A DNA stretch of 64,000 bases, taken from contig BOKP01000001.1 in NCBI GenBank assembly GCA_016861045.1, positions 1 through 64,000 of the forward strand. Reading direction: 5' to 3'. Below, one piece after another: positions 1-64,000 of this stretch (within the stretch, counting starts at the first letter, position 1; the number at the start of each line of letters is the position of its first letter). Both the position numbers and the translations under genes were made by a program. The notes beneath the pieces are model-generated. The model did no database searches, was not told where the DNA came from, and saw nothing but the letters and a program-made list of their open reading frames with translations. The stretch is from Actinomycetes bacterium (GTDB lineage Bacteria; Actinomycetota; Thermoleophilia; Solirubrobacterales; 70-9).

Positions 1-36
1 GCCCGAGTTCCGCAGTAGGTAGTCAAGCGAATCGCA

Positions 37-65
37 CGCAATCCCGCTTCCCAAGCGGGATTGCG
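37..65. terminator. Perfect hairpin downstream of transposase
   Basis: A 13-bp perfect inverted repeat (cgcaatcccgctt / aagcgggattgcg) with a 3-nt loop lies just beyond the stop codon of the transposase. There is no obvious U-tract on either strand. It could end transposase transcription or be a structured part of the element end. What is seen is the hairpin; the role is inferred. Confidence 0.5.
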
Positions 66-99
66 CCGCCTTTCGGCCAACCCTGCCGTGTGTCCACGC

Positions 100-1791
100 T
101 CAGGAGGGCTCCAGAGCGGTCACCGCGGCCGGCGGCTCGACCCCGAGATCGGTGAGGATCTGGCTCTGGGTGGCCGAAAGCGGGGTCGTCTGCTCGACCG
201 CCCCTGCCGGGCCCTCGAGCCGGACGAGCTTGATCCGCTCGAGCTCGGCGCGGATCTTTCGCCAACTTTGCTCGGTCTCACGCTCGGCGATCCGGACCAG
301 CAGCAGCGCCATCCAGCAGATCAGGACGTGGGCGCGGATTCGCTCGTCGAGCCGGTGGAAGACGGGGCGGATCCGCAGCGTCGACTTGAGGTCGCGGAAG
401 CAGCGCTCGGCCTCGAGCAGGTTCTTGTAGCCGAGGGCGACGTCGGCGGCCGAGAGCTCGGGGTCGCAGGTCTCGAGCAGGTACTTGCCGTCGAGGCGCT
501 CCTCGGCCTTGACCTTGGCGGCGTCGAGCTTCAGACGCCCAGCCTTGGTCTGGCGCAGGTAGCGCGAATAGGTCGGGTGATCGCGGAGCGCGCACTCGGC
601 CCGCGCGTGGGCGGTGCCGGCCTTGCCGGCGCGTGCGCGCAGCGAGTCGATCCGCTCCAGCTCCGCTGTGATCCGCTCGACGGCACGCTCGCGCCGGGAG
701 CGGTCCTTGGCCTCCTCGTCGGGGTTGTGGCAGACGATGAAGCGGCGGGCGGTCTCCCCTTCGCCGACTTTGACCTCCTTGACGCGAAGGTTGTCGCGGA
801 CGGCGCGGTAGCGGCCCGGGCGGCCGAGGGCCGCCTCGCAGGCGGCCTCGCCCGAGCGCATCCGCATCCCCGCGATCCAGCCGCCGCCTCCCTTGCGCAA
901 CTCGCGCAGGTTCGCCTCCGAGGAGATGCCGCGATCGATAACCCAGATCGCCCGCCCCAGCCTCCAGCCGGCCAGATCGGCCTTGACGTCGCCGACCACC
1001 GACTGATCGGCGCTGTTGCCGGGCCAGACCCAGCAGCGGACCGGGATCCCGGTCCGGGTCACCGCCAGGCCGACCACGACCTGGGGGCGGTCCGCTCGGT
1101 GGTCTTTGGAGTGGCCGAAGCGCCGCAGCGCCTCGGTCTCGGGATCGTCGGGGTCGGCCTCGTCCTCTTCGGCGATCTCGAAGTAGGTCGAGGTCGTGTC
1201 GAAGAAGAGCAGGTCGACCTCGAGGTTGAGCAGGTCGGCGACGCTGAAGAAGACCGCCTCCTGCACCGCTCCGGACGCGTCGGCCCCTGCGAGCACGTCC
1301 ATCGCCCGGTAGGCCGAGTCGGAGTCGAGCCCGGCGAGGCCGGGGATCGCGGCGTCGCGACTCGCCCACTCGGAGGCCGCGAGCTTGGACGCGGGGGCGA
1401 TCGCCCGGTTTGCGACCAGGGCGAAGATCGCCCGCTCGACGTCGGAGCGGTGGCGGCGGCCGGCAAGCGTCCGCTCCAGCGCGGAGCCGATGCCGAGGCG
1501 CCGCCAGAGCGCATCGAGGACCCAGGCCGAGCCGATCGGGCGCGCGTCGGTGGCGCGCAGCTCGCCGCCGGTCGCCTCGGCGAGGGTCCCGACCGGGTCG
1601 GCGCGCTCCAGGTAGCGGCTGATCGAGCCGACAAGCCGCCGCAGGCCCTCGACGTCGAGCTCGTCCTCGCGGCCGAGGTTGAGCAGCACCTTCGCCTTGG
1701 CGACGCCGCCGGTGCGGTGGTTGTGGGCGAGGGCGAGATAGCCGACCACCGAGCCGTCCTTGTTGCGGCGCTGGGTGCGACGCAGGTACAT
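100..1791 (-). CDS. IS1634-family transposase
   Basis: The 563-residue protein begins MYLRRTQRRNKDGSVVGYLALAHN, the typical opening of IS1634/IS1549-type DDE transposases of the IS4 superfamily. It carries the FFDTTSTYFE segment with the first catalytic Asp, VIDRGISSEANL around the second, and a C-terminal KNLLEAERCFRDLKSTLRIRPVFHR block that holds the catalytic Glu (the Y-(2)-R-(3)-E-(6)-K-like signature of this superfamily). HVLICWMALLL near the end is also typical. Length is full for the family and there is no frameshift, so the enzyme looks intact. It would cut and paste its own element. Start is ATG with no strong ribosome site. Confidence 0.9.
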   Translation of the reverse strand: MYLRRTQRRNKDGSVVGYLALAHNHRTGGVAKAKVLLNLGREDELDVEGLRRLVGSISRYLERADPVGTLAEATGGELRATDARPIGSAWVLDALWRRLGIGSALERTLAGRRHRSDVERAIFALVANRAIAPASKLAASEWASRDAAIPGLAGLDSDSAYRAMDVLAGADASGAVQEAVFFSVADLLNLEVDLLFFDTTSTYFEIAEEDEADPDDPETEALRRFGHSKDHRADRPQVVVGLAVTRTGIPVRCWVWPGNSADQSVVGDVKADLAGWRLGRAIWVIDRGISSEANLRELRKGGGGWIAGMRMRSGEAACEAALGRPGRYRAVRDNLRVKEVKVGEGETARRFIVCHNPDEEAKDRSRRERAVERITAELERIDSLRARAGKAGTAHARAECALRDHPTYSRYLRQTKAGRLKLDAAKVKAEERLDGKYLLETCDPELSAADVALGYKNLLEAERCFRDLKSTLRIRPVFHRLDERIRAHVLICWMALLLVRIAERETEQSWRKIRAELERIKLVRLEGPAGAVEQTTPLSATQSQILTDLGVEPPAAVTALEPS

Positions 1792-1841
1792 GCCTATAGC
1801 TAAACAGCGTCTGCGGATGGAAGCAGGCTGCCAACGGCAAT

Positions 1842-1864
1842 CCGTGTGTCTACGCTATTCAGGA
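1842..1864. repeat. Direct-repeat partner of 86-105 at the other IS end
   Basis: The sequence ccgtgtgtctacgctattcagga matches ccgtgtgtccacgctcagga at 86-105 apart from one substitution and a 3-base insertion. Both copies read the same way on the plus strand and bracket the transposase gene. Confidence 0.6.
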
Positions 1865-1904
1865 CCGGTTCGAACCGGAACCGCTTGATCAAGGGGTTCT
1901 CAGG

Positions 1905-2236
1905 GCAAATCGGCCCCGGAACTGTCTACGAACTGCGGAACTCGGGCGAGGTGTCGGCGATCGCCCGGCTCGAGCCTCGCCGATCGTCGCCGCGCGGATC
2001 TCGGCGAGGTCGTCGCGAAGCTCCCGAACCGATACGCGGTGGCGCCGGCAGCACGCACTTCGCCGTGAGCGGGCCGCCGACGCCGGCGGCGCCCTCGCCT
2101 CGGAGGTCGAGGGCCTGCTCGCCGAGAGCGTCCAGGCCGCCAGCCTGACCATGAAGCCGTCGGAGGGGTCGCCGCCGTCCGCCTCTTCGACGACCTGCCC
2201 GCGAGCCCGATCGAGGACGGCTTCATGGTCGAGCTA
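1905..2236 (+). pseudogene. Decayed internal fragment of a vWA-domain gene
   Basis: Bases about 2040-2236 align almost base for base with about 5941-6137 of the intact vWA gene (shared blocks gccctcgcctcggaggtc, ctgctcgccgagagcgtc, atcgaggacggcttcatg). A weaker match, caaatcggccccgg against cagatcggcccggg near 5690, suggests the fragment extends left with an internal deletion. Single-base indels, for example gagcgggccgcc against gagcggcgacg, break the reading frame. It has no start or stop of its own and is not expected to make protein. It lies directly beside the IS element. Confidence 0.85.
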
Positions 2237-2377
2237 CCGCCGGGCGCTCGATCGCGGCGATCGGCGGTTCGCTTCCGGCCGGCTCGACCCAGGTGGGCCG
2301 GGGGATCGCCAGCGCGACGACCAGCAGGGTGAGATCGCGGAGGGCGGTGCCGCCGTAGCCAGTCCTGAGGGGGTCGC
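2237..2377. other. Non-coding gap between vWA remnant and sqr
   Basis: I see no supported gene here. On the minus strand a stretch reads as a short hydrophobic peptide (LRDLTLLVVALAIPRP) in the frame of a long shadow ORF, which may be debris of a lost membrane protein gene, but nothing confirms it. Confidence 0.3.
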
Positions 2378-3565
2378 TCAGGCGCGGCCGCGCATCATGC
2401 CGTGCCAGTAGAGCAGCGGGAGCCCGTAGCGCTTGAGCTGGTACATGCTCCAGCGCTCCTTCGCCGAGTCGATCAGCGGGAAGCTCGGCTTCGGGTTCAG
2501 GTCGTAGTCGAACTCGGCCATGACGAGCTTGCCGTAGCCGGTGACCAGCGGGCAGGCGGTGTAGCCGTCGTAGGCGGCGCCCGGCTCCCGCCCGGCGATC
2601 GCGGCGAGCAGGTTGGCGACCAGCACCGGGGCCTGGCCGCGGACGGCCGCGCCGGTCTTCGAGGTCGGCAGGCTCGAGGCGTCGCCGAGCGAGAAGACGT
2701 TCGGGTAGCGCGGGTGGCGCAGGGTCGCGCGGTCGACCTCGACCCAGCCGCCCTCGTCGGCGAGCGGGCTGGAGGCGACCAGCTCGGGCGGCCCCTGGGG
2801 TGGGGTGACGTGGATCATCTCGTAGCCGATCACGACCTCGTTGCCGTCGCCGTCGCTGAAGACGGCCTCGCGCTCGTCCGGGCGGATCGCGGTCAGCCGG
2901 TGCTGGTAGCGGGTCTCGATCCCGCGCCGCTCGATCACCCGCTCGAGCGTCCGGGCGTACTTGTCGACCGCGAAGATCCCGGGGGTCGCCGACGCGTAGA
3001 CGACCTCGCTGCGATCGCGGACCCCGGCCTTGCGGAAGGCATCGTCGGCCAGGTACATGATCTTCTGCGGCGCTCCGGCGCACTTGATCGGCGGGGCGGG
3101 CATCGTGAACAGCGCCGTGCCGCCGCTGAAGGCGGAGATCGCCTCCCAGGTCCGCTCGCACTGGTCGTAGGCGTAGTTGGAGCAGATCCCGTCGCGGCCG
3201 AGCCGGCCCTCGAGCCCATCGATCGCGTCCCAGCGCAGGGTCAGCCCGGGGGCGAGGACGAGGTGGTCGTAGCCGATCTCGCGCCCGTCGGACGTGCGCA
3301 CGCCGTCCTCGTCGGGGAGCAGCTCGGTGGCCTCGGACTGGATCCACTCCGCCCCCTCGGGGATCAGCTCGGCCTCGGGGCGGGCGCTCGCCTCGCGGCC
3401 GACGACCCCGCCTCCGACCAGGGTCCAGAGCGGCTGGTAGTAGTGGGTCGCCGACGGCTCGATGATCGCGACGTCGGGCTCGTCGAGGGCGCGGCAGAGC
3501 CTGGCCGCCACCGTGATCCCGCCCGTCCCGCCCCCGACGATGACGATCTTGTGATGCTCGCTCAC
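2378..3565 (-). CDS. sqr: Sulfide:quinone oxidoreductase (type II-like)
   Basis: The 395-residue flavoprotein opens with the FAD dinucleotide fold IVIVGGGTGGITVAARL and the SQR-type segment HYYQPLWTLVGGG. The PPIKCAGAPQKIMY block and a downstream YDQC/CPLVTGYGKLVMAEFDY region place cysteines where SQRs hold the redox pair, and the C-terminus RWSMYQLKRYGLPLLYWHGMM resembles the quinone-side membrane-binding helices. It would oxidise sulfide and pass electrons to menaquinone. The ORF track start (3634) is too long: a GTG at 3565 has an ideal AGGAGG five bases upstream. No rhodanese or persulfide dioxygenase gene is adjacent. A more general NAD(P)/FAD oxidoreductase is the alternative. Confidence 0.88.
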   Translation of the reverse strand: MSEHHKIVIVGGGTGGITVAARLCRALDEPDVAIIEPSATHYYQPLWTLVGGGVVGREASARPEAELIPEGAEWIQSEATELLPDEDGVRTSDGREIGYDHLVLAPGLTLRWDAIDGLEGRLGRDGICSNYAYDQCERTWEAISAFSGGTALFTMPAPPIKCAGAPQKIMYLADDAFRKAGVRDRSEVVYASATPGIFAVDKYARTLERVIERRGIETRYQHRLTAIRPDEREAVFSDGDGNEVVIGYEMIHVTPPQGPPELVASSPLADEGGWVEVDRATLRHPRYPNVFSLGDASSLPTSKTGAAVRGQAPVLVANLLAAIAGREPGAAYDGYTACPLVTGYGKLVMAEFDYDLNPKPSFPLIDSAKERWSMYQLKRYGLPLLYWHGMMRGRA

Positions 3566-3644
3566 GAAGGCCTCCTGAGGATTCGCGGCCGTCCCGCGCC
3601 GGCCCGGACTGGCCGACCAGCCAATACAGGCCATACCTTATCGA

Positions 3645-3688
3645 GATTCGGGTCTTACGGCCCGGCGATTCGGGTCTTACGGCCCGCC
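3645..3688. repeat. Two tandem 22-bp repeats
   Basis: The unit gattcgggtcttacggcccg(g/c)c occurs twice head to tail. The second copy contains the TAA that ends the nuclease remnant on the minus strand, so that remnant stop may have been created by the duplication. Confidence 0.8.
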
Positions 3689-3990
3689 CGCGCGGCCGGC
3701 GCCCGCGTCCGCGCCGAGCCCCCGCAGCCATTCGAGCACCGCCCGGTTCGCCTCGGGGTCCTCGCGGTTGCAGGCCAGGATCTCGCCGATGATCGCGTCG
3801 CGGTGGGCGCGGTCGTTGGTTTCGGTCGCCTCGATATGGCGGGCCATCGACCACTCGCCGCCGAGGTCGTCGAGCCGGCGCTCGTAGCCGGTCAGGGCCT
3901 CGATCTCCTCGAGGTTGTAGCTGGAGAGCGGGACGGCGACCGAGGCGCGGACGATCGGGAGGAGGTCGAGGAGGTTGTCGAGACGTCGCC
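3677..3990 (-). pseudogene. C-terminal remnant of TM0106-type RecB-like nuclease
   Basis: In one minus-strand frame the last 100 or so codons read LLDLLPIVRASVAVPLSSYNLEEIEALTGYERR...EILACNREDPEANRAVLEWLRGL. This resembles the end of TM0106-family RecB-like nucleases (AVPVGSY-LK-IE...LGFER... followed by AYN-DDC-AT-ALR-WL), which is an RNase H/DEDD-like domain. Only the C-terminus is present; everything upstream in this frame is a shadow of the next gene. The D-D of the final motif is changed to ED-P. I infer a truncated, dead gene joined to the gene upstream. Confidence 0.65.
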
Positions 3991-4320
3991 AGCTCGGTCG
4001 CGCTGGAGGTCGAGGAGGATCGACCAGATCCGTCCATAAAGCTGCGAGCGCTCGTGCCCCTGCCGGGCGGCGACGGCGCGCTTGAAGTTGTCGTAGTCGA
4101 TCTCGGTGACGAGTTGGGCGACCGCCGCGAGCCACTCCGCCCGGCTGACCACAGCGCGGTGTCGATAGTCGGCCGCCGGGTCCTCGAACGGCTCGAGCGA
4201 GGGGATCTGCTCGCGAAGCGCGTCGATGTCGGCGCGCGCTCGGGCGCGGACGATGAGCGCGTCGGGATCGTCGCGGTGGGCGACGACGCTGTAGAGGCCC
4301 TGCGTGGTGAAAAGCCACAT
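3892..4320 (-). CDS. Conserved MWLFT-type small protein with lost stop
   Basis: The first 108 residues (MWLFTTQGLYSVVAHRDDPDALIVRARARADIDALREQ...ITEIDYDNFKRAV-like core...LYGRIWSILLDLQRD) match a small protein of unknown function that I recognise as common in actinobacteria, which normally ends shortly after the W-x-V-M-x-x-LQ segment. Here the frame runs on for about 35 codons of Ser/Arg-rich shadow sequence over the nuclease remnant. The natural stop was evidently lost at a deletion junction near 3990. Function unknown; the tail is probably junk. The start ATG lies three bases past the stop of a short upstream ORF. Confidence 0.7.
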   Translation of the reverse strand: MWLFTTQGLYSVVAHRDDPDALIVRARARADIDALREQIPSLEPFEDPAADYRHRAVVSRAEWLAAVAQLVTEIDYDNFKRAVAARQGHERSQLYGRIWSILLDLQRDRAGDVSTTSSTSSRSSAPRSPSRSPATTSRRSRP

Positions 4321-4323
4321 CGC

Positions 4324-4479
4324 TCAGCGCCCCCGGCGGCCCGACCGCCTCGACGGGCGGCCGAACACGGGGTAGCCGGTGAGGCCGTGTGCCGAGCTCG
4401 GCTCGCCCACCTCGACCGGGCCGGAGAGCTGGTCGGCGAGAGCCGGTGAGAGATCGGGAAGGCTGCTCATGGTCCCCAT
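4324..4479 (-). CDS. Possible 51-residue protein upstream of the MWLFT gene
   Basis: A short ORF (MGTMSSLPDLSPALADQLSGPVEVGE... ending in an Arg-rich tail) ends three bases before the next start, compatible with translational coupling. It has no recognised domain. An ATG nine bases further in is equally possible. Support is only position and a plausible composition. Confidence 0.3.
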   Translation of the reverse strand: MGTMSSLPDLSPALADQLSGPVEVGEPSSAHGLTGYPVFGRPSRRSGRRGR

Positions 4480-4532
4480 GTCGCGGCCCTGAGCCGGAAC
4501 CTGACAACGACCCACGAGGAAGCCCAAGCCCC

Positions 4533-4778
4533 TCAGGCGCGGTCGAGCTCGGCGGCGAGCAGGCCGATGATCAGGCCGAGGAAGGTCGCCGCTCCCTCGC
4601 GGGTCGTCTCGGCTTCGCTGAGGCGCTCGCAGACGAGCGCCTTCGTCCCGGCGTCGATGCCGACCGCCTCGAGCAGGCAGCGGACGGCCTCGGGCGTGAC
4701 GCCGCCGGGCTCGTGGATCGCCCGGAAGGCGTCGATCCGGTCGAAGGCCTGCTCGAGGCTGGCGGTGACGTCGCGCAT
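4533..4778 (-). CDS. Small helical hypothetical protein
   Basis: The 81-residue product (MRDVTASLEQAFDRIDAFRAIHEPGG...FLGLIIGLLAAELDRA) is predicted mostly helical with a hydrophobic last segment. I do not recognise a family. It lies 13 bases downstream of the gamma-glutamylcyclotransferase-like gene on the same strand, so it may share its transcript. Confidence 0.55.
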   Translation of the reverse strand: MRDVTASLEQAFDRIDAFRAIHEPGGVTPEAVRCLLEAVGIDAGTKALVCERLSEAETTREGAATFLGLIIGLLAAELDRA

Positions 4779-4791
4779 GACCCTGACCGCC

Positions 4792-5286
4792 TCAGCCGAC
4801 CCCGCGGAGGCGCTTGCGCCCGTCCGGCAGGTAGCGGGTGATGCCGCGGCCGGCGAGCTCGTCCCCGGTCGCGGCGAGCGCCGCGCGCAGGACGCCCAGC
4901 GGCAGCCCCCAGTCGCGATAGCCCCGGGCGATCCGCTCGAAGTACCAGGCCGACGGCAGGCCGAGGTAGTCGTCGGAGGCCATCACGTAGGTCATCGCCT
5001 CGAGCGGTCCGCTCTCGGTCTCCACCTCGACGATCCGCCGCGCGTAGAGCGACGGCGCGCCCTCGTAGCGGTCGAGCGCGCCGACGTCGGCGTCGAGAAG
5101 GCGCCAGAGCGCGCCGTGGACGGAGCGGTCGACCGCCGGCTCGACGTCGGCGACGCCGCGGAAGGTGAGCCGCCAGCCGGCAAGCAGTGCCGTCGTCAGC
5201 GGCTTCGCGCTGGGGCAGCGCGTGACCATGTCAGCGCGATTCAGGTTCGAGCCGTAGGCGAAGTAGTAGGTCGGCGGTTCGGCCAT
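4792..5286 (-). CDS. Gamma-glutamylcyclotransferase-family protein
   Basis: The 164-residue protein starts MAEPPTYYFAYGSNLNRADM, carrying the YGSNL signature of the GGCT/AIG2 fold, and has the family acidic residue in LDRYEGAPSLYARRIVEVE, the likely general base. Family members release 5-oxoproline from gamma-glutamyl peptides, act on gamma-glutamylamines, or have unknown roles. The start at 5286 is chosen because the YGSN motif normally lies within the first dozen residues; the longer track ORF adds an unrelated Arg-rich stretch. Confidence 0.85.
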   Translation of the reverse strand: MAEPPTYYFAYGSNLNRADMVTRCPSAKPLTTALLAGWRLTFRGVADVEPAVDRSVHGALWRLLDADVGALDRYEGAPSLYARRIVEVETESGPLEAMTYVMASDDYLGLPSAWYFERIARGYRDWGLPLGVLRAALAATGDELAGRGITRYLPDGRKRLRGVG

Positions 5287-5360
5287 GCCCGGAGGGTCGT
5301 CCTCCCTGGCGCATTCCTGACGCCGCCCCGGGCTGTCAGGAAGTGGGCGGCGCAAGCGAC

Positions 5361-6632
5361 ATGGTCCACATGAAGATCGACACCAAGCTGGACTTCGACC
5401 TCGTCGCGGTCGAGAGCGAAGACACCGTCCACATCCTCCTCGAGCTGACCGCCCCGACTGCCGACGAGGCGGCCCAGCGGCCTCCGGCGACGCTCCAGGT
5501 CGTCCTCGACCGCTCCGGATCGATGGCCGGCGAGCGCCTTCACGCCGGGCTCGTCGCGATCGACGCGCTGCTCTCGCGGCTCGACCCCGGCGACCGCTTT
5601 GGCCTCGTCGTCTTCGACGACGAGGTGGGCGTGCCGGTGCCCGCGGCCCCGGTCGGCGACGCCGCCCGGGCCCGGGCGATGCTCGGACAGATCGGCCCGG
5701 GCGGCACGACCAACCTCGCCGGCGGCTACCTGCGCGGGATCCAGGAGCTGCAGCGGATCTCGCGCGACGACGGGAGCGCGACCCTCGTCCTGCTCTCCGA
5801 CGGCCTCGCCAACGTAGGGGTCACCGACCACGGGCAGCTCGAGCAGTTCGCCGCCGGCGCTCAGGGCGCCGGGATCACCAGCTCGACGATCGGCATCGGC
5901 CGCGGCTACGACGAGGACCTGCTCGCCGCGATCGCCCGCGGCGGCGCCGGCAACACCCACTTCGCCGAGAGCGGCGACGACGCCGGCGGCGCCCTCGCCT
6001 CGGAGGTCGCGGGCCTGCTCGCCGAGAGCGTCCAGGCCGCCAGCCTGACCGTGAAGCCGTCGAGCGAGGTCGCCGCGGTCCGCCTCTTCAACGACCTGCC
6101 CGCGAGCCCGATCGAGGACGGCTTCATGGTCGAGCTCGGCAGCCTCCACTCGGCCGAGCAGCGCCGGCTCGTGCTCGAGGTCGACGTTCCGGCGATCGCC
6201 GCGGCCGGGCCGGCTCCGGTCTGCGATCTCGAGCTGCGCTGGGTCGACGTCGGGTCGATGCGCAGCGATCGAGCCGACATCCCCGTCCACGTCAACGTCG
6301 TCCCCGGCGACGAGGCCGCCGGCCGGACCGCCGATCCGGCGGTGACGACCGAGCTCAGCTTCCAGCGCGCCCAGCGGGCGAAGCGCGAGGCCGCCGAGGC
6401 GCTCGGCCGCGGCGACATCGACGGCGCCCGGCGGATCTACCGCGGCGCCTCGCTCGGGCTCCGGGAGACGAACCTCTCCAGCGTCCCGGACGCGGTCGCC
6501 GCCGAGATCGCCGACGAGGCCAGCCTCCTCGAGGAGCTCGCCGAGCAGTCGCAGCGGGACCGCGCCCACGCCCGCAAGCGGGCCCTCGCCGACCACCACA
6601 TGAAGTCGCGCAAGCGCGGGCGGGAGGTCTGA
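5361..6632 (+). CDS. von Willebrand factor A (VWA) domain protein
   Basis: The 423-residue protein has an N-terminal beta-rich segment, then a VWA domain with a full MIDAS metal site: DRSGSM (about residue 50), the Thr in GGTTNLAGG, and LLSDGLAN. A C-terminal helical part with Lys/Arg-rich tail follows. No signal peptide or membrane segment is visible, so it is probably cytoplasmic and binds a partner through Mg2+/Mn2+. An ATG at 5361 is preferred; GTG at 5343 is in frame. A decayed copy of its central region lies at 1905-2236. Partner unknown. Confidence 0.88.
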   Translation: MVHMKIDTKLDFDLVAVESEDTVHILLELTAPTADEAAQRPPATLQVVLDRSGSMAGERLHAGLVAIDALLSRLDPGDRFGLVVFDDEVGVPVPAAPVGDAARARAMLGQIGPGGTTNLAGGYLRGIQELQRISRDDGSATLVLLSDGLANVGVTDHGQLEQFAAGAQGAGITSSTIGIGRGYDEDLLAAIARGGAGNTHFAESGDDAGGALASEVAGLLAESVQAASLTVKPSSEVAAVRLFNDLPASPIEDGFMVELGSLHSAEQRRLVLEVDVPAIAAAGPAPVCDLELRWVDVGSMRSDRADIPVHVNVVPGDEAAGRTADPAVTTELSFQRAQRAKREAAEALGRGDIDGARRIYRGASLGLRETNLSSVPDAVAAEIADEASLLEELAEQSQRDRAHARKRALADHHMKSRKRGREV

Positions 6633-6670
6633 GCCGCGGACGGTTGCGGCCCGCAGCCAGCCCGTCCGCG

Positions 6671-7090
6671 TCAGGTCAGGCCGACCGCGTGGATCGGCAG
6701 CAGCTCGCGAAGCCCGCGGAGGTCGTTCTCGTTGCGCGTGAACAGGGGAACATCCGTGGCCAGGGCGGTCGCAGCGATCAGAAGGTCGAGCGATCGGTAG
6801 CCCCGAGCCTTCCGCCCTCCGGCCACGACCGACGAGTAGATCCGGCCGAAAGCGCGGGCAGCGTCGGAGCCGAACGGAATCGCTTCGAACGTTGCCTCGG
6901 CCCGCTGAAGCCGGTCCTGGCGGCGGGCGCGCTCTTCGGCATTGCCGGTGGCGTGCGGGCCGGCGGCGAGCTCGACGAGCGTGATCGCGGAGATCGCGAC
7001 CTCCGCGGGCAGGTCGTCGTGATCGACCCGATCGAGATCGATCACGACCGAGGTGTCGATGAGGCCGCGACCCGGGTCGCGCTCAGCCAC
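6671..7090 (-). CDS. vapC: VapC-type PIN-domain toxin
   Basis: The 139-residue PIN protein has the acidic RNase residues: GLIDTSVVIDLD (first Asp), ISAITLVELAAG (Glu), SLDLLIAATAL (Asp) and FTRNENDLRGL. It is an Mg2+-dependent ribonuclease toxin. The start is a GTG that overlaps the antitoxin stop by eight bases, the usual toxin-antitoxin coupling; the longer track ORF starts inside the antitoxin gene. Target RNA cannot be told from sequence. Confidence 0.9.
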   Translation of the reverse strand: MAERDPGRGLIDTSVVIDLDRVDHDDLPAEVAISAITLVELAAGPHATGNAEERARRQDRLQRAEATFEAIPFGSDAARAFGRIYSSVVAGGRKARGYRSLDLLIAATALATDVPLFTRNENDLRGLRELLPIHAVGLT

Positions 7091-7337
7091 GGGGTGTGGG
7101 GTCCTGGTCCACGGTCCGGTCGAGGTCGGCACGGAACTGCGCGGCATCGATCTCGGGGGCGTTCGCGAAGGCCGCGAGCACGGCGGTGGAATCGACGAAG
7201 CGCCGTCGCTGCGCAGGGATCAGGCTCCCGACTGGAACCCCATTGCGAGTGACGATGAAGTCCGCGCCACGGTCGAGGTCGCGCATGATCTCGCCGCTTC
7301 TGTTCCGCAGCTCGCGCTGGCTTATCCGCTCGGTCAT
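7083..7337 (-). CDS. vapB: Phd/YefM-type antitoxin
   Basis: The 84-residue protein (MTERISQRELRNRSGEIMRDLDRGADFIVTRNGVPVGSLIP) has the Phd/YefM DNA-binding N-terminus; the C-terminal half (FANAPEIDAAQFRADLDR) would wrap the toxin. It neutralises the downstream PIN toxin and represses the pair. The ATG at 7337 lies nine bases from a perfect 20-bp palindrome, its likely operator. The track buries this gene in a longer ORF. Confidence 0.9.
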   Translation of the reverse strand: MTERISQRELRNRSGEIMRDLDRGADFIVTRNGVPVGSLIPAQRRRFVDSTAVLAAFANAPEIDAAQFRADLDRTVDQDPTPRG

Positions 7338-7345
7338 GCGGCCGA

Positions 7346-7365
7346 GCGTAGCACAAGTGCTACGC
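7346..7365. promoter_or_regulatory. Palindromic operator of the toxin-antitoxin pair
   Basis: The perfect palindrome gcgtagcac-aa-gtgctacgc sits immediately upstream of the antitoxin start. Phd/YefM antitoxins bind short palindromes at this place and repress their own operon. The palindrome is seen; its use as operator is inferred. Confidence 0.75.
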
Positions 7366-7527
7366 GGCGACGCGCTGCGACACGGAGGTGAGATGCCGAG
7401 GGCGCCGCGCCCGCAGGTCGCGCTCATCGCCGGCTGTGCCGGCCGGCGCGACCGGGACGTGGCGGCGCGGCAGTGACGGCGCGATGCCGGAGTTGACCGC
7501 GGCGCCATCCGCCCCGACAATGGACCG

Positions 7528-8028
7528 ATGTTCGGGGGTCGACGGAAGCGGGTCGAGAAGCTGAGCGCCGGAGCTCGGTTGAACCTCGAGGACGGCGAGC
7601 AGATCCACGAGCTCGTCCAGGTCCAGACCGGGCAGTCGACGGCGGCGAAGGCCAGCGCCGTCGCGGCCTCGGCGTTCGTGGGCTCCGAGCTCGGGACCTT
7701 CCACCGCTCGGAGGTGAGAGCGGGCCCGCACGTCCTCGTCGCCACCGACCGCAACCTCTACGCGATGACGCTGTCGGGGAATCGCCTGCTCGACGTCGGC
7801 GGGGTGGTTCTGAAGGCTCAGCTCGAGAAGGCCGGCCTCTACCGGGGAAAGAAGGCGCTGACCTTCGGCGGCGTCAAGTTCCACGTCATGGCGCTGTTCG
7901 GTGAGCACGCCGAGCGCCTCTACGACTACGTCGAGCAGTCGGGCGGGACGGCCGAGACGAAGCCGGCGCCGACGGATCCTCCGGCCAGCGAGCGCGAGCG
8001 GCGGATCCGGAAAGCGCTCGACGAGTAG
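7528..8028 (+). CDS. Hypothetical protein, possible PH-like fold
   Basis: The 166-residue product has a GEQIHELVQVQTGQST start, alternating strands (HVLVATDRNLYAMTLSGNRLLDVGGVV) and a charged C-terminal tail ending ERRIRKALDE. The strand pattern is like bacterial PH-type domains that act as general membrane or protein scaffolds, but no motif proves it. No signal peptide. Function unknown. Confidence 0.6.
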   Translation: MFGGRRKRVEKLSAGARLNLEDGEQIHELVQVQTGQSTAAKASAVAASAFVGSELGTFHRSEVRAGPHVLVATDRNLYAMTLSGNRLLDVGGVVLKAQLEKAGLYRGKKALTFGGVKFHVMALFGEHAERLYDYVEQSGGTAETKPAPTDPPASERERRIRKALDE

Positions 8029-8140
8029 GGGCCCACCTCGTTCGAAGCTCTTCGGCACATCCGCGGCAAGCTCACGTGTCCGGCCGGCGCCCTGCCAGAT
8101 GGGATCACGGTCGAGCGACCGGAGCCTGCAAGGAGCACGG

Positions 8141-8332
8141 ATGGGCGAGAACCTCGAGATCCTCGACGAGCTGATCCTCCGGGTGATCGGTCTCCTCGTC
8201 GCGCCGACGAGCCTCCTGACGGCGATCGGCTTCCTGGTCACGTTCGTCGCTCTGGTGGCCGGCGGCGCCTGGATGCCCGCTCGCGAGCTGCTCGTCAGGT
8301 CGCGCTCCCTGGTTGCGACTGAAAGGGAGTGA
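8141..8332 (+). CDS. Small single-span membrane protein
   Basis: A 63-residue ORF (MGENLEILDELILRVIGLLVAPTSLL...) with two hydrophobic stretches and a basic C-terminus. AGGAG is correctly spaced upstream of the ATG, and the stop overlaps the ribosome site of the next gene, so the two are likely co-translated. Family not recognised. Confidence 0.6.
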   Translation: MGENLEILDELILRVIGLLVAPTSLLTAIGFLVTFVALVAGGAWMPARELLVRSRSLVATERE

Positions 8333-8334
8333 GG

Positions 8335-8958
8335 ATGAGAGCCACACTTCGCGACGGGGAGCTGACCCTGGTGCCGAGCCAGCTCGCGACGGTTCGCGGC
8401 GGGCCGATGGCCTGCCTCGCCCGGACGGCGCTGCCTTCGGACGTCGCGGTCGCCGACCTGAGGTTCGGGCCGCGGGACGAGGGGCCGGAGGACGAGGAGG
8501 CCGGTGAGCTCGAGGACGGCGAGCCGGTCGCGGCCGAGGACGAGGCGGACGCCGACGAAGGCTCCACCGCCGCCGGCGAGCGGACCGTCGAGGTGCGCTT
8601 TCTCGCCAACGACCGGCCGGCGGCGCGGCGGGCGCTGAAGAGGTGGGCGGCGTGGACCGGGCACGAGCGCGTCTGGTTCCGCGACGAGGTCTGCGAGCTC
8701 GAGCCGCCGGCGGAGATCGATCGCGAGCTCGGCACCACCTGTCCCTGCTGCGGGCTCGGGATCACCGACTCGGGCCCGGGGCTGATCGGCTTCGTCCGCG
8801 AGGCCGGCCACTTCCCGCTCAACTGCTTCGTCTGCGGCGCGTTCGTCCCGCAGTGGCGGCCGCTCGGCGACTCCAGCGGCGCCGCCGACGCCGTCGGCTA
8901 CCGGGAGCCGGCCGAGCACCGAGCCCTGCACGTGGCCGGCGGACGCGGGGATCGCTGA
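8335..8958 (+). CDS. Zinc-ribbon protein with acidic insert
   Basis: The 207-residue protein has an acidic linker (DEGPEDEEAGELEDGEP...) and, near residue 135, CPCCGLG...CFVCGAF, two CxxC pairs that should bind one zinc. The start ATG at 8335 has GGGAG upstream. No enzyme motif is seen. It sits just behind a small membrane protein gene. Function unknown; binding to protein or nucleic acid is only a guess. Confidence 0.6.
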   Translation: MRATLRDGELTLVPSQLATVRGGPMACLARTALPSDVAVADLRFGPRDEGPEDEEAGELEDGEPVAAEDEADADEGSTAAGERTVEVRFLANDRPAARRALKRWAAWTGHERVWFRDEVCELEPPAEIDRELGTTCPCCGLGITDSGPGLIGFVREAGHFPLNCFVCGAFVPQWRPLGDSSGAADAVGYREPAEHRALHVAGGRGDR

Positions 8959-9026
8959 GGACCGGGCAGCGTCGCCCGGGACCGGCGGTATCGATAGGTT
9001 GTGTCGCACCGAGAGGGGGATCGCGC

Positions 9027-9458
9027 GTGAGCCGGATCGCATCGTTGTCGGTGGCCGTGGTGGTCGCCATCGGGGTCCTGATCGCCGGACCGCCGCCGGG
9101 CGGCGCGGCACGCCCGACGACGTACGCGCCGCAGAAGTGCTCGAAGCCACGAGTCGAGCCGAGCACCATCGTCATCACCTGCGCCGATGGCGGCCTCTAT
9201 CTGAAGGTCAAGCGCTGGTCGTACTGGAACGGTCGGGAGGCCGGGGGGATGGCGAAGGTGTTCGCGAACGACTGCGATCCGTCCTGCATCGGCGGGACCT
9301 ACCACGAGGGGCGCGCCAAGATACGTCTCACCAGGCCCCGTAAGCGAACGTGCAACGGCCGCCGGGGCATCCGCATCTTCCAGCGCATCAAGCTCGATTG
9401 GAGGTACATGCCCGTCCCCGGGCTCGGCCGCAATTACGACCTCGCCTGCTACCCGTAG
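9027..9458 (+). CDS. Secreted Cys-containing hypothetical protein
   Basis: The 143-residue product starts at GTG with GAGAGGGGGA upstream and has a Sec signal peptide (LSVAVVVAIGVLIAGPPPGGAA). The mature part has six cysteines spaced like a small disulfide-bonded secreted protein (ITCADGGLYLKVKRWSYWNG, NDCDPSCIGG, RTCNGRRG, LACYP). Similar small exported proteins are common in actinobacteria; role unknown. Stop is ten bases before the next start. Confidence 0.75.
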   Translation: MSRIASLSVAVVVAIGVLIAGPPPGGAARPTTYAPQKCSKPRVEPSTIVITCADGGLYLKVKRWSYWNGREAGGMAKVFANDCDPSCIGGTYHEGRAKIRLTRPRKRTCNGRRGIRIFQRIKLDWRYMPVPGLGRNYDLACYP

Positions 9459-9468
9459 GGATCGTGCC

Positions 9469-10395
9469 TTGGCCTGGCGAAGCCGCGCAATAGCCGTCGC
9501 GCTGGCCGCCGCGCTCGCCGGCTGCGGCGATTCCGGCACCGATGGCCCGTCGTCGGCGGATCCGGCCGGCGAGGAGCTCGCGTCGCTGATCGCCGCCGCG
9601 GAGCTGCGGCGGCAGGCAGAGGGCGCGATCGTCGATCTGGCTGCCGCCGGGGATGCCGCCGAGGTGGGTCGCGCCGCCGGCCGGCTCGAGGAGGGCGCCC
9701 GGAGGGCGCGGGCGCTCGCCGGGCGGGCGCCGGACACTCGCGCCGGCCGTGCCGCTGAGCGGTCGCTGAACGAGCTCGCCGCCGCGGTGGAAGACGTCGC
9801 GCGCACCGCCGCGAAGATGGAGCGGCTCTACGAGCGCGCGGCGGCGGAGCGGGCCCCGAGCGCCGAGGCCCAGGACGAGGTCGTCGAGATCGCCGCCGAC
9901 CTCGACCGCCTCCGCGCCGGGCTGGCGGCTCCCGAGCGCGCGCTGACGCGCTCGGCGCTGCTCGCGCGGCGGGCGCTCCTGATGGTGCGCCCCGACCTCG
10001 ACGCCGGCGACGTCGAGGAGGTCGCGAGGCTCGAGGTCGCCCTCGACCGAGCGTCGCGCGGCGACGCCCTCGGCGACGTCGAGGACGCGATCGCCGACCG
10101 CGCGGCCGCGCTGAACGAGCAGGTCGCAAGCCTCGAGCCGCCCGACGTCATCGCCGACTGCACCTCCCAGCACTACCCGAACGTAACCGACATGTCGGTC
10201 CGCAACATGGACTGTGCCGAAGCCGACGCGCTGACCGCGGTGGCGATCCAGGCGCTGGCGCCGACGTTCACGATCCCTGGCTGGTCCTGCTCGATCCTCG
10301 GGGACTACGGCCCGCCCGGCGGCCCGATCCTCGGCGCGAGCGACATCCGCTGCGTCGCCGGCGATCGCGCCTTCCGGTTCAGCTTCGGCGACTGA
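9469..10395 (+). CDS. Lipoprotein with long helical domain
   Basis: The 308-residue protein starts at TTG and has a lipoprotein signal with lipobox LAGC about residue 19. About 180 residues of Ala/Arg/Glu-rich coiled-coil-like helix follow, then a C-terminal Cys-containing segment (DCTSQHYPNVTDMSVRNMDCAEADALTAV). It would be anchored in the outer face of the cytoplasmic membrane. No family recognised. Confidence 0.65.
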   Translation: MAWRSRAIAVALAAALAGCGDSGTDGPSSADPAGEELASLIAAAELRRQAEGAIVDLAAAGDAAEVGRAAGRLEEGARRARALAGRAPDTRAGRAAERSLNELAAAVEDVARTAAKMERLYERAAAERAPSAEAQDEVVEIAADLDRLRAGLAAPERALTRSALLARRALLMVRPDLDAGDVEEVARLEVALDRASRGDALGDVEDAIADRAAALNEQVASLEPPDVIADCTSQHYPNVTDMSVRNMDCAEADALTAVAIQALAPTFTIPGWSCSILGDYGPPGGPILGASDIRCVAGDRAFRFSFGD

Positions 10396-10398
10396 CGA

Positions 10399-11046
10399 CT
10401 ACCCCCGGAGGGTCTCCAGGAGGTGGGCCGCGACCTCCTCGGCGGCGCCGATGTCGCCACCGCCGCCGGCGAGGATCGCGTAGCCGCCGGCGCCGCTCGG
10501 AACCAGGTAGTCGACGCAGAGACCGCCTTCGCATTCGGGGAAGCTGCTGTTGCCCTGGAAGACGATCTTCGTCGCCGCGCCGAAGTTCGGGGCGTCGACG
10601 ATCGTCCGCGAGTCGACCGGCGCGCCGCTGAAGGCGGGGGGGTCGGAGGGGGTCGTGTGGATGACCACGAACAGCCCGTTCGGGCCCTGGATCCGGGTGG
10701 AGAACAGGGCGGGGTTCTGCTGGCTCGAGCTCGGAGGCGACCAGCCGCCGCCGGTCGGGACCTCAGCGGTCCAGCCGCCGAGGCCGTCGCTGTAGGTGGT
10801 GTAGGCGAGCTCGTCGCCGGGGTCCGTGGCGGGCGCCTCGGGCGTGGCCGCGGCCCCATCGCCGGAATCCTCGCCGGCATCGGCCCGCAGCTCTCTGACG
10901 TCCTCCTGCAGCGCCTTCAGCCGTTCCTCCTGGCGGGCGTCGCGTACCGCCTCCCTGAGCTCGGCCTCGCTGATCGAGCTCGTGCCGTCCCCGCCCGACC
11001 CGCAACCGGCGAGGACGCCGGCGAGCAGCAGCGCCGCCAGGGTCAC
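10399..11046 (-). CDS. Lipoprotein with coiled-coil and globular C-domain
   Basis: The 215-residue protein has a hydrophobic signal with lipobox LAGC near residue 15, a heptad-like helix (EAELREAVRDARQEERLKALQEDVRELRAD), a Gly/Ala-rich linker and a globular domain with one Cys pair (PECEGGLCVDYLV). GTG is the first usable start. The last domain resembles extracytoplasmic substrate-type folds but no motif is decisive. It converges on the preceding lipoprotein gene with a four-base gap. Confidence 0.65.
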   Translation of the reverse strand: MTLAALLLAGVLAGCGSGGDGTSSISEAELREAVRDARQEERLKALQEDVRELRADAGEDSGDGAAATPEAPATDPGDELAYTTYSDGLGGWTAEVPTGGGWSPPSSSQQNPALFSTRIQGPNGLFVVIHTTPSDPPAFSGAPVDSRTIVDAPNFGAATKIVFQGNSSFPECEGGLCVDYLVPSGAGGYAILAGGGGDIGAAEEVAAHLLETLRG

Positions 11047-11260
11047 CGCCGCCCGTGCCGCCCCGCCGCCGGTCCGCGGCCGCTTGTCGATCCCCCGTCG
11101 CTCGATGCGCTGACCCTAGCCGAGAGCCGGTGGCCGGATCAACCGCACCCGCGCGCACCCGATCCAGCCGAACGGCCCGCCACCGGGGAGCGGACCGGGC
11201 CGGGAGGCGATGGGGTGGGTGGGAAGGAAGACGGCGCGAGGCGGCGAAGCGATCCCGTCG

Positions 11261-12118
11261 ATGAGACCACACCGCCTCCTTCCCGCATTCGTGATCGTCC
11301 TCGCCGCCGTCGGCGTCGCCACCGCGGCTGCCGCGGGGACCAAGAGCTCGGTCGTCGTGCCCGGCTTCGGCTTCGAATCGACGAGGACCGACTGCCCGAA
11401 GGGCACGGCGCTGGCCGCGCAGGGCTTCGGGACCAAGGACTTCGGCATCGACCCGCCCGCCAGCACCGTGGTCAGGATCGACTCGCACCGCTCCGGCAGC
11501 GGCCTCGCGAGCAGCGCCACCAACTTCGGTCTCGACGCCGGCACCTTCGACGCCTACGCGTACTGCTCGAAGGCGGCCCGCAAGATCAAGGTCGTCCGGG
11601 ACAAGCAGTTCGTGACCATCGGCACCTTCGGTGCCGCCAAGGCGACCTGTCCGCAGGGAAGCGTGCCGGTTGGCGGCGGATTCGGCGCCCCCGGCTTCGC
11701 GGCCGGCCCGGTTCGGGTGATCGCGCTGACCTCGCGGCGTCAGGGCCGAGCCTGGCGGGTCGAGGCCCTCGCCGAGGGTGACGACACCGCGCGCACCGCG
11801 CGCGGGGGGGTCATGTCCGGCACCCTCGTCGCTTACGCCTACTGCATGAAGGACGTCCCGAAGATCACGATCCGCAGGCGGAGCGTCGCGGTCGACCAGA
11901 GCGGCCTCGAGGCCGCCGTCGCGACCTGCCCGAAGCGGCGCGTGGCGGTCGGCGGCGGCTTCGACGGCAACATCCAGACGTCCGGTGAGCTGCTGGCGAG
12001 CGGGACCATCGTCTCGCGGCGGGCGAAGCGCGGCCGCGCCTGGAAGATCCGGGCGATCGGCCTCGGCGAGGCGGCGGGCGCGAAGGCGACCGCCTACGCC
12101 TACTGCATGAAGCGCTGA
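11261..12118 (+). CDS. Secreted three-repeat protein
   Basis: The 285-residue protein has a signal peptide (LLPAFVIVLAAVGVATAAAAG) and three repeats of about 85 residues. Each repeat has a T-x-CP-K/Q-G/R ... GGGF/AQGF segment and ends in AYAYC, so each should be closed by one disulfide. The first repeat has diverged most (AAQGF). Such repeats suggest a modular exported binding or cell-surface protein. A GTG at 11210 is in frame, but the ATG puts the signal peptide at the N-terminus. Confidence 0.75.
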   Translation: MRPHRLLPAFVIVLAAVGVATAAAAGTKSSVVVPGFGFESTRTDCPKGTALAAQGFGTKDFGIDPPASTVVRIDSHRSGSGLASSATNFGLDAGTFDAYAYCSKAARKIKVVRDKQFVTIGTFGAAKATCPQGSVPVGGGFGAPGFAAGPVRVIALTSRRQGRAWRVEALAEGDDTARTARGGVMSGTLVAYAYCMKDVPKITIRRRSVAVDQSGLEAAVATCPKRRVAVGGGFDGNIQTSGELLASGTIVSRRAKRGRAWKIRAIGLGEAAGAKATAYAYCMKR

Positions 12119-12295
12119 GCGCGGCAGCGTCCTTCGGCGACCGCCTCGGCCGTCGTCGGGCGCCCGACATCCTCCAGGCCTGCTGACGCCGGCGCAAGCG
12201 CACGCTCTCGAGCGGATCCGGCCCAGCCGGTGCCGCACCTGTGCGCCCGCCTGCGCGATCGTGCGGGGCGAGCGAACCGAAAGGACGAGCGCGGG

Positions 12296-12655
12296 ATGGC
12301 GGTCGAGGGAAGGCGGACGCGAAGGCGGAAGACGCGAAGGCGGGAGCCGGAGGGGACCGGGCTGCGCGGCAAGGAGCGGGAGGATGCGATCGTGGCCCTG
12401 ATCCGGGCCGTGCCGGAGGGCTTCGTGACGACCTACGGCGACCTCTGCCCGGAGGCCCCGCGGCTGCCGGGGCGGATCCTGGCGACGACGACCGAGGAGC
12501 TCCCCTGGCACCGGATCGTGCGCGCCGACGGCACGTTCGCGAAGGGGGAGCGGCAGCGGCGGCTGCTGCGCCGGGAGGGGATCCCGCTCGCCGGCGAGCG
12601 GGTCGCGATGGAGCATGCCCACATCCCGCGCGAGGCCCTGCTCGACCGCGCGTGA
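12296..12655 (+). CDS. Alkyltransferase-like (ATL) DNA-binding protein
   Basis: The C-terminal 90 residues are the DNA-binding domain of O6-alkylguanine DNA alkyltransferases (VTTYGDLC ... RILATTTEELPWHRIVRADG). In true MGMT the active site is PCHRV; here it is PWHRI, with Trp in place of the acceptor Cys, the hallmark of ATL proteins. ATLs bind alkylated guanine and hand it to nucleotide excision repair without repairing it. The N-terminus is an Arg-rich extension. AAGGA precedes the ATG. Confidence 0.85.
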   Translation: MAVEGRRTRRRKTRRREPEGTGLRGKEREDAIVALIRAVPEGFVTTYGDLCPEAPRLPGRILATTTEELPWHRIVRADGTFAKGERQRRLLRREGIPLAGERVAMEHAHIPREALLDRA

Positions 12656-12723
12656 GACGCCGCGGGCCGTCAGGAACGGGCCTGCCGCCCCGACTGGCCC
12701 GTTGCCGCGGAAGCGGCAAGGCG

Positions 12724-12776
12724 GGCGCCGGGAGGGGGACGGCCGGGGGACTCGATGCCGTCCCCCTTCCGGCGCC
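12724..12776. terminator. Large bidirectional terminator hairpin
   Basis: A 19-bp inverted repeat (ggcgccgggagggggacgg and its complement, one G-U wobble) with a 15-base loop lies between two convergent genes. It lacks a clear U-tract, as is usual in this GC range. Its place between converging stops supports a terminator role. Confidence 0.7.
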
Positions 12777-12799
12777 GCCGCGAGCGGGCGGAGCCGGGC

Positions 12800-15499
12800 T
12801 CAGCCGCCCTCGCGGGCGGCGACGACCTTGAGCAGCGCCTCGACCACCTGGGGGTCGAACTGGTGGCCGGCGCCGGCGCGCAGCTCGTCGTGGGCGGCGG
12901 CGGTGCTCATCCCGGCGCGGTAGGGGCGGTCGCTGGTCATCGCGTCGTAGGCGTCGCAGGCGAAGACGATCCGGGCGCCGATCGGGATCTCGCCGCCGGC
13001 GAGCCCGTCGGGGTAGCCGCTGCCGTCCCAGCGCTCGTGGGCGTGGCGGACGATCGGCCGGATCGGCGCCAGGAACTCGATCGGCTCGATGATCCGCTCG
13101 CCGATCAGCGAGTGCTGCTCGACCTCCGCCCGCTCGCCGGGGTCGAGCGGCCCCTCCTTGTTGAGGACCTCCCGGCGGATCCCGATCTTGCCGATGTCGT
13201 GCAGGGCCGCGGCGTAGCGGAGCATCCGCAGCTCCTCGCCCTCGAGCCCGAGCATCGCGCCGACGGCGACGGAGTCGTCGGCGATCGCCCGCGAGTGGGC
13301 GGCGGTGTAGGCGTCCTTGGACTCGAGCGCCGCCGACAGGGCCTCGGCGGTGCCGAGGTAGGCGCGGTCGAGGGTCCCGTAGAGCTCGATCGCCTCGATC
13401 ACGGTTCCGAGGACGGCCGCGAACGCGGCGAGGACGGCGGCATCATCGTCGTCGAAGGCGTCGATCGCCGCGTCCTCGAGGTTGATCGCCCCCCAGCTGC
13501 CGCGGCCGGTGCGGATCGGGACGACCAGCTCGGAGCGGACCTCGCTGCGCTCGGCGATCCCGCGGTAGGCGGGCTCGCGGGTGACGTCGCCGCACAGCAC
13601 CGGCTCGCCCTCGGCGAGCGCGCGGCCGATCAGCCCGACGTCGACCGGCTGGCTCCAGCCGTCCGGCGTCGGGCTCGGGGCCCGCTCGCCGCTGATCGTG
13701 ACCCGATCCCCCTCGACGGTGAGGACCTGGGCGATCGAGCAGCCGAACGAGCGCTGCAGCTCCTCGGCGGCGCCGTCGCTGAGGCGCCAGGCGTCCATGA
13801 CGCCGGCCAGGCGGACGGGGACGCTGAGCGCCAGGTCGAGGGCGCGGTCGAGCCGTCCCTTCGCCGTCGGCCGCTCGGCGCTGTGGGGGCTCGGGGCGAT
13901 CGCAGCGGCGGCGGCGAGGCGCAGCGGCGCGTCGACGTCCTCGAGCGGAGCGTCGTCGAGGTCGGCGAAGAGCTCGATCAGGTAGACGCCGTCGGCGTCG
14001 CCGGCGCAGACGCCGATCACCCCCTTGCAGCCCTCCCGCGCGAGCAGCTCGCGCTCGGCCGCGTCGCTCGCCTCGTCGTCGATCCGGGCCAGGTAGGAGC
14101 CGCTGCCCGCGGCGATGATCGCCGCCGTGGCGGGGTACTCGGCGAGCTCGTAGGACTCGTAGTCGAGGGTGCCGGGGGCGACCCGGGCGCCGGTGCGGCG
14201 GCGATGGCGGTTGTCGCCGAGGGCGACGTCGCGGATGCTGCTCTCGCCGTTGGCGGCGTGGGAGATCGCCCAGGAGGAGAAGTCGCCGGCCGCCGTGAAC
14301 GCCGTCGCGACGACCTCGAGGCGGTCGAGGGTGGTGGCACCGGCGAGCTCGCCGTCCATGGTCTTGGCGATCTCCTCGGCCGTCTCCCAGAAGCGGGGGC
14401 GGATGCCGCCGTCGGGCATCGGGATCCAATCGGCCTCGCCCTCCTCGGCCACCTGCGCGGTGGTGCAGACGCGGTTGCCGCCCCGGTGCTTGGCGAGGTA
14501 CTGGGCGGCGTCGGCGGCGGCGAGGAGCTGCGGCGGCTCGCCGGCGCCGACGACGGCGGTGGCGATGCCGCAGGACACCGACGGGGTGTCGTCGTCCTCG
14601 TCCTCGGCGAGCATCCGCTGGGCGCCGGCGGCGAGCGCCGCTATCTCGGGGTGCTCGATCGAGGCGCCTCCGGTCGGACGCCCCTCGAGCAGGACCCCGA
14701 ACTCGTCGCCGCCGATCCGCCCCACGAACGCGCCCGGGAACGAGGCCGCGGAGCGGACCAGGGCGTTGCCGACCCGGCGCAGCGCCTCGTCGCCGGCGGC
14801 GTGGCCCTTGGAGTCGTTGATCACCTTCAGCCGGTCGACGTCGCAGAGCATGATCGACAGGTCGGTGGTCCCGTTGGCGAAGCGCTGGGCCGCCCGCTCG
14901 AGCCGCTCCTCGAACGCGCGCCGGTTGGCCAGCCCGGTGAGCGGATCCTCGTAGGCCAGCCGGGAGACGCGCGAGAACATCTCCGAGCGCGAGACGACGG
15001 CGGCGAGCTGGGCCGCGATCGCCTCCAGGAAGAGGACGTCGGGGGACCGGAAGGGGGGATCGCCGGATGCGGTCGAAGCCCAGATCCCGCCCCAGCGCCG
15101 CCCCTCGACCTCGATCGCGACGCTCATGTCCGAGGTCTTCTCGAACCCGCGCAGCAGCTCGATCGTGATCGGGTCGGCGGCGGGGTCGTCGATCGAGCTG
15201 AAGTGGGGCCTGCCGGTCGCCGCCAGCTCGCGCAGGCGCGGGTAGGCGGAGACCTCGTAGACCTCGTCGGTCGGGAACCGCTCCTCGCCGGGCCCGAGCC
15301 TGCCGACGTTGATCAGCACCCGGTAGAGCCGGTGCTCGTCCTCGAAGCGGCTGATCGACAGCGATGCGGCCCCGATCGCCGCCCGGGCCTCGGTCGCGAC
15401 GAGCTCGATCACGTCGTCGAGCTGGTTCGCCGCCGAAGCCGCCGTCACGACGCGAAGCAGGGCTTCCCGTTCTTCCGATCGCAGTGCCGTCCCCGTCAC
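12800..15499 (-). CDS. GAF-GGDEF-GAF-HD-GYP cyclic-di-GMP protein
   Basis: The 899-residue soluble protein has an N-terminal GAF-like domain (1-170), a GGDEF domain with intact RIGGDEFGVLL near 275 (diguanylate cyclase), a less clear middle sensory region including a second GAF-like part (VPIRTGRGSWGAINLEDA about 620-650), and a C-terminal HD-GYP phosphodiesterase domain with HDIGK and HAHERWDGSGYP. It carries both making and breaking motifs for c-di-GMP. No membrane segment is visible, so signals would be cytoplasmic ligands or redox. Single gene, no operon partner. Confidence 0.9.
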   Translation of the reverse strand: MTGTALRSEEREALLRVVTAASAANQLDDVIELVATEARAAIGAASLSISRFEDEHRLYRVLINVGRLGPGEERFPTDEVYEVSAYPRLRELAATGRPHFSSIDDPAADPITIELLRGFEKTSDMSVAIEVEGRRWGGIWASTASGDPPFRSPDVLFLEAIAAQLAAVVSRSEMFSRVSRLAYEDPLTGLANRRAFEERLERAAQRFANGTTDLSIMLCDVDRLKVINDSKGHAAGDEALRRVGNALVRSAASFPGAFVGRIGGDEFGVLLEGRPTGGASIEHPEIAALAAGAQRMLAEDEDDDTPSVSCGIATAVVGAGEPPQLLAAADAAQYLAKHRGGNRVCTTAQVAEEGEADWIPMPDGGIRPRFWETAEEIAKTMDGELAGATTLDRLEVVATAFTAAGDFSSWAISHAANGESSIRDVALGDNRHRRRTGARVAPGTLDYESYELAEYPATAAIIAAGSGSYLARIDDEASDAAERELLAREGCKGVIGVCAGDADGVYLIELFADLDDAPLEDVDAPLRLAAAAAIAPSPHSAERPTAKGRLDRALDLALSVPVRLAGVMDAWRLSDGAAEELQRSFGCSIAQVLTVEGDRVTISGERAPSPTPDGWSQPVDVGLIGRALAEGEPVLCGDVTREPAYRGIAERSEVRSELVVPIRTGRGSWGAINLEDAAIDAFDDDDAAVLAAFAAVLGTVIEAIELYGTLDRAYLGTAEALSAALESKDAYTAAHSRAIADDSVAVGAMLGLEGEELRMLRYAAALHDIGKIGIRREVLNKEGPLDPGERAEVEQHSLIGERIIEPIEFLAPIRPIVRHAHERWDGSGYPDGLAGGEIPIGARIVFACDAYDAMTSDRPYRAGMSTAAAHDELRAGAGHQFDPQVVEALLKVVAAREGG

Positions 15500-15571
15500 G
15501 ATCCCCCTATCGGCACGACCTCGTCCGTCGGTTAGGGGCGCAAGATCGTGTGAGGCGCACGCTATCGCGAC

Positions 15572-16120
15572 TCAGATGACCTGGTGCAGGCGCCGGCCCA
15601 TCGCCGCCCGCGAGCAGTTGAAGATCGCGCAGAGAGCGTCGAAGTCGCCCCCGGTCCGCCGGTAGTGGCGGCGGACCAGGTCGGCCGGCATCAGAAGCGA
15701 GGCGGCGAACCAGTTCGCCTCCTCCTCGATCGGGTCGAGCGGCGGCCGCCCGGCCGTCACCCCGCCGTCGGGGTCGACCGTCCCGTGGCGGCAGAACAGC
15801 GAGCGCTGGGCGTCCCGGTGGAGGAACCAGTGGCCGAGCTCGTGGCCGATCGTGAAGCGCCGCCGCGGTGGCCACTCGCGCGCCTCGGCGGCGTTGACCC
15901 AGATCTCGCGGTCGCCGGCCAGAAGCAGCCCCGAGATCGAGCCGTCGGCCCCGACCTCGGGGCACCCGGGTGCCGTCGTCATGTCCTCGACGTCGCGGAC
16001 GAGCAGCCCGACGTGGCTGTCGGCGATGTCCTCGATCGGGACCGGCAGGGAACGGTGGTTCCAGATCCAGTCGGGCACCTCGGCGAGCAGCTCCTCGGCA
16101 TGTCTCGTCACGCCCTCCAT
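15572..16120 (-). CDS. ImmA/IrrE-type metallopeptidase
   Basis: The 182-residue protein has the zinc protease motif HELGHW and the following EEEANWFAASLLMP glutamate segment of the ImmA/IrrE (DUF955) family, with a C-terminal LFN-SRAAMGRRL helix. Family members cleave HTH-type repressors. It is the third gene of a module with a sigma-like and an HTH protein on the same strand, which offers a candidate substrate; this is inference. Confidence 0.88.
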   Translation of the reverse strand: MEGVTRHAEELLAEVPDWIWNHRSLPVPIEDIADSHVGLLVRDVEDMTTAPGCPEVGADGSISGLLLAGDREIWVNAAEAREWPPRRRFTIGHELGHWFLHRDAQRSLFCRHGTVDPDGGVTAGRPPLDPIEEEANWFAASLLMPADLVRRHYRRTGGDFDALCAIFNCSRAAMGRRLHQVI

Positions 16121-16175
16121 CGGCCCGGCGATCGTAGCGCCGCGCCGGGCGCCGGGCCCGACCCCGGCCGGCGGC

Positions 16176-16808
16176 TCAGCCGTCGAGGAAGAGGGCGTCG
16201 ACCTCGTCGTGGCCGGGCTCGTCGGCGGTCGAGCGCCGCGCCGGGCCCGCCGCGTCCGCGGCGAACTCGGCGTCGGGGAACGCCGTCCGGGCGAAGGCCA
16301 GCCCCTCGCCGCCGCGATCGCCCGCGCCGCCGCCGGCGGCGCGGATCCGCCCCGGCTCGGTGCCGAGGATCGCGGCGAGGGCGTCGATGACGCGGGCCGA
16401 CACCCCAGCCGGGCGGAGCTGTCCCTGCTCCATCCGGTGGTAGTAGGAACCGACCTTCTCGACCTGCCGCGCGGCCGAGAGCCCGAGCGCCGCCGCGAGC
16501 CGGGAGACGAGCTCGGCGCGCTTGATCTTCGCCTTCCGCCGCAGCGCCGGCAGGAGCTCGGGCCACGTTCCCGATTCGGCCACGATCGCCTCGTAGACGC
16601 GGTCGACCGACCGCTGGGGGAGCGATCCCTCGTACGCCTCGGGATCCCACTTGCGAGGCGGCGCGGTCATGAGGAAGCTGTCGATCAGCGCCGCCAGCTC
16701 CTGACGCTGGTCGGGATCGACTCGCCCGAGCAGCGCCGCGGGATCGACCGCGCGGCCGGCCTCGTAGTCGGCGGCGAGCTCGTCGATCAATCGGTCAAGG
16801 TCAGCCAT
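16176..16808 (-). CDS. HTH regulator, candidate ImmA substrate
   Basis: The 210-residue protein has a helix-turn-helix region near residues 75-150 (LPALRRKAKIKRAELVSRLAAALGLSA...VGSYYHRMEQGQL), resembling XRE-type folds with insertions, then an Ala/Gly-rich flexible tail ending GHDEVDALFLDG. ATG at 16808 is chosen because GGAGGT sits seven bases upstream; it overlaps the sigma gene stop by eight bases. The loose tail could be the protease site or a partner hook. Confidence 0.7.
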   Translation of the reverse strand: MADLDRLIDELAADYEAGRAVDPAALLGRVDPDQRQELAALIDSFLMTAPPRKWDPEAYEGSLPQRSVDRVYEAIVAESGTWPELLPALRRKAKIKRAELVSRLAAALGLSAARQVEKVGSYYHRMEQGQLRPAGVSARVIDALAAILGTEPGRIRAAGGGAGDRGGEGLAFARTAFPDAEFAADAAGPARRSTADEPGHDEVDALFLDG

Positions 16809-17466
16809 CGCGGACACCTCCATCCTCCCCCGCGGCGAGCTCCCGCTCCAGGTCGACCTTGAACCGGCGCCAGATCTGCTGCACGTTGGCGACGCTGACC
16901 TCCTTGCCGTGCTCGCCGTTCATCCGGGCCACGACCTCGGCGCCGGAGAGGTCCTCGCCGATCGGCTCGGGGCCGTAGAGCCCGATCACCAGGCGGTGCG
17001 TCTCGCTGCGGGAGGCGAGGACGCGAGCGACCGCGTCGAGGATCGCGACCGCCTCGGTCTCGTCCTCGACGGCCGCGTCCGGGCCCCAGACGTCCTCGGC
17101 GCCGGGGTGCTCGCCGGGCAGCGGCACCTGCTCGGGGTGGCGCTCGCGGTCGCGGTGGAAGTCGGCGATCCTGCGCCTCGTGATCCGGGCCATGAACGCC
17201 CGCACGGAGAGGATCACCTTGCCGTCGAAGGCGGAGCGCACGAACGACTCGAACGCCGCGGCGGCGACGTCGTCACGGGACTCGGGCGGGACCTTCGCGG
17301 CGACCAGGCCCCTGACGAGCGGCTCCTGCCTCCAGGTGACGATTCCGGCGGCGCGCCGGGCGCTCTCGAGGTATCCGGCCTCGCGGGCGGCGGCCACGTA
17401 CATGACGAGCTCCTCGTCGCTGCGCCGGGCGAGCACCCCCTCTCCGAGTGGTTCGAAGTCGCTCAA
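16801..17466 (-). CDS. Sigma-70-like (ECF-type) regulator
   Basis: The 221-residue product has a sigma region 2-like block (LVRGLVAAKVPPESRDDVAAAAFESFVRSA...RAFMARITRRRIADFHRDRERHP) and a divergent region 4-like HTH (LSGAEVVARMNGEHGKEVSVANVQQIWRRFKVDLERE). The start is TTG, forced by an in-frame TAG four codons upstream. First gene of the sigma/HTH/ImmA module. A true sigma role is likely but region 4 is atypical. Confidence 0.75.
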   Translation of the reverse strand: MSDFEPLGEGVLARRSDEELVMYVAAAREAGYLESARRAAGIVTWRQEPLVRGLVAAKVPPESRDDVAAAAFESFVRSAFDGKVILSVRAFMARITRRRIADFHRDRERHPEQVPLPGEHPGAEDVWGPDAAVEDETEAVAILDAVARVLASRSETHRLVIGLYGPEPIGEDLSGAEVVARMNGEHGKEVSVANVQQIWRRFKVDLERELAAGEDGGVRDG

Positions 17467-17684
17467 GGCACCGTCAACCTAGACGATCGAACCCGGGCCG
17501 CACCGCCGGGCGGGCTCGATCCGCCCGCCCGGCGACCTCGCGCGCGCCGGGCGTCTAGAGTTACCCGCGGTCCGGCCGCATGCCGGGCCGCGTATGAGAA
17601 ATGTGTGCTTGAGGACGAGGACCACTGCCCCGCAGTGCTTTTCAACCGAGCCGCAAGGAACAACGGCATTGGAGGCAATGCGAA

Positions 17685-17885
17685 ATGGCAAGTGGAACCG
17701 TCAAGTGGTTCAACGGCGAGAAGGGCTACGGCTTCATCGCCCCTGACGAGGGCGGCGACAAGGACGCCTTCGTCCACATCAGCAACATCGTCGGCGGGGT
17801 CCGCATCGACGAGGGCGACCGGGTCAACTTCGACATGGAGGACTCGGCGAAGGGCCCGCAGGCGGTCAACGTCACGAAGGCGTAG
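17685..17885 (+). CDS. cspA: Cold-shock domain protein
   Basis: The 66-residue OB-fold protein has the RNA-binding motifs KGYGFI (RNP1) and AFVHIS (RNP2). It binds single-stranded RNA/DNA as an RNA chaperone. A good GGAGG lies upstream of the ATG. The 218 bases between the sigma gene and this start hold no gene and probably contain its promoter and a long leader, as often seen for csp genes. Confidence 0.95.
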
Positions 17886-17930
17886 GCCCGACACCGAGCG
17901 ACCGGCCCCGCGCTGAGGGGACCGGACCCG

Positions 17931-17954
17931 GCGCCGCCTCGATCGAGGCGGCGC
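17931..17954. terminator. Terminator of the cold-shock gene
   Basis: The perfect 24-base palindrome gcgccgcctcgatcgaggcggcgc followed by ttgtcgtgt lies 45 bases after the cspA stop. It should form a stable GC-rich stem. Confidence 0.75.
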
Positions 17955-18033
17955 TTGTCGTGTACGCCCGGCATCCGCGCCCTCGGTCGCGTCACCGGCG
18001 CCCGCGATCGCGCGAGCGGGCTCCGGCTCCCGG

Positions 18034-18570
18034 TCAGCGGCCGCCGAGGATCTGGTCGCGCTCGGCGAGCCGGTTGGCGCGCCGCAGCTCGGCCTCGCGG
18101 CGGCGCCGCTTCTCGTCCTCGCTCTCGGCGATCAGCTCCGGGGCGGGGGCCGGCCTGCCGTCCTCGAGCGCGACCATCGTCAGGTACGCGGTCGAGGTGT
18201 GCCGGGTCTCGCCGGTGAAGGGGTTCTCCGCCTCGACCCGGACGCCGACCTCCATCGAGGTCCGCCAGACCGAGTTCACCGACGCCGTGCAGCGGAGGAG
18301 CTCGCCGACGAACACGGGGGTGTTGAAGGTCATCCGGTCGATGCCGGCGGTCACGACCCGGCGGCCGGAGTGCTTGATCGCCGCGAGCCCCGCCGCCTCG
18401 TCGACGAGGCGCATCACCGTGCCGCCGTGGATGAACCCGCCCGAGTTGGCGTCGGTGATCGACATCCAGCGGACGAGCAGCGACACCGAATCGGCGACCC
18501 GGCGCGGCTCGCCCGCGCTCGCTCCGCCGTCCGGCCCCGGCCGCTCAGGGGGCTCGATCGCTTCCGCCAT
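18034..18570 (-). CDS. Acyl-CoA thioesterase (hotdog fold)
   Basis: The 178-residue protein matches YciA/acyl-CoA hydrolase-type hotdog proteins: ITDANSGGFIHGGTVMRLVDEAAGLAA with the HGG turn and catalytic acidic residue, GIDRMTFNTPVFVGELLRC, and a C-terminal Lys/Arg-rich coiled tail (EDEKRRRREAELRRANRLAERDQ). It would hydrolyse acyl-CoA in the cytoplasm; chain length unknown. Confidence 0.88.
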   Translation of the reverse strand: MAEAIEPPERPGPDGGASAGEPRRVADSVSLLVRWMSITDANSGGFIHGGTVMRLVDEAAGLAAIKHSGRRVVTAGIDRMTFNTPVFVGELLRCTASVNSVWRTSMEVGVRVEAENPFTGETRHTSTAYLTMVALEDGRPAPAPELIAESEDEKRRRREAELRRANRLAERDQILGGR

Positions 18571-18656
18571 GGCCCAACCCTAGATCCCGAGGCCCGATCC
18601 CGGTCGGCCGCAGGACCGCGGGCGGCGCCCGGCGCCAGGGGTCGGGACCGCTCGCC

Positions 18657-19724
18657 CTACGCGGGCAGCGCGGCGATCGTCGGGCGGCGGTCGGAGCCGG
18701 GGGCGAGGCTGACCCGGTTGCGGCCCTCGCGCTTGGCGCGGTACAGAGCCTCGTCGGCGCCCGCCCAGAGCGCGCTGAAGTCGAAGCGGGAATCCGGGCC
18801 GGAGGCGGCGGCGCCGCAGCTCATCGTCATCATCACGCCGCTCGGGAAGGGGTGGCGGGCGACGGCGGCGCGGAGGCGCTCGGCGAGGTCGGCGGTGTCG
18901 CCGAGGCCGACGCCCGGGAGGACGATCAGGAACTCCTCGCCTCCGGTCCGGTAGGCGAGCTCGAAGGCGCGGAGCTGGTCGCGGATCAGCTCGGCGACGC
19001 GGACCAGGATCTCGTCGCCGCAGGCGTGGCCGACGGTGTCGTTGACCTCCTTGAAGTGGTCGATGTCGCAGTAGACGAGGCCGACCGGAGCGTCGGCCGT
19101 GAGCGCCTGCTGGCTCAGCTCGGCGACCCGGTTCTCGAGCGCCTTGCGGTTGAGCAGGCGGGTCAGCGGGTCGACGACGGACTCGCTCCGGTACTGGAGC
19201 TCCGAGTGCATCAGCGCCGTCGAGAGGATCGCGATGCCGAGGATCAGCGCCAGCGGCGTGAGCAGGAGCGGCGGGTAGTCGATCACGGCGCCGGCGTCGG
19301 TGCCGAACAGGACCGCGCAGAGGAGGGCGACGGTGATGGCGACGCCGGCGACGATCCCGCGCCCGGAGAACCTCGTGCTCAGGGTGACGACCGGCACCGC
19401 GAGGAAGACCGCGACGAGCGACTCCGGCGCGGCGGTGAGGAGCACCGCGGAGGCGATCACGAGCTGGGCGCCGACCCAGGCGCCGAAGATCCAGTACTCG
19501 GGGCGGGCCGATCGCGCCGCGACCTTGTCGGCGGCGGCGAAGAAGACGGCGGCGATGAGCAGCAGCGGCAGCGGCTCCCAGCCGATCCACGGGCCGGAGG
19601 CGACGAACCCGATCGCGAAGACGCCGAACGCCATCATCCGCACGTCGCGGAGGCGGGCGTCCATCTCGAGCATCCGCTCGCGGTCCTGCTCGCTGGCGAT
19701 CAGCCAGTTGATTCCGCCTCGCAT
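18657..19724 (-). CDS. Membrane diguanylate cyclase (GGDEF)
   Basis: The 355-residue protein has about six hydrophobic helices in the first 175 residues and a C-terminal GGDEF domain with an intact active site RTGGEEFLIVLPG and the DIDHFKEVNDTVGHACGDEIL metal/GTP region. It makes c-di-GMP in response to a membrane signal. No EAL domain is attached. Gene stands alone. Confidence 0.92.
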   Translation of the reverse strand: MRGGINWLIASEQDRERMLEMDARLRDVRMMAFGVFAIGFVASGPWIGWEPLPLLLIAAVFFAAADKVAARSARPEYWIFGAWVGAQLVIASAVLLTAAPESLVAVFLAVPVVTLSTRFSGRGIVAGVAITVALLCAVLFGTDAGAVIDYPPLLLTPLALILGIAILSTALMHSELQYRSESVVDPLTRLLNRKALENRVAELSQQALTADAPVGLVYCDIDHFKEVNDTVGHACGDEILVRVAELIRDQLRAFELAYRTGGEEFLIVLPGVGLGDTADLAERLRAAVARHPFPSGVMMTMSCGAAASGPDSRFDFSALWAGADEALYRAKREGRNRVSLAPGSDRRPTIAALPA

Positions 19725-19779
19725 GCCTAGTTGATCGGCCGCTCGGCGGGAAATCTGAATCGCGGCCGGGCGGCTGCGA

Positions 19780-20559
19780 TCAGGCGACCGGGCGCAGCAC
19801 CTGCTCGATCCCGCTCGCCAGCCCGTCCTCGCCGACGTCGATCACGACCGCGTTGAGCCAGACGTCCTCCTCGGCGGTGCGGAAGCGGGGCGGCATCTGC
19901 GTCCGGAAGGCCCCGAGCGCGTCGTCGACCTCGACCCCGAGGACGCTCCGGCGCGCCGCGGTCATGCCGACGTCGGCGATGAACGCGGTACCGCCCGGCA
20001 GCACCCGGGCGTCGGCGGTCGGCACGTGCGTGTGGGTGCCGACGACCGCCGCCACGCGACCGTCGAGATGCCAGCCCATCGCGACCTTCTCGCTCGTCAC
20101 CTCGGCGTGGAAGTCGACGAACAGGACCTCGGCGCCGCGCCGCCGGAGATCGTCGAGCTCGGCGTCGGCGGCCGGGAACGGCGAGCGCGCCACCGTGAGC
20201 TGGAGCTGGCCGCTGAGGTCGAGGACGCCGACCCTCCGCCCCGCTGCTTCGACGATCGCCGACCCGCGCCCGGGGTTGCCCCTCGGGTAGTTCGCGGGCC
20301 GGATCAGCCGCTCGCAGCGGTCGATGAACTCGTAGGCGTCGCGCTGGCGGTATACGTGGTTGCCGGTCGTGATCAGGTCGACGCCGGCGGCGAAGATGTC
20401 GTCCGCGGTGCCCTCCGTGATCCCGACCCCTCCGGCGGCGTTCTCGCCGTTGGCGATCACGAGGTCGGGCACGAGCTCGTCGCGGAGCCCGGGCATCAGC
20501 CGCGCGAGCCCGCGCCGGCCCGGGCCGCCGACGATGTCGCCGATGAACAGGATCCGCAC
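19780..20559 (-). CDS. ymdB: YmdB-family metallophosphoesterase
   Basis: The 259-residue protein has the complete metal ligand set of the TIGR00282/YmdB family: FIGDIVG, NGENAAGG, TGNHVY, VDFHAEVTSEK and GTHTHVPTAD. Family members hydrolyse 2',3'-cyclic nucleotides and act in regulation. In many Gram-positives it lies by rny; here no RNase Y gene is adjacent. Confidence 0.92.
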   Translation of the reverse strand: MRILFIGDIVGGPGRRGLARLMPGLRDELVPDLVIANGENAAGGVGITEGTADDIFAAGVDLITTGNHVYRQRDAYEFIDRCERLIRPANYPRGNPGRGSAIVEAAGRRVGVLDLSGQLQLTVARSPFPAADAELDDLRRRGAEVLFVDFHAEVTSEKVAMGWHLDGRVAAVVGTHTHVPTADARVLPGGTAFIADVGMTAARRSVLGVEVDDALGAFRTQMPPRFRTAEEDVWLNAVVIDVGEDGLASGIEQVLRPVA

Positions 20560-20671
20560 GCGCCCACCCTAGCCGCGCGAGCGGGCCGGCCCGAGGCGGT
20601 CGCCGCCGGTCCGTCGACCAAGGTCCAGGGCCGCGGGGCAGCCCGACATCGATCGACTAGCTTGTGCCGCC

Positions 20672-21406
20672 GTGACGTCCGCCGCGACAGCAACGAGCGC
20701 CGCCGCGATCGAGGCCCGCGGGCTGACCAAGCGCTTCGGCGAGCGCGTGGCGCTGCGCGAGGTCGATTTCGCGGCCGTCCCTGGCGAGGTCCTCGCGGTC
20801 ATCGGCCCGAACGGCGCCGGCAAGACGACCCTGCTCTCGATCCTCGCCGGGATCCGCGAGCCCGACGGCGGCGAGGTCCACCTGCCGCGCGGCGTCGTCG
20901 GCTTCGTCCCCCAGCAGGCGGCGCTCTACCGGCGGCTGACGGTGGCCGAGAACCTGCGCCTCTTCGCCCGCCTCGAGGGCATCGACGACGTCGAGGCGGC
21001 GGTCGCGGCGATGCTCGGGCAGACCGGGCTCGGCGACCGCCGCGACGACCAGGTCGGGACGCTCTCGGGCGGCAACCAGCAGCGGATCAACATCGCGATC
21101 GGCCTCCTCTCCGACCCCGCGGTCCTGCTCCTCGACGAGCCCTCGACCGGACTCGATCCGCGTCAGCGCGGGCGCCTTTGGGAGTTCGTGCTCGGTCTCG
21201 CCGACACGGGGACGACGGTGATCTTCTCGACCCACAACATCGCCGAGGCCGAGCGCTACGCGCAGCGGGTGCTGGTGATCGCCGACGGGCAGGCGCTCTT
21301 CGACGGCACGATCGCCGGCCTGCACGCGGCAGCCCCCGCGACCCAGGCCGCCGGCGCCGACTTCGAGTCCGCCTTCGTCCGCTTCCTCGCCGAGCGCGGG
21401 CACTAG
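20672..21406 (+). CDS. ABC exporter ATPase
   Basis: The 244-residue protein has Walker A GPNGAGKTT, Q-loop VPQQAALY, signature LSGGN and Walker B VLLLDEPSTGLD. Start is GTG. It pairs with the ABC-2 permease 38 bases downstream. This class drives export of drugs, lipids or polysaccharides; substrate unknown. Transcribed divergently from ymdB. Confidence 0.93.
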   Translation: MTSAATATSAAAIEARGLTKRFGERVALREVDFAAVPGEVLAVIGPNGAGKTTLLSILAGIREPDGGEVHLPRGVVGFVPQQAALYRRLTVAENLRLFARLEGIDDVEAAVAAMLGQTGLGDRRDDQVGTLSGGNQQRINIAIGLLSDPAVLLLDEPSTGLDPRQRGRLWEFVLGLADTGTTVIFSTHNIAEAERYAQRVLVIADGQALFDGTIAGLHAAAPATQAAGADFESAFVRFLAERGH

Positions 21407-21444
21407 ACAACCCAACCGGAGGGCCGCTCCCCGAACCCCCGCCG

Positions 21445-22794
21445 ATGCGCTGGCTACTGCTCAAGGACCTGCAGATCATGCGGCGCTCGCCGCTTCTGAC
21501 GACGCTGCTCGTCATCTACCCGATCGCGATCGCGGTCCTGATCGGGTTCGCGCTCAGCCGTGGCCCCGAGACCCCGCGCGTCGCCTTCCTCAACCAGGTG
21601 CCGCCCGACACTCCGCTGTCGGTCGGCGGCGAGGAGCTCGACCTCGCCGGAGCCAAGAGCGAGCTCTGCGAGCGGATCGAGTGCGTCGAGGTCTCGAGCG
21701 AGGGGGAGGCGCGCGAGAAGGTCGAGTCCGGGGACGTGCTCGCGGCGCTGATCCTTCCCCCCGATCTCGTCGAAAAGCTGCAGACGCTGGCCGGCCTCGC
21801 TCCCGAGAGCCCGACCGTGAAGGTGATCGTCAACGAGCAGGACCCGGTCAAGGCCGGGCTCGTGGACGACCGGATCAACTCGCTGCTGGCCGAGGCCAAC
21901 CTGCGGATCTCCCAGCAGGTCTCCGACGTCTCGACGACCTACCTGCGGATCCTCCTCGACGGCGGCGACTTCAGCTTCCTCGGAGAGGGGATCGAGATCC
22001 TCGGCCTCCGCCGCTCGGAGCAGATCCTGCGCGAGGTCCGCGACCAGCTCCCGCCCTCCAGCCCCGACCTCGACCGGCTCGACTCGGTGATCCGCTTCAG
22101 CCATCTCGCGGCCGAGAACCTCGGCGTCGCCGACGACCTCCTCGAATCGGTCTCGCAGCCGATCAAGGTCGACAAGGAGACGATCGACGGCGACACCCCG
22201 AGCCTCGACACGTTCGCGATCGCCGTCGCGGCGACGGTGACCCTGATGTTCGTCACGGTCCTGCTCGTCGCCGGCTCGCTGGCGCTGGAGCGCGAGGAGA
22301 ACGCGTTCGCGCGGCTCACCCGGGGCCTCGTCTCGAAGGCGACCCTGCTCGCCGAGAAGGTGCTGCTCGGGATCGTCGTCGCGCTGGCCGTGACGCTGCT
22401 GATGCTCGCCGGCCTCGGCTTCTTCGTCGATCTCGACTGGGGCCGCTTCGCGCTCTGGCTGCCCGCGATCGTCGCCGGCGGCGCCGGCTTCGCCGCCTTC
22501 GGCGCGGCGATCGGCGGCGCCGCCCGCGAGGTCCGGGCGGCCTCGCTGCTCGCCTTCATGGTCGGCCTGCCGGTCGCGTTCCTGTCGCTGATCCCGTCGG
22601 GTGCGGTGGCGCCCGGCCTCTACGACGTGATCGAGGTCGTGACGGCGCTGTTCCCGTTCGATCCGTCCCTGCGGGCGCTGACCGGTGCGCTCGCGGCGGC
22701 CGGGCCGAGCATCGCCCTCGCCGTCCTCCACCTCGCGACCCTCACGATCGCCTACGGCGTCCTCGCCCGGATCGCGCTCCGCCGCTTCGTCTGA
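21445..22794 (+). CDS. ABC-2 type permease
   Basis: The 449-residue membrane protein has one N-terminal membrane helix (LLTTLLVIYPIAIAVLIGFAL), a large external domain of about 220 residues, then five to six helices (FAIAVAATVTLMFVTVLLVAGSLALEREENAFARLTRG onward) with the E-R-E-x-x-x-F-A-R-L-T segment of ABC-2 permeases. The ATG at 21445 was chosen; the track merges it with a long shadow upstream. It forms an exporter with the ATPase. Confidence 0.9.
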   Translation: MRWLLLKDLQIMRRSPLLTTLLVIYPIAIAVLIGFALSRGPETPRVAFLNQVPPDTPLSVGGEELDLAGAKSELCERIECVEVSSEGEAREKVESGDVLAALILPPDLVEKLQTLAGLAPESPTVKVIVNEQDPVKAGLVDDRINSLLAEANLRISQQVSDVSTTYLRILLDGGDFSFLGEGIEILGLRRSEQILREVRDQLPPSSPDLDRLDSVIRFSHLAAENLGVADDLLESVSQPIKVDKETIDGDTPSLDTFAIAVAATVTLMFVTVLLVAGSLALEREENAFARLTRGLVSKATLLAEKVLLGIVVALAVTLLMLAGLGFFVDLDWGRFALWLPAIVAGGAGFAAFGAAIGGAAREVRAASLLAFMVGLPVAFLSLIPSGAVAPGLYDVIEVVTALFPFDPSLRALTGALAAAGPSIALAVLHLATLTIAYGVLARIALRRFV

Positions 22795-22832
22795 GCGGGA
22801 CGGCCCGCCCCGGCCGGCAGCCGGGCGGCACG

Positions 22833-22856
22833 GTCCCGGGCTGCGGGTCCCGGGAC
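22833..22856. terminator. Possible terminator between convergent genes
   Basis: An 8-bp inverted repeat (gtcccggg / cccgggac, 8-base loop) lies between the permease stop and the stop of the next, oppositely oriented gene. Weak by itself, position is suggestive. Confidence 0.4.
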
Positions 22857-22870
22857 GGCGCCGACCGGGG

Positions 22871-23251
22871 TCAGGAGGCGGAACCGCCCCCGAGGCGCAG
22901 GTGCCAGGCGACGCATCGCCGCATCGCCAGCTCACCCTGCTCGTCCGCGAACCTCCTCTGGAACGCGACCGGGTGGAGCCGTCGCTCGATTCGGCAATGG
23001 CGGACCGCCGCGCGGGTGGCCCGCGCCGCACTCCGCAGCTTCGCCCGCACGCATCGCCGCATCGCCCCCTCCCGCGGCCCGTAGCGGAGGAGGAACGCAC
23101 GGGGGTGCGCCTTCGCCTGCGCCTCGCAGGCCCGCTTCGCCGCCTCCACGGCCTTGGGGGGATGGTCGGTGTCCTCGGTCGCCGCGGCCGGCATCGCGCC
23201 AGCCGCGATCGCCATGACGGCGATCGCCGCGGTCGTCAGCAGCCGTCTCAT
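22871..23251 (-). CDS. Secreted protein with two Cys/HP repeats
   Basis: The 126-residue protein has a signal peptide ([21 protein letters not shown]) and two related segments: C-x11-HP-x-AF-x2-RYG-x4-AMRRCV and C-x6-LHPVAF-x2-RF-x4-GELAMRRCV. It starts at ATG after a strong GAGGAGGG. The upstream sigma ORF has no stop before this gene and runs across it in another frame for about 320 bases. Function unknown. Confidence 0.7.
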   Translation of the reverse strand: MRRLLTTAAIAVMAIAAGAMPAAATEDTDHPPKAVEAAKRACEAQAKAHPRAFLLRYGPREGAMRRCVRAKLRSAARATRAAVRHCRIERRLHPVAFQRRFADEQGELAMRRCVAWHLRLGGGSAS

Positions 23252-24845
23252 CGCTGCCCTCCTCTCGCCGGGCCGAAGGCCCGGCCGGTCGTTGCTGGTT
23301 CACCTCCTTCAACGAGCGGATCGTCGCCGCGTCATATCCGATCCCCGGACCGAGCCGGACCCGGCGCAGGGCCGCGGCGAGAGACGCCCGAGCGCGGGGC
23401 GCCGCCTCGGGCCGGAGCCGGCGCAGCGTGACCGTCACCGCGTCGGACAGCCGATCGCGCGGCAGCCGGCGCAACAGCCGGAGGGCTCGCCGCGGGATCG
23501 AGGCCGCGCGCCGGGCCGTCCCCATGCGGGCGCGCAGCAATCGCGGCCCGGCCGCGGTCGCGCCGTCGGCCAGCTCGACCGCGCCGTCGGCCGGCTCGAC
23601 CGCGCCGTCGGCCGGCTCGACCGCGGCGGGCTCGACCGCGCCGTCGGCGGCCGCCCCCCCCGGGTCGGGCCCGGGGGGATCGTCCGACGCCACCGCGGCC
23701 CGCTGCCCCGTCGCCCCGTCGAGGGGCCGCTTGGAGCCGTCCTCTCCCGGCGCCTCCGCCCCGCCTCCGGATCGGCTTCGCGCCGCCGCCGGCCGGGGGA
23801 CGACGACGGAGCCGACCGGAGCGGCGGCGGTCACGGCTGGATCGCCGTCTCCGCCGGATGCCCGAGGGGGCTCGGCGGTGGGCGGCGCGGTCGCGATCCC
23901 CGCGGCGGTCAGCGCTGCCGCCGCGACGATCACGGTCGCCTTCGCCGCGCCGCCGCCGAGGGCCGGCCCGGCGATGAGCCCGCCGCCGAGCGTCGAAGCC
24001 GCGCCACCGCCCGTGCTGAGCCCTCCCGCCCCGCCCTTCAGGACCGTGCCCAGCAGCGTGCCCGCCGCGGCCGCGGGCAGCGCCGGGCAGGCCGAGGCGA
24101 GCTCGCGTCGCCGCCCTTCGATCTCGGCCCGGAATCGCGCGCAGTCGCGGCAGGTGCGGAGATGGCTCCGCAGCTCGCGGCTTCGCAGCCGGCGCCCATC
24201 CCGGGCGGAGATCTCGCGGCGCACCCGCTCGCAATCGAGCGCGCGTCCGGCGGCGAAGCCGGTCAGGCTGATCCGCGCCTCGTAAACCGCCTGCCGGACG
24301 GCCGCCTCGCTGCAGTCGAGCGCCGCCGCGACGTCGGCGATGGCGAGACCGCCGAGCTCGCGCATCATCAGCGCGCTCCGCTGCCGTTCGGGCAGCGCCC
24401 CGAGATCGGCGAGCAGCTCCCGCAGCCGGGCCCGTGAGGACGTGATCGCGACCACGTCCCCGCGCGGGTCGGCAGCCGCGACGTCGGCGGGCAGCCCGGT
24501 CGCGATCGGCCGTCGCTCGCGTCTCCGGAGCATCGTGATCGCCTCGTTTCGGGCGATCCGGTAGAGCCACGGGACCAGGGCGATCCGCCGCTCTTCGCCG
24601 GCGAGCCCGCGCAATGCCGCCTCCATCGTCGCCTGGAGGGCGTCGGCGGCATCCTCGGCATCGCCGAGCATCGTCAGGCAGTAGCGGTAGAGGCCCCGGT
24701 GGTGGTCGCGGTAGGCCCGTTCGAACCGGCTCCGCCTTCGCCCCGGGGGGACGTCGAGCCAGGCCCGCCCGGGCAAGGCCTCGGTGGCGCCGCGTCCGGC
24801 CCGCCCGGGCCGGGCCGTCGCCCCGTTGCCGCCCGCGAAGCCCAC
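22932..24845 (-). CDS. Sigma factor fused to zinc-finger anti-sigma and membrane anchor
   Basis: The ORF has sigma region 2 ([34 protein letters not shown]), region 4 ([44 protein letters not shown]), then a zf-HC2 motif ([11 protein letters not shown] near 235), one membrane helix ([18 protein letters not shown] near 300) and a long Ala/Pro/Asp-rich extracytoplasmic part. So sigma and anti-sigma are one polypeptide that should sit at the membrane. The true C-terminus is uncertain: the frame stays open past a hairpin at 23267-23285 and into the next gene, so the last 105 codons may be an artefact of a frameshift. Start GTG at 24845 is also approximate. Confidence 0.75.
23267..23285. other. 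Hairpin before the secreted Cys/HP gene
   Basis: The perfect 8-bp stem gccgggcc-gaa-ggcccggc lies 16 bases upstream of the start of the 126-residue gene, inside the open tail of the sigma ORF. It looks like intergenic structure (attenuator or terminator), which hints that the sigma coding region should end before it. Confidence 0.45.
23560..23650. repeat. 21-bp tandem repeats in sigma-fusion gene
   Basis: About four copies of a 21-base unit (gccgtcggccggctcgaccgc) encode a VEPADGA-type 7-residue repeat in the extracytoplasmic part of the sigma/anti-sigma fusion. Copy number may vary between strains by slippage. Confidence 0.8.
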
Positions 24846-24915
24846 CTCTGACCCGGGGAACCCGCCACCGAGCGGAACGTTGCGGTCGGGGCCGGCTACC
24901 TACACTGCAGCGGCA

Positions 24916-25883
<968 letters not shown>

Positions 25884-25887
<4 letters not shown>

Positions 25888-27050
25888 GTGAGCTGACCGA
25901 GACCGAGACGCAGGACCCCGAGGCCGCCTCGGGCGGCGGCCGCGGCGGGCCGAAGCTGCGCTCGCGCAAGGGCGGCGCCGCGATCCCGCTCGACGACGCC
26001 GACCGGCGGCTGATGAACCTGATGCAGTCGGAGTTCCCGCTCGACCCCGAGCCCTACGCGAAGCTCGCGGCCGCCGCCGAGATGCCGGTCGCGGAGCTGA
26101 TGGCGCGGGCGCGGCGGCTGCTCGACGGACGGATCATCCGCGAGATCACGCCGATCTTCGACACCAGGGCGCTCGGCTACGCGTCGATGCTCGTCGCCGC
26201 CAAGGTCGATCGCGAGTACCCGCACCGGCCCGCGAAGATCATCAACTCCCACCCCGGCGTCTCCCACAACTACCTGCGCGACCACGAGTTCAACCTCTGG
26301 TTCACGATCGCCACGCCGCCCGACTCGCGGCTCGGGCTCGAGGGCACGCTCGACGTCCTGCAACGGCTCACCGGCGCCGAGTCGATCCGCCAACTGCCGA
26401 CGCTGACGATGTTCAAGATCAACATGAACCTCGAGATGGAGGGCGGCACCGACGCGCTCGCCGCCAAGGCCGAGGCGGTGCTGCCGCGCGAGCTCGAGCC
26501 GCAGCCCTACGACGACTTCGACGTCGAGGTGATCCGGGCGGTCCAGGGCCCGATGGCGGTGACCGAGCGCCCCTACGACGATGCCGCCGCCGCGCTCGGG
26601 CTCGACGCCGAGGCCCTCCTCGCCCACATGGAGGGGTTCGCCGAGCGCGGGATCCTCCGACGGGTCGCCGCGATCCTCTTCCACCGCCGCGCCGGCTTCT
26701 CGGCGAACGGGATGGGCGTCTGGAGGGTCGCCCCAGAGGACGTCGCCGAGGTCGGCGGCAGGATGGCGGCGGTGCGCGGGATCTCGCACTGCTACCGGCG
26801 GCCGACCTATCCCGACTGGCCCTACTCGGTGTTCACGATGGCGCACGGCCGCTCGAAGGAGGAGTGCGACGCGGTCCTGCAGTCGATCGCCGACGAGCAC
26901 GACCTGCACGGCGCCGATCGCGCCGTCCTCTACAGCTCGACCGAGTTCAAGAAGGTGCGCCTGCGCTACTTCACCCCCGATTACGAGAAATGGGAGCGGG
27001 AGCACGCGCCGGAGGCGTTCGCCGGAGCAGCGGGCAGCGGGCAGCCTTGA
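25884..27050 (+). CDS. AhbA/AhbB-like fused siroheme-decarboxylase or Lrp/AsnC-type protein
   Basis: The 388-residue protein has two tandem AsnC/Lrp-like halves. Each has an HTH-like part and a sensor-like part: [27 protein letters not shown]...[21 protein letters not shown]...[16 protein letters not shown], and [15 protein letters not shown]...[25 protein letters not shown]...[19 protein letters not shown]. This is the layout of siroheme decarboxylase AhbA/AhbB and NirD/L/G/H. Sitting between hemB and hemL with ATGA and TTGA overlaps, it should act on or sense tetrapyrroles. Regulator versus enzyme is open. Confidence 0.8.
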
Positions 27051-28333
27051 ACTTCGACCGGTCGTCGGAGCTCTACAGGGAGGCGCTCGACCTGATGCCC
27101 GGCGGGGTCAACTCGCCGGTCCGGGCGATGGGGTCGATCGGGCGCGCGCCGATCTTCGTGGCGAGCGGGGAGGGCTGCCGGGTGACCGATGTCGACGGCA
27201 ACGAGTACATCGACTGGATCTGCTCCTGGGGACCGCTGATCCTCGGTCACGCCGACCCCGGGGTCGCCGCCGCCATCGCCGCCGCGGCCGCCCGCGGCAC
27301 CTCGTTCGGCACCGCCACCGAGGGCGAGGTCGAGCTCGCGGGCGAGATCGGCGACCGCTTCCCGTCGGTGGAGATGGTGCGGATGGTCAACTCCGGCACC
27401 GAGGCGACGATGAGCGCGCTGCGGCTCGCCCGCGCGGCGACCGGGCGCGAGCGCGTGGTCAAGTTCGCGGGCGCCTATCACGGGCACGTCGACGGGCTCC
27501 TCGCCGAGGCCGGATCGGGGCTCGCCACGCAGGGGATCCCGGCGAGCCCGGGGGTGCCGCGGGCGCACGCCGAGGCGACAGCGGTCGTTCCCTGGAACGA
27601 CTTCGTCGCGGTCGAGCAGGCGGTCGACGCGTACGAGCCGGCGGCGATCGTCTGCGAGCCGATCGCGGCGAACATGGGCGTCGTCCCGCCCCGCGACGGC
27701 TTCCTCGAGCACCTGCGGTCGCTCGCCGACTCGTGCGGCGCGCTGCTCGTCTGCGACGAGGTGATCACCGGCTTCCGGGTCGCCCGCGGCGGCGCCCAGG
27801 AGCTCTTCGGCGTCCGCGCGGACCTGACGGTGATGGGCAAGGTGGTCGGCGGCGGCCTTCCCGCCGCCGCCTACGGCGGCCGCCGCGAGCTGCTCGAGCG
27901 GGTGGCGCCGGCCGGCGACGTCTACCAGGCCGGCACCCTGTCGGGGAACCCGCTCGCGGTCGCCGCGGGACTGGCGACGCTGCGCCGTCTCGACGCCGCC
28001 GCCTACGCCCGGATCGGCGCCGCCACCGAGCGCCTCGCCGCCGGGCTCGCGGCTGCCGCCGCCGATGCCGGCGCCGGCTCGCGGGTCAGCGTCGCCTCCG
28101 CCCCCGGCCTCGTCACGCCGTTCTTCGCCGCCCGCCCGCCGCGCGACTTCGCCGCCGCCCGCGGCTGCGACCTCGACTCCTTCGGCCGGTTCTGCCGCGA
28201 GATGCTCGAGCGCGGGGTGATGCCGCCGCCGTCGCAGTTCGAGGCCTGGTTCGTCTCGCTCGCCCACGACGACGAGTCGATCGACCGGACCTGCGAGGCG
28301 GCGGCCGAGAGCTTCCGCGCGGCGCTGCGATGA
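27047..28333 (+). CDS. hemL: Glutamate-1-semialdehyde 2,1-aminomutase
   Basis: The 428-residue PLP enzyme turns glutamate semialdehyde into aminolevulinate. Visible are MPGGVNSPVRA, NSGTEATMSALRLAR, AYHGHVDG, CDEVITGFRVA and the PLP lysine in VMGKVVGGGLPAAA. The start is a TTG overlapping the previous stop (TTGA), and the first residues [12 protein letters not shown] fit the family, so the longer track start is wrong. hemA and hemC are not in the window. Confidence 0.95.
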   Translation: MNFDRSSELYREALDLMPGGVNSPVRAMGSIGRAPIFVASGEGCRVTDVDGNEYIDWICSWGPLILGHADPGVAAAIAAAAARGTSFGTATEGEVELAGEIGDRFPSVEMVRMVNSGTEATMSALRLARAATGRERVVKFAGAYHGHVDGLLAEAGSGLATQGIPASPGVPRAHAEATAVVPWNDFVAVEQAVDAYEPAAIVCEPIAANMGVVPPRDGFLEHLRSLADSCGALLVCDEVITGFRVARGGAQELFGVRADLTVMGKVVGGGLPAAAYGGRRELLERVAPAGDVYQAGTLSGNPLAVAAGLATLRRLDAAAYARIGAATERLAAGLAAAAADAGAGSRVSVASAPGLVTPFFAARPPRDFAAARGCDLDSFGRFCREMLERGVMPPPSQFEAWFVSLAHDDESIDRTCEAAAESFRAALR

Positions 28334-28935
28334 GCGCGACGGCGCCCGAGCCCGGGCCCGAGGGCGCGCTCGCCGAGCTCGCCCTCCTGCTCCGCGAGGA
28401 GGGACCGCTGGTCGCCGGGCACGTCGCCACGAGCGCCGAGGTGCCGGCGCTCGGGCTGCTCGTCGCCGCCGGGCCGCGCTGCGCCGGCGCGCCCTCCGCC
28501 TTCGCGACGGTGGTCGAGCTCGTCCGCGAGGGCTACCTCTGCCACTACCGCGAGCCGCGCCTGCTGCGCGGCCTGGACCCCGACCTGAGGCTGCTCCTCG
28601 GCGACCATCTCTACGCGCGCGGGATCGAGCGCCTCGCCCGGCTCGGCGACCTCCTGGCGGTAGCCGAGCTGGCCGACCTGATCTCGATCGCGGCCCGGCT
28701 CGACGCCGCCGGGGTCGAACCCGATGCCGCCGAGATCGCCTGGCTCGCCGCCGTGATCGCGATCGCTGCGGGACCCGGCGCCGGGCACGACGACGCCAAG
28801 GCGACGCTGCGCCGTGACGGCGACGCCGGGCCGCTCTGGGAGGCCGCGAGCGAGCGGGCCGGGCGAGCCGGGCTGTCCGAGCGCCTGATGGTGACGTGCA
28901 AAGCAGTAGGATTCTCGCCCCCGCACCGTGGCTGA
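28330..28935 (+). CDS. Hypothetical protein inside the hem-qcr cluster
   Basis: The 201-residue Ala/Leu-rich helical protein (ELALLLREEGPLVAGHVATSAEVPALGLLVAAGPRC...LLLGDHLYARGIERLARLGDLLAVAELADLISIAA) shows no known motif. It overlaps hemL by ATGA and the Rieske gene by eight bases. A role in heme handling or bc assembly is a guess from context. Confidence 0.7.
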   Translation: MSATAPEPGPEGALAELALLLREEGPLVAGHVATSAEVPALGLLVAAGPRCAGAPSAFATVVELVREGYLCHYREPRLLRGLDPDLRLLLGDHLYARGIERLARLGDLLAVAELADLISIAARLDAAGVEPDAAEIAWLAAVIAIAAGPGAGHDDAKATLRRDGDAGPLWEAASERAGRAGLSERLMVTCKAVGFSPPHRG

Positions 28936-29614
28936 ATCAGGCGCCGAAAAGACGAACAGCCCGGCCGGCGAGAGCCGTGCCCCCGAGCTGCCCGAGATGA
29001 AGCCCGTCGGGTACTTCGAGGGCGAGTCGATGACCCGCCGCAGGGCCTTCACGGTCGCCGGCGGGGCGCTCGGCGGCATCGCCGGCGCCGCCATCGTCCT
29101 GCCGGCGCTCGGATTCGCCGTGGCGCCGATCTTCGAGCAGCCCGAGGAGGACTGGCAGGCGGTCGGCGAGCTCGCGGACTTCGTCCCCGAGACCTACGTG
29201 CCGCGCGTGATCACGATCGTGCAGGGGATCGGCGAGGCCGGGAAGTCGACCGTCTACGTGCGCCAGGGGAGCGCCGAGCTCGGCGAGGATCCGGACTCCT
29301 ACGTCGCGATCTCGACCCGCTGCGCCCATCTCGGCTGCCCCGTCCGCTTCGTCCAGGCGGCCGGCAACTTCATCTGCCCCTGCCACGGCGGCGTCTACGG
29401 CTTCCAGGGCGAGGTCATCGGCGGGCCTCCGGTGCGCCCGCTCGACCGCTTCCAGACGCGGGTCACGGGCCGCTTCGTCGAGATCGGCCCGCGCTACAGC
29501 GTCACCTCCCAGCTCGAGCCGGTGCGAGCCCGCGATCCGGGCGAGTTCACCGGCGGCGTCTGGGAGTACCTGTACCCGCCGCGTCCCACGACCGCCGCGC
29601 CCCCGTCCTCGTAG
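28928..29614 (+). CDS. qcrA: Rieske iron-sulfur protein of the bc complex
   Basis: The 228-residue protein has an N-terminal tail, a twin-arginine-like TRRRAF before one membrane helix, and a Rieske domain with CAHLGCPV and CPCHGGVYG giving the Cys2His2 [2Fe-2S] ligands. It carries electrons from menaquinol to cytochrome c. GTG start. It is shorter than the three-helix Rieske of Corynebacterium/Mycobacterium. Confidence 0.93.
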   Translation: MAESGAEKTNSPAGESRAPELPEMKPVGYFEGESMTRRRAFTVAGGALGGIAGAAIVLPALGFAVAPIFEQPEEDWQAVGELADFVPETYVPRVITIVQGIGEAGKSTVYVRQGSAELGEDPDSYVAISTRCAHLGCPVRFVQAAGNFICPCHGGVYGFQGEVIGGPPVRPLDRFQTRVTGRFVEIGPRYSVTSQLEPVRARDPGEFTGGVWEYLYPPRPTTAAPPSS

Positions 29615-29621
29615 GTAAGCG

Positions 29622-30521
29622 GTGCCGGACCTCCAGAAGCTGCTGCCGCCGCCGCTGCGCCGCCCGCCGAAGCCGGGACACCCGGACGGCTCGGGCAACG
29701 GCGCCGTCGCCCACCGCGAGGGCGCGGCGCCGGCGTCCCCGGTCACCGACGATCCGGGCCGCCGCGCCGCCGCCGGCGCCAAGGACGCCCCCGTCGACCT
29801 CGTCGGCTGGATCGACGAGCGGATGGGCGGCTCGGGGTTTCTCACCGCGATGCTCCTGCGCAAGGTCCCGAAGGGGACCAACTGGTTCTACACGCTCGGC
29901 TCGGCGACGCTGTTCGCGTTCGTCGTCCAGGCGGTCACCGGCGTCTTCCTGGCGATGTACTACACGCCCTCGCCGGTCGAGGCCTACGCGTCGATCACCC
30001 ACCTGACCAACGACGTGTTCCTCGGCGAGTTCGTCCGCGGCATGCACAAGTGGGGCGCCTCGGTGATGGTGATCCTCGTCTTCGTCCACATGGGGCGGAC
30101 GTTCTTCTTCGGCGCCTACAAGTACCCGCGCGAGCTCAACTGGGTGATCGGCGTCGTGCTGCTGATCCTGACGATGGTGATGGGCTTCACCGGCTACCTG
30201 CTGCCGTTCGACCAGCGCTCCTACTGGGCGACGATCGTCGGCGTCAACATCAACGGCACCGGCCCGCTGATCGGCCCCTATCTCTCCGACTTCCTCCGCG
30301 CCGGGCCCGAGTTCGGGGCGACGACGCTGTCGCGCTTCTACGCGATCCACATGCTGCTCGTGCCGGGGGCGATCATCGCGCTGATCGGCGCCCATCTCTA
30401 CCTCGTCGTCAAGCTCGGCACGACGGCGCCGCCCTGGCTGCGGGCCGACCGCAAGCCGGCGGACGCCCGCTCGCAGCCGGTCGACGCGATCGCCGACGGC
30501 GGCAACGGGAGGGCCACGTGA
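29622..30521 (+). CDS. qcrB: Cytochrome b N-terminal subunit
   Basis: The 299-residue protein has a Gly/Pro-rich N-terminal extension of about 55 residues, then the four-helix heme core of a cytochrome b6-type subunit. Heme histidines lie in MHKWGASVMVILVFVHMGR and YAIHMLLVPGAIIALIGAHLYLV. The C-terminal helices are on a separate gene, as in b6f-type split complexes. GTG start. Confidence 0.93.
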   Translation: MPDLQKLLPPPLRRPPKPGHPDGSGNGAVAHREGAAPASPVTDDPGRRAAAGAKDAPVDLVGWIDERMGGSGFLTAMLLRKVPKGTNWFYTLGSATLFAFVVQAVTGVFLAMYYTPSPVEAYASITHLTNDVFLGEFVRGMHKWGASVMVILVFVHMGRTFFFGAYKYPRELNWVIGVVLLILTMVMGFTGYLLPFDQRSYWATIVGVNINGTGPLIGPYLSDFLRAGPEFGATTLSRFYAIHMLLVPGAIIALIGAHLYLVVKLGTTAPPWLRADRKPADARSQPVDAIADGGNGRAT

Positions 30522-31366
30522 ACGGCCGCGAGAAGGAGCAGTACCTGCGCGAGTACGAGGTGCTCAAGAAGAAGGGCAAGCCCTTCTTCCCCTACGCCGT
30601 CCTGAAGGACTCGGCGATGGCGTTGATCGTCGTCGGTGTGATCGTCTTCATGTCGATCTGGCTCGGCGCCGAGCTCGGCCCGAAGGCAGACCCGACAACG
30701 ACCACCTACGTGCCCCGGCCCGAGTGGTACTTCTTCTTCCTGTTCGAGCTCCTGCGCGTGATCAAGCCGCCGGAGCTGGTCCCGATCGCGACGATCGGCA
30801 TCCCGACGATCGCGATGGTGCTGCTCTTCCTGCTGCCGTTCTACGACCGCAACCCCGAGCGCAACCCGCTGAAGCGGCCGATCGCCTCGATCGCCGGGAT
30901 CATGACGATCGTCGCGATGGCGTTCCTCACCTTCCTCGGCGCCAACGCCGGCTCGCCGACCGACATCGAGATCGAGGTCGCGCCCGAGTTCGAGCCCGGC
31001 AAGCTCGTCGCCGCCCAGTCCGGCTGTCTCGCCTGCCACCAGTTCGGCGAGAACGGCAACAACGGGCCCGGCCCGAAGCTGACCGAGATCGGCGCCCGCC
31101 TGAACCCGGCGGCGATCGCCCGCTCGCTGATCGTCGGCCCGGGGATGATGCCGTCCTACGCCGCCATGCAGGAGGAGGAGCCGGAGAAGTTCCGCGACCT
31201 CGTGGCGTTCCTCAGCTCCCTCAACGGAGAGGAGCAGGCGACCGAGGGCGAGGGGGCGGCCGGCGAGGCCGTCGAGAGCGCCGGCGGCGATCCCGCCGTC
31301 ACGGTCCCCGGGGACGGCGGGACGGAAGCGGCCGGCGGGGGCAGCGAATCCGGCTCGAGCCCCTGA
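30518..31366 (+). CDS. Cytochrome b C-terminal domain fused to cytochrome c
   Basis: The 282-residue protein has about three membrane helices with the PEWYFFFLFELLR quinone-site (PEWY) motif of subunit IV, followed by a cytochrome c domain with one CLACH heme site near residue 170, an axial Met candidate in PGMMPSY, and an acidic/Gly tail. So the c-heme electron acceptor is tethered to the b subunit. GTG start overlaps the qcrB stop (GTGA) after GGGAGGG. Confidence 0.92.
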   Translation: MNGREKEQYLREYEVLKKKGKPFFPYAVLKDSAMALIVVGVIVFMSIWLGAELGPKADPTTTTYVPRPEWYFFFLFELLRVIKPPELVPIATIGIPTIAMVLLFLLPFYDRNPERNPLKRPIASIAGIMTIVAMAFLTFLGANAGSPTDIEIEVAPEFEPGKLVAAQSGCLACHQFGENGNNGPGPKLTEIGARLNPAAIARSLIVGPGMMPSYAAMQEEEPEKFRDLVAFLSSLNGEEQATEGEGAAGEAVESAGGDPAVTVPGDGGTEAAGGGSESGSSP

Positions 31367-32097
31367 CGACCGCCGAGAGCAAGCCCGCGCCCGGCTCGGA
31401 GGAGTTCGCCTCCGAGGTCCGAGGCATGTTCGACCGGATCGCCGGCGTCTACGACGTCATGAACTCGGCGATGACCGCCGGCCTCCACCACCGGTGGCGG
31501 GCGCGGGCGGTCGATCGCGCCGCCGTCGGACCCGGCGACTCGGCGCTCGACGTCTGCTGCGGCACCGGCGATCTCACGCTCGAGCTCGCGCGCCGCGTCG
31601 GCCCGTCGGGGCGGGTGGTGGGCTCCGACTTCTCCGAGCGGATGCTGGACCTCGCCCGCGACAAGCCGGTCCCGGCGGGCGCCGCGACGCCGATCTTCGA
31701 GTGGGGTGACGCGCTCTCCCTTCCCTACGACGACGGCGGCTTCGATGCCGTCACGGTCGGCTTCGGGGTCCGCAACCTCTCCGACCTCGACCGCGGCGTC
31801 GCCGAGATGGCCCGCGTCCTCAAGCCCGGCGGCCGGCTCGTCGTGCTCGAGATCACGCAGCCGGCCCGGCCGCCGCTCTCGACGTTCTTCTCGATCTGGT
31901 TCGACCGGATCGTGCCGCTGATCGGCCGATTCGCCGGCGACCGCGACGCCTACAGCTACCTGCCCGAGTCGGTGAAGCGGTTCCCGCCGCCGCGCGGCCT
32001 CGCCGAGGTCATCGACCGCGCCGGGCTCGCCGGGATCCGCTGGACGGTCCTCGCCGGCGGGATCATCGCGATCCATTCCGCGGTCCGGCCGGGTTGA
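31363..32097 (+). CDS. menG: Demethylmenaquinone methyltransferase
   Basis: The SAM-dependent UbiE/MenG enzyme makes menaquinone. It has RGMFDRIAGVYDVMNSAMTAGLHHRWR, the SAM motif ALDVCCGTGDLTLEL and VGFGVRNLSDLDRG...LKPGGRLVVLEIT. No ATG, GTG or TTG lies between the previous stop and the ATG at 31426, which cuts off the conserved V-R-x before MFDRIA. A CTG at 31363 overlaps the previous stop as CTGA, like the other junctions here, so I take it as start (244 aa); the ATG form is 223 aa. Confidence 0.88.
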   Translation: MTTAESKPAPGSEEFASEVRGMFDRIAGVYDVMNSAMTAGLHHRWRARAVDRAAVGPGDSALDVCCGTGDLTLELARRVGPSGRVVGSDFSERMLDLARDKPVPAGAATPIFEWGDALSLPYDDGGFDAVTVGFGVRNLSDLDRGVAEMARVLKPGGRLVVLEITQPARPPLSTFFSIWFDRIVPLIGRFAGDRDAYSYLPESVKRFPPPRGLAEVIDRAGLAGIRWTVLAGGIIAIHSAVRPG

Positions 32098-32101
32098 GCC
32101 G

Positions 32102-33106
32102 ATGACGCGCTCCTCCTCGCCGGAGCCGGTCACCGCCGCGACCGACCTCGCCGCCGCCTGGCTTCCGGCGCGGATGAGCGAGGTCGAGCGCCGGCTCGGC
32201 GAGAACGTGGCGGGGTGGGGCAGCGAGCTCGGCGCCGACGCGGGCGAGACCCTGGCCGCCGGGGGCAAGCGGATGCGGCCGCTTCTCGTCCTGCTCTGCG
32301 CCGGCCGCCGCGCCGGGGTCGAGGCGATCCGGGCGGCGACCGCGATCGAGCTCGTCCACATGGCGACCCTCGTCCACGACGACGTCCTCGACGACGCGCC
32401 GCTCCGGCGCGGGCTCCCCACCGTGGTCGCCAGCTCCGGCCGCCGCCGCGCCGTCGCCGCCGGCGACCTCCTCTTCTCCCGGGCCTTCGCGACCCTCGCC
32501 GACGACGGCACTCCGGCCGGCCGGAGCCGCCCGGGGACCGACCGCCAGGTCGAGCTTCTCGCCGGCGCGTCGGTCGCTCTCGCCCGGGGCGAGCTCGCCC
32601 AGCGCCGCGATGCCTACGACACCGGGGTCTCGATCGAGCGCTACCAGCATCGCTGCGCGCTCAAGACCGCGGCCCTGTTCGAGTGCGCCTGCGTGATCGG
32701 CGCCGCGCGTCCGGCGGCCGAGGAGGCCGCGCTGCGCGACTTCGGGCGCGCGATCGGCCTCGCCTTCCAGCTCCTCGACGACGTGCTCGACGTGCTCGGC
32801 CCGCCCGAGCGGACCGGCAAGGCCCGAGGCACCGACCTGCTCGACGGCACCGTCACCCTGCCGTTCATCCTCGCTCGCGAGCGCGACGCGGGCCTGCTCG
32901 AGGTCGACCTCGAGGGCCTCGATCCTGCCGCCGCCGAGCGGGTCTGCGACCGGATCGCCGCCACCGGGGCGCCCGGGCAGGTCCGCGCCGAAGCCCGCGA
33001 ACGGGTCGAGCGGGCGAAGGCCGCCCTGCGCGAGTCCGGCATCTCCGGCGAGGAGCTGCAGATGCTCGAGCTCGTCGCCGACGGGGTGGTCGAGCGCTAC
33101 AGCTGA
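32102..33106 (+). CDS. Polyprenyl diphosphate synthase
   Basis: The 334-residue trans-prenyltransferase has GGKRMRPLL, the first Asp-rich motif [15 protein letters not shown], and the second FQLLDDVLD. It makes a long isoprenoid chain, most likely the menaquinone side chain (HepT/IspB-like) given menG four bases upstream. The residues before the first motif that set chain length do not allow an exact call. Last gene of the nine-gene cluster. Confidence 0.92.
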
Positions 33107-33117
33107 GGCCGGAGGTC

Positions 33118-33157
33118 GGAGGCTGGAGGCTCGAAGCGATCGCAGCTTCCAGCCTCC
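33118..33157. terminator. Terminator after the hem-qcr-men cluster
   Basis: A 10-bp inverted repeat (ggaggctgga / tccagcctcc) with a 20-base loop lies 12 bases past the prenyl synthase stop and just before the stop of the convergent zinc-ribbon gene, fitting a two-way terminator. Confidence 0.6.
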
Positions 33158-33162
33158 GCATC

Positions 33163-33513
33163 TCAGAAGTCCTCGGGCAGGACGAGGTCGCCGCCGAGCA
33201 GCGCGCCGAACCGGCGCAGCTCCTCCTCCATGTTCATCCGCTCGAGCCTGCGGAGGTCGGCGCGGAGCGAGTCGGCGCCCGCGTCGAGGATCTGGTCGAA
33301 GCGGTCGAGGACGGCCTGCTCGTAGAAGCCGACCGTCCGCCATTCGCACTCGGGGCAGCGCAGGGCGACCCGCCAGTGGCCCGCGCCGGCCGTCGCCCAG
33401 TCGACCGGGTGGACGAGGCCGGAGCCGCACTCGGGACAGACGTGGACGTCCGGGACGAGGGAGCGGTCGTCCGATCCGCGCAGCGGCTGGGGGTGTCGAT
33501 CACCGCGGTCCAT
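33163..33513 (-). CDS. Zinc-ribbon hypothetical protein
   Basis: The 116-residue protein has one zinc ribbon ([34 protein letters not shown]) followed by a helical tail ([36 protein letters not shown]). Small proteins of this build occur in many actinobacteria; role unknown. ATG at 33513 is chosen; the much longer track ORF crosses dcd. Confidence 0.75.
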
Positions 33514-33624
33514 ACCCACGGCCCCCATATCGGCGTGGGGGGCCGCCCCTACGAACGGCCAGGGCCCCGGGCTGGACGTTCGTCCACCCTCCGTGCAAGC
33601 CCCCCTTGCATAGACTTCCGCCGG

Positions 33625-34191
33625 ATGGTGCTCAGCGACCGCACGATCCGGGAGCAGATCGACTCCGGGCGGATCGCCTTCGATCCCTACGACCCGGAGC
33701 TGGTCCAGCCCTCGAGCGTCGATGTCCGCGTCGATCGCAGCTTCCGCGTCTTCCACAACGCCCGCCACCCCTACATCGACGTCCGCGAGCGGATGGAGGA
33801 CCTGACCGAGCTGGTCACGGTCCCCGACGAGGAGCCGTTCATCCTCCACCCGGGCGAGTTCGTCCTCGGCCAGACCCTCGAGCGGGTCCGCCTCCCCGAC
33901 GACATCGTCGCCCGGCTCGAGGGCAAGAGCTCGCTCGGCCGCCTCGGCCTGCTGATCCACTCGACCGCCGGCTTCGTCGACGCCGGCTTCGAGGGCAACC
34001 TGACGCTCGAGCTCTCCAACGTCGCGAACCTCCCGATCACGATCTACCACGGGATGCCGATCGGCCAGATCTCCTTCATGCGGATGGACGGCCCGGTCGA
34101 GCGCCCCTACGGCTCCGCCGAGACCGGTTCCAAGTACCAGGGCCAGGAGGAGCCGACGGCGAGCAGGTACTACTTGAACTTCGATAGGTGA
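33625..34191 (+). CDS. dcd: dCTP deaminase
   Basis: The 188-residue enzyme has [43 protein letters not shown] and the active-site [26 protein letters not shown]. It deaminates dCTP; actinobacterial members of this length often also hydrolyse the dUTP to dUMP, which I infer but cannot prove here. Confidence 0.95.
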
Positions 34192-34361
34192 CCCGGCGGA
34201 ATGCTCCGCTTCGGGTCCGCTTCCGCCGGCTCCGGCGGCGAGCCGCGGCGGCGGGCAGCTCCGACAATGCTCCGGGCGTCGCCCTCCGCTTCGGTCGGCT
34301 CCGGGGTTGCGCCGCCGCGCGAGGCCGCACCTGCTCAAGAGCCCCCGGATAACCTTCCCGC

Positions 34362-35078
34362 ATGGCCGAGCCCGTTCCGGAGGACAACCTCGTCAAGCTG
34401 AACACGGCGCGGCGGCGGCAGGGGACGCTGGCGCGGATCCACGCCTACGGAGCGATCCTCGACGCGATCGTGCGGGCCGAGTTCGAGCCCGGCCGGCAGC
34501 TCTCGGAGAACGAGCTCGCGGCCTGGCTCGGGGTGAGCCGGACACCGGTCCGGGAGGCGCTCGCGCGCCTGCGCGAGGACGGGCTGGTCGAGATCGTCGC
34601 CCAGCTCGGGACGTTCGTGGCGCCGATCAGCCCGCGGGCGGTGACCGATGCCCAGTTCGTCCGCGAGGCGCTCGAGTGCGCCGCGGTCCGCAAGGCGGCG
34701 GAGCTGGCGACGACCGACGACATCGCCGCGCTCGAGGCGATCGTGCGCGACCAGCACCGCGCGGTCCGGGCCGGCGACCACGACGCTTTCTACGTCCTCG
34801 ACGACGACTTCCACCATGCCCTCTGCGACCTCAGCGGCCACAGCGCCGTCTGGAGCCTCGGGCAGCGGATCAAGTCGCACCTGAACCGGGTCCGCCGCCT
34901 CAGCCTGCCGGCGCCGAGCTACCTCGAGGAGATGGTCGGCGAGCACGAGCAGGTGCTCGCCGCGGTCGGGCGCAGCGACCCCGACGCGGCCGAGTCGGCG
35001 CTCCGCCACCACCTGCGGATGGTCCTGCGCGAGATCCCGCGGCTGCGGGAGCAGCGCCCCGAGTACTTCGACGAGTAG
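34362..35078 (+). CDS. GntR-family regulator (FCD/FadR type)
   Basis: The 238-residue protein has an N-terminal winged helix (ILDAIVRAEFEPGRQLSENELAAWLGVSRTPVREALARLREDGLVEI) and an FCD domain with metal-binding type residues (DDDFHHALCDLSGH, EHEQVLAAV, HH). It should be an acid-responsive repressor. No catabolic gene adjoins it on the same strand, so its target is unclear; the secreted cluster downstream is 145 bases away. Confidence 0.9.
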   Translation: MAEPVPEDNLVKLNTARRRQGTLARIHAYGAILDAIVRAEFEPGRQLSENELAAWLGVSRTPVREALARLREDGLVEIVAQLGTFVAPISPRAVTDAQFVREALECAAVRKAAELATTDDIAALEAIVRDQHRAVRAGDHDAFYVLDDDFHHALCDLSGHSAVWSLGQRIKSHLNRVRRLSLPAPSYLEEMVGEHEQVLAAVGRSDPDAAESALRHHLRMVLREIPRLREQRPEYFDE

Positions 35079-35223
35079 GCCGCCGGGGGCGGATCCGGGG
35101 GCGCGGCGGTACCTGCGCGCGAGCTCTTCGTTTCGGCTAGGATCGCCGCCGCGACTTCGGGAGAGGTCGCGTGTTCAGGGTGGTGGCCGACCCCGGCCGC
35201 CCGTCCGACCGACAGGAGATTCG

Positions 35224-36669
35224 ATGAACCGTCCAGCCGTCCGCCTCCTCACCGCGCTGCTCGCGATCGCGATGCTCGCGGTACCCGCCTCGGCGCTCGC
35301 CGGCAAGGGCGGCAAGGGCAAGAACAAGGCGCTCGTGGTCTGCAAGCACGGCTGCAAGTACCGGACGATCCAGAAGGCGGTCGACAAGGCCGGGAAGACG
35401 AAGCAGAAGAACGACGTGATCGAGGTCAAGCCCGGCAAGTACGTCGAGGGCGTGATCGTCGAGGGCAAGAAGTACAAGGGCCTGACGATCAAGGGCACGA
35501 AGAAGAACGCCCGCAAGGTGATCCTCGAAGGCAAGAACGCCAAGGACCCGATCGGCAACCCGGCCAACAACGGGATCGAGATCATCGACGTCAAGGACGT
35601 CACGGTCAAGAACATGTGGGCCCGCAACTACCTGAACAACGGCATCTTCTGGCACGACACCAACACCGACGACAACAAGGCGACCTGCCAGAACCCGGTC
35701 GCCAAGAACGTCGACACCTCCTTCAACCGCAGCTACGGCCTGTTCATGTTCGGCTGCGAGGGCGGCGCCTTCAACGGCGGCGAGGGCTGGGGCCACGGCG
35801 ACTCGGCCTTCTACGTCGGCGCGACGCCGTTCCAGAAGAACCCGCAGAAGACGGTCCTGAAGAACCTCGAGGGCTACGAGAACATCCTCGGCTACTCCGG
35901 GACGAACTCGAAGTACGTCGTGATCAAGGACTCCGACTTCTACAACAACGGGATCGGGATCGTGCCGAACACGCTCGACTCGGAGCCGTTCGAGCCGAAC
36001 GCCGAGGGCGTGATCAAGGACAACAACATCTTCTGGAACAACTTCAACTACTTCCTGCCGGACTCGCGGGTCGAGCCGGTCGGCGGGCTCGGCGGGGGGA
36101 TCAACTACCCGACCGGGATCGGCGTCGCCCTGTTCGGCTCCGACGGCTGGAAGGTGACCGACAACGACATCTTCGGCAACTTCATGTGGGGCGTGGCGTT
36201 GTTCTCCGATCCGGTCGGCAACTGCGAGGGCCCGCCGAGCGACGGCTGCACGACCGGCGACGACGCGCTCAGCCAGAACAACCAGGTCACCGACAACGAC
36301 ATGGGCCGCGACGGCGCCGACACCAACGGGCATTACGACTTCTTCGTCGACGGCTCGGGGACCGGGAACTGCTTCGAGGGCAACGACACCTCGACGTTCG
36401 CCCCGGACGGGAGCCCGCCCGGCCCCGCCCACGCGACGGTCGGGCAGCTCTACCCGCCCTGCCCGGTCCCGGCCGGCACCCAGCCGAACCCGGGCGCGAC
36501 CGGAGACGTCTTCGGGACCCCCGGGCTGCAGTTCGGCGTTCTCTTCCCGTACGTGATCACCGATCCGCCCGAGAACCAGGAGTGCGAGTGGAACCAGCAT
36601 CCGCATCCGGCGTTCGGCGACTTCAAGCCGCTGGACGTGGAGCCCGGCCCGACCTGCCCGGTGACGTGA
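35224..36669 (+). CDS. Secreted right-handed beta-helix protein, Lys/Asn-rich
   Basis: The 481-residue protein has a signal peptide (LLTALLAIAMLAVPASALA), a Lys/Gly-rich start (GKGGKGKNKA), then parallel beta-helix repeats of pectate-lyase type (CKYRTIQKAVDKA, GLTIKGTKKNARKVILEG, GIEIIDVKDVTVKNMWARNYLNNGIF, VVIKDSDFYNNGIGI). Lysine is coded almost only by AAG. No lyase active site is evident. CAGGAG precedes the ATG. Stop overlaps the next start (TGATG). It heads a cluster with two cupredoxins and a copper oxidase. Confidence 0.85.
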   Translation: MNRPAVRLLTALLAIAMLAVPASALAGKGGKGKNKALVVCKHGCKYRTIQKAVDKAGKTKQKNDVIEVKPGKYVEGVIVEGKKYKGLTIKGTKKNARKVILEGKNAKDPIGNPANNGIEIIDVKDVTVKNMWARNYLNNGIFWHDTNTDDNKATCQNPVAKNVDTSFNRSYGLFMFGCEGGAFNGGEGWGHGDSAFYVGATPFQKNPQKTVLKNLEGYENILGYSGTNSKYVVIKDSDFYNNGIGIVPNTLDSEPFEPNAEGVIKDNNIFWNNFNYFLPDSRVEPVGGLGGGINYPTGIGVALFGSDGWKVTDNDIFGNFMWGVALFSDPVGNCEGPPSDGCTTGDDALSQNNQVTDNDMGRDGADTNGHYDFFVDGSGTGNCFEGNDTSTFAPDGSPPGPAHATVGQLYPPCPVPAGTQPNPGATGDVFGTPGLQFGVLFPYVITDPPENQECEWNQHPHPAFGDFKPLDVEPGPTCPVT

Positions 36670-37061
36670 TGCGGCGCCCGCTGACGATCGCCGCCGCCCT
36701 GGTCGCCTGCGTCGGCCTCGCGCTGACGCCGGCGGCGGGGGTCGCCGCGAAGACGAAGACGGTCCAGGTCGCCGACGACTACTTCGCGCCGACCAAGGTC
36801 ACCGTCAAGAAGGACGCGAAGGTCAAGTTCAAGTGGGATCCCGTGAACGGGAACCCCCACAACGTGACGATGAAGAAGGGCCCGAAGGGGGTCAAGAAGT
36901 CGAAGGCCTGCACCTCGGGCAAGATCACGAAGTGCAACAAGTCGGGGACCGGCGCGATCGGGATCAAGTTCACGCCGAAGTTCAACAAGAAGGGCAAGTA
37001 CAGCTTCGTCTGCACCGTTCATCCGACGACGATGAAGATGAAGGTCGAAGTCAAGAAGTAG
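36669..37061 (+). CDS. Secreted plastocyanin-like blue copper protein
   Basis: The 130-residue protein has a signal peptide and a cupredoxin domain with the type 1 copper ligands: His in NGNPHNV, Cys and His in FVCTVHP and a Met in TTMKMKVEVKK. It is very Lys-rich (pI high). It overlaps the beta-helix gene stop by TGATG, so the two are co-translated. Probably an electron carrier outside the membrane, likely partner of the oxidase downstream. Confidence 0.88.
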   Translation: MRRPLTIAAALVACVGLALTPAAGVAAKTKTVQVADDYFAPTKVTVKKDAKVKFKWDPVNGNPHNVTMKKGPKGVKKSKACTSGKITKCNKSGTGAIGIKFTPKFNKKGKYSFVCTVHPTTMKMKVEVKK

Positions 37062-37079
37062 CCCTGGGGTTGTGTCGAG

Positions 37080-38117
37080 GTGAGCCTGCCCCCGATCGGA
37101 CGGCGCGCGTTCGTCGCCGAGGCAGCCGGCGGCCTGCTCCTCTGCACGCTCGCGGGCAAGGAGTTCAGGCTCGACGAGCCGGCCGACGTCGAGAAGCTCG
37201 CGAGCGACCTGCCGGTGCCGCCGAAGGTGGCCGCCGCGCGGGCGAGCGGCGGGGCCGAGGCCGTGCTCGCGCAGTCCGGCGGCACGAACGAGTACTGGAT
37301 CCAGGCCGAGCAGGTGAAGTGGGACATCGTCCCCAACGGCCGCGACCAGATGATGGGCAAGCAGGTCAAGGGGAAGACGAAGTTCAAGGCGTACGCCTAC
37401 CGCGCCTACGCGCCGGGCTTCAGCGAGCCGCTCGGCCCGGCGAGGATCCCGGGGCCGCTGCTGGAGGCGAACGTCGGCGAGACGATCACCGTCCACTTCC
37501 GCAACAAGACCTCGACGCCGGTGACGATGCACCCGCACGGGGTCATGTACTCGGTCGACATGGACGGCGCCTACAAGGGCAAGTACACCGACCCCGGCGG
37601 GTTCGTCGAGAAGGGCGACGAGGTCACCTACGTCTGGGAGGCGATCCCCGAGGCGAAGGGCGCCTGGATCTACCACGATCACGGCCCGATGGACCCGCTG
37701 CCGCTCTACAAGGGCCTGCTCGGGCCGATGATCATCCGCGACCCGGGCGAGCCGCAGCCCGACCGCGACTTCTTCGTCGCCTTCCACTCGTTCCAGCCCG
37801 CGGCCACCGGCCTCAACCAGCCCTTCTACTGCGTCAACGGGCGCGCCTACGCCGGCAACACGCCGAGCTTCAAGGCCGCCGTCGGCGACGACGTCGCCTT
37901 CCACGTCTACGCCCTCGACGACTACTTCCACACCTTCCACATCCACGGCCACCGCTGGGCCGACTCGAGCGGGAGGATCGTCGACAACGTGACGACCGGG
38001 CCCGGTGACCTCGTGACCGTGCGGTTCACCGAGGACAACCCGGGCCGCTGGTTCTACCACTGCCACGTGTTCAGCCACCTGCACCAGGGGATGAACGGTT
38101 GGTACATCGTCGACTGA
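37080..38117 (+). CDS. Two-domain multicopper oxidase, likely Tat-exported
   Basis: The 345-residue protein has a twin-arginine-type start (PIGRRAFVAEAAGGLLL) and all four copper motifs: MHPHG, YHDHG, HTFHIHGH and HCHVFSHLHQGM, so type 1 and the trinuclear site are complete. Its size suits a two-domain (small laccase-like) enzyme that should work as a trimer. It reduces O2 while oxidising a metal, phenol or protein partner. GTG start. tatA and tatC lie just downstream. Confidence 0.88.
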   Translation: MSLPPIGRRAFVAEAAGGLLLCTLAGKEFRLDEPADVEKLASDLPVPPKVAAARASGGAEAVLAQSGGTNEYWIQAEQVKWDIVPNGRDQMMGKQVKGKTKFKAYAYRAYAPGFSEPLGPARIPGPLLEANVGETITVHFRNKTSTPVTMHPHGVMYSVDMDGAYKGKYTDPGGFVEKGDEVTYVWEAIPEAKGAWIYHDHGPMDPLPLYKGLLGPMIIRDPGEPQPDRDFFVAFHSFQPAATGLNQPFYCVNGRAYAGNTPSFKAAVGDDVAFHVYALDDYFHTFHIHGHRWADSSGRIVDNVTTGPGDLVTVRFTEDNPGRWFYHCHVFSHLHQGMNGWYIVD

Positions 38118-38821
38118 TCGGACCCGCCGCCCTCGCCCTGCTCCTGACCGCCGCCCTGCTCCTGCCGGCGGCGGCGGGCGCCGCCAACCGCCGGGTCTCG
38201 ATCAGCGACTACCGGTGGTCGATCCCCGACGTCGAGATCGACCGCGGAGAGCACGTCACCTGGTACTGGACCGGGCCCGACACGATGCACTCGATCACCG
38301 GTCAGCCGCCGAACGCGACCCAGTGGGACTCCGACCCGGGATCGCTGCCGAGCCACAACGTCGGCGACAGCTACCAGGTCAGCTTCGACGACCCCGGCGT
38401 CTACGAGTTCCAGTGCAAGATCCACTCGCTGGTCCGCGGGACCGTGACCGTCTCCGGCACGCCCGGCGACCCGGTCTCCGAGCCTGACCCGGTGCCGAAG
38501 AGCAACGTCGACCTGAAGCCGCCGAAGATGCGGCGGATCGCGTTGCCGCGCAAGTTCGGGCCGCGCGGCGCGCCGTTGACCTACTCGATGAACGAGCGCG
38601 GCAAGCTCGACGTCGAGTACTACCGCTACGGCCGCGGCGGCAGGCCCCGGTTCGCGGGCTATGCGACCTACAAGGCCCACGTCGGCTTCAACAACGCGCG
38701 GATCGGCAAGCGCAAGCCGCATTTCAAGCCGAGGCCGGGGCGGTACCTGGTCGAGCTCCGCGTCAGCGACCAGCAGCACAACACGGCGAAGGCGAAGAAG
38801 CGGGGATTCCGGATCTGGTAG
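38099..38821 (+). CDS. Second secreted cupredoxin with C-terminal extension
   Basis: The 240-residue protein has a signal peptide beginning from TTG at 38099 (VHRRLIGPAALALLLTAALLLPAAAGA), which overlaps the oxidase gene by 19 bases. The cupredoxin domain has His in DTMHSIT and Cys/His in FQCKIHSLVRG; the usual Met ligand position is not obvious. About 110 Lys/Arg-rich residues follow with no known fold. Likely works with the oxidase. Confidence 0.82.
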   Translation: MVHRRLIGPAALALLLTAALLLPAAAGAANRRVSISDYRWSIPDVEIDRGEHVTWYWTGPDTMHSITGQPPNATQWDSDPGSLPSHNVGDSYQVSFDDPGVYEFQCKIHSLVRGTVTVSGTPGDPVSEPDPVPKSNVDLKPPKMRRIALPRKFGPRGAPLTYSMNERGKLDVEYYRYGRGGRPRFAGYATYKAHVGFNNARIGKRKPHFKPRPGRYLVELRVSDQQHNTAKAKKRGFRIW

Positions 38822-38884
38822 CGGCTCGCCACCCGCACGGGTAGCGGCGGACGGCATGGGCCGGCCCCGCTACGATCAGCACCT

Positions 38885-39142
38885 ATGCCGAACATCGGTC
38901 CACTCGAGCTGGCGATCGTCGCGATCATCGCGCTGATCATCTTCGGCCCCAAGCGCCTGCCCGAGCTCGGCCGCTCGATCGGCGACGGCCTCCGCGAGTT
39001 CAAGGCCTCGGTCAGCGGCGAGCGTCGCGACGAGGACGAGGACGAGCCGCCGCAGATCGACGACGAGATCGAGGACGCCGAGCTGGCCGAGGACGAGGAC
39101 GCGGACGAGCCCGTCCGCGGCGCCGAGCGCAGCCCGTCCTGA
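38885..39142 (+). CDS. tatA: TatA/TatE twin-arginine translocase subunit
   Basis: The 85-residue protein has the single N-terminal helix and hinge (IGPLELAIVAIIALIIFGPKRLPELGRSIGDGLREFK) followed by a long acidic tail. It forms the pore of the Tat pathway. Confidence 0.95.
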   Translation: MPNIGPLELAIVAIIALIIFGPKRLPELGRSIGDGLREFKASVSGERRDEDEDEPPQIDDEIEDAELAEDEDADEPVRGAERSPS

Positions 39143-39183
39143 GCGCCCCGGTGGCGGCCGCCGACCGGGACCGGAGCTGACTC

Positions 39184-39966
39184 GTGGCGCGGATCAGGGC
39201 GGCGAGCTTCGACGACCGGATGACCCTGGTCGAGCACCTCGACGAGCTCCGCAGCCGGCTGATCTTCAGCGCGGTCGCGCTCGTGATCGTCGCCGCCCTC
39301 TGCTTCTGGCAGAACCACCTGCTGCTCGACATCGCCAACGCCCCGCTCCCCGACGACGTCGAGCCGCTCACCTTCTCGCCCTCGGAGCCGTTCCTGACGA
39401 CCCTGACCCTGACGCTCTACGGCGCGATCCTGCTGACCCTTCCGATCCTCCTCTACCACGCCTACGCGTTCGTCCTGCCGGCGCTGACGCCGACCGAGAA
39501 GAGGGTCCTGATGCCGATCCTGATCCTCGTCCCGGTCCTGTTCGTGGCCGGGGTCGTCTTCGCCTACTTCGTCGTCGTCCCGGCCGCGATCAAGTTCCTG
39601 CTGAACTTCAACGCCGACCAGTTCAACATCCAGATCCGCGCCCGCGAGTACTACAGCTTCTTCGCGCTGACGCTGATCTCGGTCGGGATCCTGTTCCAGA
39701 TCCCGATCGGGATCCTCGCCGTCACCAAGCTCGGCATCGTCACCCCCGCTCAGCTCGCGAAGAACCGCCGCTACGCGATCCTGATCATCGCCGTCCTGGC
39801 GATGCTGCTGCCGGGGACCGATCCGGTCACGATGCTGATCTCGATGCTGCCGCTGGTCCTGCTCTTCGAGCTCAGCCTGCTTCTCGCGCGGGCGCTCGGC
39901 AGGCCGTCGCGGAGCCTCCGCTCCGACCTCGAGCCGGCCGAGCCGCCGGTGGAATCGACCGGGTGA
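39184..39966 (+). CDS. tatC: TatC twin-arginine translocase subunit
   Basis: The 260-residue protein has the family start MTLVEHLDELRSRLIFS and six membrane helices with the conserved PALTPTEKR and the P-x-G-I-L segment. It binds twin-arginine signals. GTG start. No tatB is adjacent; TatA may serve both roles. Confidence 0.95.
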   Translation: MARIRAASFDDRMTLVEHLDELRSRLIFSAVALVIVAALCFWQNHLLLDIANAPLPDDVEPLTFSPSEPFLTTLTLTLYGAILLTLPILLYHAYAFVLPALTPTEKRVLMPILILVPVLFVAGVVFAYFVVVPAAIKFLLNFNADQFNIQIRAREYYSFFALTLISVGILFQIPIGILAVTKLGIVTPAQLAKNRRYAILIIAVLAMLLPGTDPVTMLISMLPLVLLFELSLLLARALGRPSRSLRSDLEPAEPPVESTG

Positions 39967-39996
39967 CCGTGGAATCGATCATCTAGGCTCCGCGGC

Positions 39997-40770
39997 ATGC
40001 TGTTCGAGCTCGGCGGCAAGCGCAAGCGCCTGATCCAGGTGATCTACGTCTGCCTGGCGGTGCTGATGTTCGTCGCGCTGGTCGGATTCGGGATCGGCGG
40101 CAACGTCAGCGGCGGCATCTTCGACGCGGTCGGGCTCGGCGGCGGCGACACCGCCTCCGACCCGCGCTACGACGCCCAGATCGAGCGCGCCGAGCAGACC
40201 CTGCAGACCGACCCGAAGGACGAGAAGGCGCTTCTGACCCTCGCCCGGACGCAGTTCCTCGCCGGCCAGGCCGCGGCCGAGACCGACGAGGCGGGCCAGG
40301 TGACGCTGACCGAGGACACCTTGAGCCGCTACCGCGAGGCGACCGACGCTTGGGAGCGCTACCTGGCGACGAAGCCGAAGCAGCCCGACGACGGCGTCGC
40401 CTCGCTGATGATCCAGGCCTACTCGGGGTCCGCGGGGGTCGACCCGACCCGGCTCGAGAGCGACCTCGATGGGGCCTTCGAGGCGGCTCGGATCGTCGCC
40501 GAGGCGCGCCCGAGCGCCGGCACCAACCTCCAGCTCGCCACCTACGCCTACCTCTCCGGCGAGGACGAGATCGGCGCGCAGGCCGAGCGGGACGCGCTGC
40601 GGGAAGCGCCGGACGCGACCACAAAGAGCCAGATCAAAAGCCAGGTCGAGCAGGCCAAGCAGCAGGGCGAGGCGATCGCGAAGGCGCTGAAGCGGAGCGC
40701 CCCCGACCAGAGCCAGCTTCAGAACCCGCTCGGCGGGCTCGGCGGCACGAGCCCGGTCCCGGGCGGCTGA
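39997..40770 (+). CDS. Membrane-anchored TPR-like protein
   Basis: The 257-residue protein has one N-terminal membrane helix (LIQVIYVCLAVLMFVALVGFGIGG) and helical pairs that read like tetratricopeptide repeats (AEQTLQTDPKDEKALLTLARTQFLAGQAAAET...YREATDAWERYLATKPK). C-terminus is Gln/Pro/Gly-rich. Possibly a scaffold for export or cell envelope complexes; 30 bases after tatC. Confidence 0.75.
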   Translation: MLFELGGKRKRLIQVIYVCLAVLMFVALVGFGIGGNVSGGIFDAVGLGGGDTASDPRYDAQIERAEQTLQTDPKDEKALLTLARTQFLAGQAAAETDEAGQVTLTEDTLSRYREATDAWERYLATKPKQPDDGVASLMIQAYSGSAGVDPTRLESDLDGAFEAARIVAEARPSAGTNLQLATYAYLSGEDEIGAQAERDALREAPDATTKSQIKSQVEQAKQQGEAIAKALKRSAPDQSQLQNPLGGLGGTSPVPGG

Positions 40771-40840
40771 TCGCGAGCCCCCGGCGCCCCGCGCCGAGGC
40801 CTCCACGCGCCCGGCGGCGCTCGCTACCATGGCCCGTCCC

Positions 40841-40913
40841 GGGCGATTAGCTCAGCTGGTAGAGCAGGAGACTCTTAATCTCAAGGTCGTAGGTTCGAGC
40901 CCTACATCGCCCA
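40841..40913 (+). tRNA. tRNA-Lys (anticodon CUU)
   Basis: The 73-base gene folds into a full cloverleaf: acceptor GGGCGAT/ATCGCCC with discriminator A, D-arm TAGCTCAGCTGGTAGAGCA, anticodon loop CTCTTAA, and T-arm GTAGGTTCGAGCCCTAC. CCA is not encoded. It reads AAG, the codon used heavily in the Lys-rich secreted genes just upstream. Confidence 0.97.
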
Positions 40914-40960
40914 TCGGGATCGGGCCGGGAGGGTCCCGGCCCGCCTGCGATCATCGGCCG

Positions 40961-42118
40961 GTGCAGGCGTACCGCGAGACGGTGGCTCGACGGGGGCTTC
41001 GAGGCGTCGGGACGCTGGCCCGCGCGTTGCGGGAGGGGCGGGCGCGGGCCCGCGCGGCGGCTGAGCCGCTGCCCGTCGACGGCGAGCGGCTGCGGCGCCT
41101 GCTCGCCGGGACCGGAGCGGAGGCGCGCCTCCTCGACATCCCGGTCGACCGGCCACCGTGGACGCCGACCGGGCTCCGGGTCGAGCCCGGGGAGGTGGTC
41201 GGCTGGCTCGCCTGGGGGTCCGTCCACCTGGCCGCGCGGCTGGGGATCAGCGCCCCGCCGCGCGCGGTGGTCGGCGCCCGGATCGGCGCCGGGCCGGCGC
41301 TGAGGAGCACCGCCGACACGTTCACCCGCGTCGCCGGGGACGCGGGTGAGCTGCAGCTCGGCAGCCTGTTCCCGGGAGAGCCGCGGGAGGACGGGACGGT
41401 GGTCACCGACCGGATCCCCTACCGGATGATGTCCGGGCGCCTGTCGGCGATCGTCGTGCGCTGGGCGCCCGGGACGAGCCCGCGGGAGGCCCTCGCGGGC
41501 GTCGCCGCCCGCGACGCCTCCGGGCTCTGTGCCGCGGAAGCGGAGCGGCTTGCGAGCCCTCCGCGGCCGCCCGCCGGCTGGGACGAGCACCCGCTTGCGG
41601 CCGCGGCCGGCGTCTACCGGCGCTCGCCGGCGGGCATCGCCGCCCAGATCCGCGAGCCCGTCGGGATCATCCGCCGGCCGGCCGGGATGGCGCTGTCGGA
41701 GACGCTGCGCCTGCGGTGGGCGTGGCGGCTGGAGGAGCTGCCCGCGCGGCTCCCCGAGGACACGCCGCTCACCCATGACCACCTCAGCGTCGCGCTCGAG
41801 TTCGACGACGGCCGCGACCTCGCCTGGCAGTGGAGCTGCGGGCTGCCCGAGGGCTTCTCCTACCGGTGCCCGCTCGACCACTGGCGGCACCGCGAGGCCC
41901 ACGTCGTCGTCCGCAGCGGCGGCGACGGGCTCGGTCGCTGGCTCGACGAGGAGCGCCCGGTCCTGGCCGACCACCGGGCCGCTCTCGGGGGCCCAACCCC
42001 GGCCCGGGTGGTGCGAGCGTGGCTGATCTCGGTCGCCGCCTTCCAGGGCGGCGAGGGGCGTGGCGAGTTCGCCCGGATCGAGCTGGTCGACGGCGGGCGG
42101 ACGCTGCGGGTCCTCTGA
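40961..42118 (+). CDS. DUF3047-like hypothetical protein
   Basis: The 385-residue protein starts at a GTG after the tRNA; the longer track ORF runs through the tRNA and is wrong. The C-terminal half (ALSETLRLRWAWRLEELPARLPEDTPLTHDHLSVALEFDDGRDLAWQWSC...ARVVRAWLISVAAFQGGEGRGEFARIELVDGG) resembles DUF3047 proteins. No signal peptide. Function unknown. Confidence 0.65.
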   Translation: MQAYRETVARRGLRGVGTLARALREGRARARAAAEPLPVDGERLRRLLAGTGAEARLLDIPVDRPPWTPTGLRVEPGEVVGWLAWGSVHLAARLGISAPPRAVVGARIGAGPALRSTADTFTRVAGDAGELQLGSLFPGEPREDGTVVTDRIPYRMMSGRLSAIVVRWAPGTSPREALAGVAARDASGLCAAEAERLASPPRPPAGWDEHPLAAAAGVYRRSPAGIAAQIREPVGIIRRPAGMALSETLRLRWAWRLEELPARLPEDTPLTHDHLSVALEFDDGRDLAWQWSCGLPEGFSYRCPLDHWRHREAHVVVRSGGDGLGRWLDEERPVLADHRAALGGPTPARVVRAWLISVAAFQGGEGRGEFARIELVDGGRTLRVL

Positions 42119-42133
42119 CGGGACCCCCCGGGC

Positions 42134-43084
42134 TCAGGCGCCCGGGCCGGTCGGGCGCCCGGCTTCGCGGGTCCGCCGCCCGAGCCGGGCGCGGACGATC
42201 GCCGCCGCCGCGTGCTCGTGGACGCGATGCGTCTCGGCGATCTCGACGTCGGTGAAGCCCGCCGCCTCGAGGCCCGCCGCGAACTGCTCGCGGGTCAGGG
42301 CTCCGGCGATGCAGCCCGTCCACTGCTCCATGTCGTCGCGCGTCCGCTCGTCCATGCCGGGGTCGGCGATGACGTCGCTGACCGCGAACCGGCCGCCCGG
42401 CCGGAGGACGCGGGCCGCCTCGGCGAAGACGCGCCCCTTGTCGGCGGAGAGGTTGATCACGCAGTTGGAGATGACGACGTCGACGGAGTCGTCCGGCAGC
42501 GGCACCTCCTCGATCGTCCCCTTCAGGAACTCGGCGTTGGCGACGCCGGCCTCGCGCCGGTTCGAGCGCGCGAGCTCGAGCATCTCGTCGGTCATGTCGA
42601 GGCCGTACGCCGTGCCGGACGGGCCGACGCGACGGGCGGAGAGGAGCACGTCGATGCCGCCGCCCGAGCCGAGGTCGAGGACGGTCTCGCCCTCCCGCAG
42701 CCCGGCGACGGCGGTCGGGTTGCCGCAGCCGAGCGAGGCTAGCTCCGCCGCCCCGGGCAGCTCCCGGCGCTCCTCGCCGTAGAGGCCGGCCCCGAACACG
42801 GCACGCTGCTCGTCGCTGATGACGTCCCCTCCGGCGCAGCAGGAGGCGTCCCTGCTCTCGACGCTCGCCGCGGCGGCGGCGTAGCGCTCGCGAACCCGTT
42901 CGCGGATCTCGCCCGCTTCGCCCGCTCCCGTCCCCGCCGCGCCCGCCGCCGGGCACCCGCAGGTGCCGGCCTCGTGCCCGGGCCCGCAGCACCCGTCCTT
43001 CTCCTCCGGCTCGCAGCAGCCCTCCCGCGCGGCGGGCGGGCAGCAGCCGCTCTCGCCGGTCGCGGCGGCGCCTAGCCCAGCCAT
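42134..43084 (-). CDS. arsM: Arsenite S-adenosylmethionine methyltransferase
   Basis: The 316-residue enzyme methylates As(III). It has VLDLGSGGGIDVLLSARRVG (SAM site), the conserved Cys in LGCGNP and ISNCVINL, and a DASCCAGG segment. Its N-terminus is unusual: SGCCPPAAREGCCEPEEKDGCC...TCGCP, four paired-Cys clusters that could hold arsenite. ATG at 43084 overlaps the arsR stop by 13 bases, so they form one operon. Confidence 0.92.
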   Translation of the reverse strand: MAGLGAAATGESGCCPPAAREGCCEPEEKDGCCGPGHEAGTCGCPAAGAAGTGAGEAGEIRERVRERYAAAAASVESRDASCCAGGDVISDEQRAVFGAGLYGEERRELPGAAELASLGCGNPTAVAGLREGETVLDLGSGGGIDVLLSARRVGPSGTAYGLDMTDEMLELARSNRREAGVANAEFLKGTIEEVPLPDDSVDVVISNCVINLSADKGRVFAEAARVLRPGGRFAVSDVIADPGMDERTRDDMEQWTGCIAGALTREQFAAGLEAAGFTDVEIAETHRVHEHAAAAIVRARLGRRTREAGRPTGPGA

Positions 43085-43425
43085 GTGGTCAGCTCCTCCA
43101 ATGCGTCGGGTTCGACGTAGTAGTAGGCCCACAGGCCGCGGCGCTCGGAGCCGACGATCCCGGCCTCGCGCAGCCGCTTCAGGTGGTGGGAGACGGTCGG
43201 CTGCGAGACGTCGAAGAGGGGGACCAGCTCGCAGACGCAGACCTTGCCGGCGTGCTTGCGGAGGACGTCGACGAGTTGCATCCGCACCGGGTCGCCGAGC
43301 GCCTTCGCGACGGCCGCGATCCGCTCCGCCGCGGCCGGCTCGATGTCGGGATGGACGACCGGATCACAGCACGGCTCGCCGGCCGGGCGCTTCGTCTTCG
43401 GGGCAAGATCGAGATCCAAAGCCAT
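43072..43425 (-). CDS. arsR: ArsR-family arsenic repressor
   Basis: The 117-residue winged-helix repressor has ALGDPVRMQLVDVLRKHAGKVCVCELVPLFDVSQPTVSHHLKRLREAG; the VCVCEL pair in the DNA-reading helix and N-terminal PCCDP are the likely As(III) ligands. ATG at 43425 is chosen; the extra 12 codons of the track run into the operator. It should repress arsR-arsM and the divergent gene. Confidence 0.93.
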   Translation of the reverse strand: MALDLDLAPKTKRPAGEPCCDPVVHPDIEPAAAERIAAVAKALGDPVRMQLVDVLRKHAGKVCVCELVPLFDVSQPTVSHHLKRLREAGIVGSERRGLWAYYYVEPDALEELTTWLG

Positions 43426-43435
43426 CCATTTACAT

Positions 43436-43454
43436 ATATCAATAGAGCTGATAT
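43436..43454. promoter_or_regulatory. ArsR operator in divergent promoter
   Basis: The inverted repeat atatca-N7-tgatat lies in a strikingly AT-rich stretch (catttacatatatcaatagagctgatatct region) between arsR and the divergent arsC-like start. ArsR proteins bind such ATCA-N-TGAT dyads. The dyad is seen; binding is inferred. Confidence 0.7.
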
Positions 43455-43478
43455 CTGTCAATGGAATATCCTGACGTC

Positions 43479-43856
43479 ATGAGCGAGGCGCGTCCGACGA
43501 TCCTCTTCGTCTGCGTTCGCAACGCGGGGCGTAGCCAGATGGCGGCCGCCCTGGCGCGGGAGCTCGCCGGCGAGCGGGTCGCGGTCTGCTCGGCCGGATT
43601 CGACCCGGCGGAGGCGTTCGGCCCGGCGGCGGCGGAGGCGATGGCCGAGGTCGGCATCGAACTCGGAGCGGCGGCGCCGAGGCTGCTCGAGACCGACGCC
43701 GTGCGCGCCGCGGACGCGATCGTCGCCGCGGCTCAGGCGGCGGCCCAGCCGCCGGCGCTCACCGCGCAGGGGCCGCCGCGATGGGCGAGGACGCGGGCGC
43801 CGGCGACGTCGAGAGCGATCGTGGCGAGCGTCGCCGAGCGCCACCCGGCCGGCTGA
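43479..43856 (+). pseudogene. Truncated arsenate reductase (LMW phosphatase type)
   Basis: The first 84 residues match thioredoxin-type ArsC of the low-molecular-weight phosphatase family, with the active loop VCVRNAGRSQMA (CxxNxGRS-type). The C-terminal Cys-containing loop and DPAG region are missing; from about 43731 the frame reads across the end of the opposite C45 peptidase gene. ArsC needs those residues, so it is probably inactive. I infer a deletion or insertion junction. Confidence 0.7.
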
Positions 43857-44806
43857 TCGTCGCCGGGGTGGGCGCAGAGCCCGTTCTCGTGGTCGACGAG
43901 GACCCCGGCGCGGGCGGTCGGGTCGGCCGCCGCGCGGAGCCGTCCGGCCCGCTCGCCGAGCGACTCGAGGCGGCCGCGGGTGGTCGCGTCGAAGCCGGTC
44001 GGCCGCTCGCCGCGCGCCAAGGCCGGATCGAGGAAGTGGTTGGTGTGAACGAGAACGCCGGCCGCGCCGGGCTCGAGCACGCCGAGCCCGGCGGGGGAGA
44101 GCTCGAGGCAGCGGGCGCTCGCCCGCTCCCCGTCCCAGGCGACGACGGTAAGCACCGTCGAGGCCGAGACTGCCGCCGAGGAGGCGATCGCGGTCGCCTC
44201 CTCGATCGTCGCCGCCTCGTCGAGGATGCGGCGGGCGACGACGTGGACCGGCACGCCGGGCCGGCCGCCGTCGTCGCGGTGGTGGAGGATGTTGAAGTGG
44301 AGGCCGAGCCCGGCGCCGTTGACGCCGACTTTGCCGACGATGCCGTGCTCGGTGAAGAGGTGAACGGCGTGGCCCGGGCCGGGCTCGAGCTCCAGCAGCA
44401 CGGTCGACTCGCGCAGGCGCTCGTACCAGTCCCACGTCTGGATCGTCCGTGGCGGCCCGCCGCCCGGCGGGGCGACGGCGAAGGTCGAGCACTCGCCGGG
44501 CGTCGTGGCGCCGGCGGCCGCCAGCACCTCGGTTCGCGCGTTGAGCGCGCCCGCCTGCCAGCGCTCGAGGCCGGCGCCGGCCGCGATCCCGCCGATCTCG
44601 GCGGCGATCGCCGGAGCCCACTCCTGCGTCCGGCGCAGCGCCCCGGCGCCGACCTCTCGCCGCAGCCCGGCGCCGGCGCCGCTCGCCGCGAAGAGCCGCT
44701 CGTACGCTCCCCAGGCGGCGACGATCCGCTCGCGGTGGGCCGCGCCGATCTCGAGGCCGCGGGCGTGGGGGTCGGTCGCGACCGCGTGGAAGCGTTGGAT
44801 CGTCAT
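43733..44806 (-). CDS. C45-type autoproteolytic peptidase/acyltransferase
   Basis: The 357-residue protein resembles acyl-CoA:6-aminopenicillanate acyltransferase-like (C45/IAT) Ntn-hydrolases. The likely self-cleavage Cys is in TTPGECSTFAVAPP, followed by TIQTWDWYERL and GKVGVNGAGLGLHFNILHHRDDG. ATG at 44806 is chosen. It acts on amide bonds; the substrate is unknown. Its last codons adjoin the truncated arsC. Confidence 0.82.
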   Translation of the reverse strand: MTIQRFHAVATDPHARGLEIGAAHRERIVAAWGAYERLFAASGAGAGLRREVGAGALRRTQEWAPAIAAEIGGIAAGAGLERWQAGALNARTEVLAAAGATTPGECSTFAVAPPGGGPPRTIQTWDWYERLRESTVLLELEPGPGHAVHLFTEHGIVGKVGVNGAGLGLHFNILHHRDDGGRPGVPVHVVARRILDEAATIEEATAIASSAAVSASTVLTVVAWDGERASARCLELSPAGLGVLEPGAAGVLVHTNHFLDPALARGERPTGFDATTRGRLESLGERAGRLRAAADPTARAGVLVDHENGLCAHPGDDQPAGWRSATLATIALDVAGARVLAHRGGPCAVSAGGWAAA

Positions 44807-44829
44807 GGCGGCGGGACCCGACCGTCCGG

Positions 44830-45735
44830 TCAGCCGGCGGCGAAGCCCTCGCGCCAGGAGGGGATCGCGGGCCGCCAGCCGAGCTCGGCCTTCGCCTTCG
44901 CGTTCGCCGCGCCGCGGAGGTCGGTCATGAAGGCGACCCCGTAGGCGCCGACCATCGGCCGGGCGAGCCAGGCGGGAAGGCGCCGGGGCCGCGGGCCGCC
45001 GCGGGCCGCGGCGAGAGCCGGAAGCCACTCGTCGACCGTGGCCGGGTCGTCGTCGACGACGTTGAAGACGCCGCTCGGCCCCCCCGCCAGCGCGGCGACG
45101 ATCGCGGCGGCGGTGTCGACGGCGTGGACGAACGAGAACGTCGAGCTGCGGCCGCGGCGGTGCAGGATCGGCATCCGGCCGCGGGCGGCCATCCGGCCGA
45201 ACCCGCCGTCGGGCGCGAACATCGTCCCCTGGCCGTAGAGCTGGCCGAAGCGGAGGACCTTGCCGCCGGCCTCGAGCGTGAGCCGCTCGAGCTCGGCGAT
45301 CGGCGCCGCGGCGGCGGTCAGCGGATCGGCCGGATCGTCGCGGAGCGGAACGTCCTCGGCGGCGAGCCCTTCGCCGGGGACGTTGACGAACGCGATGCTC
45401 TGGGCGACCAGCTCGGCGCCCCCGGCCGCCGCGGCGGCCTCGATCAGGATCCGCGTGCCCTCGGTGCGCAGCCGGTTGGTGGCGGCGAACTGGGCGGCGA
45501 CGTCGCCGCGGCCGGCCTCCTTCGGGATCGCCGTCGCGAGGTGGACGATCGCCTCGGGCCGCCAGTCGCGGGCGAGGGAGACGACCCGGTCGCGGTCGAG
45601 CAGGTCGACGGCGAGCGTGTCCTCGGCGTCGCCGGGGGTCCGGGCGAAGCCGCGGACCTCGTGGCCGGCGGCGCGAAGCGCCGGCATCGCCGCGCGGCCG
45701 AGCACCCCGGTGGCGCCGGCGACCGCGACCCGCAT
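44830..45735 (-). CDS. NAD(P)-dependent sugar epimerase-like SDR
   Basis: The 301-residue extended SDR has VAGATGVLGRAAMPAL, HLATAIPKEAGRGD and a substrate domain. The classical YxxxK is not clear (PIAELERLTLEAGGKVLRFGQLYG), so it may be an atypical SDR that binds NAD without the usual catalysis. It lies 23 bases upstream of the C45 gene. Confidence 0.82.
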   Translation of the reverse strand: MRVAVAGATGVLGRAAMPALRAAGHEVRGFARTPGDAEDTLAVDLLDRDRVVSLARDWRPEAIVHLATAIPKEAGRGDVAAQFAATNRLRTEGTRILIEAAAAAGGAELVAQSIAFVNVPGEGLAAEDVPLRDDPADPLTAAAAPIAELERLTLEAGGKVLRFGQLYGQGTMFAPDGGFGRMAARGRMPILHRRGRSSTFSFVHAVDTAAAIVAALAGGPSGVFNVVDDDPATVDEWLPALAAARGGPRPRRLPAWLARPMVGAYGVAFMTDLRGAANAKAKAELGWRPAIPSWREGFAAG

Positions 45736-45742
45736 CGCGGCC

Positions 45743-45853
45743 TCAGCCCCGGGTCTCGCCGGACATCTGGTAGCTGACGTACCAGGCGATGTGGCGGACG
45801 GCGCCGAGGCCGATCGCGGCGGGGGTCAGGAAGTGCCCGAGCACGCGTCCCAT
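45743..45853 (-). CDS. Unlisted 36-residue protein
   Basis: An ORF too short for the track reads MGRVLGHFLTPAAIGLGAVRHIAWYVSYQMSGETRG. It ends seven bases before the epimerase start on the same strand and has an amphipathic or weakly hydrophobic helix. Support is position and sensible composition; no family known. Confidence 0.4.
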   Translation of the reverse strand: MGRVLGHFLTPAAIGLGAVRHIAWYVSYQMSGETRG

Positions 45854-45927
45854 CTCGAGCGGGAGTCTACCCGCAGCGCCGGCCCCCGCCCGCGGATCGG
45901 CCCACCCCTCCACCTAGACTGGCCGCC

Positions 45928-47172
45928 ATGCAGATCGGGATCGTAGGGCTCGGATACGTCGGCCTGCCGCTCGCCGTGGCCTTCGCGGAGGCCGGCCACC
46001 GGGCGGTCGGCTACGACGTCGACCGCGACCGGGTCGAGCGGCTCGGCCGCGGGGAGAGCGACGTCGAGGACGTCCCCGCGGCGACGCTGTCGGGCCTGGG
46101 CGAGCGCTTCATCGCGACGGCCGATCCGGCCCCGCTCGCCGACTGCGACGCGATCGTGGTCTGCGTGCCGACGCCGCTCGCCGCCGAGCGCGAGCCCGAC
46201 CTCGCCCACGTCCGCGCGGCCGCCGGGACGGTCGCATCGGTCCTGCGCGCGGGGCAGCTCGTCGTCCTCGAGTCGACGACCTACCCGGGAACGACGCGGG
46301 AGGAGCTGCTGCCGCCGCTCGAGCACGGCGGCCTCGAGGTCGGCCGCGACTTCTTCCTCGCCTACTCGCCGGAGCGGATCGACCCGGGCCGGGGCGCGCA
46401 CGCGATCGCGACCACCCCGAAGGTCGTCGGCGGGCTCACCCCGGCCTGCCTCGAGCGCGCCGAGCGCCTCTACGCCGAGATCTGCGACGAGGTGGTCGCG
46501 GTCTCCTCGCCGGAGGCCGCGGAGCTCTCGAAGCTGCTCGAGAACACCTTCCGCTCGGTCAACATCGCGCTCGTCAACGAGCTCGCGCAGCTCACCGACC
46601 GGACCGGGGTCGACATCTGGGAGGTCATCGACGCGGCGTCGACGAAGCCGTTCGGCTTCATGCGCTTCGATCCCGGCCCCGGAATGGGCGGGCACTGCCT
46701 GCCCGTCGACCCCTTCTACCTCGCCTTCGAGGCGCGCCGCCACGACTTCGCGGCCGAGTTCGTCGAGCTCGCCGGCAAGATCAACCAGTCGCAGCCGCTG
46801 TTCTGCGTCGGCAAGGTCCAGCGCGCGCTCAACGACCGCGGCAAGCCGGTGAAGGGCTCGCGGGTGCTGCTGGTCGGCGTCGCCTACAAGTCCGGGGTGG
46901 CCGACCTGCGCGAGTCGCCGGCGCTGAAGATCATCGACCGCCTGCGCGAGCTCGGCGCCGAGGTCGCCTACCACGACCCGCACGTGCCGTCGCTGCCCGA
47001 GCGGGGGCTGGAGTCGGTCCCGCTCGCCGCCGCCGCCGACGTGGACGCGGCCGCGATCGTCACCGCCCACGACGGGGTCGACTACGGCGCGCTGGTCGCG
47101 GCGGCGCCGCTGGTCGTCGACTTCCGCGGCGTCACCAGAGGGCTCGCCGCCGACAACGTCGTCCTCCTCTGA
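45928..47172 (+). CDS. UDP-N-acetylhexosamine 6-dehydrogenase (nucleotide-sugar dehydrogenase)
   Basis: The 414-residue enzyme has IGIVGLGYVGLPLAVAFAEAGH, ESTTYPGTTRE, the ELSKLLENTFRSVNIALVNE region, catalytic Cys in GMGGHCLPVDPFYL and LLVGVAYKSGVADLRESPALK. It oxidises the C6 of a UDP-sugar to a uronic acid; the GHC-PVDP and YK features favour WbpA/WecC-like GlcNAc/ManNAc enzymes over UDP-glucose. Likely for surface polysaccharide. Confidence 0.92.
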   Translation: MQIGIVGLGYVGLPLAVAFAEAGHRAVGYDVDRDRVERLGRGESDVEDVPAATLSGLGERFIATADPAPLADCDAIVVCVPTPLAAEREPDLAHVRAAAGTVASVLRAGQLVVLESTTYPGTTREELLPPLEHGGLEVGRDFFLAYSPERIDPGRGAHAIATTPKVVGGLTPACLERAERLYAEICDEVVAVSSPEAAELSKLLENTFRSVNIALVNELAQLTDRTGVDIWEVIDAASTKPFGFMRFDPGPGMGGHCLPVDPFYLAFEARRHDFAAEFVELAGKINQSQPLFCVGKVQRALNDRGKPVKGSRVLLVGVAYKSGVADLRESPALKIIDRLRELGAEVAYHDPHVPSLPERGLESVPLAAAADVDAAAIVTAHDGVDYGALVAAAPLVVDFRGVTRGLAADNVVLL

Positions 47173-47176
47173 GCCG

Positions 47177-47863
47177 GTGCCGCTCGGCCGTCGCAACCAG
47201 CTTCGCGCCTTCGAGGACCGCCTGACCAGGGTGCTGGCCCCGGTCGCCGGCGCGATCACCGCCGCGGTCCTGCTCGGCGAGGGGGCCCGCCGCTACCGCG
47301 GCCGCCTCGCCGCCCGCCATCCCGAGGACACCCACCTGCTGCCCCGGGCCGAGTCCCCCGCGGAGGCGCTCGAGGTCGCCGGGCTCGCCTCCCAGGATGC
47401 CGTCCGGGTCGCGGTCAGCGGCTACCGCTCGGCCTCGCGGGCCGAGGTCGCACTGTTCAACATGTTCGCCGGCTTCGTCGGCGTGTCGCTGTTCATCCGC
47501 GTCTCCACGCTCGGGGTGCGGGAGGGCTGGTGGGGAGGCAACGTGCGCCTCGGCGGCCGCCACATCCATCACTTCGTGCCCGGCATCCTCGTCGCGTTCT
47601 GCTCCGGCGCCGGGGCGCTGATCAGCGACGACGAGCGGATCGAGACGACGCTCGCGATCCCGTTCGGGATCGGCGTCGGCCTCACCTTCGACGAGGCGGC
47701 CCTGCTGCTCGACCTCCGCGACGTCTACTGGAGCCGCGAGGGCGTGCTCAGCGTCCAGGTCTCGCTCTCCGTCGCCACGTTCCTCGGCGCCGTCATCCTC
47801 GGGATGCGGATGCTGCAGCGCGGCGAGACCCGCGCCGCCGAGCAGGGCCGGATCCCCGGCTGA
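47177..47863 (+). CDS. Integral membrane hypothetical protein
   Basis: The 228-residue protein has a basic N-terminus, an odd His-rich loop (GGRHIHHFVPGILVAF) and about four membrane helices. It starts at a GTG four bases after the dehydrogenase, so they are one transcript. Family seen in actinobacteria; role unknown. Confidence 0.75.
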   Translation: MPLGRRNQLRAFEDRLTRVLAPVAGAITAAVLLGEGARRYRGRLAARHPEDTHLLPRAESPAEALEVAGLASQDAVRVAVSGYRSASRAEVALFNMFAGFVGVSLFIRVSTLGVREGWWGGNVRLGGRHIHHFVPGILVAFCSGAGALISDDERIETTLAIPFGIGVGLTFDEAALLLDLRDVYWSREGVLSVQVSLSVATFLGAVILGMRMLQRGETRAAEQGRIPG

Positions 47864-47955
47864 GCGGCCGACCCGTCGTCGGGGCCGCGGCCGGCCGTCG
47901 TCCGCATCGTGAGAGCCGCTAGGCGTTTGCCCAGCAGGCTGCTAGGTTCGGGCCG

Positions 47956-48546
47956 ATGGCGAGCACGGAGGAGGCTCTTCGCCCGCCGCCCGCCGCCGGC
48001 CGGCGGGCGCTGATCGAGGCCGCGGTCCGGGTGGTCGGCGACGGCGGGCTGCGCCGGCTCACCTACCGCGAGGTGGCGCGGGAGGCGGGCGTCACCCAGG
48101 GGCTCGTCTCCCATCACTTCGGCTCGCGGGCGGAGCTGATCCGGGCCGCGCTCGAGCACGCATCGCGAACCTCGCTGGCGCGCTCGCCGATCGAGCCGCC
48201 TCCGGGCCGGCTCGAGGACCTCTCCGCCGGGCTCGCCGAGCGCGTCGCCGATGCTCCCGGCGAGGAGGCCTTCCAGTTCGAGATCGCCCTCGAGGCACGC
48301 CGCCGCGCCGATCTCGCCCCGCTCGCCGTCGAGCTCTACGACGGGTACCTGGAGGCGACCGCCCGCGCGCTCGACGCCGTCGACGTCCCCGGCGACCCCG
48401 ACCTCGCCCGGCTCGTCTTCGCCGCGATCGACGGCCTCGCCTTCCAGCAGCTCGTCACCGGGGATCGGGCCGGGACGACGCGTTCGCTGGCGATCCTGCA
48501 CGAGATGCTCGCCGTGGTCCGCGACCGCGGCGGCGAAAGGAGATGA
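47956..48546 (+). CDS. TetR-family regulator
   Basis: The 196-residue protein has an HTH (VVGDGGLRRLTYREVAREAGVTQGLVSHHFGSRAELIRAALEH) and a helical ligand domain. It lies one base upstream of the amine dehydrogenase-like gene, whose ribosome site is within its stop region, so it likely controls and shares its transcript. Confidence 0.9.
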   Translation: MASTEEALRPPPAAGRRALIEAAVRVVGDGGLRRLTYREVAREAGVTQGLVSHHFGSRAELIRAALEHASRTSLARSPIEPPPGRLEDLSAGLAERVADAPGEEAFQFEIALEARRRADLAPLAVELYDGYLEATARALDAVDVPGDPDLARLVFAAIDGLAFQQLVTGDRAGTTRSLAILHEMLAVVRDRGGERR

Positions 48547-48547
48547 G

Positions 48548-50641
48548 ATGAGCGCCTCCCGCTTCGACGTCCTCCTCGAGCCGATCGAGATCGGGCCCCT
48601 CACGGCCCGGAACCGGTTCTTCCAGGTCCCGCACTGCAACGGCATGGGCTACCGGGACGTGAGCGCCCACGCCGAGATGCGCGCCGTCAAGGCCGAGGGC
48701 GGCTGGGCCGTGATCTGCACCGAGCAGGCCGAGATCCACCACAGCTCCGAGATCACGCCGTTCATCGAGCTGCGCGCCTGGGACGATCGCGACCTCCCGG
48801 CCATGGCCCGGATCGCCGAGCGGATCCACGACGGGGGCTCGCTGGCCGGGATCGAGCTCTGCTACAACGGCATGAACGGGCCGAACCTCTACAGCCGGGT
48901 CGCGCCGATGGGCCCAGCGCACCTGCCCGTCGCCACCTTCACCGCCGATCCGGTCCAGGCCCGGCGCATGGACAAAGGCGACATCGCCGACCTGCGCCGC
49001 TGGCACCGCGAGGCGGTGCGGCGCTCGCTGACCGCCGGCTACGACCTCGTCTACGTCTACGCGGGCCACGCGCTCGGCGGCATCCACCACTTCCTCTCGC
49101 CCCGCTACAACGACCGCACCGACGAGTACGGCGGCCCGATCGAGAACCGGATGCGCCTGCTGCGCGAGGTGCTCGAGGACACGATCGAGGAGGCCGGCGG
49201 CCGGGCCGCGGTCGCCTGCCGGATCACGGTCGACGAGCTGCTCGGCGACGAGGGGATCACCCGTGCCGAGATCGGCGAGGTCGTCGAGGCGCTCGGCGAG
49301 CTCCCCGACCTCTGGGACTTCGTGCTCGGCAGCTGGGAGGACGACTCGGTCACCTCGCGGTTCGGCGAGGAGGGCGACCAGGAGGCCTACGTGCGCGGGC
49401 TCAAGGCGCTGACCACCAAGCCGGTCGTCGGCGTCGGCCGCTTCACCTCCCCCGACACGATGGTGCGGATGGTCCGCTCCGGGGTCCTGGACCTGATCGG
49501 CGCCGCCCGCCCGTCGATCGCCGACCCCTTCCTGCCGAAGAAGATCGAGGAGGGCCGGCTCGAGGACATCCGCGAGTGCATCGGCTGCAACATCTGCGTG
49601 TCGGGGGACTTCACCGCGACTCCGATCCGCTGCACCCAGAACCCGTCGATGGGCGAGGAGTGGCGGCGCGGCTGGCACCCGGAGCGGATGCGGCCGCGCG
49701 GGACCGACGCCAAGGTGCTCGTGATCGGCGGCGGGCCGGCGGGCCTCGAGGCCGCCCAGGCGCTCGGCAAGCGCGGCTACGAGGTGATCCTCGTCGAGGC
49801 CGACCGCGAGCTCGGGGGGCGGGTCCGGCGGGAGGCGAGGCTTCCGGGGCTGTCGGCCTGGATCCGCGTCGTCGACTACCGGGTCGGGCAGATCGAGCGG
49901 CTCGCGAACGTCGACGAGGCGCGCGACGAGGTGACCGCCGACGAGATCCTCGCCTACGACTTCGACCACGTCGCGATCGCGACCGGGTCGCGGTGGCGCG
50001 GCGACGGCGTCGGCCGCCACCACACCCGCCCGATCCCGCTCGACTCCGGGCTGCCGGTGCTGACCCCGGACGACCTGATGGCCGGCGAGCGCCCGGCGGG
50101 CCGGGTCGCCGTCTATGACGACGACCACTACTACATGGGCGGCGTCCTGGCCGAGCTGCTGCGAGCCGAGGGCCGCGAGGTGACGCTCGTCACCCCCGGA
50201 GCCTGTGCGTCGAGCTGGACGGCGGCGACGATGGAGCAGCACCGGATCCAGGCGCGGCTCTTGGAGCTCGGGGTTCGGATCGAGGCCTCGCGAGCGGTGA
50301 TCGCGACCACGGCGCGGGGCGTGGCGACGAGCTGCGTCTTCACCGGCTCCGAGCGCGAGATCGACTGCGACGCGGCGGTGTTCGTCACCGCACGCCTGCC
50401 CGAGGAATCGCTCTACCGGGAGCTCCTCGACCGCCGTGACGAGTGGGCGGACGCCGGCCTGCGGACGGTCAAGGCGGTCGGCGACTGCTGGTGTCCGGGC
50501 ACGATCGCCGCCGCCGTCTGGGAGGGCCACCGCTACGCCGAGGAGCTCGACGAGCCCGAGGCCGACGCCGCGCTGCCGCTCCGCGAGGTCACCGAGCTGG
50601 CCGACGCGGGGGCCGCCGTGCGGCTTCGGGCGCCGGCCTGA
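48548..50641 (+). CDS. Dimethylamine/trimethylamine dehydrogenase-like flavoprotein
   Basis: The 697-residue protein has an FMN barrel (1-380), a [4Fe-4S] site CIGCNICVSGDFTATPIRC, and an ADP/FAD domain (VLVIGGGPAGLEAAQALG). VPHC places Cys30 where TMADH forms 6-S-cysteinyl-FMN. Residue 60 is Gln, as I recall for dimethylamine dehydrogenase, where TMADH has Tyr60; YAGH keeps the Tyr169/His172 pair. The C-terminal C-TQN-x-GEE-RRGWHPE block is TMADH-like. It should demethylate a secondary amine. AGGAG overlaps the TetR stop. Confidence 0.88.
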   Translation: MSASRFDVLLEPIEIGPLTARNRFFQVPHCNGMGYRDVSAHAEMRAVKAEGGWAVICTEQAEIHHSSEITPFIELRAWDDRDLPAMARIAERIHDGGSLAGIELCYNGMNGPNLYSRVAPMGPAHLPVATFTADPVQARRMDKGDIADLRRWHREAVRRSLTAGYDLVYVYAGHALGGIHHFLSPRYNDRTDEYGGPIENRMRLLREVLEDTIEEAGGRAAVACRITVDELLGDEGITRAEIGEVVEALGELPDLWDFVLGSWEDDSVTSRFGEEGDQEAYVRGLKALTTKPVVGVGRFTSPDTMVRMVRSGVLDLIGAARPSIADPFLPKKIEEGRLEDIRECIGCNICVSGDFTATPIRCTQNPSMGEEWRRGWHPERMRPRGTDAKVLVIGGGPAGLEAAQALGKRGYEVILVEADRELGGRVRREARLPGLSAWIRVVDYRVGQIERLANVDEARDEVTADEILAYDFDHVAIATGSRWRGDGVGRHHTRPIPLDSGLPVLTPDDLMAGERPAGRVAVYDDDHYYMGGVLAELLRAEGREVTLVTPGACASSWTAATMEQHRIQARLLELGVRIEASRAVIATTARGVATSCVFTGSEREIDCDAAVFVTARLPEESLYRELLDRRDEWADAGLRTVKAVGDCWCPGTIAAAVWEGHRYAEELDEPEADAALPLREVTELADAGAAVRLRAPA

Positions 50642-50651
50642 TCGCGGCGCC

Positions 50652-50705
50652 CCCTGCCGACGGGGCCCGGCGCGTACCCGGGGCGGGGCCCGCCGCCGGG
50701 CAGGG
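50652..50705. terminator. Possible bidirectional terminator
   Basis: Arms ccctgcc (50652-50658) and ggcaggg (50699-50705) with further GC pairing inside lie between two convergent stops. Weakly supported but well placed. Confidence 0.35.
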
Positions 50706-51671
50706 TCAGCCGGCTCGTCGCAGGGCGATGCCGGTCAGGATCTCGCGGACGATCCGGTCGCCGACGAGCGCGGTCGGGTCGCGGGAGCCGACCGCGGTCG
50801 GGGCGACCTCGACGACGTCGGCGCCGACCAGCGCGAGGCCCGCGGCGCCGCGGCGGCAGGCACCGAGCAGCTCGGCCGAGGTCAGGCCGCCGGGCTCGGG
50901 AGTTCCGGTCCCCGGCGCGAAGGCCGGGTCGAGGGCGTCGACGTCGACGGTCATGTAGGCGGGGCCGGTGCCGATCGTCGCGACCGCGCGCCGCACCACC
51001 TCGTCGATCCCGCGCTCGCGGACGTCGTGGATGAAGAAGGAGGTGATCCCCCGCTCGCGCTGCCAGCCCATCTCGGCCTCGCCGGGCCAGTAGCCGCGCA
51101 GGCCGACCTGCACGTATCGCCGCGGATCCACGCAGCCCTCCTCGACCAGGAGCCGCATCGGCGTCCCGTGCGTGACCCGCACGCCGAGCTCGTCCTCGCC
51201 GGTGTCGGTGTGGGTGTCGAAGTGGATCAGGCCGAGCGGACCGTGCGCGGCGGCGCAGGCGCGGATCGCGGGCAGCGAGATCGAGTGGTCGCCGCCGAGG
51301 AGGAGGGGGAGGGTGTCGCTCGCGACCACCTCCGCGACGGTCTCCTCGACCGCCCGATGGGAAGCGGCGGCATCGAACGGGATCACCGGCGCGTCGCCGA
51401 AGTCGACGATGCGAAGCCGCTCGAAGGCGTCGACGCCGGCCTCGAGATGGGGGCCGTGCTCGACCCCCGCGGCCCGGATCGCGCGCGGCCCCCAGCGGGC
51501 GCCGGCGTCGAGGCCCGCGAGCCCGTCGAACGGCGCCCCGACGATCGCGACGTCGAAGTCCGCGAGCTCGGCCGCGTCCTCGGTCAGCGGCAGCCCGCCG
51601 TAGGTCAGGATCCCGGCGAAGTCGGGCTTGTATCCGTGCTCCCGCCAGCGCCGGCTCGGGTCGAAGATCAT
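50706..51671 (-). CDS. Agmatinase/arginase-family ureohydrolase
   Basis: The 321-residue enzyme has the dinuclear Mn motifs GGDHS, FDTHTD and TVDVDALDPAFAPGTGTPEPGG. These hydrolyse guanidino compounds to urea. The substrate (agmatine, guanidinobutyrate, other) cannot be set from sequence. It converges on the amine dehydrogenase gene. Confidence 0.92.
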   Translation of the reverse strand: MIFDPSRRWREHGYKPDFAGILTYGGLPLTEDAAELADFDVAIVGAPFDGLAGLDAGARWGPRAIRAAGVEHGPHLEAGVDAFERLRIVDFGDAPVIPFDAAASHRAVEETVAEVVASDTLPLLLGGDHSISLPAIRACAAAHGPLGLIHFDTHTDTGEDELGVRVTHGTPMRLLVEEGCVDPRRYVQVGLRGYWPGEAEMGWQRERGITSFFIHDVRERGIDEVVRRAVATIGTGPAYMTVDVDALDPAFAPGTGTPEPGGLTSAELLGACRRGAAGLALVGADVVEVAPTAVGSRDPTALVGDRIVREILTGIALRRAG

Positions 51672-51726
51672 CCGTCCTCCCGGTCGATTGTGGAACCCGC
51701 CGCCAGCCTAGCCTGCGCGGCGCCCG

Positions 51727-51861
51727 GGCTCGCTCGAGAAGGGCAAGTTCGCCGACTTGATCGTCCTCGACAGGAATCTCCTCAGGGTCCCGGTCCGGGA
51801 GGTGTCCGACACCGAGGTCGAGATGACCATGGTCGGCGGCGAGATCGTCTTCGAGCGGTAG
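51727..51861 (+). pseudogene. C-terminal remnant of an amidohydrolase
   Basis: The frame GSLEKGKFADLIVLDRNLLRVPVREVSDTEVEMTMVGGEIVFER then stop matches the last residues of YtcJ/amidohydrolase-3 proteins (GK-ADL-VLD-DLL...V--T-VGG-VV). No upstream part is present, so only the tail survives. A strong hairpin follows its stop, possibly the old terminator. Confidence 0.75.
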
Positions 51862-51875
51862 CGGCGCACCGCTCA

Positions 51876-51910
51876 GACAGGAGCCCGCCGACGGTCGGCG
51901 GGCTCCTGTC
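51876..51910. terminator. Strong 16-bp perfect hairpin
   Basis: gacaggagcccgccga-cgg-tcggcgggctcctgtc is a perfect 16-bp stem with a 3-base loop, 14 bases after the amidohydrolase remnant stop. No T-run follows. The bases from here to 52114 hold no supported gene. Confidence 0.75.
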
Positions 51911-52114
51911 AGCCACGGGTCATGATCGCTCCGCCGCGCGATCGTGCGCCGACGATCGTCGCCGGGACGAGCGGTGCGCCGCCGCGGCGGCCGCGTCCGG
52001 CGCAGCGGCCAGATGGCCGACCCCGATTCCCGGCGAGCGCTCCGCGGAACGCTCGCCGCCGTCGAGCAGGTGGCATCGGCGCGCAGCGGTCGCCCCCGGC
52101 GCCCGGGGCCGGCC

Positions 52115-52921
52115 TCAGGAGGTCGGGCCGCCGAGCTGGGCCTCGCCGTCGCGGGCGGCGGCGAGGACGAGGCGGGCGAGGTCGCGTCCTGTCGACTTCG
52201 AGTAGCGCGCGGCGGGCGCCGCCAGCCCGACCGAGGCGACCGGCTGGCCGTTGACGAGGATCGGCGCCGCCAGGCCCCAGGCGTCGGCGTTGTTCTCCTG
52301 GTAGCTCGAGGCCCAGCCGCGACGGCGGATCCTCGCCAGGTCCCTCCGCAGCTCGGCGGGATCGGTGATCGTTCCCGGCGCGAGCTTCTCCAGCGGCTGC
52401 GCGAGGACGTCGGCGATGACCTGCTCGTCGAGGAACGCGAGCAGCGCCTTAGCCGAGGCGCCGGCGTGGATCGGGGTGACGCGGCCGATCTGGATCGTCA
52501 GCCGGAGGTCGTGGGTGGCCTCGATGCGGTCGATGCAGAGCGAGCCGTGGTGGGCCTTGTCGTAGACGTTCAGCAGCACCGTCTCGCCGGTCGCCCGGCT
52601 CAGGTTGCGCAGCACCGGCGCCAGCCGTGAGCGAAGGTCGACGGAGGCCATCGCGCGGCGGCCGAGGTCGACGGCGGCGAAGCCGAGCCGGTAGCGGGAG
52701 TTGATCCGGGTCAAGTAGGAGCGGCCCTCGAGCGCGCGGATGATCCGGTGCGTGGTCGCGGTCGGCATCCCGAGCTCGCGGGCGATCTCGCTCACCGACC
52801 AGGACGGGCGCTCGACCGTGAACAGGTCGAGCACGCGCAGCGCCTTCTCGAGGACCTTGGGGCCGGCCGGGACGGGGGCGGCGCGTCGCGGCGCCTTCTT
52901 CCTGCTCGTCGTTGGCTCCAT
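52115..52921 (-). CDS. IclR-family regulator of the catabolic island
   Basis: The 268-residue protein has an N-terminal winged helix (KALRVLDLFTVERPSWSVSEIARELGMPTATTHRIIRALE) and a C-terminal effector domain (SLCIDRIEATHDLRL, IHAGASAKALLAFL, WGLAAPILVNGQPVASVGLAAPAARY). It is divergent from the SDR gene, and the 112-base gap holds two 17-bp palindromes that also occur before the aldehyde dehydrogenase gene. Confidence 0.92.
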   Translation of the reverse strand: MEPTTSRKKAPRRAAPVPAGPKVLEKALRVLDLFTVERPSWSVSEIARELGMPTATTHRIIRALEGRSYLTRINSRYRLGFAAVDLGRRAMASVDLRSRLAPVLRNLSRATGETVLLNVYDKAHHGSLCIDRIEATHDLRLTIQIGRVTPIHAGASAKALLAFLDEQVIADVLAQPLEKLAPGTITDPAELRRDLARIRRRGWASSYQENNADAWGLAAPILVNGQPVASVGLAAPAARYSKSTGRDLARLVLAAARDGEAQLGGPTS

Positions 52922-52973
52922 CTCAGCGGCCTCGTGAATCGGGGTTGCGATTCCGGGCGGGCATGTTATCGTA

Positions 52974-53010
52974 TCCCCACAACGTGGGAACGTTTATCAC
53001 ATCGTGGTAA
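52974..53010. promoter_or_regulatory. Paired 17-bp palindromes (proposed IclR operator, SDR side)
   Basis: Two sites: tccccac-aac-gtgggaa (52974-52990) and ttatcac-atc-gtggtaa (52994-53010). Both fit TTNTCAC-N3-GTGRGAA-like symmetry with one mismatch each; centres are 20 bases apart, about two DNA turns. They lie between iclR and the SDR gene. Role as operator is inferred. Confidence 0.75.
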
Positions 53011-53033
53011 GACGTTCGGGAGAGGAGAAGGAG

Positions 53034-53873
53034 ATGGCAGACGACGTGACCTCGGAGACCGCGCCGGTTCCGACCCGGGAGCGGCCGCTCGACCTCTATG
53101 GGAAGGTCGCGATCGTGACCGGCGCCGCGAAGGGGATGGGCGGCCCGATCTGCAGGGCGCTGGCCGAGGAGGGGGCGGACCTCGTCCTCGCCGGCCGCGA
53201 CATGGACGCGATCGAGGCCCACGCGGATGCGCTCGGCACCGATTTCCCCGACACCGACCGCCTGACGGTCCGCTGCGACGTCACCGAGGAGGCCGACACG
53301 AAGGCGCTCGCGGCGGCGGCGCTGGACCGGTTCGGGAAGATCGACATCCTCGTCAACACCGCCGGCGTGATCGGGCCGATCGAGACCCCGGCCCGGGACT
53401 ACCCGGTCGACGACTTCAAGTTCGTCCTCGACGTCAACGTCGTCGGCACGTTCCTCCCGAGCAAGGCGGTGATCCCGTCCCTGATCGACGGCGGCGGCGG
53501 CCGCATCGTCAACATCGCCGGCACCTCCGGCCTGCGCGGCTACCGCAACCGGGTCGGCTACTCGTCCTCGAAGTGGGCCGTCCGCGGCCTCACCAGGACG
53601 CTCGCGCTCGAGCTCGGCCCGCACGACATCACCGTCAACGCCGTCTGCCCGAACGTGACCAACGGCGAGCGGATGGACAAGATCGTCAGCGGCAAGGCGG
53701 AGCGGCTCGGCAAGACCTACGACGAGGTCTACGCCGACTTCGCCTCGCAGACCGCGCTCGGCCGGTTCATCGACGAGGTCGACATCGCCGAGGCCGTTCG
53801 CTTCCTCGTCTCCGACCGGGCCCGCAACATCACCGGTCACGACATCGTCGTCGACGCGGGGTGGGACGTCTGA
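53034..53873 (+). CDS. Short-chain dehydrogenase/reductase
   Basis: The 279-residue SDR has VAIVTGAAKGMGGPIC (NAD(P) site), NTAGVIGP, the catalytic Ser (IAGTSGLRGY) and Tyr/Lys in VGYSSSKWAVRG, and a C-terminal GHDIVVDAGWDV. GAGGAGAAGGAG precedes ATG 53034. First gene of a co-oriented run with the molybdenum hydroxylase, so it probably oxidises an alcohol made or met in that pathway. Confidence 0.92.
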   Translation: MADDVTSETAPVPTRERPLDLYGKVAIVTGAAKGMGGPICRALAEEGADLVLAGRDMDAIEAHADALGTDFPDTDRLTVRCDVTEEADTKALAAAALDRFGKIDILVNTAGVIGPIETPARDYPVDDFKFVLDVNVVGTFLPSKAVIPSLIDGGGGRIVNIAGTSGLRGYRNRVGYSSSKWAVRGLTRTLALELGPHDITVNAVCPNVTNGERMDKIVSGKAERLGKTYDEVYADFASQTALGRFIDEVDIAEAVRFLVSDRARNITGHDIVVDAGWDV

Positions 53874-53874
53874 G

Positions 53875-54747
53875 GTGTTCCCGCGCCCCTTCGACTACGC
53901 GCGTCCGGACAGCGTCGACGAGGCGCTCGCGGCGCTCGCCGCCAACCCCGGGGCCCGCCCGCTCGCCGGCGGCCAGAGCCTGGTGCCGATGATGAGCCTC
54001 GGGCTCGCGGCGCCGGACCTGCTCGTCGATCTCGCGCGGCTGCCGCTCGCCGGCAGCGAGAACGGCGGCGGCAGCGTCAGGCTCGGCGCCCTGACCCGGC
54101 ACCGCGAGCTCGAGCGCAGCGCCGAGCTCGCCGCACGGGCCCCGCTCGCGAGCGAGGCCGCGCGCTTCATCGGCAACCCGCGGGTCCGCAACCGCGGCAC
54201 GCTCGGCGGCAGCCTCAGCCACGCCGACCCCGCCTCCGAGCTCGGCACGGTCGCGCTCGCCTACGGGGGCCAGGCCGTCATCGCGGGCGCCGGCGGCGAG
54301 CGCACGGTCGACCTCGACGAGTTCTTCGCCGGCTTCTTCGAGACGGCGGTGGGCGCCGGCGAGCTCCTGACCGCCGTCGAGCTCGACGTCCCCGGGGCCG
54401 GCAGCGGCCACGGCTTCCACGAGGTCGCCGGCCGCGCCGACGACTTCGCGACCGCGGCCGCCGCCGCGGTCCTCACCCTCGACGGCACGGGCGCCGCCTG
54501 CGCCACCGTCCGGCTCGCGCTCGCCGGCGTCGGCGACCGACCGCTTCGGGTCGAGGCGGGCGAGGCGGTCTGCGCCGGCGCCGCGATCGACGCCCCGCTC
54601 CTCGGCCGCCTCGCCGACGCGGTCGCCGACGCGGTCAGCCCCGAGGACGACGCCTTCATCTCCGCCGGCTACAGGAAGCGCGTGGCCGGAGCCTGCGCGG
54701 CCCGCGCCGTCGAGAGCGCCTGGACGCGGGCGCGGGAGGCGGCCTGA
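53875..54747 (+). CDS. Molybdenum hydroxylase FAD subunit
   Basis: The 290-residue subunit has the FAD binding segments PLAGGQSLVPMMSLGLAAPDLLVDL and FIGNPRVRNRGTLGGSLSHADPASE of the xanthine dehydrogenase/CoxM family. GTG start one base after the SDR stop. It passes electrons from the iron-sulfur subunit to an acceptor. Confidence 0.93.
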   Translation: MFPRPFDYARPDSVDEALAALAANPGARPLAGGQSLVPMMSLGLAAPDLLVDLARLPLAGSENGGGSVRLGALTRHRELERSAELAARAPLASEAARFIGNPRVRNRGTLGGSLSHADPASELGTVALAYGGQAVIAGAGGERTVDLDEFFAGFFETAVGAGELLTAVELDVPGAGSGHGFHEVAGRADDFATAAAAAVLTLDGTGAACATVRLALAGVGDRPLRVEAGEAVCAGAAIDAPLLGRLADAVADAVSPEDDAFISAGYRKRVAGACAARAVESAWTRAREAA

Positions 54748-55298
54748 TGGAGGTCGGGTTCACGCTCAACGGGAAGGCGCGGCGGCTCGACGTCCCCGCC
54801 CACTGGACGCTGCTGCGGATGCTCCGCGACATCGCCGGCAGCACCGACGTCAAGCACGGTTGCGGCGAGGGCGTCTGCGGCGCCTGCGCGGTCCTCGTCG
54901 ACGGCGTCGCGATGAACTCCTGCTCGGTCCTGGCGCCGCAGGTCGACGGCGCGACCGTCGAGACGGTCGGCGGCCTCGCGGCGGGCGGCAAGCTGCATCC
55001 GCTCCAGGCCGAGATGGTCATGCGCGGCGGCGTCCAATGCGGGTTCTGCACGCCCGGGATGGTGCTGAGCGCGCTCGAGGCGGTGCGGATCGGCGCCGCC
55101 GGGAGCGACGAGGAGATCCGCCACAGCCTCGCCGGCAACCTCTGCCGCTGCACCGGCTACGGCAAGATCGTCGACGCCGTCGCCGCCTATCGCGACGGCG
55201 AGGCCCCCGATGACGTTCCGGCCGACGCGGGCGAGCACGAGCACCGGCCCGAGGGCGGCGGCAGCGCCGCTTCGCCGGGCGTGGGGGTGGGGCATTGA
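54747..55298 (+). CDS. Molybdenum hydroxylase [2Fe-2S] subunit
   Basis: The 183-residue subunit has the plant-type cluster HGCGEGVCGACAVLVDG...SC and the second cluster CGFCTPGM...NLCRCTGYGKIV. ATG overlaps the previous stop. The last 30 residues are a loose extension. Confidence 0.95.
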   Translation: MEVGFTLNGKARRLDVPAHWTLLRMLRDIAGSTDVKHGCGEGVCGACAVLVDGVAMNSCSVLAPQVDGATVETVGGLAAGGKLHPLQAEMVMRGGVQCGFCTPGMVLSALEAVRIGAAGSDEEIRHSLAGNLCRCTGYGKIVDAVAAYRDGEAPDDVPADAGEHEHRPEGGGSAASPGVGVGH

Positions 55299-57610
55299 GC
55301 GACGTCGAGGTCGAGGCCGGCAGCCGCATCGTCGGCGCGGGGATCGCCCGCCACGACGCGGTCGAGAAGGTCCAGGGGCAGACGGTGTACGCGGCCGACT
55401 TCGCGCTGCCGCGGATGCTGCACGCGATGCTGAAGCGCTCCGACTACGCGCACGCGCGGCTGCGCGGCGTCGACGTCTCCGCCGCCGAGGCGATCGACGG
55501 CGTCGTCGCCGTCTACACCGCCGCCGACGTCCCCCAGAACACGGTCTGGGTCGACGTGCCGGGACAGACGCTCGAGGTCGGCGCCCTGAAGGCGCGCTCG
55601 AACGTGCTCGCCGACGAGGTCGTCCGCTACCACGGCGAGCCGGTCGCGCTCGTCGCCGCCGAGTCCGAGGACGCGGCGCTGGCCGCGGTCGACGCGATCG
55701 TCGTCGACTACGAGCCGCTGCCGGTCGTCGACGACCCCGAGCACGCGCTCGACGACGACGCCCCCGACCTGCACGAGAGCGGCAACCTGCTCGCGCACTG
55801 GGAGATCGAGGAGGGCGAGGTCGAGGCCGGCTTCGCCGGGGCCGCGGCGGTGGTCGAGGAGGAGTACCGGACGCAGTTCATCGACCACGCCTACCTCGAG
55901 CCCGAGGCGGGCGTCGCCTGGCGGGACACCGACGGGGTGATCACGATCCGCGCCGCCACCCAGGTGGTCGAGCACTTCCGCGACGTCGCCCGGATCCTCG
56001 AGCTGCCCGACAACAAGGTGCGGCTGATCACTCCCTACGTCGGCGGCGGCTTCGGCGGCAAGGAGGACATGACCGTCGAGCCCTACCTCGGGATCGTCGC
56101 GGCGCTGACCGGCCGGCCGGTGCGGATGGTCTGGAGCCGCCAGGAGTCGCTGACCGCGCGCCAGAACCGCCACGCGGTGCGGATGCGGTACCGGACCGGG
56201 GCCGACGCCGAGGGCCGTCTCGTCGCGATGGACATCGACATCCTCTCCGACGGCGGCGCCTACGCGCTGCTCAGCGCGCTCGTCCTGCTCTACTCGACGA
56301 CCTGTGCCGCCGGCCCCTACCGCTGCCCGAACGTGCGGATCAGCGCCCGCACCGTCTACACCAACCACACGCCTTGCAGCGCGATGCGCGGGTTCGGCGG
56401 CATGCAGGTCGCGCTCGGCTACGAGGGGCAGATGGACCGCCTCGCCCGCGAGCTCGGGATCGACCCGCTCGAGATCCGCCGCCGCAACTTCGTCGAGCGC
56501 GGCGACAGGCTGCCGATCGGCCAGGAGCTGGAGACCGTCGTCGAGCTGCCGGCGCTGGTCGAGGCGGTCGGCGAGCGGGCCGGCGAGCGGCCGGAGCCGA
56601 GCGGCCCGCGGCGCGCGGTCGGACGCGGCTACGCCTGCAACCTGCAGTCCTACGGCCGCTGCATCTGGCTCAACGACTGGTCGAGCGCCTGGGTCGGCTT
56701 CGAGCTCGACGGGACGCTCGTGATCCGGATCGCCGTCCCCGACATCGGCGGCGGCCAGGCGTCGTCGCTGATCCAGATCGCCTCCGAGGTGCTCGGCGTC
56801 CCGCCGCAGCGGGTCACGATCCACATCGGCGACTCGGCGCTGAACCCGCTCACCGGCACGACGACGGCGACCCGGCAGCTCTACATGTCCGGCAACGCCG
56901 TGCTCAAGGCCTCCCGGGAGCTTCGCGACGCGCTCGCCGGCGTCGCCGCGGGGCTCCTCGAGGTCGACGCCGAGCGGGTCGAGTTCGGCCCCGACGGGGT
57001 CAGCGGGGGCGGCGCCAGCGTGTCGTTCGAGAAGCTCCTCGCCGCCGCGGCCTCGGTCGACGTGCCCTGGCACGTCCTCGCCACACACCACGCTCCGAAG
57101 GGGATCCCCTGGCAGGCCGACGAGAGCTGGCGCGGGCGGGTCTTCCCCGACTTCACCTACGGCTGCCACGCGGTCGACGTCGAGGTCGACCTCGACACCG
57201 GCGGGGTCCGGCTGCTGCGCTACATCGCCGGCCACGACGTCGGCCGGGCGATCAACCCGGTCTCGGTCGAGGGCCAGATCGAGGGCGCGGTCGCGATGGG
57301 GCTCGGCTACGCGCTCTCGGAGCGGATCGTGTTCGAGGAGGCGCAGAACCTGTCGACGACGTTCTCCCAGTACCTGATCCCGACCGCGGTCGAGATGCCT
57401 CGGATCGAATCGCTGGTGCTCGAGAGCGGCGAGGGGATGGGGCCGTTCAACGCCCGCGGGATCGGCGAGCCCCCGATCGGCCCGCCGGCGCCCGCGGTCG
57501 CGGCCGCGATCCACGACGCCTGCGGGGTCGCGCTGACCGAGCTGCCGTTCACGCCGGAGCGGGTGGCGACCGCGATCGCGGTCGCGGGGGGTGGCGATGG
57601 CGCGGGTTGA
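55295..57610 (+). CDS. Molybdenum hydroxylase large subunit (XDH type)
   Basis: The 771-residue Mo-cofactor subunit has YVGGGFGGKEDM, CSAMRGFGGMQ and the catalytic Glu in RGIGEPPIGPP. The active loop is not the CO-dehydrogenase AYXCSFR type, so it belongs with xanthine, nicotinate or aldehyde hydroxylases. TTG start overlaps the [2Fe-2S] stop (TTGA). It should hydroxylate a C-H next to N in a heterocycle or oxidise an aldehyde. Confidence 0.93.
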   Translation: MSDVEVEAGSRIVGAGIARHDAVEKVQGQTVYAADFALPRMLHAMLKRSDYAHARLRGVDVSAAEAIDGVVAVYTAADVPQNTVWVDVPGQTLEVGALKARSNVLADEVVRYHGEPVALVAAESEDAALAAVDAIVVDYEPLPVVDDPEHALDDDAPDLHESGNLLAHWEIEEGEVEAGFAGAAAVVEEEYRTQFIDHAYLEPEAGVAWRDTDGVITIRAATQVVEHFRDVARILELPDNKVRLITPYVGGGFGGKEDMTVEPYLGIVAALTGRPVRMVWSRQESLTARQNRHAVRMRYRTGADAEGRLVAMDIDILSDGGAYALLSALVLLYSTTCAAGPYRCPNVRISARTVYTNHTPCSAMRGFGGMQVALGYEGQMDRLARELGIDPLEIRRRNFVERGDRLPIGQELETVVELPALVEAVGERAGERPEPSGPRRAVGRGYACNLQSYGRCIWLNDWSSAWVGFELDGTLVIRIAVPDIGGGQASSLIQIASEVLGVPPQRVTIHIGDSALNPLTGTTTATRQLYMSGNAVLKASRELRDALAGVAAGLLEVDAERVEFGPDGVSGGGASVSFEKLLAAAASVDVPWHVLATHHAPKGIPWQADESWRGRVFPDFTYGCHAVDVEVDLDTGGVRLLRYIAGHDVGRAINPVSVEGQIEGAVAMGLGYALSERIVFEEAQNLSTTFSQYLIPTAVEMPRIESLVLESGEGMGPFNARGIGEPPIGPPAPAVAAAIHDACGVALTELPFTPERVATAIAVAGGGDGAG

Positions 57611-58244
57611 CGGCAGCGAGACCCTGTCCCTGCCCCGCGAGCGGGTCTGGGCCCTGCTCAACGACCCGGAGGTCCTCGGCGCCGCGATCCCGGGCTGTCA
57701 CGGGCTCGAGCGCGAGGAGGGGGAGGAGCATCGCTACCGGACGGCGATCGCCGTCGCGGTCGGCGCCGTCACCGGCGTCTACGAGGGCACGGTGCTCTAC
57801 GCCGACATCGAGGAGCCCGAGCGCTGCACGATCAGGGTCTCGGGCCGGGGCGACAAGGGGACGATCGACGGCCAGGGGGAGATCGAGCTGCTCGAGGCCG
57901 GCGACGACACCGAGGTCGCCTACCGCGGCGAGTTCAAGCTGACCGGGCCGGTCGCCGGGATCGGGCAGCGGCTCGCCCCCGGCGTCAGCCGGAAGATGAT
58001 CATCGAGACGCTCCGCAACCTCGAGCGCAGCGGCGCGGCGCCGCAGCCGGCCGGAGCCGGCGAGCCCTCCGCCCCGGAGGGCGCCCGCGGCGCCCGCCCG
58101 ACCGCGGCCCCGGCGGGGAGGGCCGCCGCCGCGCCGCCGCCGCGCGAGGTCGAGCCCTTCGACCCGGTCCCCGCCTGGGTCCGGCCGGTCGGCCTGCTCG
58201 CGCTCGGGCTCGTGATCGGCTTCGTGATCGGGAGGCTCGTGTGA
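57597..58244 (+). CDS. CoxG-like protein with C-terminal membrane anchor
   Basis: The 215-residue protein is an SRPBCC/CoxG domain (LPRERVWALLNDPEVLGAAIPGCHGLER...LEAGDDTEVAYRGEFKLTGPVAGIGQRL) followed by an Ala/Pro linker and one C-terminal helix (PVGLLALGLVIGFVIGRLV). CoxG anchors CO dehydrogenase to the membrane in other bacteria; here it may anchor the hydroxylase. ATG 57597 preferred over the GTG two codons earlier. Confidence 0.88.
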   Translation: MARVDGSETLSLPRERVWALLNDPEVLGAAIPGCHGLEREEGEEHRYRTAIAVAVGAVTGVYEGTVLYADIEEPERCTIRVSGRGDKGTIDGQGEIELLEAGDDTEVAYRGEFKLTGPVAGIGQRLAPGVSRKMIIETLRNLERSGAAPQPAGAGEPSAPEGARGARPTAAPAGRAAAAPPPREVEPFDPVPAWVRPVGLLALGLVIGFVIGRLV

Positions 58245-58248
58245 GTTG

Positions 58249-58286
58249 TTCTCACGATGTGAGATGGCCTTTCTGCGAAGTGAGAA
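58249..58286. promoter_or_regulatory. Paired palindromes (proposed IclR operator, ALDH side)
   Basis: Two sites: ttctcac-gat-gtgagat (58249-58265) and tttctgc-gaa-gtgagaa (58270-58286). Centres are 21 bases apart, matching the pair before the SDR gene. The second has one weak arm. A taggat -10-like box follows at 58293. Operator role inferred. Confidence 0.75.
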
Positions 58287-58342
58287 ACGAGCTAGGATGG
58301 CCGCAGCCATGCGACTGAGCGGAGGCTGACGGGGAGCGCGAG

Positions 58343-59848
58343 ATGGCCACGGCGACACACACCCACGAGGAGTGGCGGTCGCTCGCCGCCGCGCTCGAGC
58401 CGGGCGCCGGAGCGGTGATCGGCGGCGAGCTCGCCGCCGCCGCCTCGGGCGAGACCTTCGCATCGGTCAATCCGGCGACCGGGGAGACCCTGGCCTCGGT
58501 CGCTGCCGGCGACGCCGAGGATGTCGATCGCGCCGTCCGCTCCGGTCGCGCGGCGTTCGAGTCCGGCGCCTGGTCCGAGGCTGCGCCGGCCGACCGCAAG
58601 TCGGCGCTGCTGCGGCTGGCCGAGCTGATCGACGGCGACCGCGACCGGCTCGCCCTGCTCGACTCGCTCGACATGGGCAAGCCGGTCGAGGACGCGGCCA
58701 CCGTCGACGTCCCCGGCGCCGCCGGGCTCTTCCAGTGGTACGGCGAGGCGGTCGACAAGCTCTACGACGAGATCGCGCCGACCGGCCCCGGCGACCTCGC
58801 GATGGTGAGCCGGGAGCCGCTCGGCGTCGTCGGCGCCGTCGTGCCCTGGAACTTCCCGCTCGACCTCGCCGCCTGGAAGGTGGCGCCGGCGCTCGCCTGC
58901 GGCAACAGCGTCGTCCTCAAGCCGGCCGAGCAGTCGCCGCTGTCGGCGATCCGGCTCGGCGAGCTGGCGCTCGAGGCCGGCATCCCGGCCGGCGTCCTCA
59001 ACGTGGTCCCCGGCTTCGGCGAGACCGCCGGCCGTGCGGTCGGCCTCCACCCGGACGTCGACTGCGTCGCCTTCACGGGCTCGACCGACGTCGGCAGGCT
59101 GTTCCTCTCCTACTCCGCCGAGTCGAACGCGAAGCCGGTCTGGCTCGAGTGCGGGGGCAAGAGCCCCAACCTCGTCTTCGCCGACGTCGCCGACCTCGAC
59201 GCCGCGGCCGACATGGCCGCGTTCGGGATCTTCTTCAACCAGGGCGAGGTCTGCTCCGCGAACTCGCGCCTGCTCGTCGAGCGCTCGATCCACGAGGAGC
59301 TGGTGGAGAAGCTCGTCGAGCGGGCGCGCTCGACCGCGGTCGGCGACCCGCTCGATCCGGCGACGCGGATGGGCCCGCTCGTCGACGAGGGGCACGCGGC
59401 CCGGGTGATGTCGTTCATCGAGGGCGCCGGCGACGACGCCGAGCTTCGCACCGGCGGCGAGCGGTTCGCACGCAACGGCTCCGGCGAGACGTTCGTCGCG
59501 CCGACGATCTTCGACCGGGTCCCGAGCGGCGCCCGGCTCGCCCAGGAGGAGGTCTTCGGGCCGGTCCTCGCCGTGCTCGCCTTCGACGACGAGGAGGAGG
59601 CGACCGCGACCGCGAACGCGAGCCGGTTCGGGCTCGCAGCGTCGATCTGGACCTCGAACCTCGATCGCGCCCACCGGCTGGCGCGACGGCTGCGGGCGGG
59701 CACGGTCTCGGTCAACACCGTCGACGCGCTGAGCCCGCAGACCCCGTTCGGCGGCTTCAAGGGCTCGGGCTTCGGCCGTGACCTCTCGCTGCACGCGATC
59801 GACAAGTACACGGGCTTGAAGACGACCTGGATCAAGTACGGACCATGA
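58343..59848 (+). CDS. Aldehyde dehydrogenase (PuuC-like)
   Basis: The 501-residue enzyme has VVPWNFPL, FTGSTDVGRL, catalytic Glu in WLECGGKSPN and Cys in NQGEVCSANSRLLV, and the C-terminal PFGGFKGSGFGRDL. It oxidises an aldehyde with NAD(P). Similarity to gamma-glutamyl-aminobutyraldehyde dehydrogenase suggests an aminoaldehyde. First gene of the second co-regulated transcript. Confidence 0.93.
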   Translation: MATATHTHEEWRSLAAALEPGAGAVIGGELAAAASGETFASVNPATGETLASVAAGDAEDVDRAVRSGRAAFESGAWSEAAPADRKSALLRLAELIDGDRDRLALLDSLDMGKPVEDAATVDVPGAAGLFQWYGEAVDKLYDEIAPTGPGDLAMVSREPLGVVGAVVPWNFPLDLAAWKVAPALACGNSVVLKPAEQSPLSAIRLGELALEAGIPAGVLNVVPGFGETAGRAVGLHPDVDCVAFTGSTDVGRLFLSYSAESNAKPVWLECGGKSPNLVFADVADLDAAADMAAFGIFFNQGEVCSANSRLLVERSIHEELVEKLVERARSTAVGDPLDPATRMGPLVDEGHAARVMSFIEGAGDDAELRTGGERFARNGSGETFVAPTIFDRVPSGARLAQEEVFGPVLAVLAFDDEEEATATANASRFGLAASIWTSNLDRAHRLARRLRAGTVSVNTVDALSPQTPFGGFKGSGFGRDLSLHAIDKYTGLKTTWIKYGP

Positions 59849-59873
59849 CAACCGAGGGCAAGAGGGAGGCTCC

Positions 59874-60902
59874 ATGAGGACCAAGGTGAAGCGGACCAGG
59901 GCCGTCGGCGCCGGCCTGCTGGCGGCGCTGCTGGCGGCGCTGCTGGTGGCCTGCGGCGGCGATGACTCGACCGACGGCACGTCGGCGGACGACTCCGGCG
60001 CGCCGACCGAGGTGGCGATCGGCACGACGACCTGGATCGGCTACGGGCCGCTCTGGATCGCCGACGACCAGGGCTTCGACCTCGACAACGGCGTCGACAT
60101 CAAGATGGTCAACTTCACGACCGACCAGGACCTCGAGTCCGGGTACGCCGGTGGCAAGTTCCAGGGGTTCAGCATCGCCACCAACAACCAGATCCGCCTC
60201 GCCGACCTCGACATCGACTTCGAGGTGGTGCTGATGGAGGACTTCTCGCTGACCGCCGACTCGATCGTCTCCTGCAACCCGCAGATCAAGTCGATCGACG
60301 ACCTCGCGGGCGCCAAGGTGGCGTTCGAGGAGCTCTCCGTCTCCGACCTGCTGCTCCGCTACGCGCTCGAGCAGGCAGGGATCGGCTTCGACGAGATCGA
60401 GTACGTACCGATCCCGGCGGCCGACGCCGGCACCGCCGCGGTCGCGGGCAAGGTCGATGTCGCCGTCACCTACGAGCCCTACCTGCAGGCGGCGCTCGAC
60501 GAGGGCGACGACTGCAAGATCATCTTCTCGGCCGAGGAGCGGCCGGGCCTGATCTCCGACCCGCTCAGCTTCAGCCCCGACTTCATCGAGTCGAACCCGG
60601 ACGCGGTCGTCGGCGTGCTTCGGGCCTGGGATGACGCGGTCGAGTTCTACAACTCGAACACCGAGGAGGCGCAGGCGATCGTCGCCGAGGCGGTCGGCGA
60701 GAAGCCCGACGCACTGGCCTCGAGCTTCGACGGCATCAAGCTGTTCAGCCTCCAGGAGTCGCAGGACTTCCTCGAGAACGACTTCGTGCCGCTCTGGGAC
60801 GACATCGGCCAGATCATGGTCGACCAGGGACAGATCGAGGAGGTTCCGGACGCCGAGGACCACCTGAACACCGACATGGGCCAGCAGGCCCTCGAGGGGT
60901 GA
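59874..60902 (+). CDS. ABC transporter substrate-binding lipoprotein 1 (NMT1/SsuA-like)
   Basis: The 342-residue lipoprotein has lipobox LVACGG, then VAIGTTTWIGYGPLWIADDQGF and CNPQIKSIDDLAGAKVAFEELSVSDLLLRYALEQAGI, typical of NMT1/SsuA-type binding proteins for sulfonates, pyrimidine or aromatic compounds. The same-length paralogue follows directly. Confidence 0.92.
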   Translation: MRTKVKRTRAVGAGLLAALLAALLVACGGDDSTDGTSADDSGAPTEVAIGTTTWIGYGPLWIADDQGFDLDNGVDIKMVNFTTDQDLESGYAGGKFQGFSIATNNQIRLADLDIDFEVVLMEDFSLTADSIVSCNPQIKSIDDLAGAKVAFEELSVSDLLLRYALEQAGIGFDEIEYVPIPAADAGTAAVAGKVDVAVTYEPYLQAALDEGDDCKIIFSAEERPGLISDPLSFSPDFIESNPDAVVGVLRAWDDAVEFYNSNTEEAQAIVAEAVGEKPDALASSFDGIKLFSLQESQDFLENDFVPLWDDIGQIMVDQGQIEEVPDAEDHLNTDMGQQALEG

Positions 60903-60986
60903 TCGACGGGACCGCGATGGAGGATGGGCGCGGCTTGCGCCGGAGTGCCCAATGAAGACCAGTCACACCAACACGAAGGGAACCCA

Positions 60987-62015
60987 ATGGAGGTCAAGGT
61001 GAAAGGGATCAGAGCCCTGGGGGCAGGACTTCTGACGGTGCTGGCGGCGGCGTTGCTCGCGGCCTGCGGCGGCGACGATTCCACCGACGGCACGTCGGCC
61101 GATGGCGCGCCGACCGAGGTGGCGATCGGGACCCAGCCGTGGATCGGCTACGGCCCGCTGTGGGTCGCCGACGATCAGGGGTTCGACCTCGACAACGGCG
61201 TCGACATCAAGATGGTCAACTTCTCGACCGACCAGGACCTCGAGTCCGGGTTCGCGAGCGGCAAGTTCCAGGCGGCGAGCAACGCGAACAACACGTACAT
61301 CCGCCTCGCCGATCTCGGCATCGATTACGAGATCACGCTGATGGAGGACTTCTCGCTGACCGCGGACGCGATCGTCTCCTGCAACCCGCAGATCAAGTCG
61401 ATCGACGACCTCGAGGGCGCGAGCGTCGCGTTCGAGGAGTTCTCGGTCTCCGACGTGCTGTTCCGGTACGCCCTGAACGAGGCCGGCATCGATTTCGACT
61501 CGATCGACTACTCGCCGATCCCGGCCGCGGACGCCGGCACGGCTGCGGTCGCCGGTCGCGTCGACGTCGCGGTGACCTACGAGCCGTACCTGCAGGCCGC
61601 CATCGAGGAGGGCGACAACTGCAAGATCATCTACACGGCCGAGGAGCGGCCGGGGCTGATCTCGGACGCGCTCGCGTTCACCCCCGACTTCGTCGAGTCG
61701 AACCCCGACGCGGTGATCGGCGTGATGAAGGCCTGGGACGACGCGGTCGACTTCTACAACTCGAACCCCGACGAGGCGCAGGCGATCATCGCCAAGGCGG
61801 TCGGGGAGAAGCCCGACGCGCTCGGCCCGAGCTTCGAGGGCGTCAAGCTGTTCGACCTGCAGGAGTCGCAGGACTTCCTCGAGAGCGACTACGCGACGCT
61901 CTGGGATGACATCGGCCAGATCATGCTCGACCAGGGCCAGATCAAGGAGGTCCCGGACGTCAACGACTACCTGAACACCGAGATCGGCGCCGAGGCGCTC
62001 GGGTCCTCGGAGTAG
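60987..62015 (+). CDS. ABC transporter substrate-binding lipoprotein 2
   Basis: The 342-residue protein is a close paralogue of the previous one (shared FDLDNGVDIKMVNF, EDFSLTADAIVSCNPQIKSIDDL, IPAADAGTAAVAG) with lipobox LAACGG. ATG 60987 has GAAGGG upstream; the longer track start is rejected. The duplication may widen the substrate range for one permease. Confidence 0.92.
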   Translation: MEVKVKGIRALGAGLLTVLAAALLAACGGDDSTDGTSADGAPTEVAIGTQPWIGYGPLWVADDQGFDLDNGVDIKMVNFSTDQDLESGFASGKFQAASNANNTYIRLADLGIDYEITLMEDFSLTADAIVSCNPQIKSIDDLEGASVAFEEFSVSDVLFRYALNEAGIDFDSIDYSPIPAADAGTAAVAGRVDVAVTYEPYLQAAIEEGDNCKIIYTAEERPGLISDALAFTPDFVESNPDAVIGVMKAWDDAVDFYNSNPDEAQAIIAKAVGEKPDALGPSFEGVKLFDLQESQDFLESDYATLWDDIGQIMLDQGQIKEVPDVNDYLNTEIGAEALGSSE

Positions 62016-62021
62016 GAGCCG

Positions 62022-62882
62022 ATGGCGGAGGCGATCAGCAAGACACCGGAGGCCGGGGCCCCGAAGCGGGCCCCGGCCGGCCGGCCTGCCGGGAAGCGGC
62101 GCCGCAAGCTCGCCGGGATCTTCGACCCGATCGAGCCGCGGACGTACATGATCATCGCGCTGCTCTCGTTCGCGGTGCTGTTCTTCGGCTGGTGGGTCGC
62201 GGCCGAGATCGACCTCGCCAAGGACATCTTCCTGCCGAGCCCGGCCGACGTCTGGAACCGCGGCGTCGAGCTGGCCAAGGACGGGACGCTCTGGGCCGAC
62301 GTCAAGGTCAGCTTCGTCCGGATCACGATCGGCTTTCTGATCTCGACCGCGATCGCGCTGCCGATCGGGATCGCGATCGGCACCTACCGGCTCGCCGAGG
62401 CGGCGATCGAGCCGCCCGTGGACTTCATCCGCTACATGCCGGCGGTCGCGTTCCTGCCGCTGACGATCGTCTGGGTCGGCGTCGACGAGAGCCAGAAGTG
62501 GCTCATCATCTTCATCGGCACCTTCTTCCAGCAGGTGCTCCTGGTCATGGACAACGTCAAGCGCGTCCCCCGCGAGTACGTCGACATCAGCCACACGCTC
62601 GGGATGCGCGACCACTCGGTGCTGCGGAAGGTGGTCCTGCCGGCGGCGGCGCCGGCGATCTGGGACACGCTGCGGATCACGCTCGGCTGGGCCTGGACCT
62701 GGCTCGTGATCGCCGAGCTCGTCGCCGCGTCCGACGGCCTCGGGCACCGGATCATCGTCGCCCAGCGCTACTTCCAGACCGACACGATCTTCGTCGGGAT
62801 CCTCGTCATCGGCCTCCTCGGCCTGATCATGGACCAGATCATGAAGTACACCGGAAAGCGGATCTTCAGGTGGGCGGAATGA
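62022..62882 (+). CDS. ABC transporter permease (SsuC/TauC type)
   Basis: The 286-residue membrane protein has about six helices and the cytoplasmic EYVDISHTLGMRDHSVLRKVVLPAAAPAIWD loop (EAA motif) that contacts the ATPase. It starts six bases after the second binding protein. Confidence 0.93.
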   Translation: MAEAISKTPEAGAPKRAPAGRPAGKRRRKLAGIFDPIEPRTYMIIALLSFAVLFFGWWVAAEIDLAKDIFLPSPADVWNRGVELAKDGTLWADVKVSFVRITIGFLISTAIALPIGIAIGTYRLAEAAIEPPVDFIRYMPAVAFLPLTIVWVGVDESQKWLIIFIGTFFQQVLLVMDNVKRVPREYVDISHTLGMRDHSVLRKVVLPAAAPAIWDTLRITLGWAWTWLVIAELVAASDGLGHRIIVAQRYFQTDTIFVGILVIGLLGLIMDQIMKYTGKRIFRWAE

Positions 62883-63667
62883 GCGAGGCCAAGCTCTCGG
62901 TTAGCGGCGTCCGCAAGGTCTTCGAGGGCCGCGCGGGCGAGGTCGTCGCCCTCGACGGCGTCGACTTCGAGATCGCCGAGAAGGAGTTCGTCACCGTGAT
63001 CGGGACGAGCGGCTGCGGCAAGTCGACGATGCTCTCGATCATCGCCGGGCTCGAGGAGGAGAGCGAGGGCGAGGTGCTCGTCAACGGCGAGCCGGTCCAC
63101 GGGCCCGGGCGCGATCGCGGCGTCGTCTTTCAGTCCTACACGCTGTTCCCGTGGATGACCGCGCAGAAGAACGTGGAGTTCGCGCTCCACGGCACCAAGG
63201 GCGAGCGGGCCGACATCGCCCGCGAGCACCTCGAGCTGGTCGGCCTCGAGGGCTTCGCCGACGCCTATCCGAGCCAGCTCTCGGGCGGGATGCGGCAGCG
63301 GATCGCGATCGCTCGCGCGCTCTCCTACAAGCCCGAGGTCCTGCTGATGGACGAGCCGTTCGGGGCGCTCGACGCGCAGACGCGCCAGCTCATGCAGGAG
63401 CTCCTGACCCGGATCTGGGAGGAGCACAGGCTGACGGTGATGTTCGTCACCCACGACATCGACGAGGCGGTCTTCCTCTCCGACCGGGTGCTGGTGATGA
63501 CGGCGCGCCCCGGCAGGATCAAGGAGGACATCAGGGTCGGCGTCGAGCGGCCCCGGACCTTCGAGGTGCTCTCGACCCCCGAGTTCTTCGAGTACAAGTC
63601 ACGGCTGCTCGAGGCCGTGCGCGAGGAGAGCCTGAAGACGGCGACTGAGCAGCTCGCCGTGCGATGA
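62879..63667 (+). CDS. ABC transporter ATPase (SsuB/TauB type)
   Basis: The 262-residue protein has Walker A GTSGCGKST, LSGGM signature, Walker B LLMDEPFGALD and the nitrate/sulfonate-type Q-loop FQSYTLFPWMTAQKNV. Starts ATGA over the permease stop. Confidence 0.95.
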   Translation: MSEAKLSVSGVRKVFEGRAGEVVALDGVDFEIAEKEFVTVIGTSGCGKSTMLSIIAGLEEESEGEVLVNGEPVHGPGRDRGVVFQSYTLFPWMTAQKNVEFALHGTKGERADIAREHLELVGLEGFADAYPSQLSGGMRQRIAIARALSYKPEVLLMDEPFGALDAQTRQLMQELLTRIWEEHRLTVMFVTHDIDEAVFLSDRVLVMTARPGRIKEDIRVGVERPRTFEVLSTPEFFEYKSRLLEAVREESLKTATEQLAVR

Positions 63668-64000
63668 GGGACGAGCGCCGGGTCCTGCGCGCGATCGAGG
63701 AGCGGGCCGACGACCTCGTCGCCCTGGCCGCGGAGCTGATCCGCTTCGACACGACGACCCGGGGCGAGCCGGGCGAGCCCGCCCGCGACGAGGAGCCGCT
63801 GCAGCGCCGCCTGGCGGCGATCCTCGAAGCCGCCGGCGCCGAGGTCGAGCTCTGGGAGCCGGCCCCGGGCGAGCTCGACCGCTGGCCCCGCCAGGTCCCG
63901 CCGGGGCTCACCTTCGCGGGCCGGCCGCAGCTGCTCGCCCGCTTCCGCGGCGGCGACCGGGAGGCGCCCTCGCTGCTCCTCAACGGCCACGTCGACGTCG
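63664..64000 (+). CDS. M20-family amidohydrolase, N-terminal part
   Basis: The window ends after 112 codons. The start MRDERRVLRAIEERADDLVALAAELIRFDTTT and LLNGHVDVV with the metal His/Asp match M20 peptidase/deacetylase proteins (ArgE/DapE/AbgB). It overlaps the ATPase stop (ATGA), so it is in the same transcript and likely cleaves an amide from the imported substrate. Not complete here. Confidence 0.85.
   Translation, partial: MRDERRVLRAIEERADDLVALAAELIRFDTTTRGEPGEPARDEEPLQRRLAAILEAAGAEVELWEPAPGELDRWPRQVPPGLTFAGRPQLLARFRGGDREAPSLLLNGHVDV

Follow-up and report, generated by a model that had tools for sequence, protein, structure and literature searches.

Four adjoining genes in an actinobacterial genome of the order Solirubrobacterales encode a right-handed beta-helix protein, a cupredoxin (CUP1), a two-domain multicopper oxidase (MCO) and a second cupredoxin (CUP2), and together they make up one conserved exported copper module whose linkage is kept throughout the order. 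The genes lie in a window of 64,000 nucleotides, the term being used here for the whole stretch of DNA that was analysed. It is very probable that the four genes form a functional unit and that the tatA and tatC genes which follow them are incidental. Each part belongs to a known kind, and no description of their combination was found in the open-access literature searched.

The layout is compact. Four genes for exported proteins that overlap or nearly touch, followed by tatA and tatC, had been reported in the preliminary description, and all six are found so on the forward strand (Table 1). The stop codon of the beta-helix gene and the start codon of CUP1 have one base in common (TGATG, 36669), the gap from CUP1 to MCO is 18 bp, MCO and CUP2 overlap by 19 bp, and 63 bp separate CUP2 from tatA. 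The shared base and the 19-base overlap make translational coupling probable within these two pairs. Pfam families are recognised above cut-off in both cupredoxins (Copper-bind), in MCO (Cu-oxidase_2 and Cu-oxidase_3), in TatA and in TatC. The clustering of the four genes is not a matter of chance, since four of the six Copper-bind domains in the 2.7 Mb genome sit within two copies of the module.

Table 1. Positions in the window of the module genes, their motifs and the flanking genes
Feature	Position	Strand	Basis or conservation
Right-handed beta-helix protein, predicted to be exported, 481 aa	35224..36669	+	kept throughout the order
Beta-helix N-terminal part, residues 27-130, basic and Lys-rich (23% Lys, net +16)	35302..35613	+	composition
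CUP1, basic blue-copper cupredoxin, plastocyanin-like, 130 aa	36669..37061	+	Copper-bind match
CUP1 type 1 copper loop C115-x2-H118-x3-M122, plus H64	37011..37034	+	each ligand 23/23
MCO, two-domain multicopper oxidase, 345 aa, GTG start	37080..38117	+	Cu-oxidase_2 and Cu-oxidase_3 matches
MCO twin-arginine motif GRRAF, residues 7-11	37098..37112	+	RR 35/35
MCO domain 2 copper ligand stretch HCHVFSHLHQGM, residues 327-338, type 1 site and trinuclear ligands	38058..38093	+	ligands invariant, n=35
CUP2, cupredoxin with second beta-sandwich domain, 240 aa, TTG start	38099..38821	+	Copper-bind match and model
CUP2 copper loop C106-K-I-H109-S-L-V112, Val at the place of amicyanin's axial Met	38414..38434	+	alignment
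GntR/FCD-type regulator, upstream, inserted together with the module in genus g1	34362..35078	+	
tatA, neighbour only, outside the module	38885..39142	+	TatA family match
tatC, sole copy in the genome, neighbour only, outside the module	39184..39966	+	TatC family match

Within the order, a match to the beta-helix protein at E <1e-35 is present in 49 of 101 genomes (the window's own and 100 relatives; hand count). A search for the same gene order in other genomes had been proposed as a check on the cluster, and it finds the order beta-helix, CUP1, MCO, CUP2 recurring across the window's own family, often with an extra cupredoxin in genus g10. Two other families of the order have a three-gene form (MCO, beta-helix, cupredoxin) that lacks CUP2, which indicates that CUP2 is not essential. 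A scan of a genome collection yielded 80 loci, with both MCO and the beta-helix in 66; contig ends truncate 12 of the remaining 14, and in the other two (L103 and L105) MCO was missed by the start filter, CUP2 being seen past the gap and the MCO of L103's genome being found separately. The titles of these 80 loci name Solirubrobacterales or its genera and families, Thermoleophilia, Actinobacteria, unplaced bacteria and four Bifidobacterium breve metagenome-assembled genomes (MAGs). The last (L129, L134, L139 and L159) are lake-type MAGs with a Solirubrobacterales module, and their titles are probably wrong. Named carriers include Solirubrobacter soli, Conexibacter arvalis and Paraconexibacter antarcticus. 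The window's genome holds a second copy of the module (L032) at ∼432-436 kb.

Two further protein families were encountered around these loci. In genera g10 and g11, ten loci carry next to the beta-helix a conserved protein of lipoprotein-like type with some resemblance to thioredoxins (FATPALCQSRVCGP; for instance L040:7526-8542, L048:7350-8369 and L038:11177-12262), for which Pfam has no family. The order also has another family of two-domain oxidases (L168-L173), 41-44% identical to the window MCO, which occurs without an adjoining beta-helix; a weak cupredoxin stands alongside only in L171.

The preliminary description had coupled the cluster to its own Tat exporter, and had named a chance neighbourhood of the Tat genes as what would speak against it; for the Tat part, chance neighbourhood is what was found. 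The genome has a single tatC, and no extra tatA or tatC travels with the module. In eight relatives that share the family but not the genus, the run preA-dcd-tatA-tatC continues directly into the next gene, with no module in it. Only in genus g1 (the window, G001 and G002) do the GntR gene and the module stand between dcd and tatA; outside this genus the module is located away from tatC, and the second copy in the window's genome has no Tat genes alongside. The MCO tree groups the three tat-linked copies (98/96) and places the genome's second copy as their sister (100/99). The simplest reading of the tree is that a duplication took place at genus level, one copy landing beside tatA, so that the adjacency to Tat would reflect a single module copy placed between dcd and tatA in genus g1. 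A superoxide dismutase-like gene is found near copy 2, as it is near several genus g10 modules, which suggests, without proving it, that copy 2 has kept the older site of the module. The same-strand adjacency shared by three genus g1 genomes and the Tat-type start of MCO would fit a dedicated exporter; given the sole tatC, the intact Tat locus of the relatives and the position of the module elsewhere, such a role is extremely improbable.

The association of a beta-helix protein with a cupredoxin extends beyond the order. Searches with the beta-helix profile in 397 genomes from the phylum and 299 from the class revealed a second tier beyond the order's strong matches, with E values of ∼1e-25 to 1e-76. 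Forty second-tier loci were read, 34 outside the class and six inside it. A cupredoxin is encoded in the same ORF in 17 of the 34 out-of-class loci and within 2 kb in a further 12 (29 in total; hand count), a count biased towards detection because the cupredoxin profile was partly seeded from these loci. As controls, the same profile detected no cupredoxin in 209 kb of Tat loci, and none was found beside the six in-class beta-helix paralogues. Nine of the 34 out-of-class loci (hand count) also show a two-domain oxidase scoring 55 bits or more. Copper-bind and Beta_helix are recognised by Pfam in one ORF for L210, L213 and L217. The fused or adjacent cupredoxin in other classes identifies the cupredoxin and the beta-helix as the durable unit, and the fusions argue that the two are a functional pair.

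Residues of the beta-helix were compared with a set of eight paralogues, the six in-class ones together with the out-of-class loci L222 and L238, which were picked by appearance and because no cupredoxin accompanies them. The cupredoxin-linked groups retain N228, P248, N249 and E254, residues that are mostly not conserved in the eight paralogues, a contrast that is suggestive but not independent. In L208-L214 and other out-of-class loci, GQCxxC, with two cysteines, stands where Solirubrobacterales have GQTPxQ or GATPFQ.

The AlphaFold2 model of the beta-helix protein has a mean pLDDT of 85.7. The nearest solved folds are right-handed beta-helix enzymes, namely alginate epimerases (including AlgE4) and pectin methylesterases, with only 13-14% identity to the nearest epimerases; the likeness to AlgE4 and the pectin methylesterases is one of fold only, and the partners of the window protein are copper proteins. 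A PDB search with its sequence returned chance-level matches only, and its profile gave weak matches, in the N-terminal part, to pectinesterases and an alginate lyase. In the domain-family scan the protein has only a pectinesterase match below the cut-off, confined to residues 37-96, and an identity as pectinesterase was rejected. Judged by eye from the model's strand list, many invariant residues appear to lie on successive turns of one face. NosD and the TIGR03805 family are also exported right-handed beta-helix proteins, but the window protein matches TIGR03805 only remotely (44.8 bits, below the cut-off of 141.5), has no Pfam NosD (PF05048) match at E 0.001, and has no NosFY recognised alongside.

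Unusual lysine content had been ascribed to the beta-helix protein and the first cupredoxin. This is borne out for mature CUP1 (25% Lys, net +21) and for the N-terminal part of the beta-helix (Table 1), but not for beta-helix residues 131-481, which are acidic (net -29) with 2.8% Lys; other nearby genes have ∼1-5% Lys. As a defining trait of the module, lysine richness was discarded: it is lineage-specific, the cupredoxin 1 of relatives ranging from 1.9 to 21.5% Lys, with basic charge being usual. The acidic beta-helix body and oxidase of the window species stand against a basic CUP1. In genus g10 (L046-L053), the cupredoxin domain is preceded by Lys/Cys-rich extensions such as KALKKCKKIKKASKRRACIKRVNKRF, and comparable Lys-rich stretches come before the beta-helix. 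One such stretch, used as query, turned up in three g10 genomes, where it is confined to module loci or their immediate neighbourhood; it is absent from the window's genome.

CUP1 has a full set of type 1 ligands (His, Cys, His and Met, each invariant) and a Copper-bind score of 46.4 bits. The same H-C-H-M set characterises the amicyanin/plastocyanin family, from which CUP1 is set apart by its lysine content. In CUP2 the His, Cys and His ligands are present in 24/24 sequences, and the axial place, Met in amicyanin according to the alignment, is occupied by Val in 23 of the 24. It therefore fails the full type 1 set and has a variant type 1 site, with Copper-bind above cut-off. Azurin mutants that have lost the axial Met show a high redox potential, and by analogy CUP2, whose copper site lacks this Met, is expected to have a high potential. 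In the model of CUP2 a cupredoxin is followed by a second beta-sandwich, a domain that distinguishes it from amicyanin and plastocyanin; the matches of its cupredoxin portion are to amicyanin, plastocyanin and the Nitrosopumilus purple cupredoxin.

MCO consists of two cupredoxin domains (Cu-oxidase_3 and Cu-oxidase_2) with no third. H151, H153, H199, H201, H284, H287, H289, H327, C328, H329, H333 and M338 are invariant (n=35), and the ligand set is that of a complete type B, small-laccase-like enzyme: type 1 His/Cys/His/Met in domain 2 together with the trinuclear histidines. By its domains and ligands MCO is most simply assigned to the type B two-domain oxidases, which would imply a trimer with a copper cluster at its interfaces and with oxidase activity. 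The twin-arginine start reported previously is confirmed, as an RR-x-F-hydrophobic motif ahead of a hydrophobic stretch with RR present in every relative, and from this motif MCO is predicted to be exported as a Tat substrate. Cys22 (37143-37145), which lies in the hydrophobic stretch of the Tat-type signal, is kept in 34/35 relatives. A role for it as lipoprotein anchor was rejected, the preceding residue being bulky (L, F, V, I, M or Y) and leaving no canonical lipobox.

In a PDB search with MCO, the single-stretch matches are two-domain laccases (∼1e-33), from residue 101-113 on, and those to ceruloplasmin and factor V are broken into several pieces, of which some start at residue 70. The small laccases SLAC and CjMCO have the same two cupredoxin domains, domain 2 type 1 set, trinuclear histidines and export signal. 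The window MCO differs from them in its constant beta-helix and cupredoxin partners and in an N-terminal segment whose alignment with ceruloplasmin and factor V starts near residue 70. K2-type small laccases, which occur in Solirubrobacterales and Thermoleophilales, resemble the window MCO in being two-domain and laccase-like and in coming from the same order; the study describing them mentions no plastocyanin, cupredoxin or beta-helix partner (PMC9296663). As a group they lack the 15-residue flap that K1 enzymes have.

The likeliest reading of the module, though a tentative one somewhat short of an even chance, is an extracytoplasmic copper redox system in which the beta-helix would be the platform and the cupredoxin the relay. 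Candidate substrates are phenolics or humics, a metal ion or a polysaccharide. The broader proposal, only just short of an even chance, is that a cupredoxin-bonded beta-helix family, spread over several Actinomycetota classes, exchanges electrons with a trimeric two-domain oxidase. MCO would leave the cytoplasm via the cell's ordinary Tat translocon and, as a type B trimer, reduce O2 to water. CUP1 would shuttle electrons between MCO and a reductant on or near the conserved beta-helix face, with CUP2 as a putative second relay. The beta-helix would serve as docking platform for the cupredoxin, a polymer substrate or both, a role that we infer from fold similarity and from the conserved face of the model, and its basic N-terminus may partly hold it at the surface. 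The redox platform has points against it: the charge pattern differs among relatives, CUP2 is missing from the three-gene form, the cupredoxins could deliver copper instead of electrons, and the beta-helix, being alginate epimerase-like, may itself be an enzyme.

If copper were what the cupredoxins deliver, they and the beta-helix could act like NosD, loading copper into MCO or keeping it soluble. NosD is a periplasmic beta-helix protein serving nitrous oxide reductase, itself an exported multicopper enzyme, and provides a precedent; in addition, the distant fused relatives L210 (24.7 bits) and L217 (24.1 bits) score just over the NosD cut-off of 23.6. The uncharacterised K2 small laccases carried by Solirubrobacterales proved insoluble on expression by themselves (PMC9296663), which bears on this reading provided that the window MCO is K2-type. 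Copper loading is nevertheless unlikely, since the window beta-helix has no NosD match, no NosF or NosY transporter was recognised adjoining the beta-helix in the neighbours examined, and CUP1 has the complete blue-copper site typical of electron carriers.

An enzymatic or binding role of the beta-helix would turn the module towards polymers: the beta-helix would be active on or bind polysaccharide, MCO would be a laccase for plant phenolics, and the cupredoxins would be secondary. The fold neighbours of the beta-helix and the two-domain laccase matches of MCO are compatible with such an attack, as is the uptake of 13C-lignin by Solirubrobacterales (PMC9296663). A 2026 study, however, reports that a type B two-domain enzyme is slow on lignin and doubts efficient lignin attack as the role of one bacterial two-domain oxidase (PMC13151041). 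With an epimerase likeness confined to the modelled fold, and with the cupredoxin left unexplained as the most constant partner of the beta-helix, polymer attack is improbable. The same study mentions detoxification or metal homeostasis as suggested roles of other type B enzymes (PMC13151041), and the alignment of MCO with ceruloplasmin and factor V points in a similar direction: MCO would be a surface oxidase of Cu(I), Fe(II) or Mn(II), with the cupredoxins and beta-helix as metal binders. Neither the window nor the scanned neighbours show a recognised copper- or iron-handling gene beside the module, and metal oxidation or copper detoxification is distinctly improbable.

Elsewhere in the window, positions 42134-43856 encode a methyltransferase with a Cys-rich N-terminus, an ArsR-type regulator and, on the opposite strand, a low-molecular-weight phosphatase-like gene, which together look like an arsenic gene set. 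Positions 59874-62882, a stretch of lower G+C, hold two tandem sulfonate-type ABC substrate-binding proteins and then a permease.

The constant genetic partners found here for a bacterial two-domain copper oxidase are candidate redox partners of that enzyme. The same constancy is a reason for co-expression where the enzyme alone fails, and the named carrier strains make the module accessible to testing.
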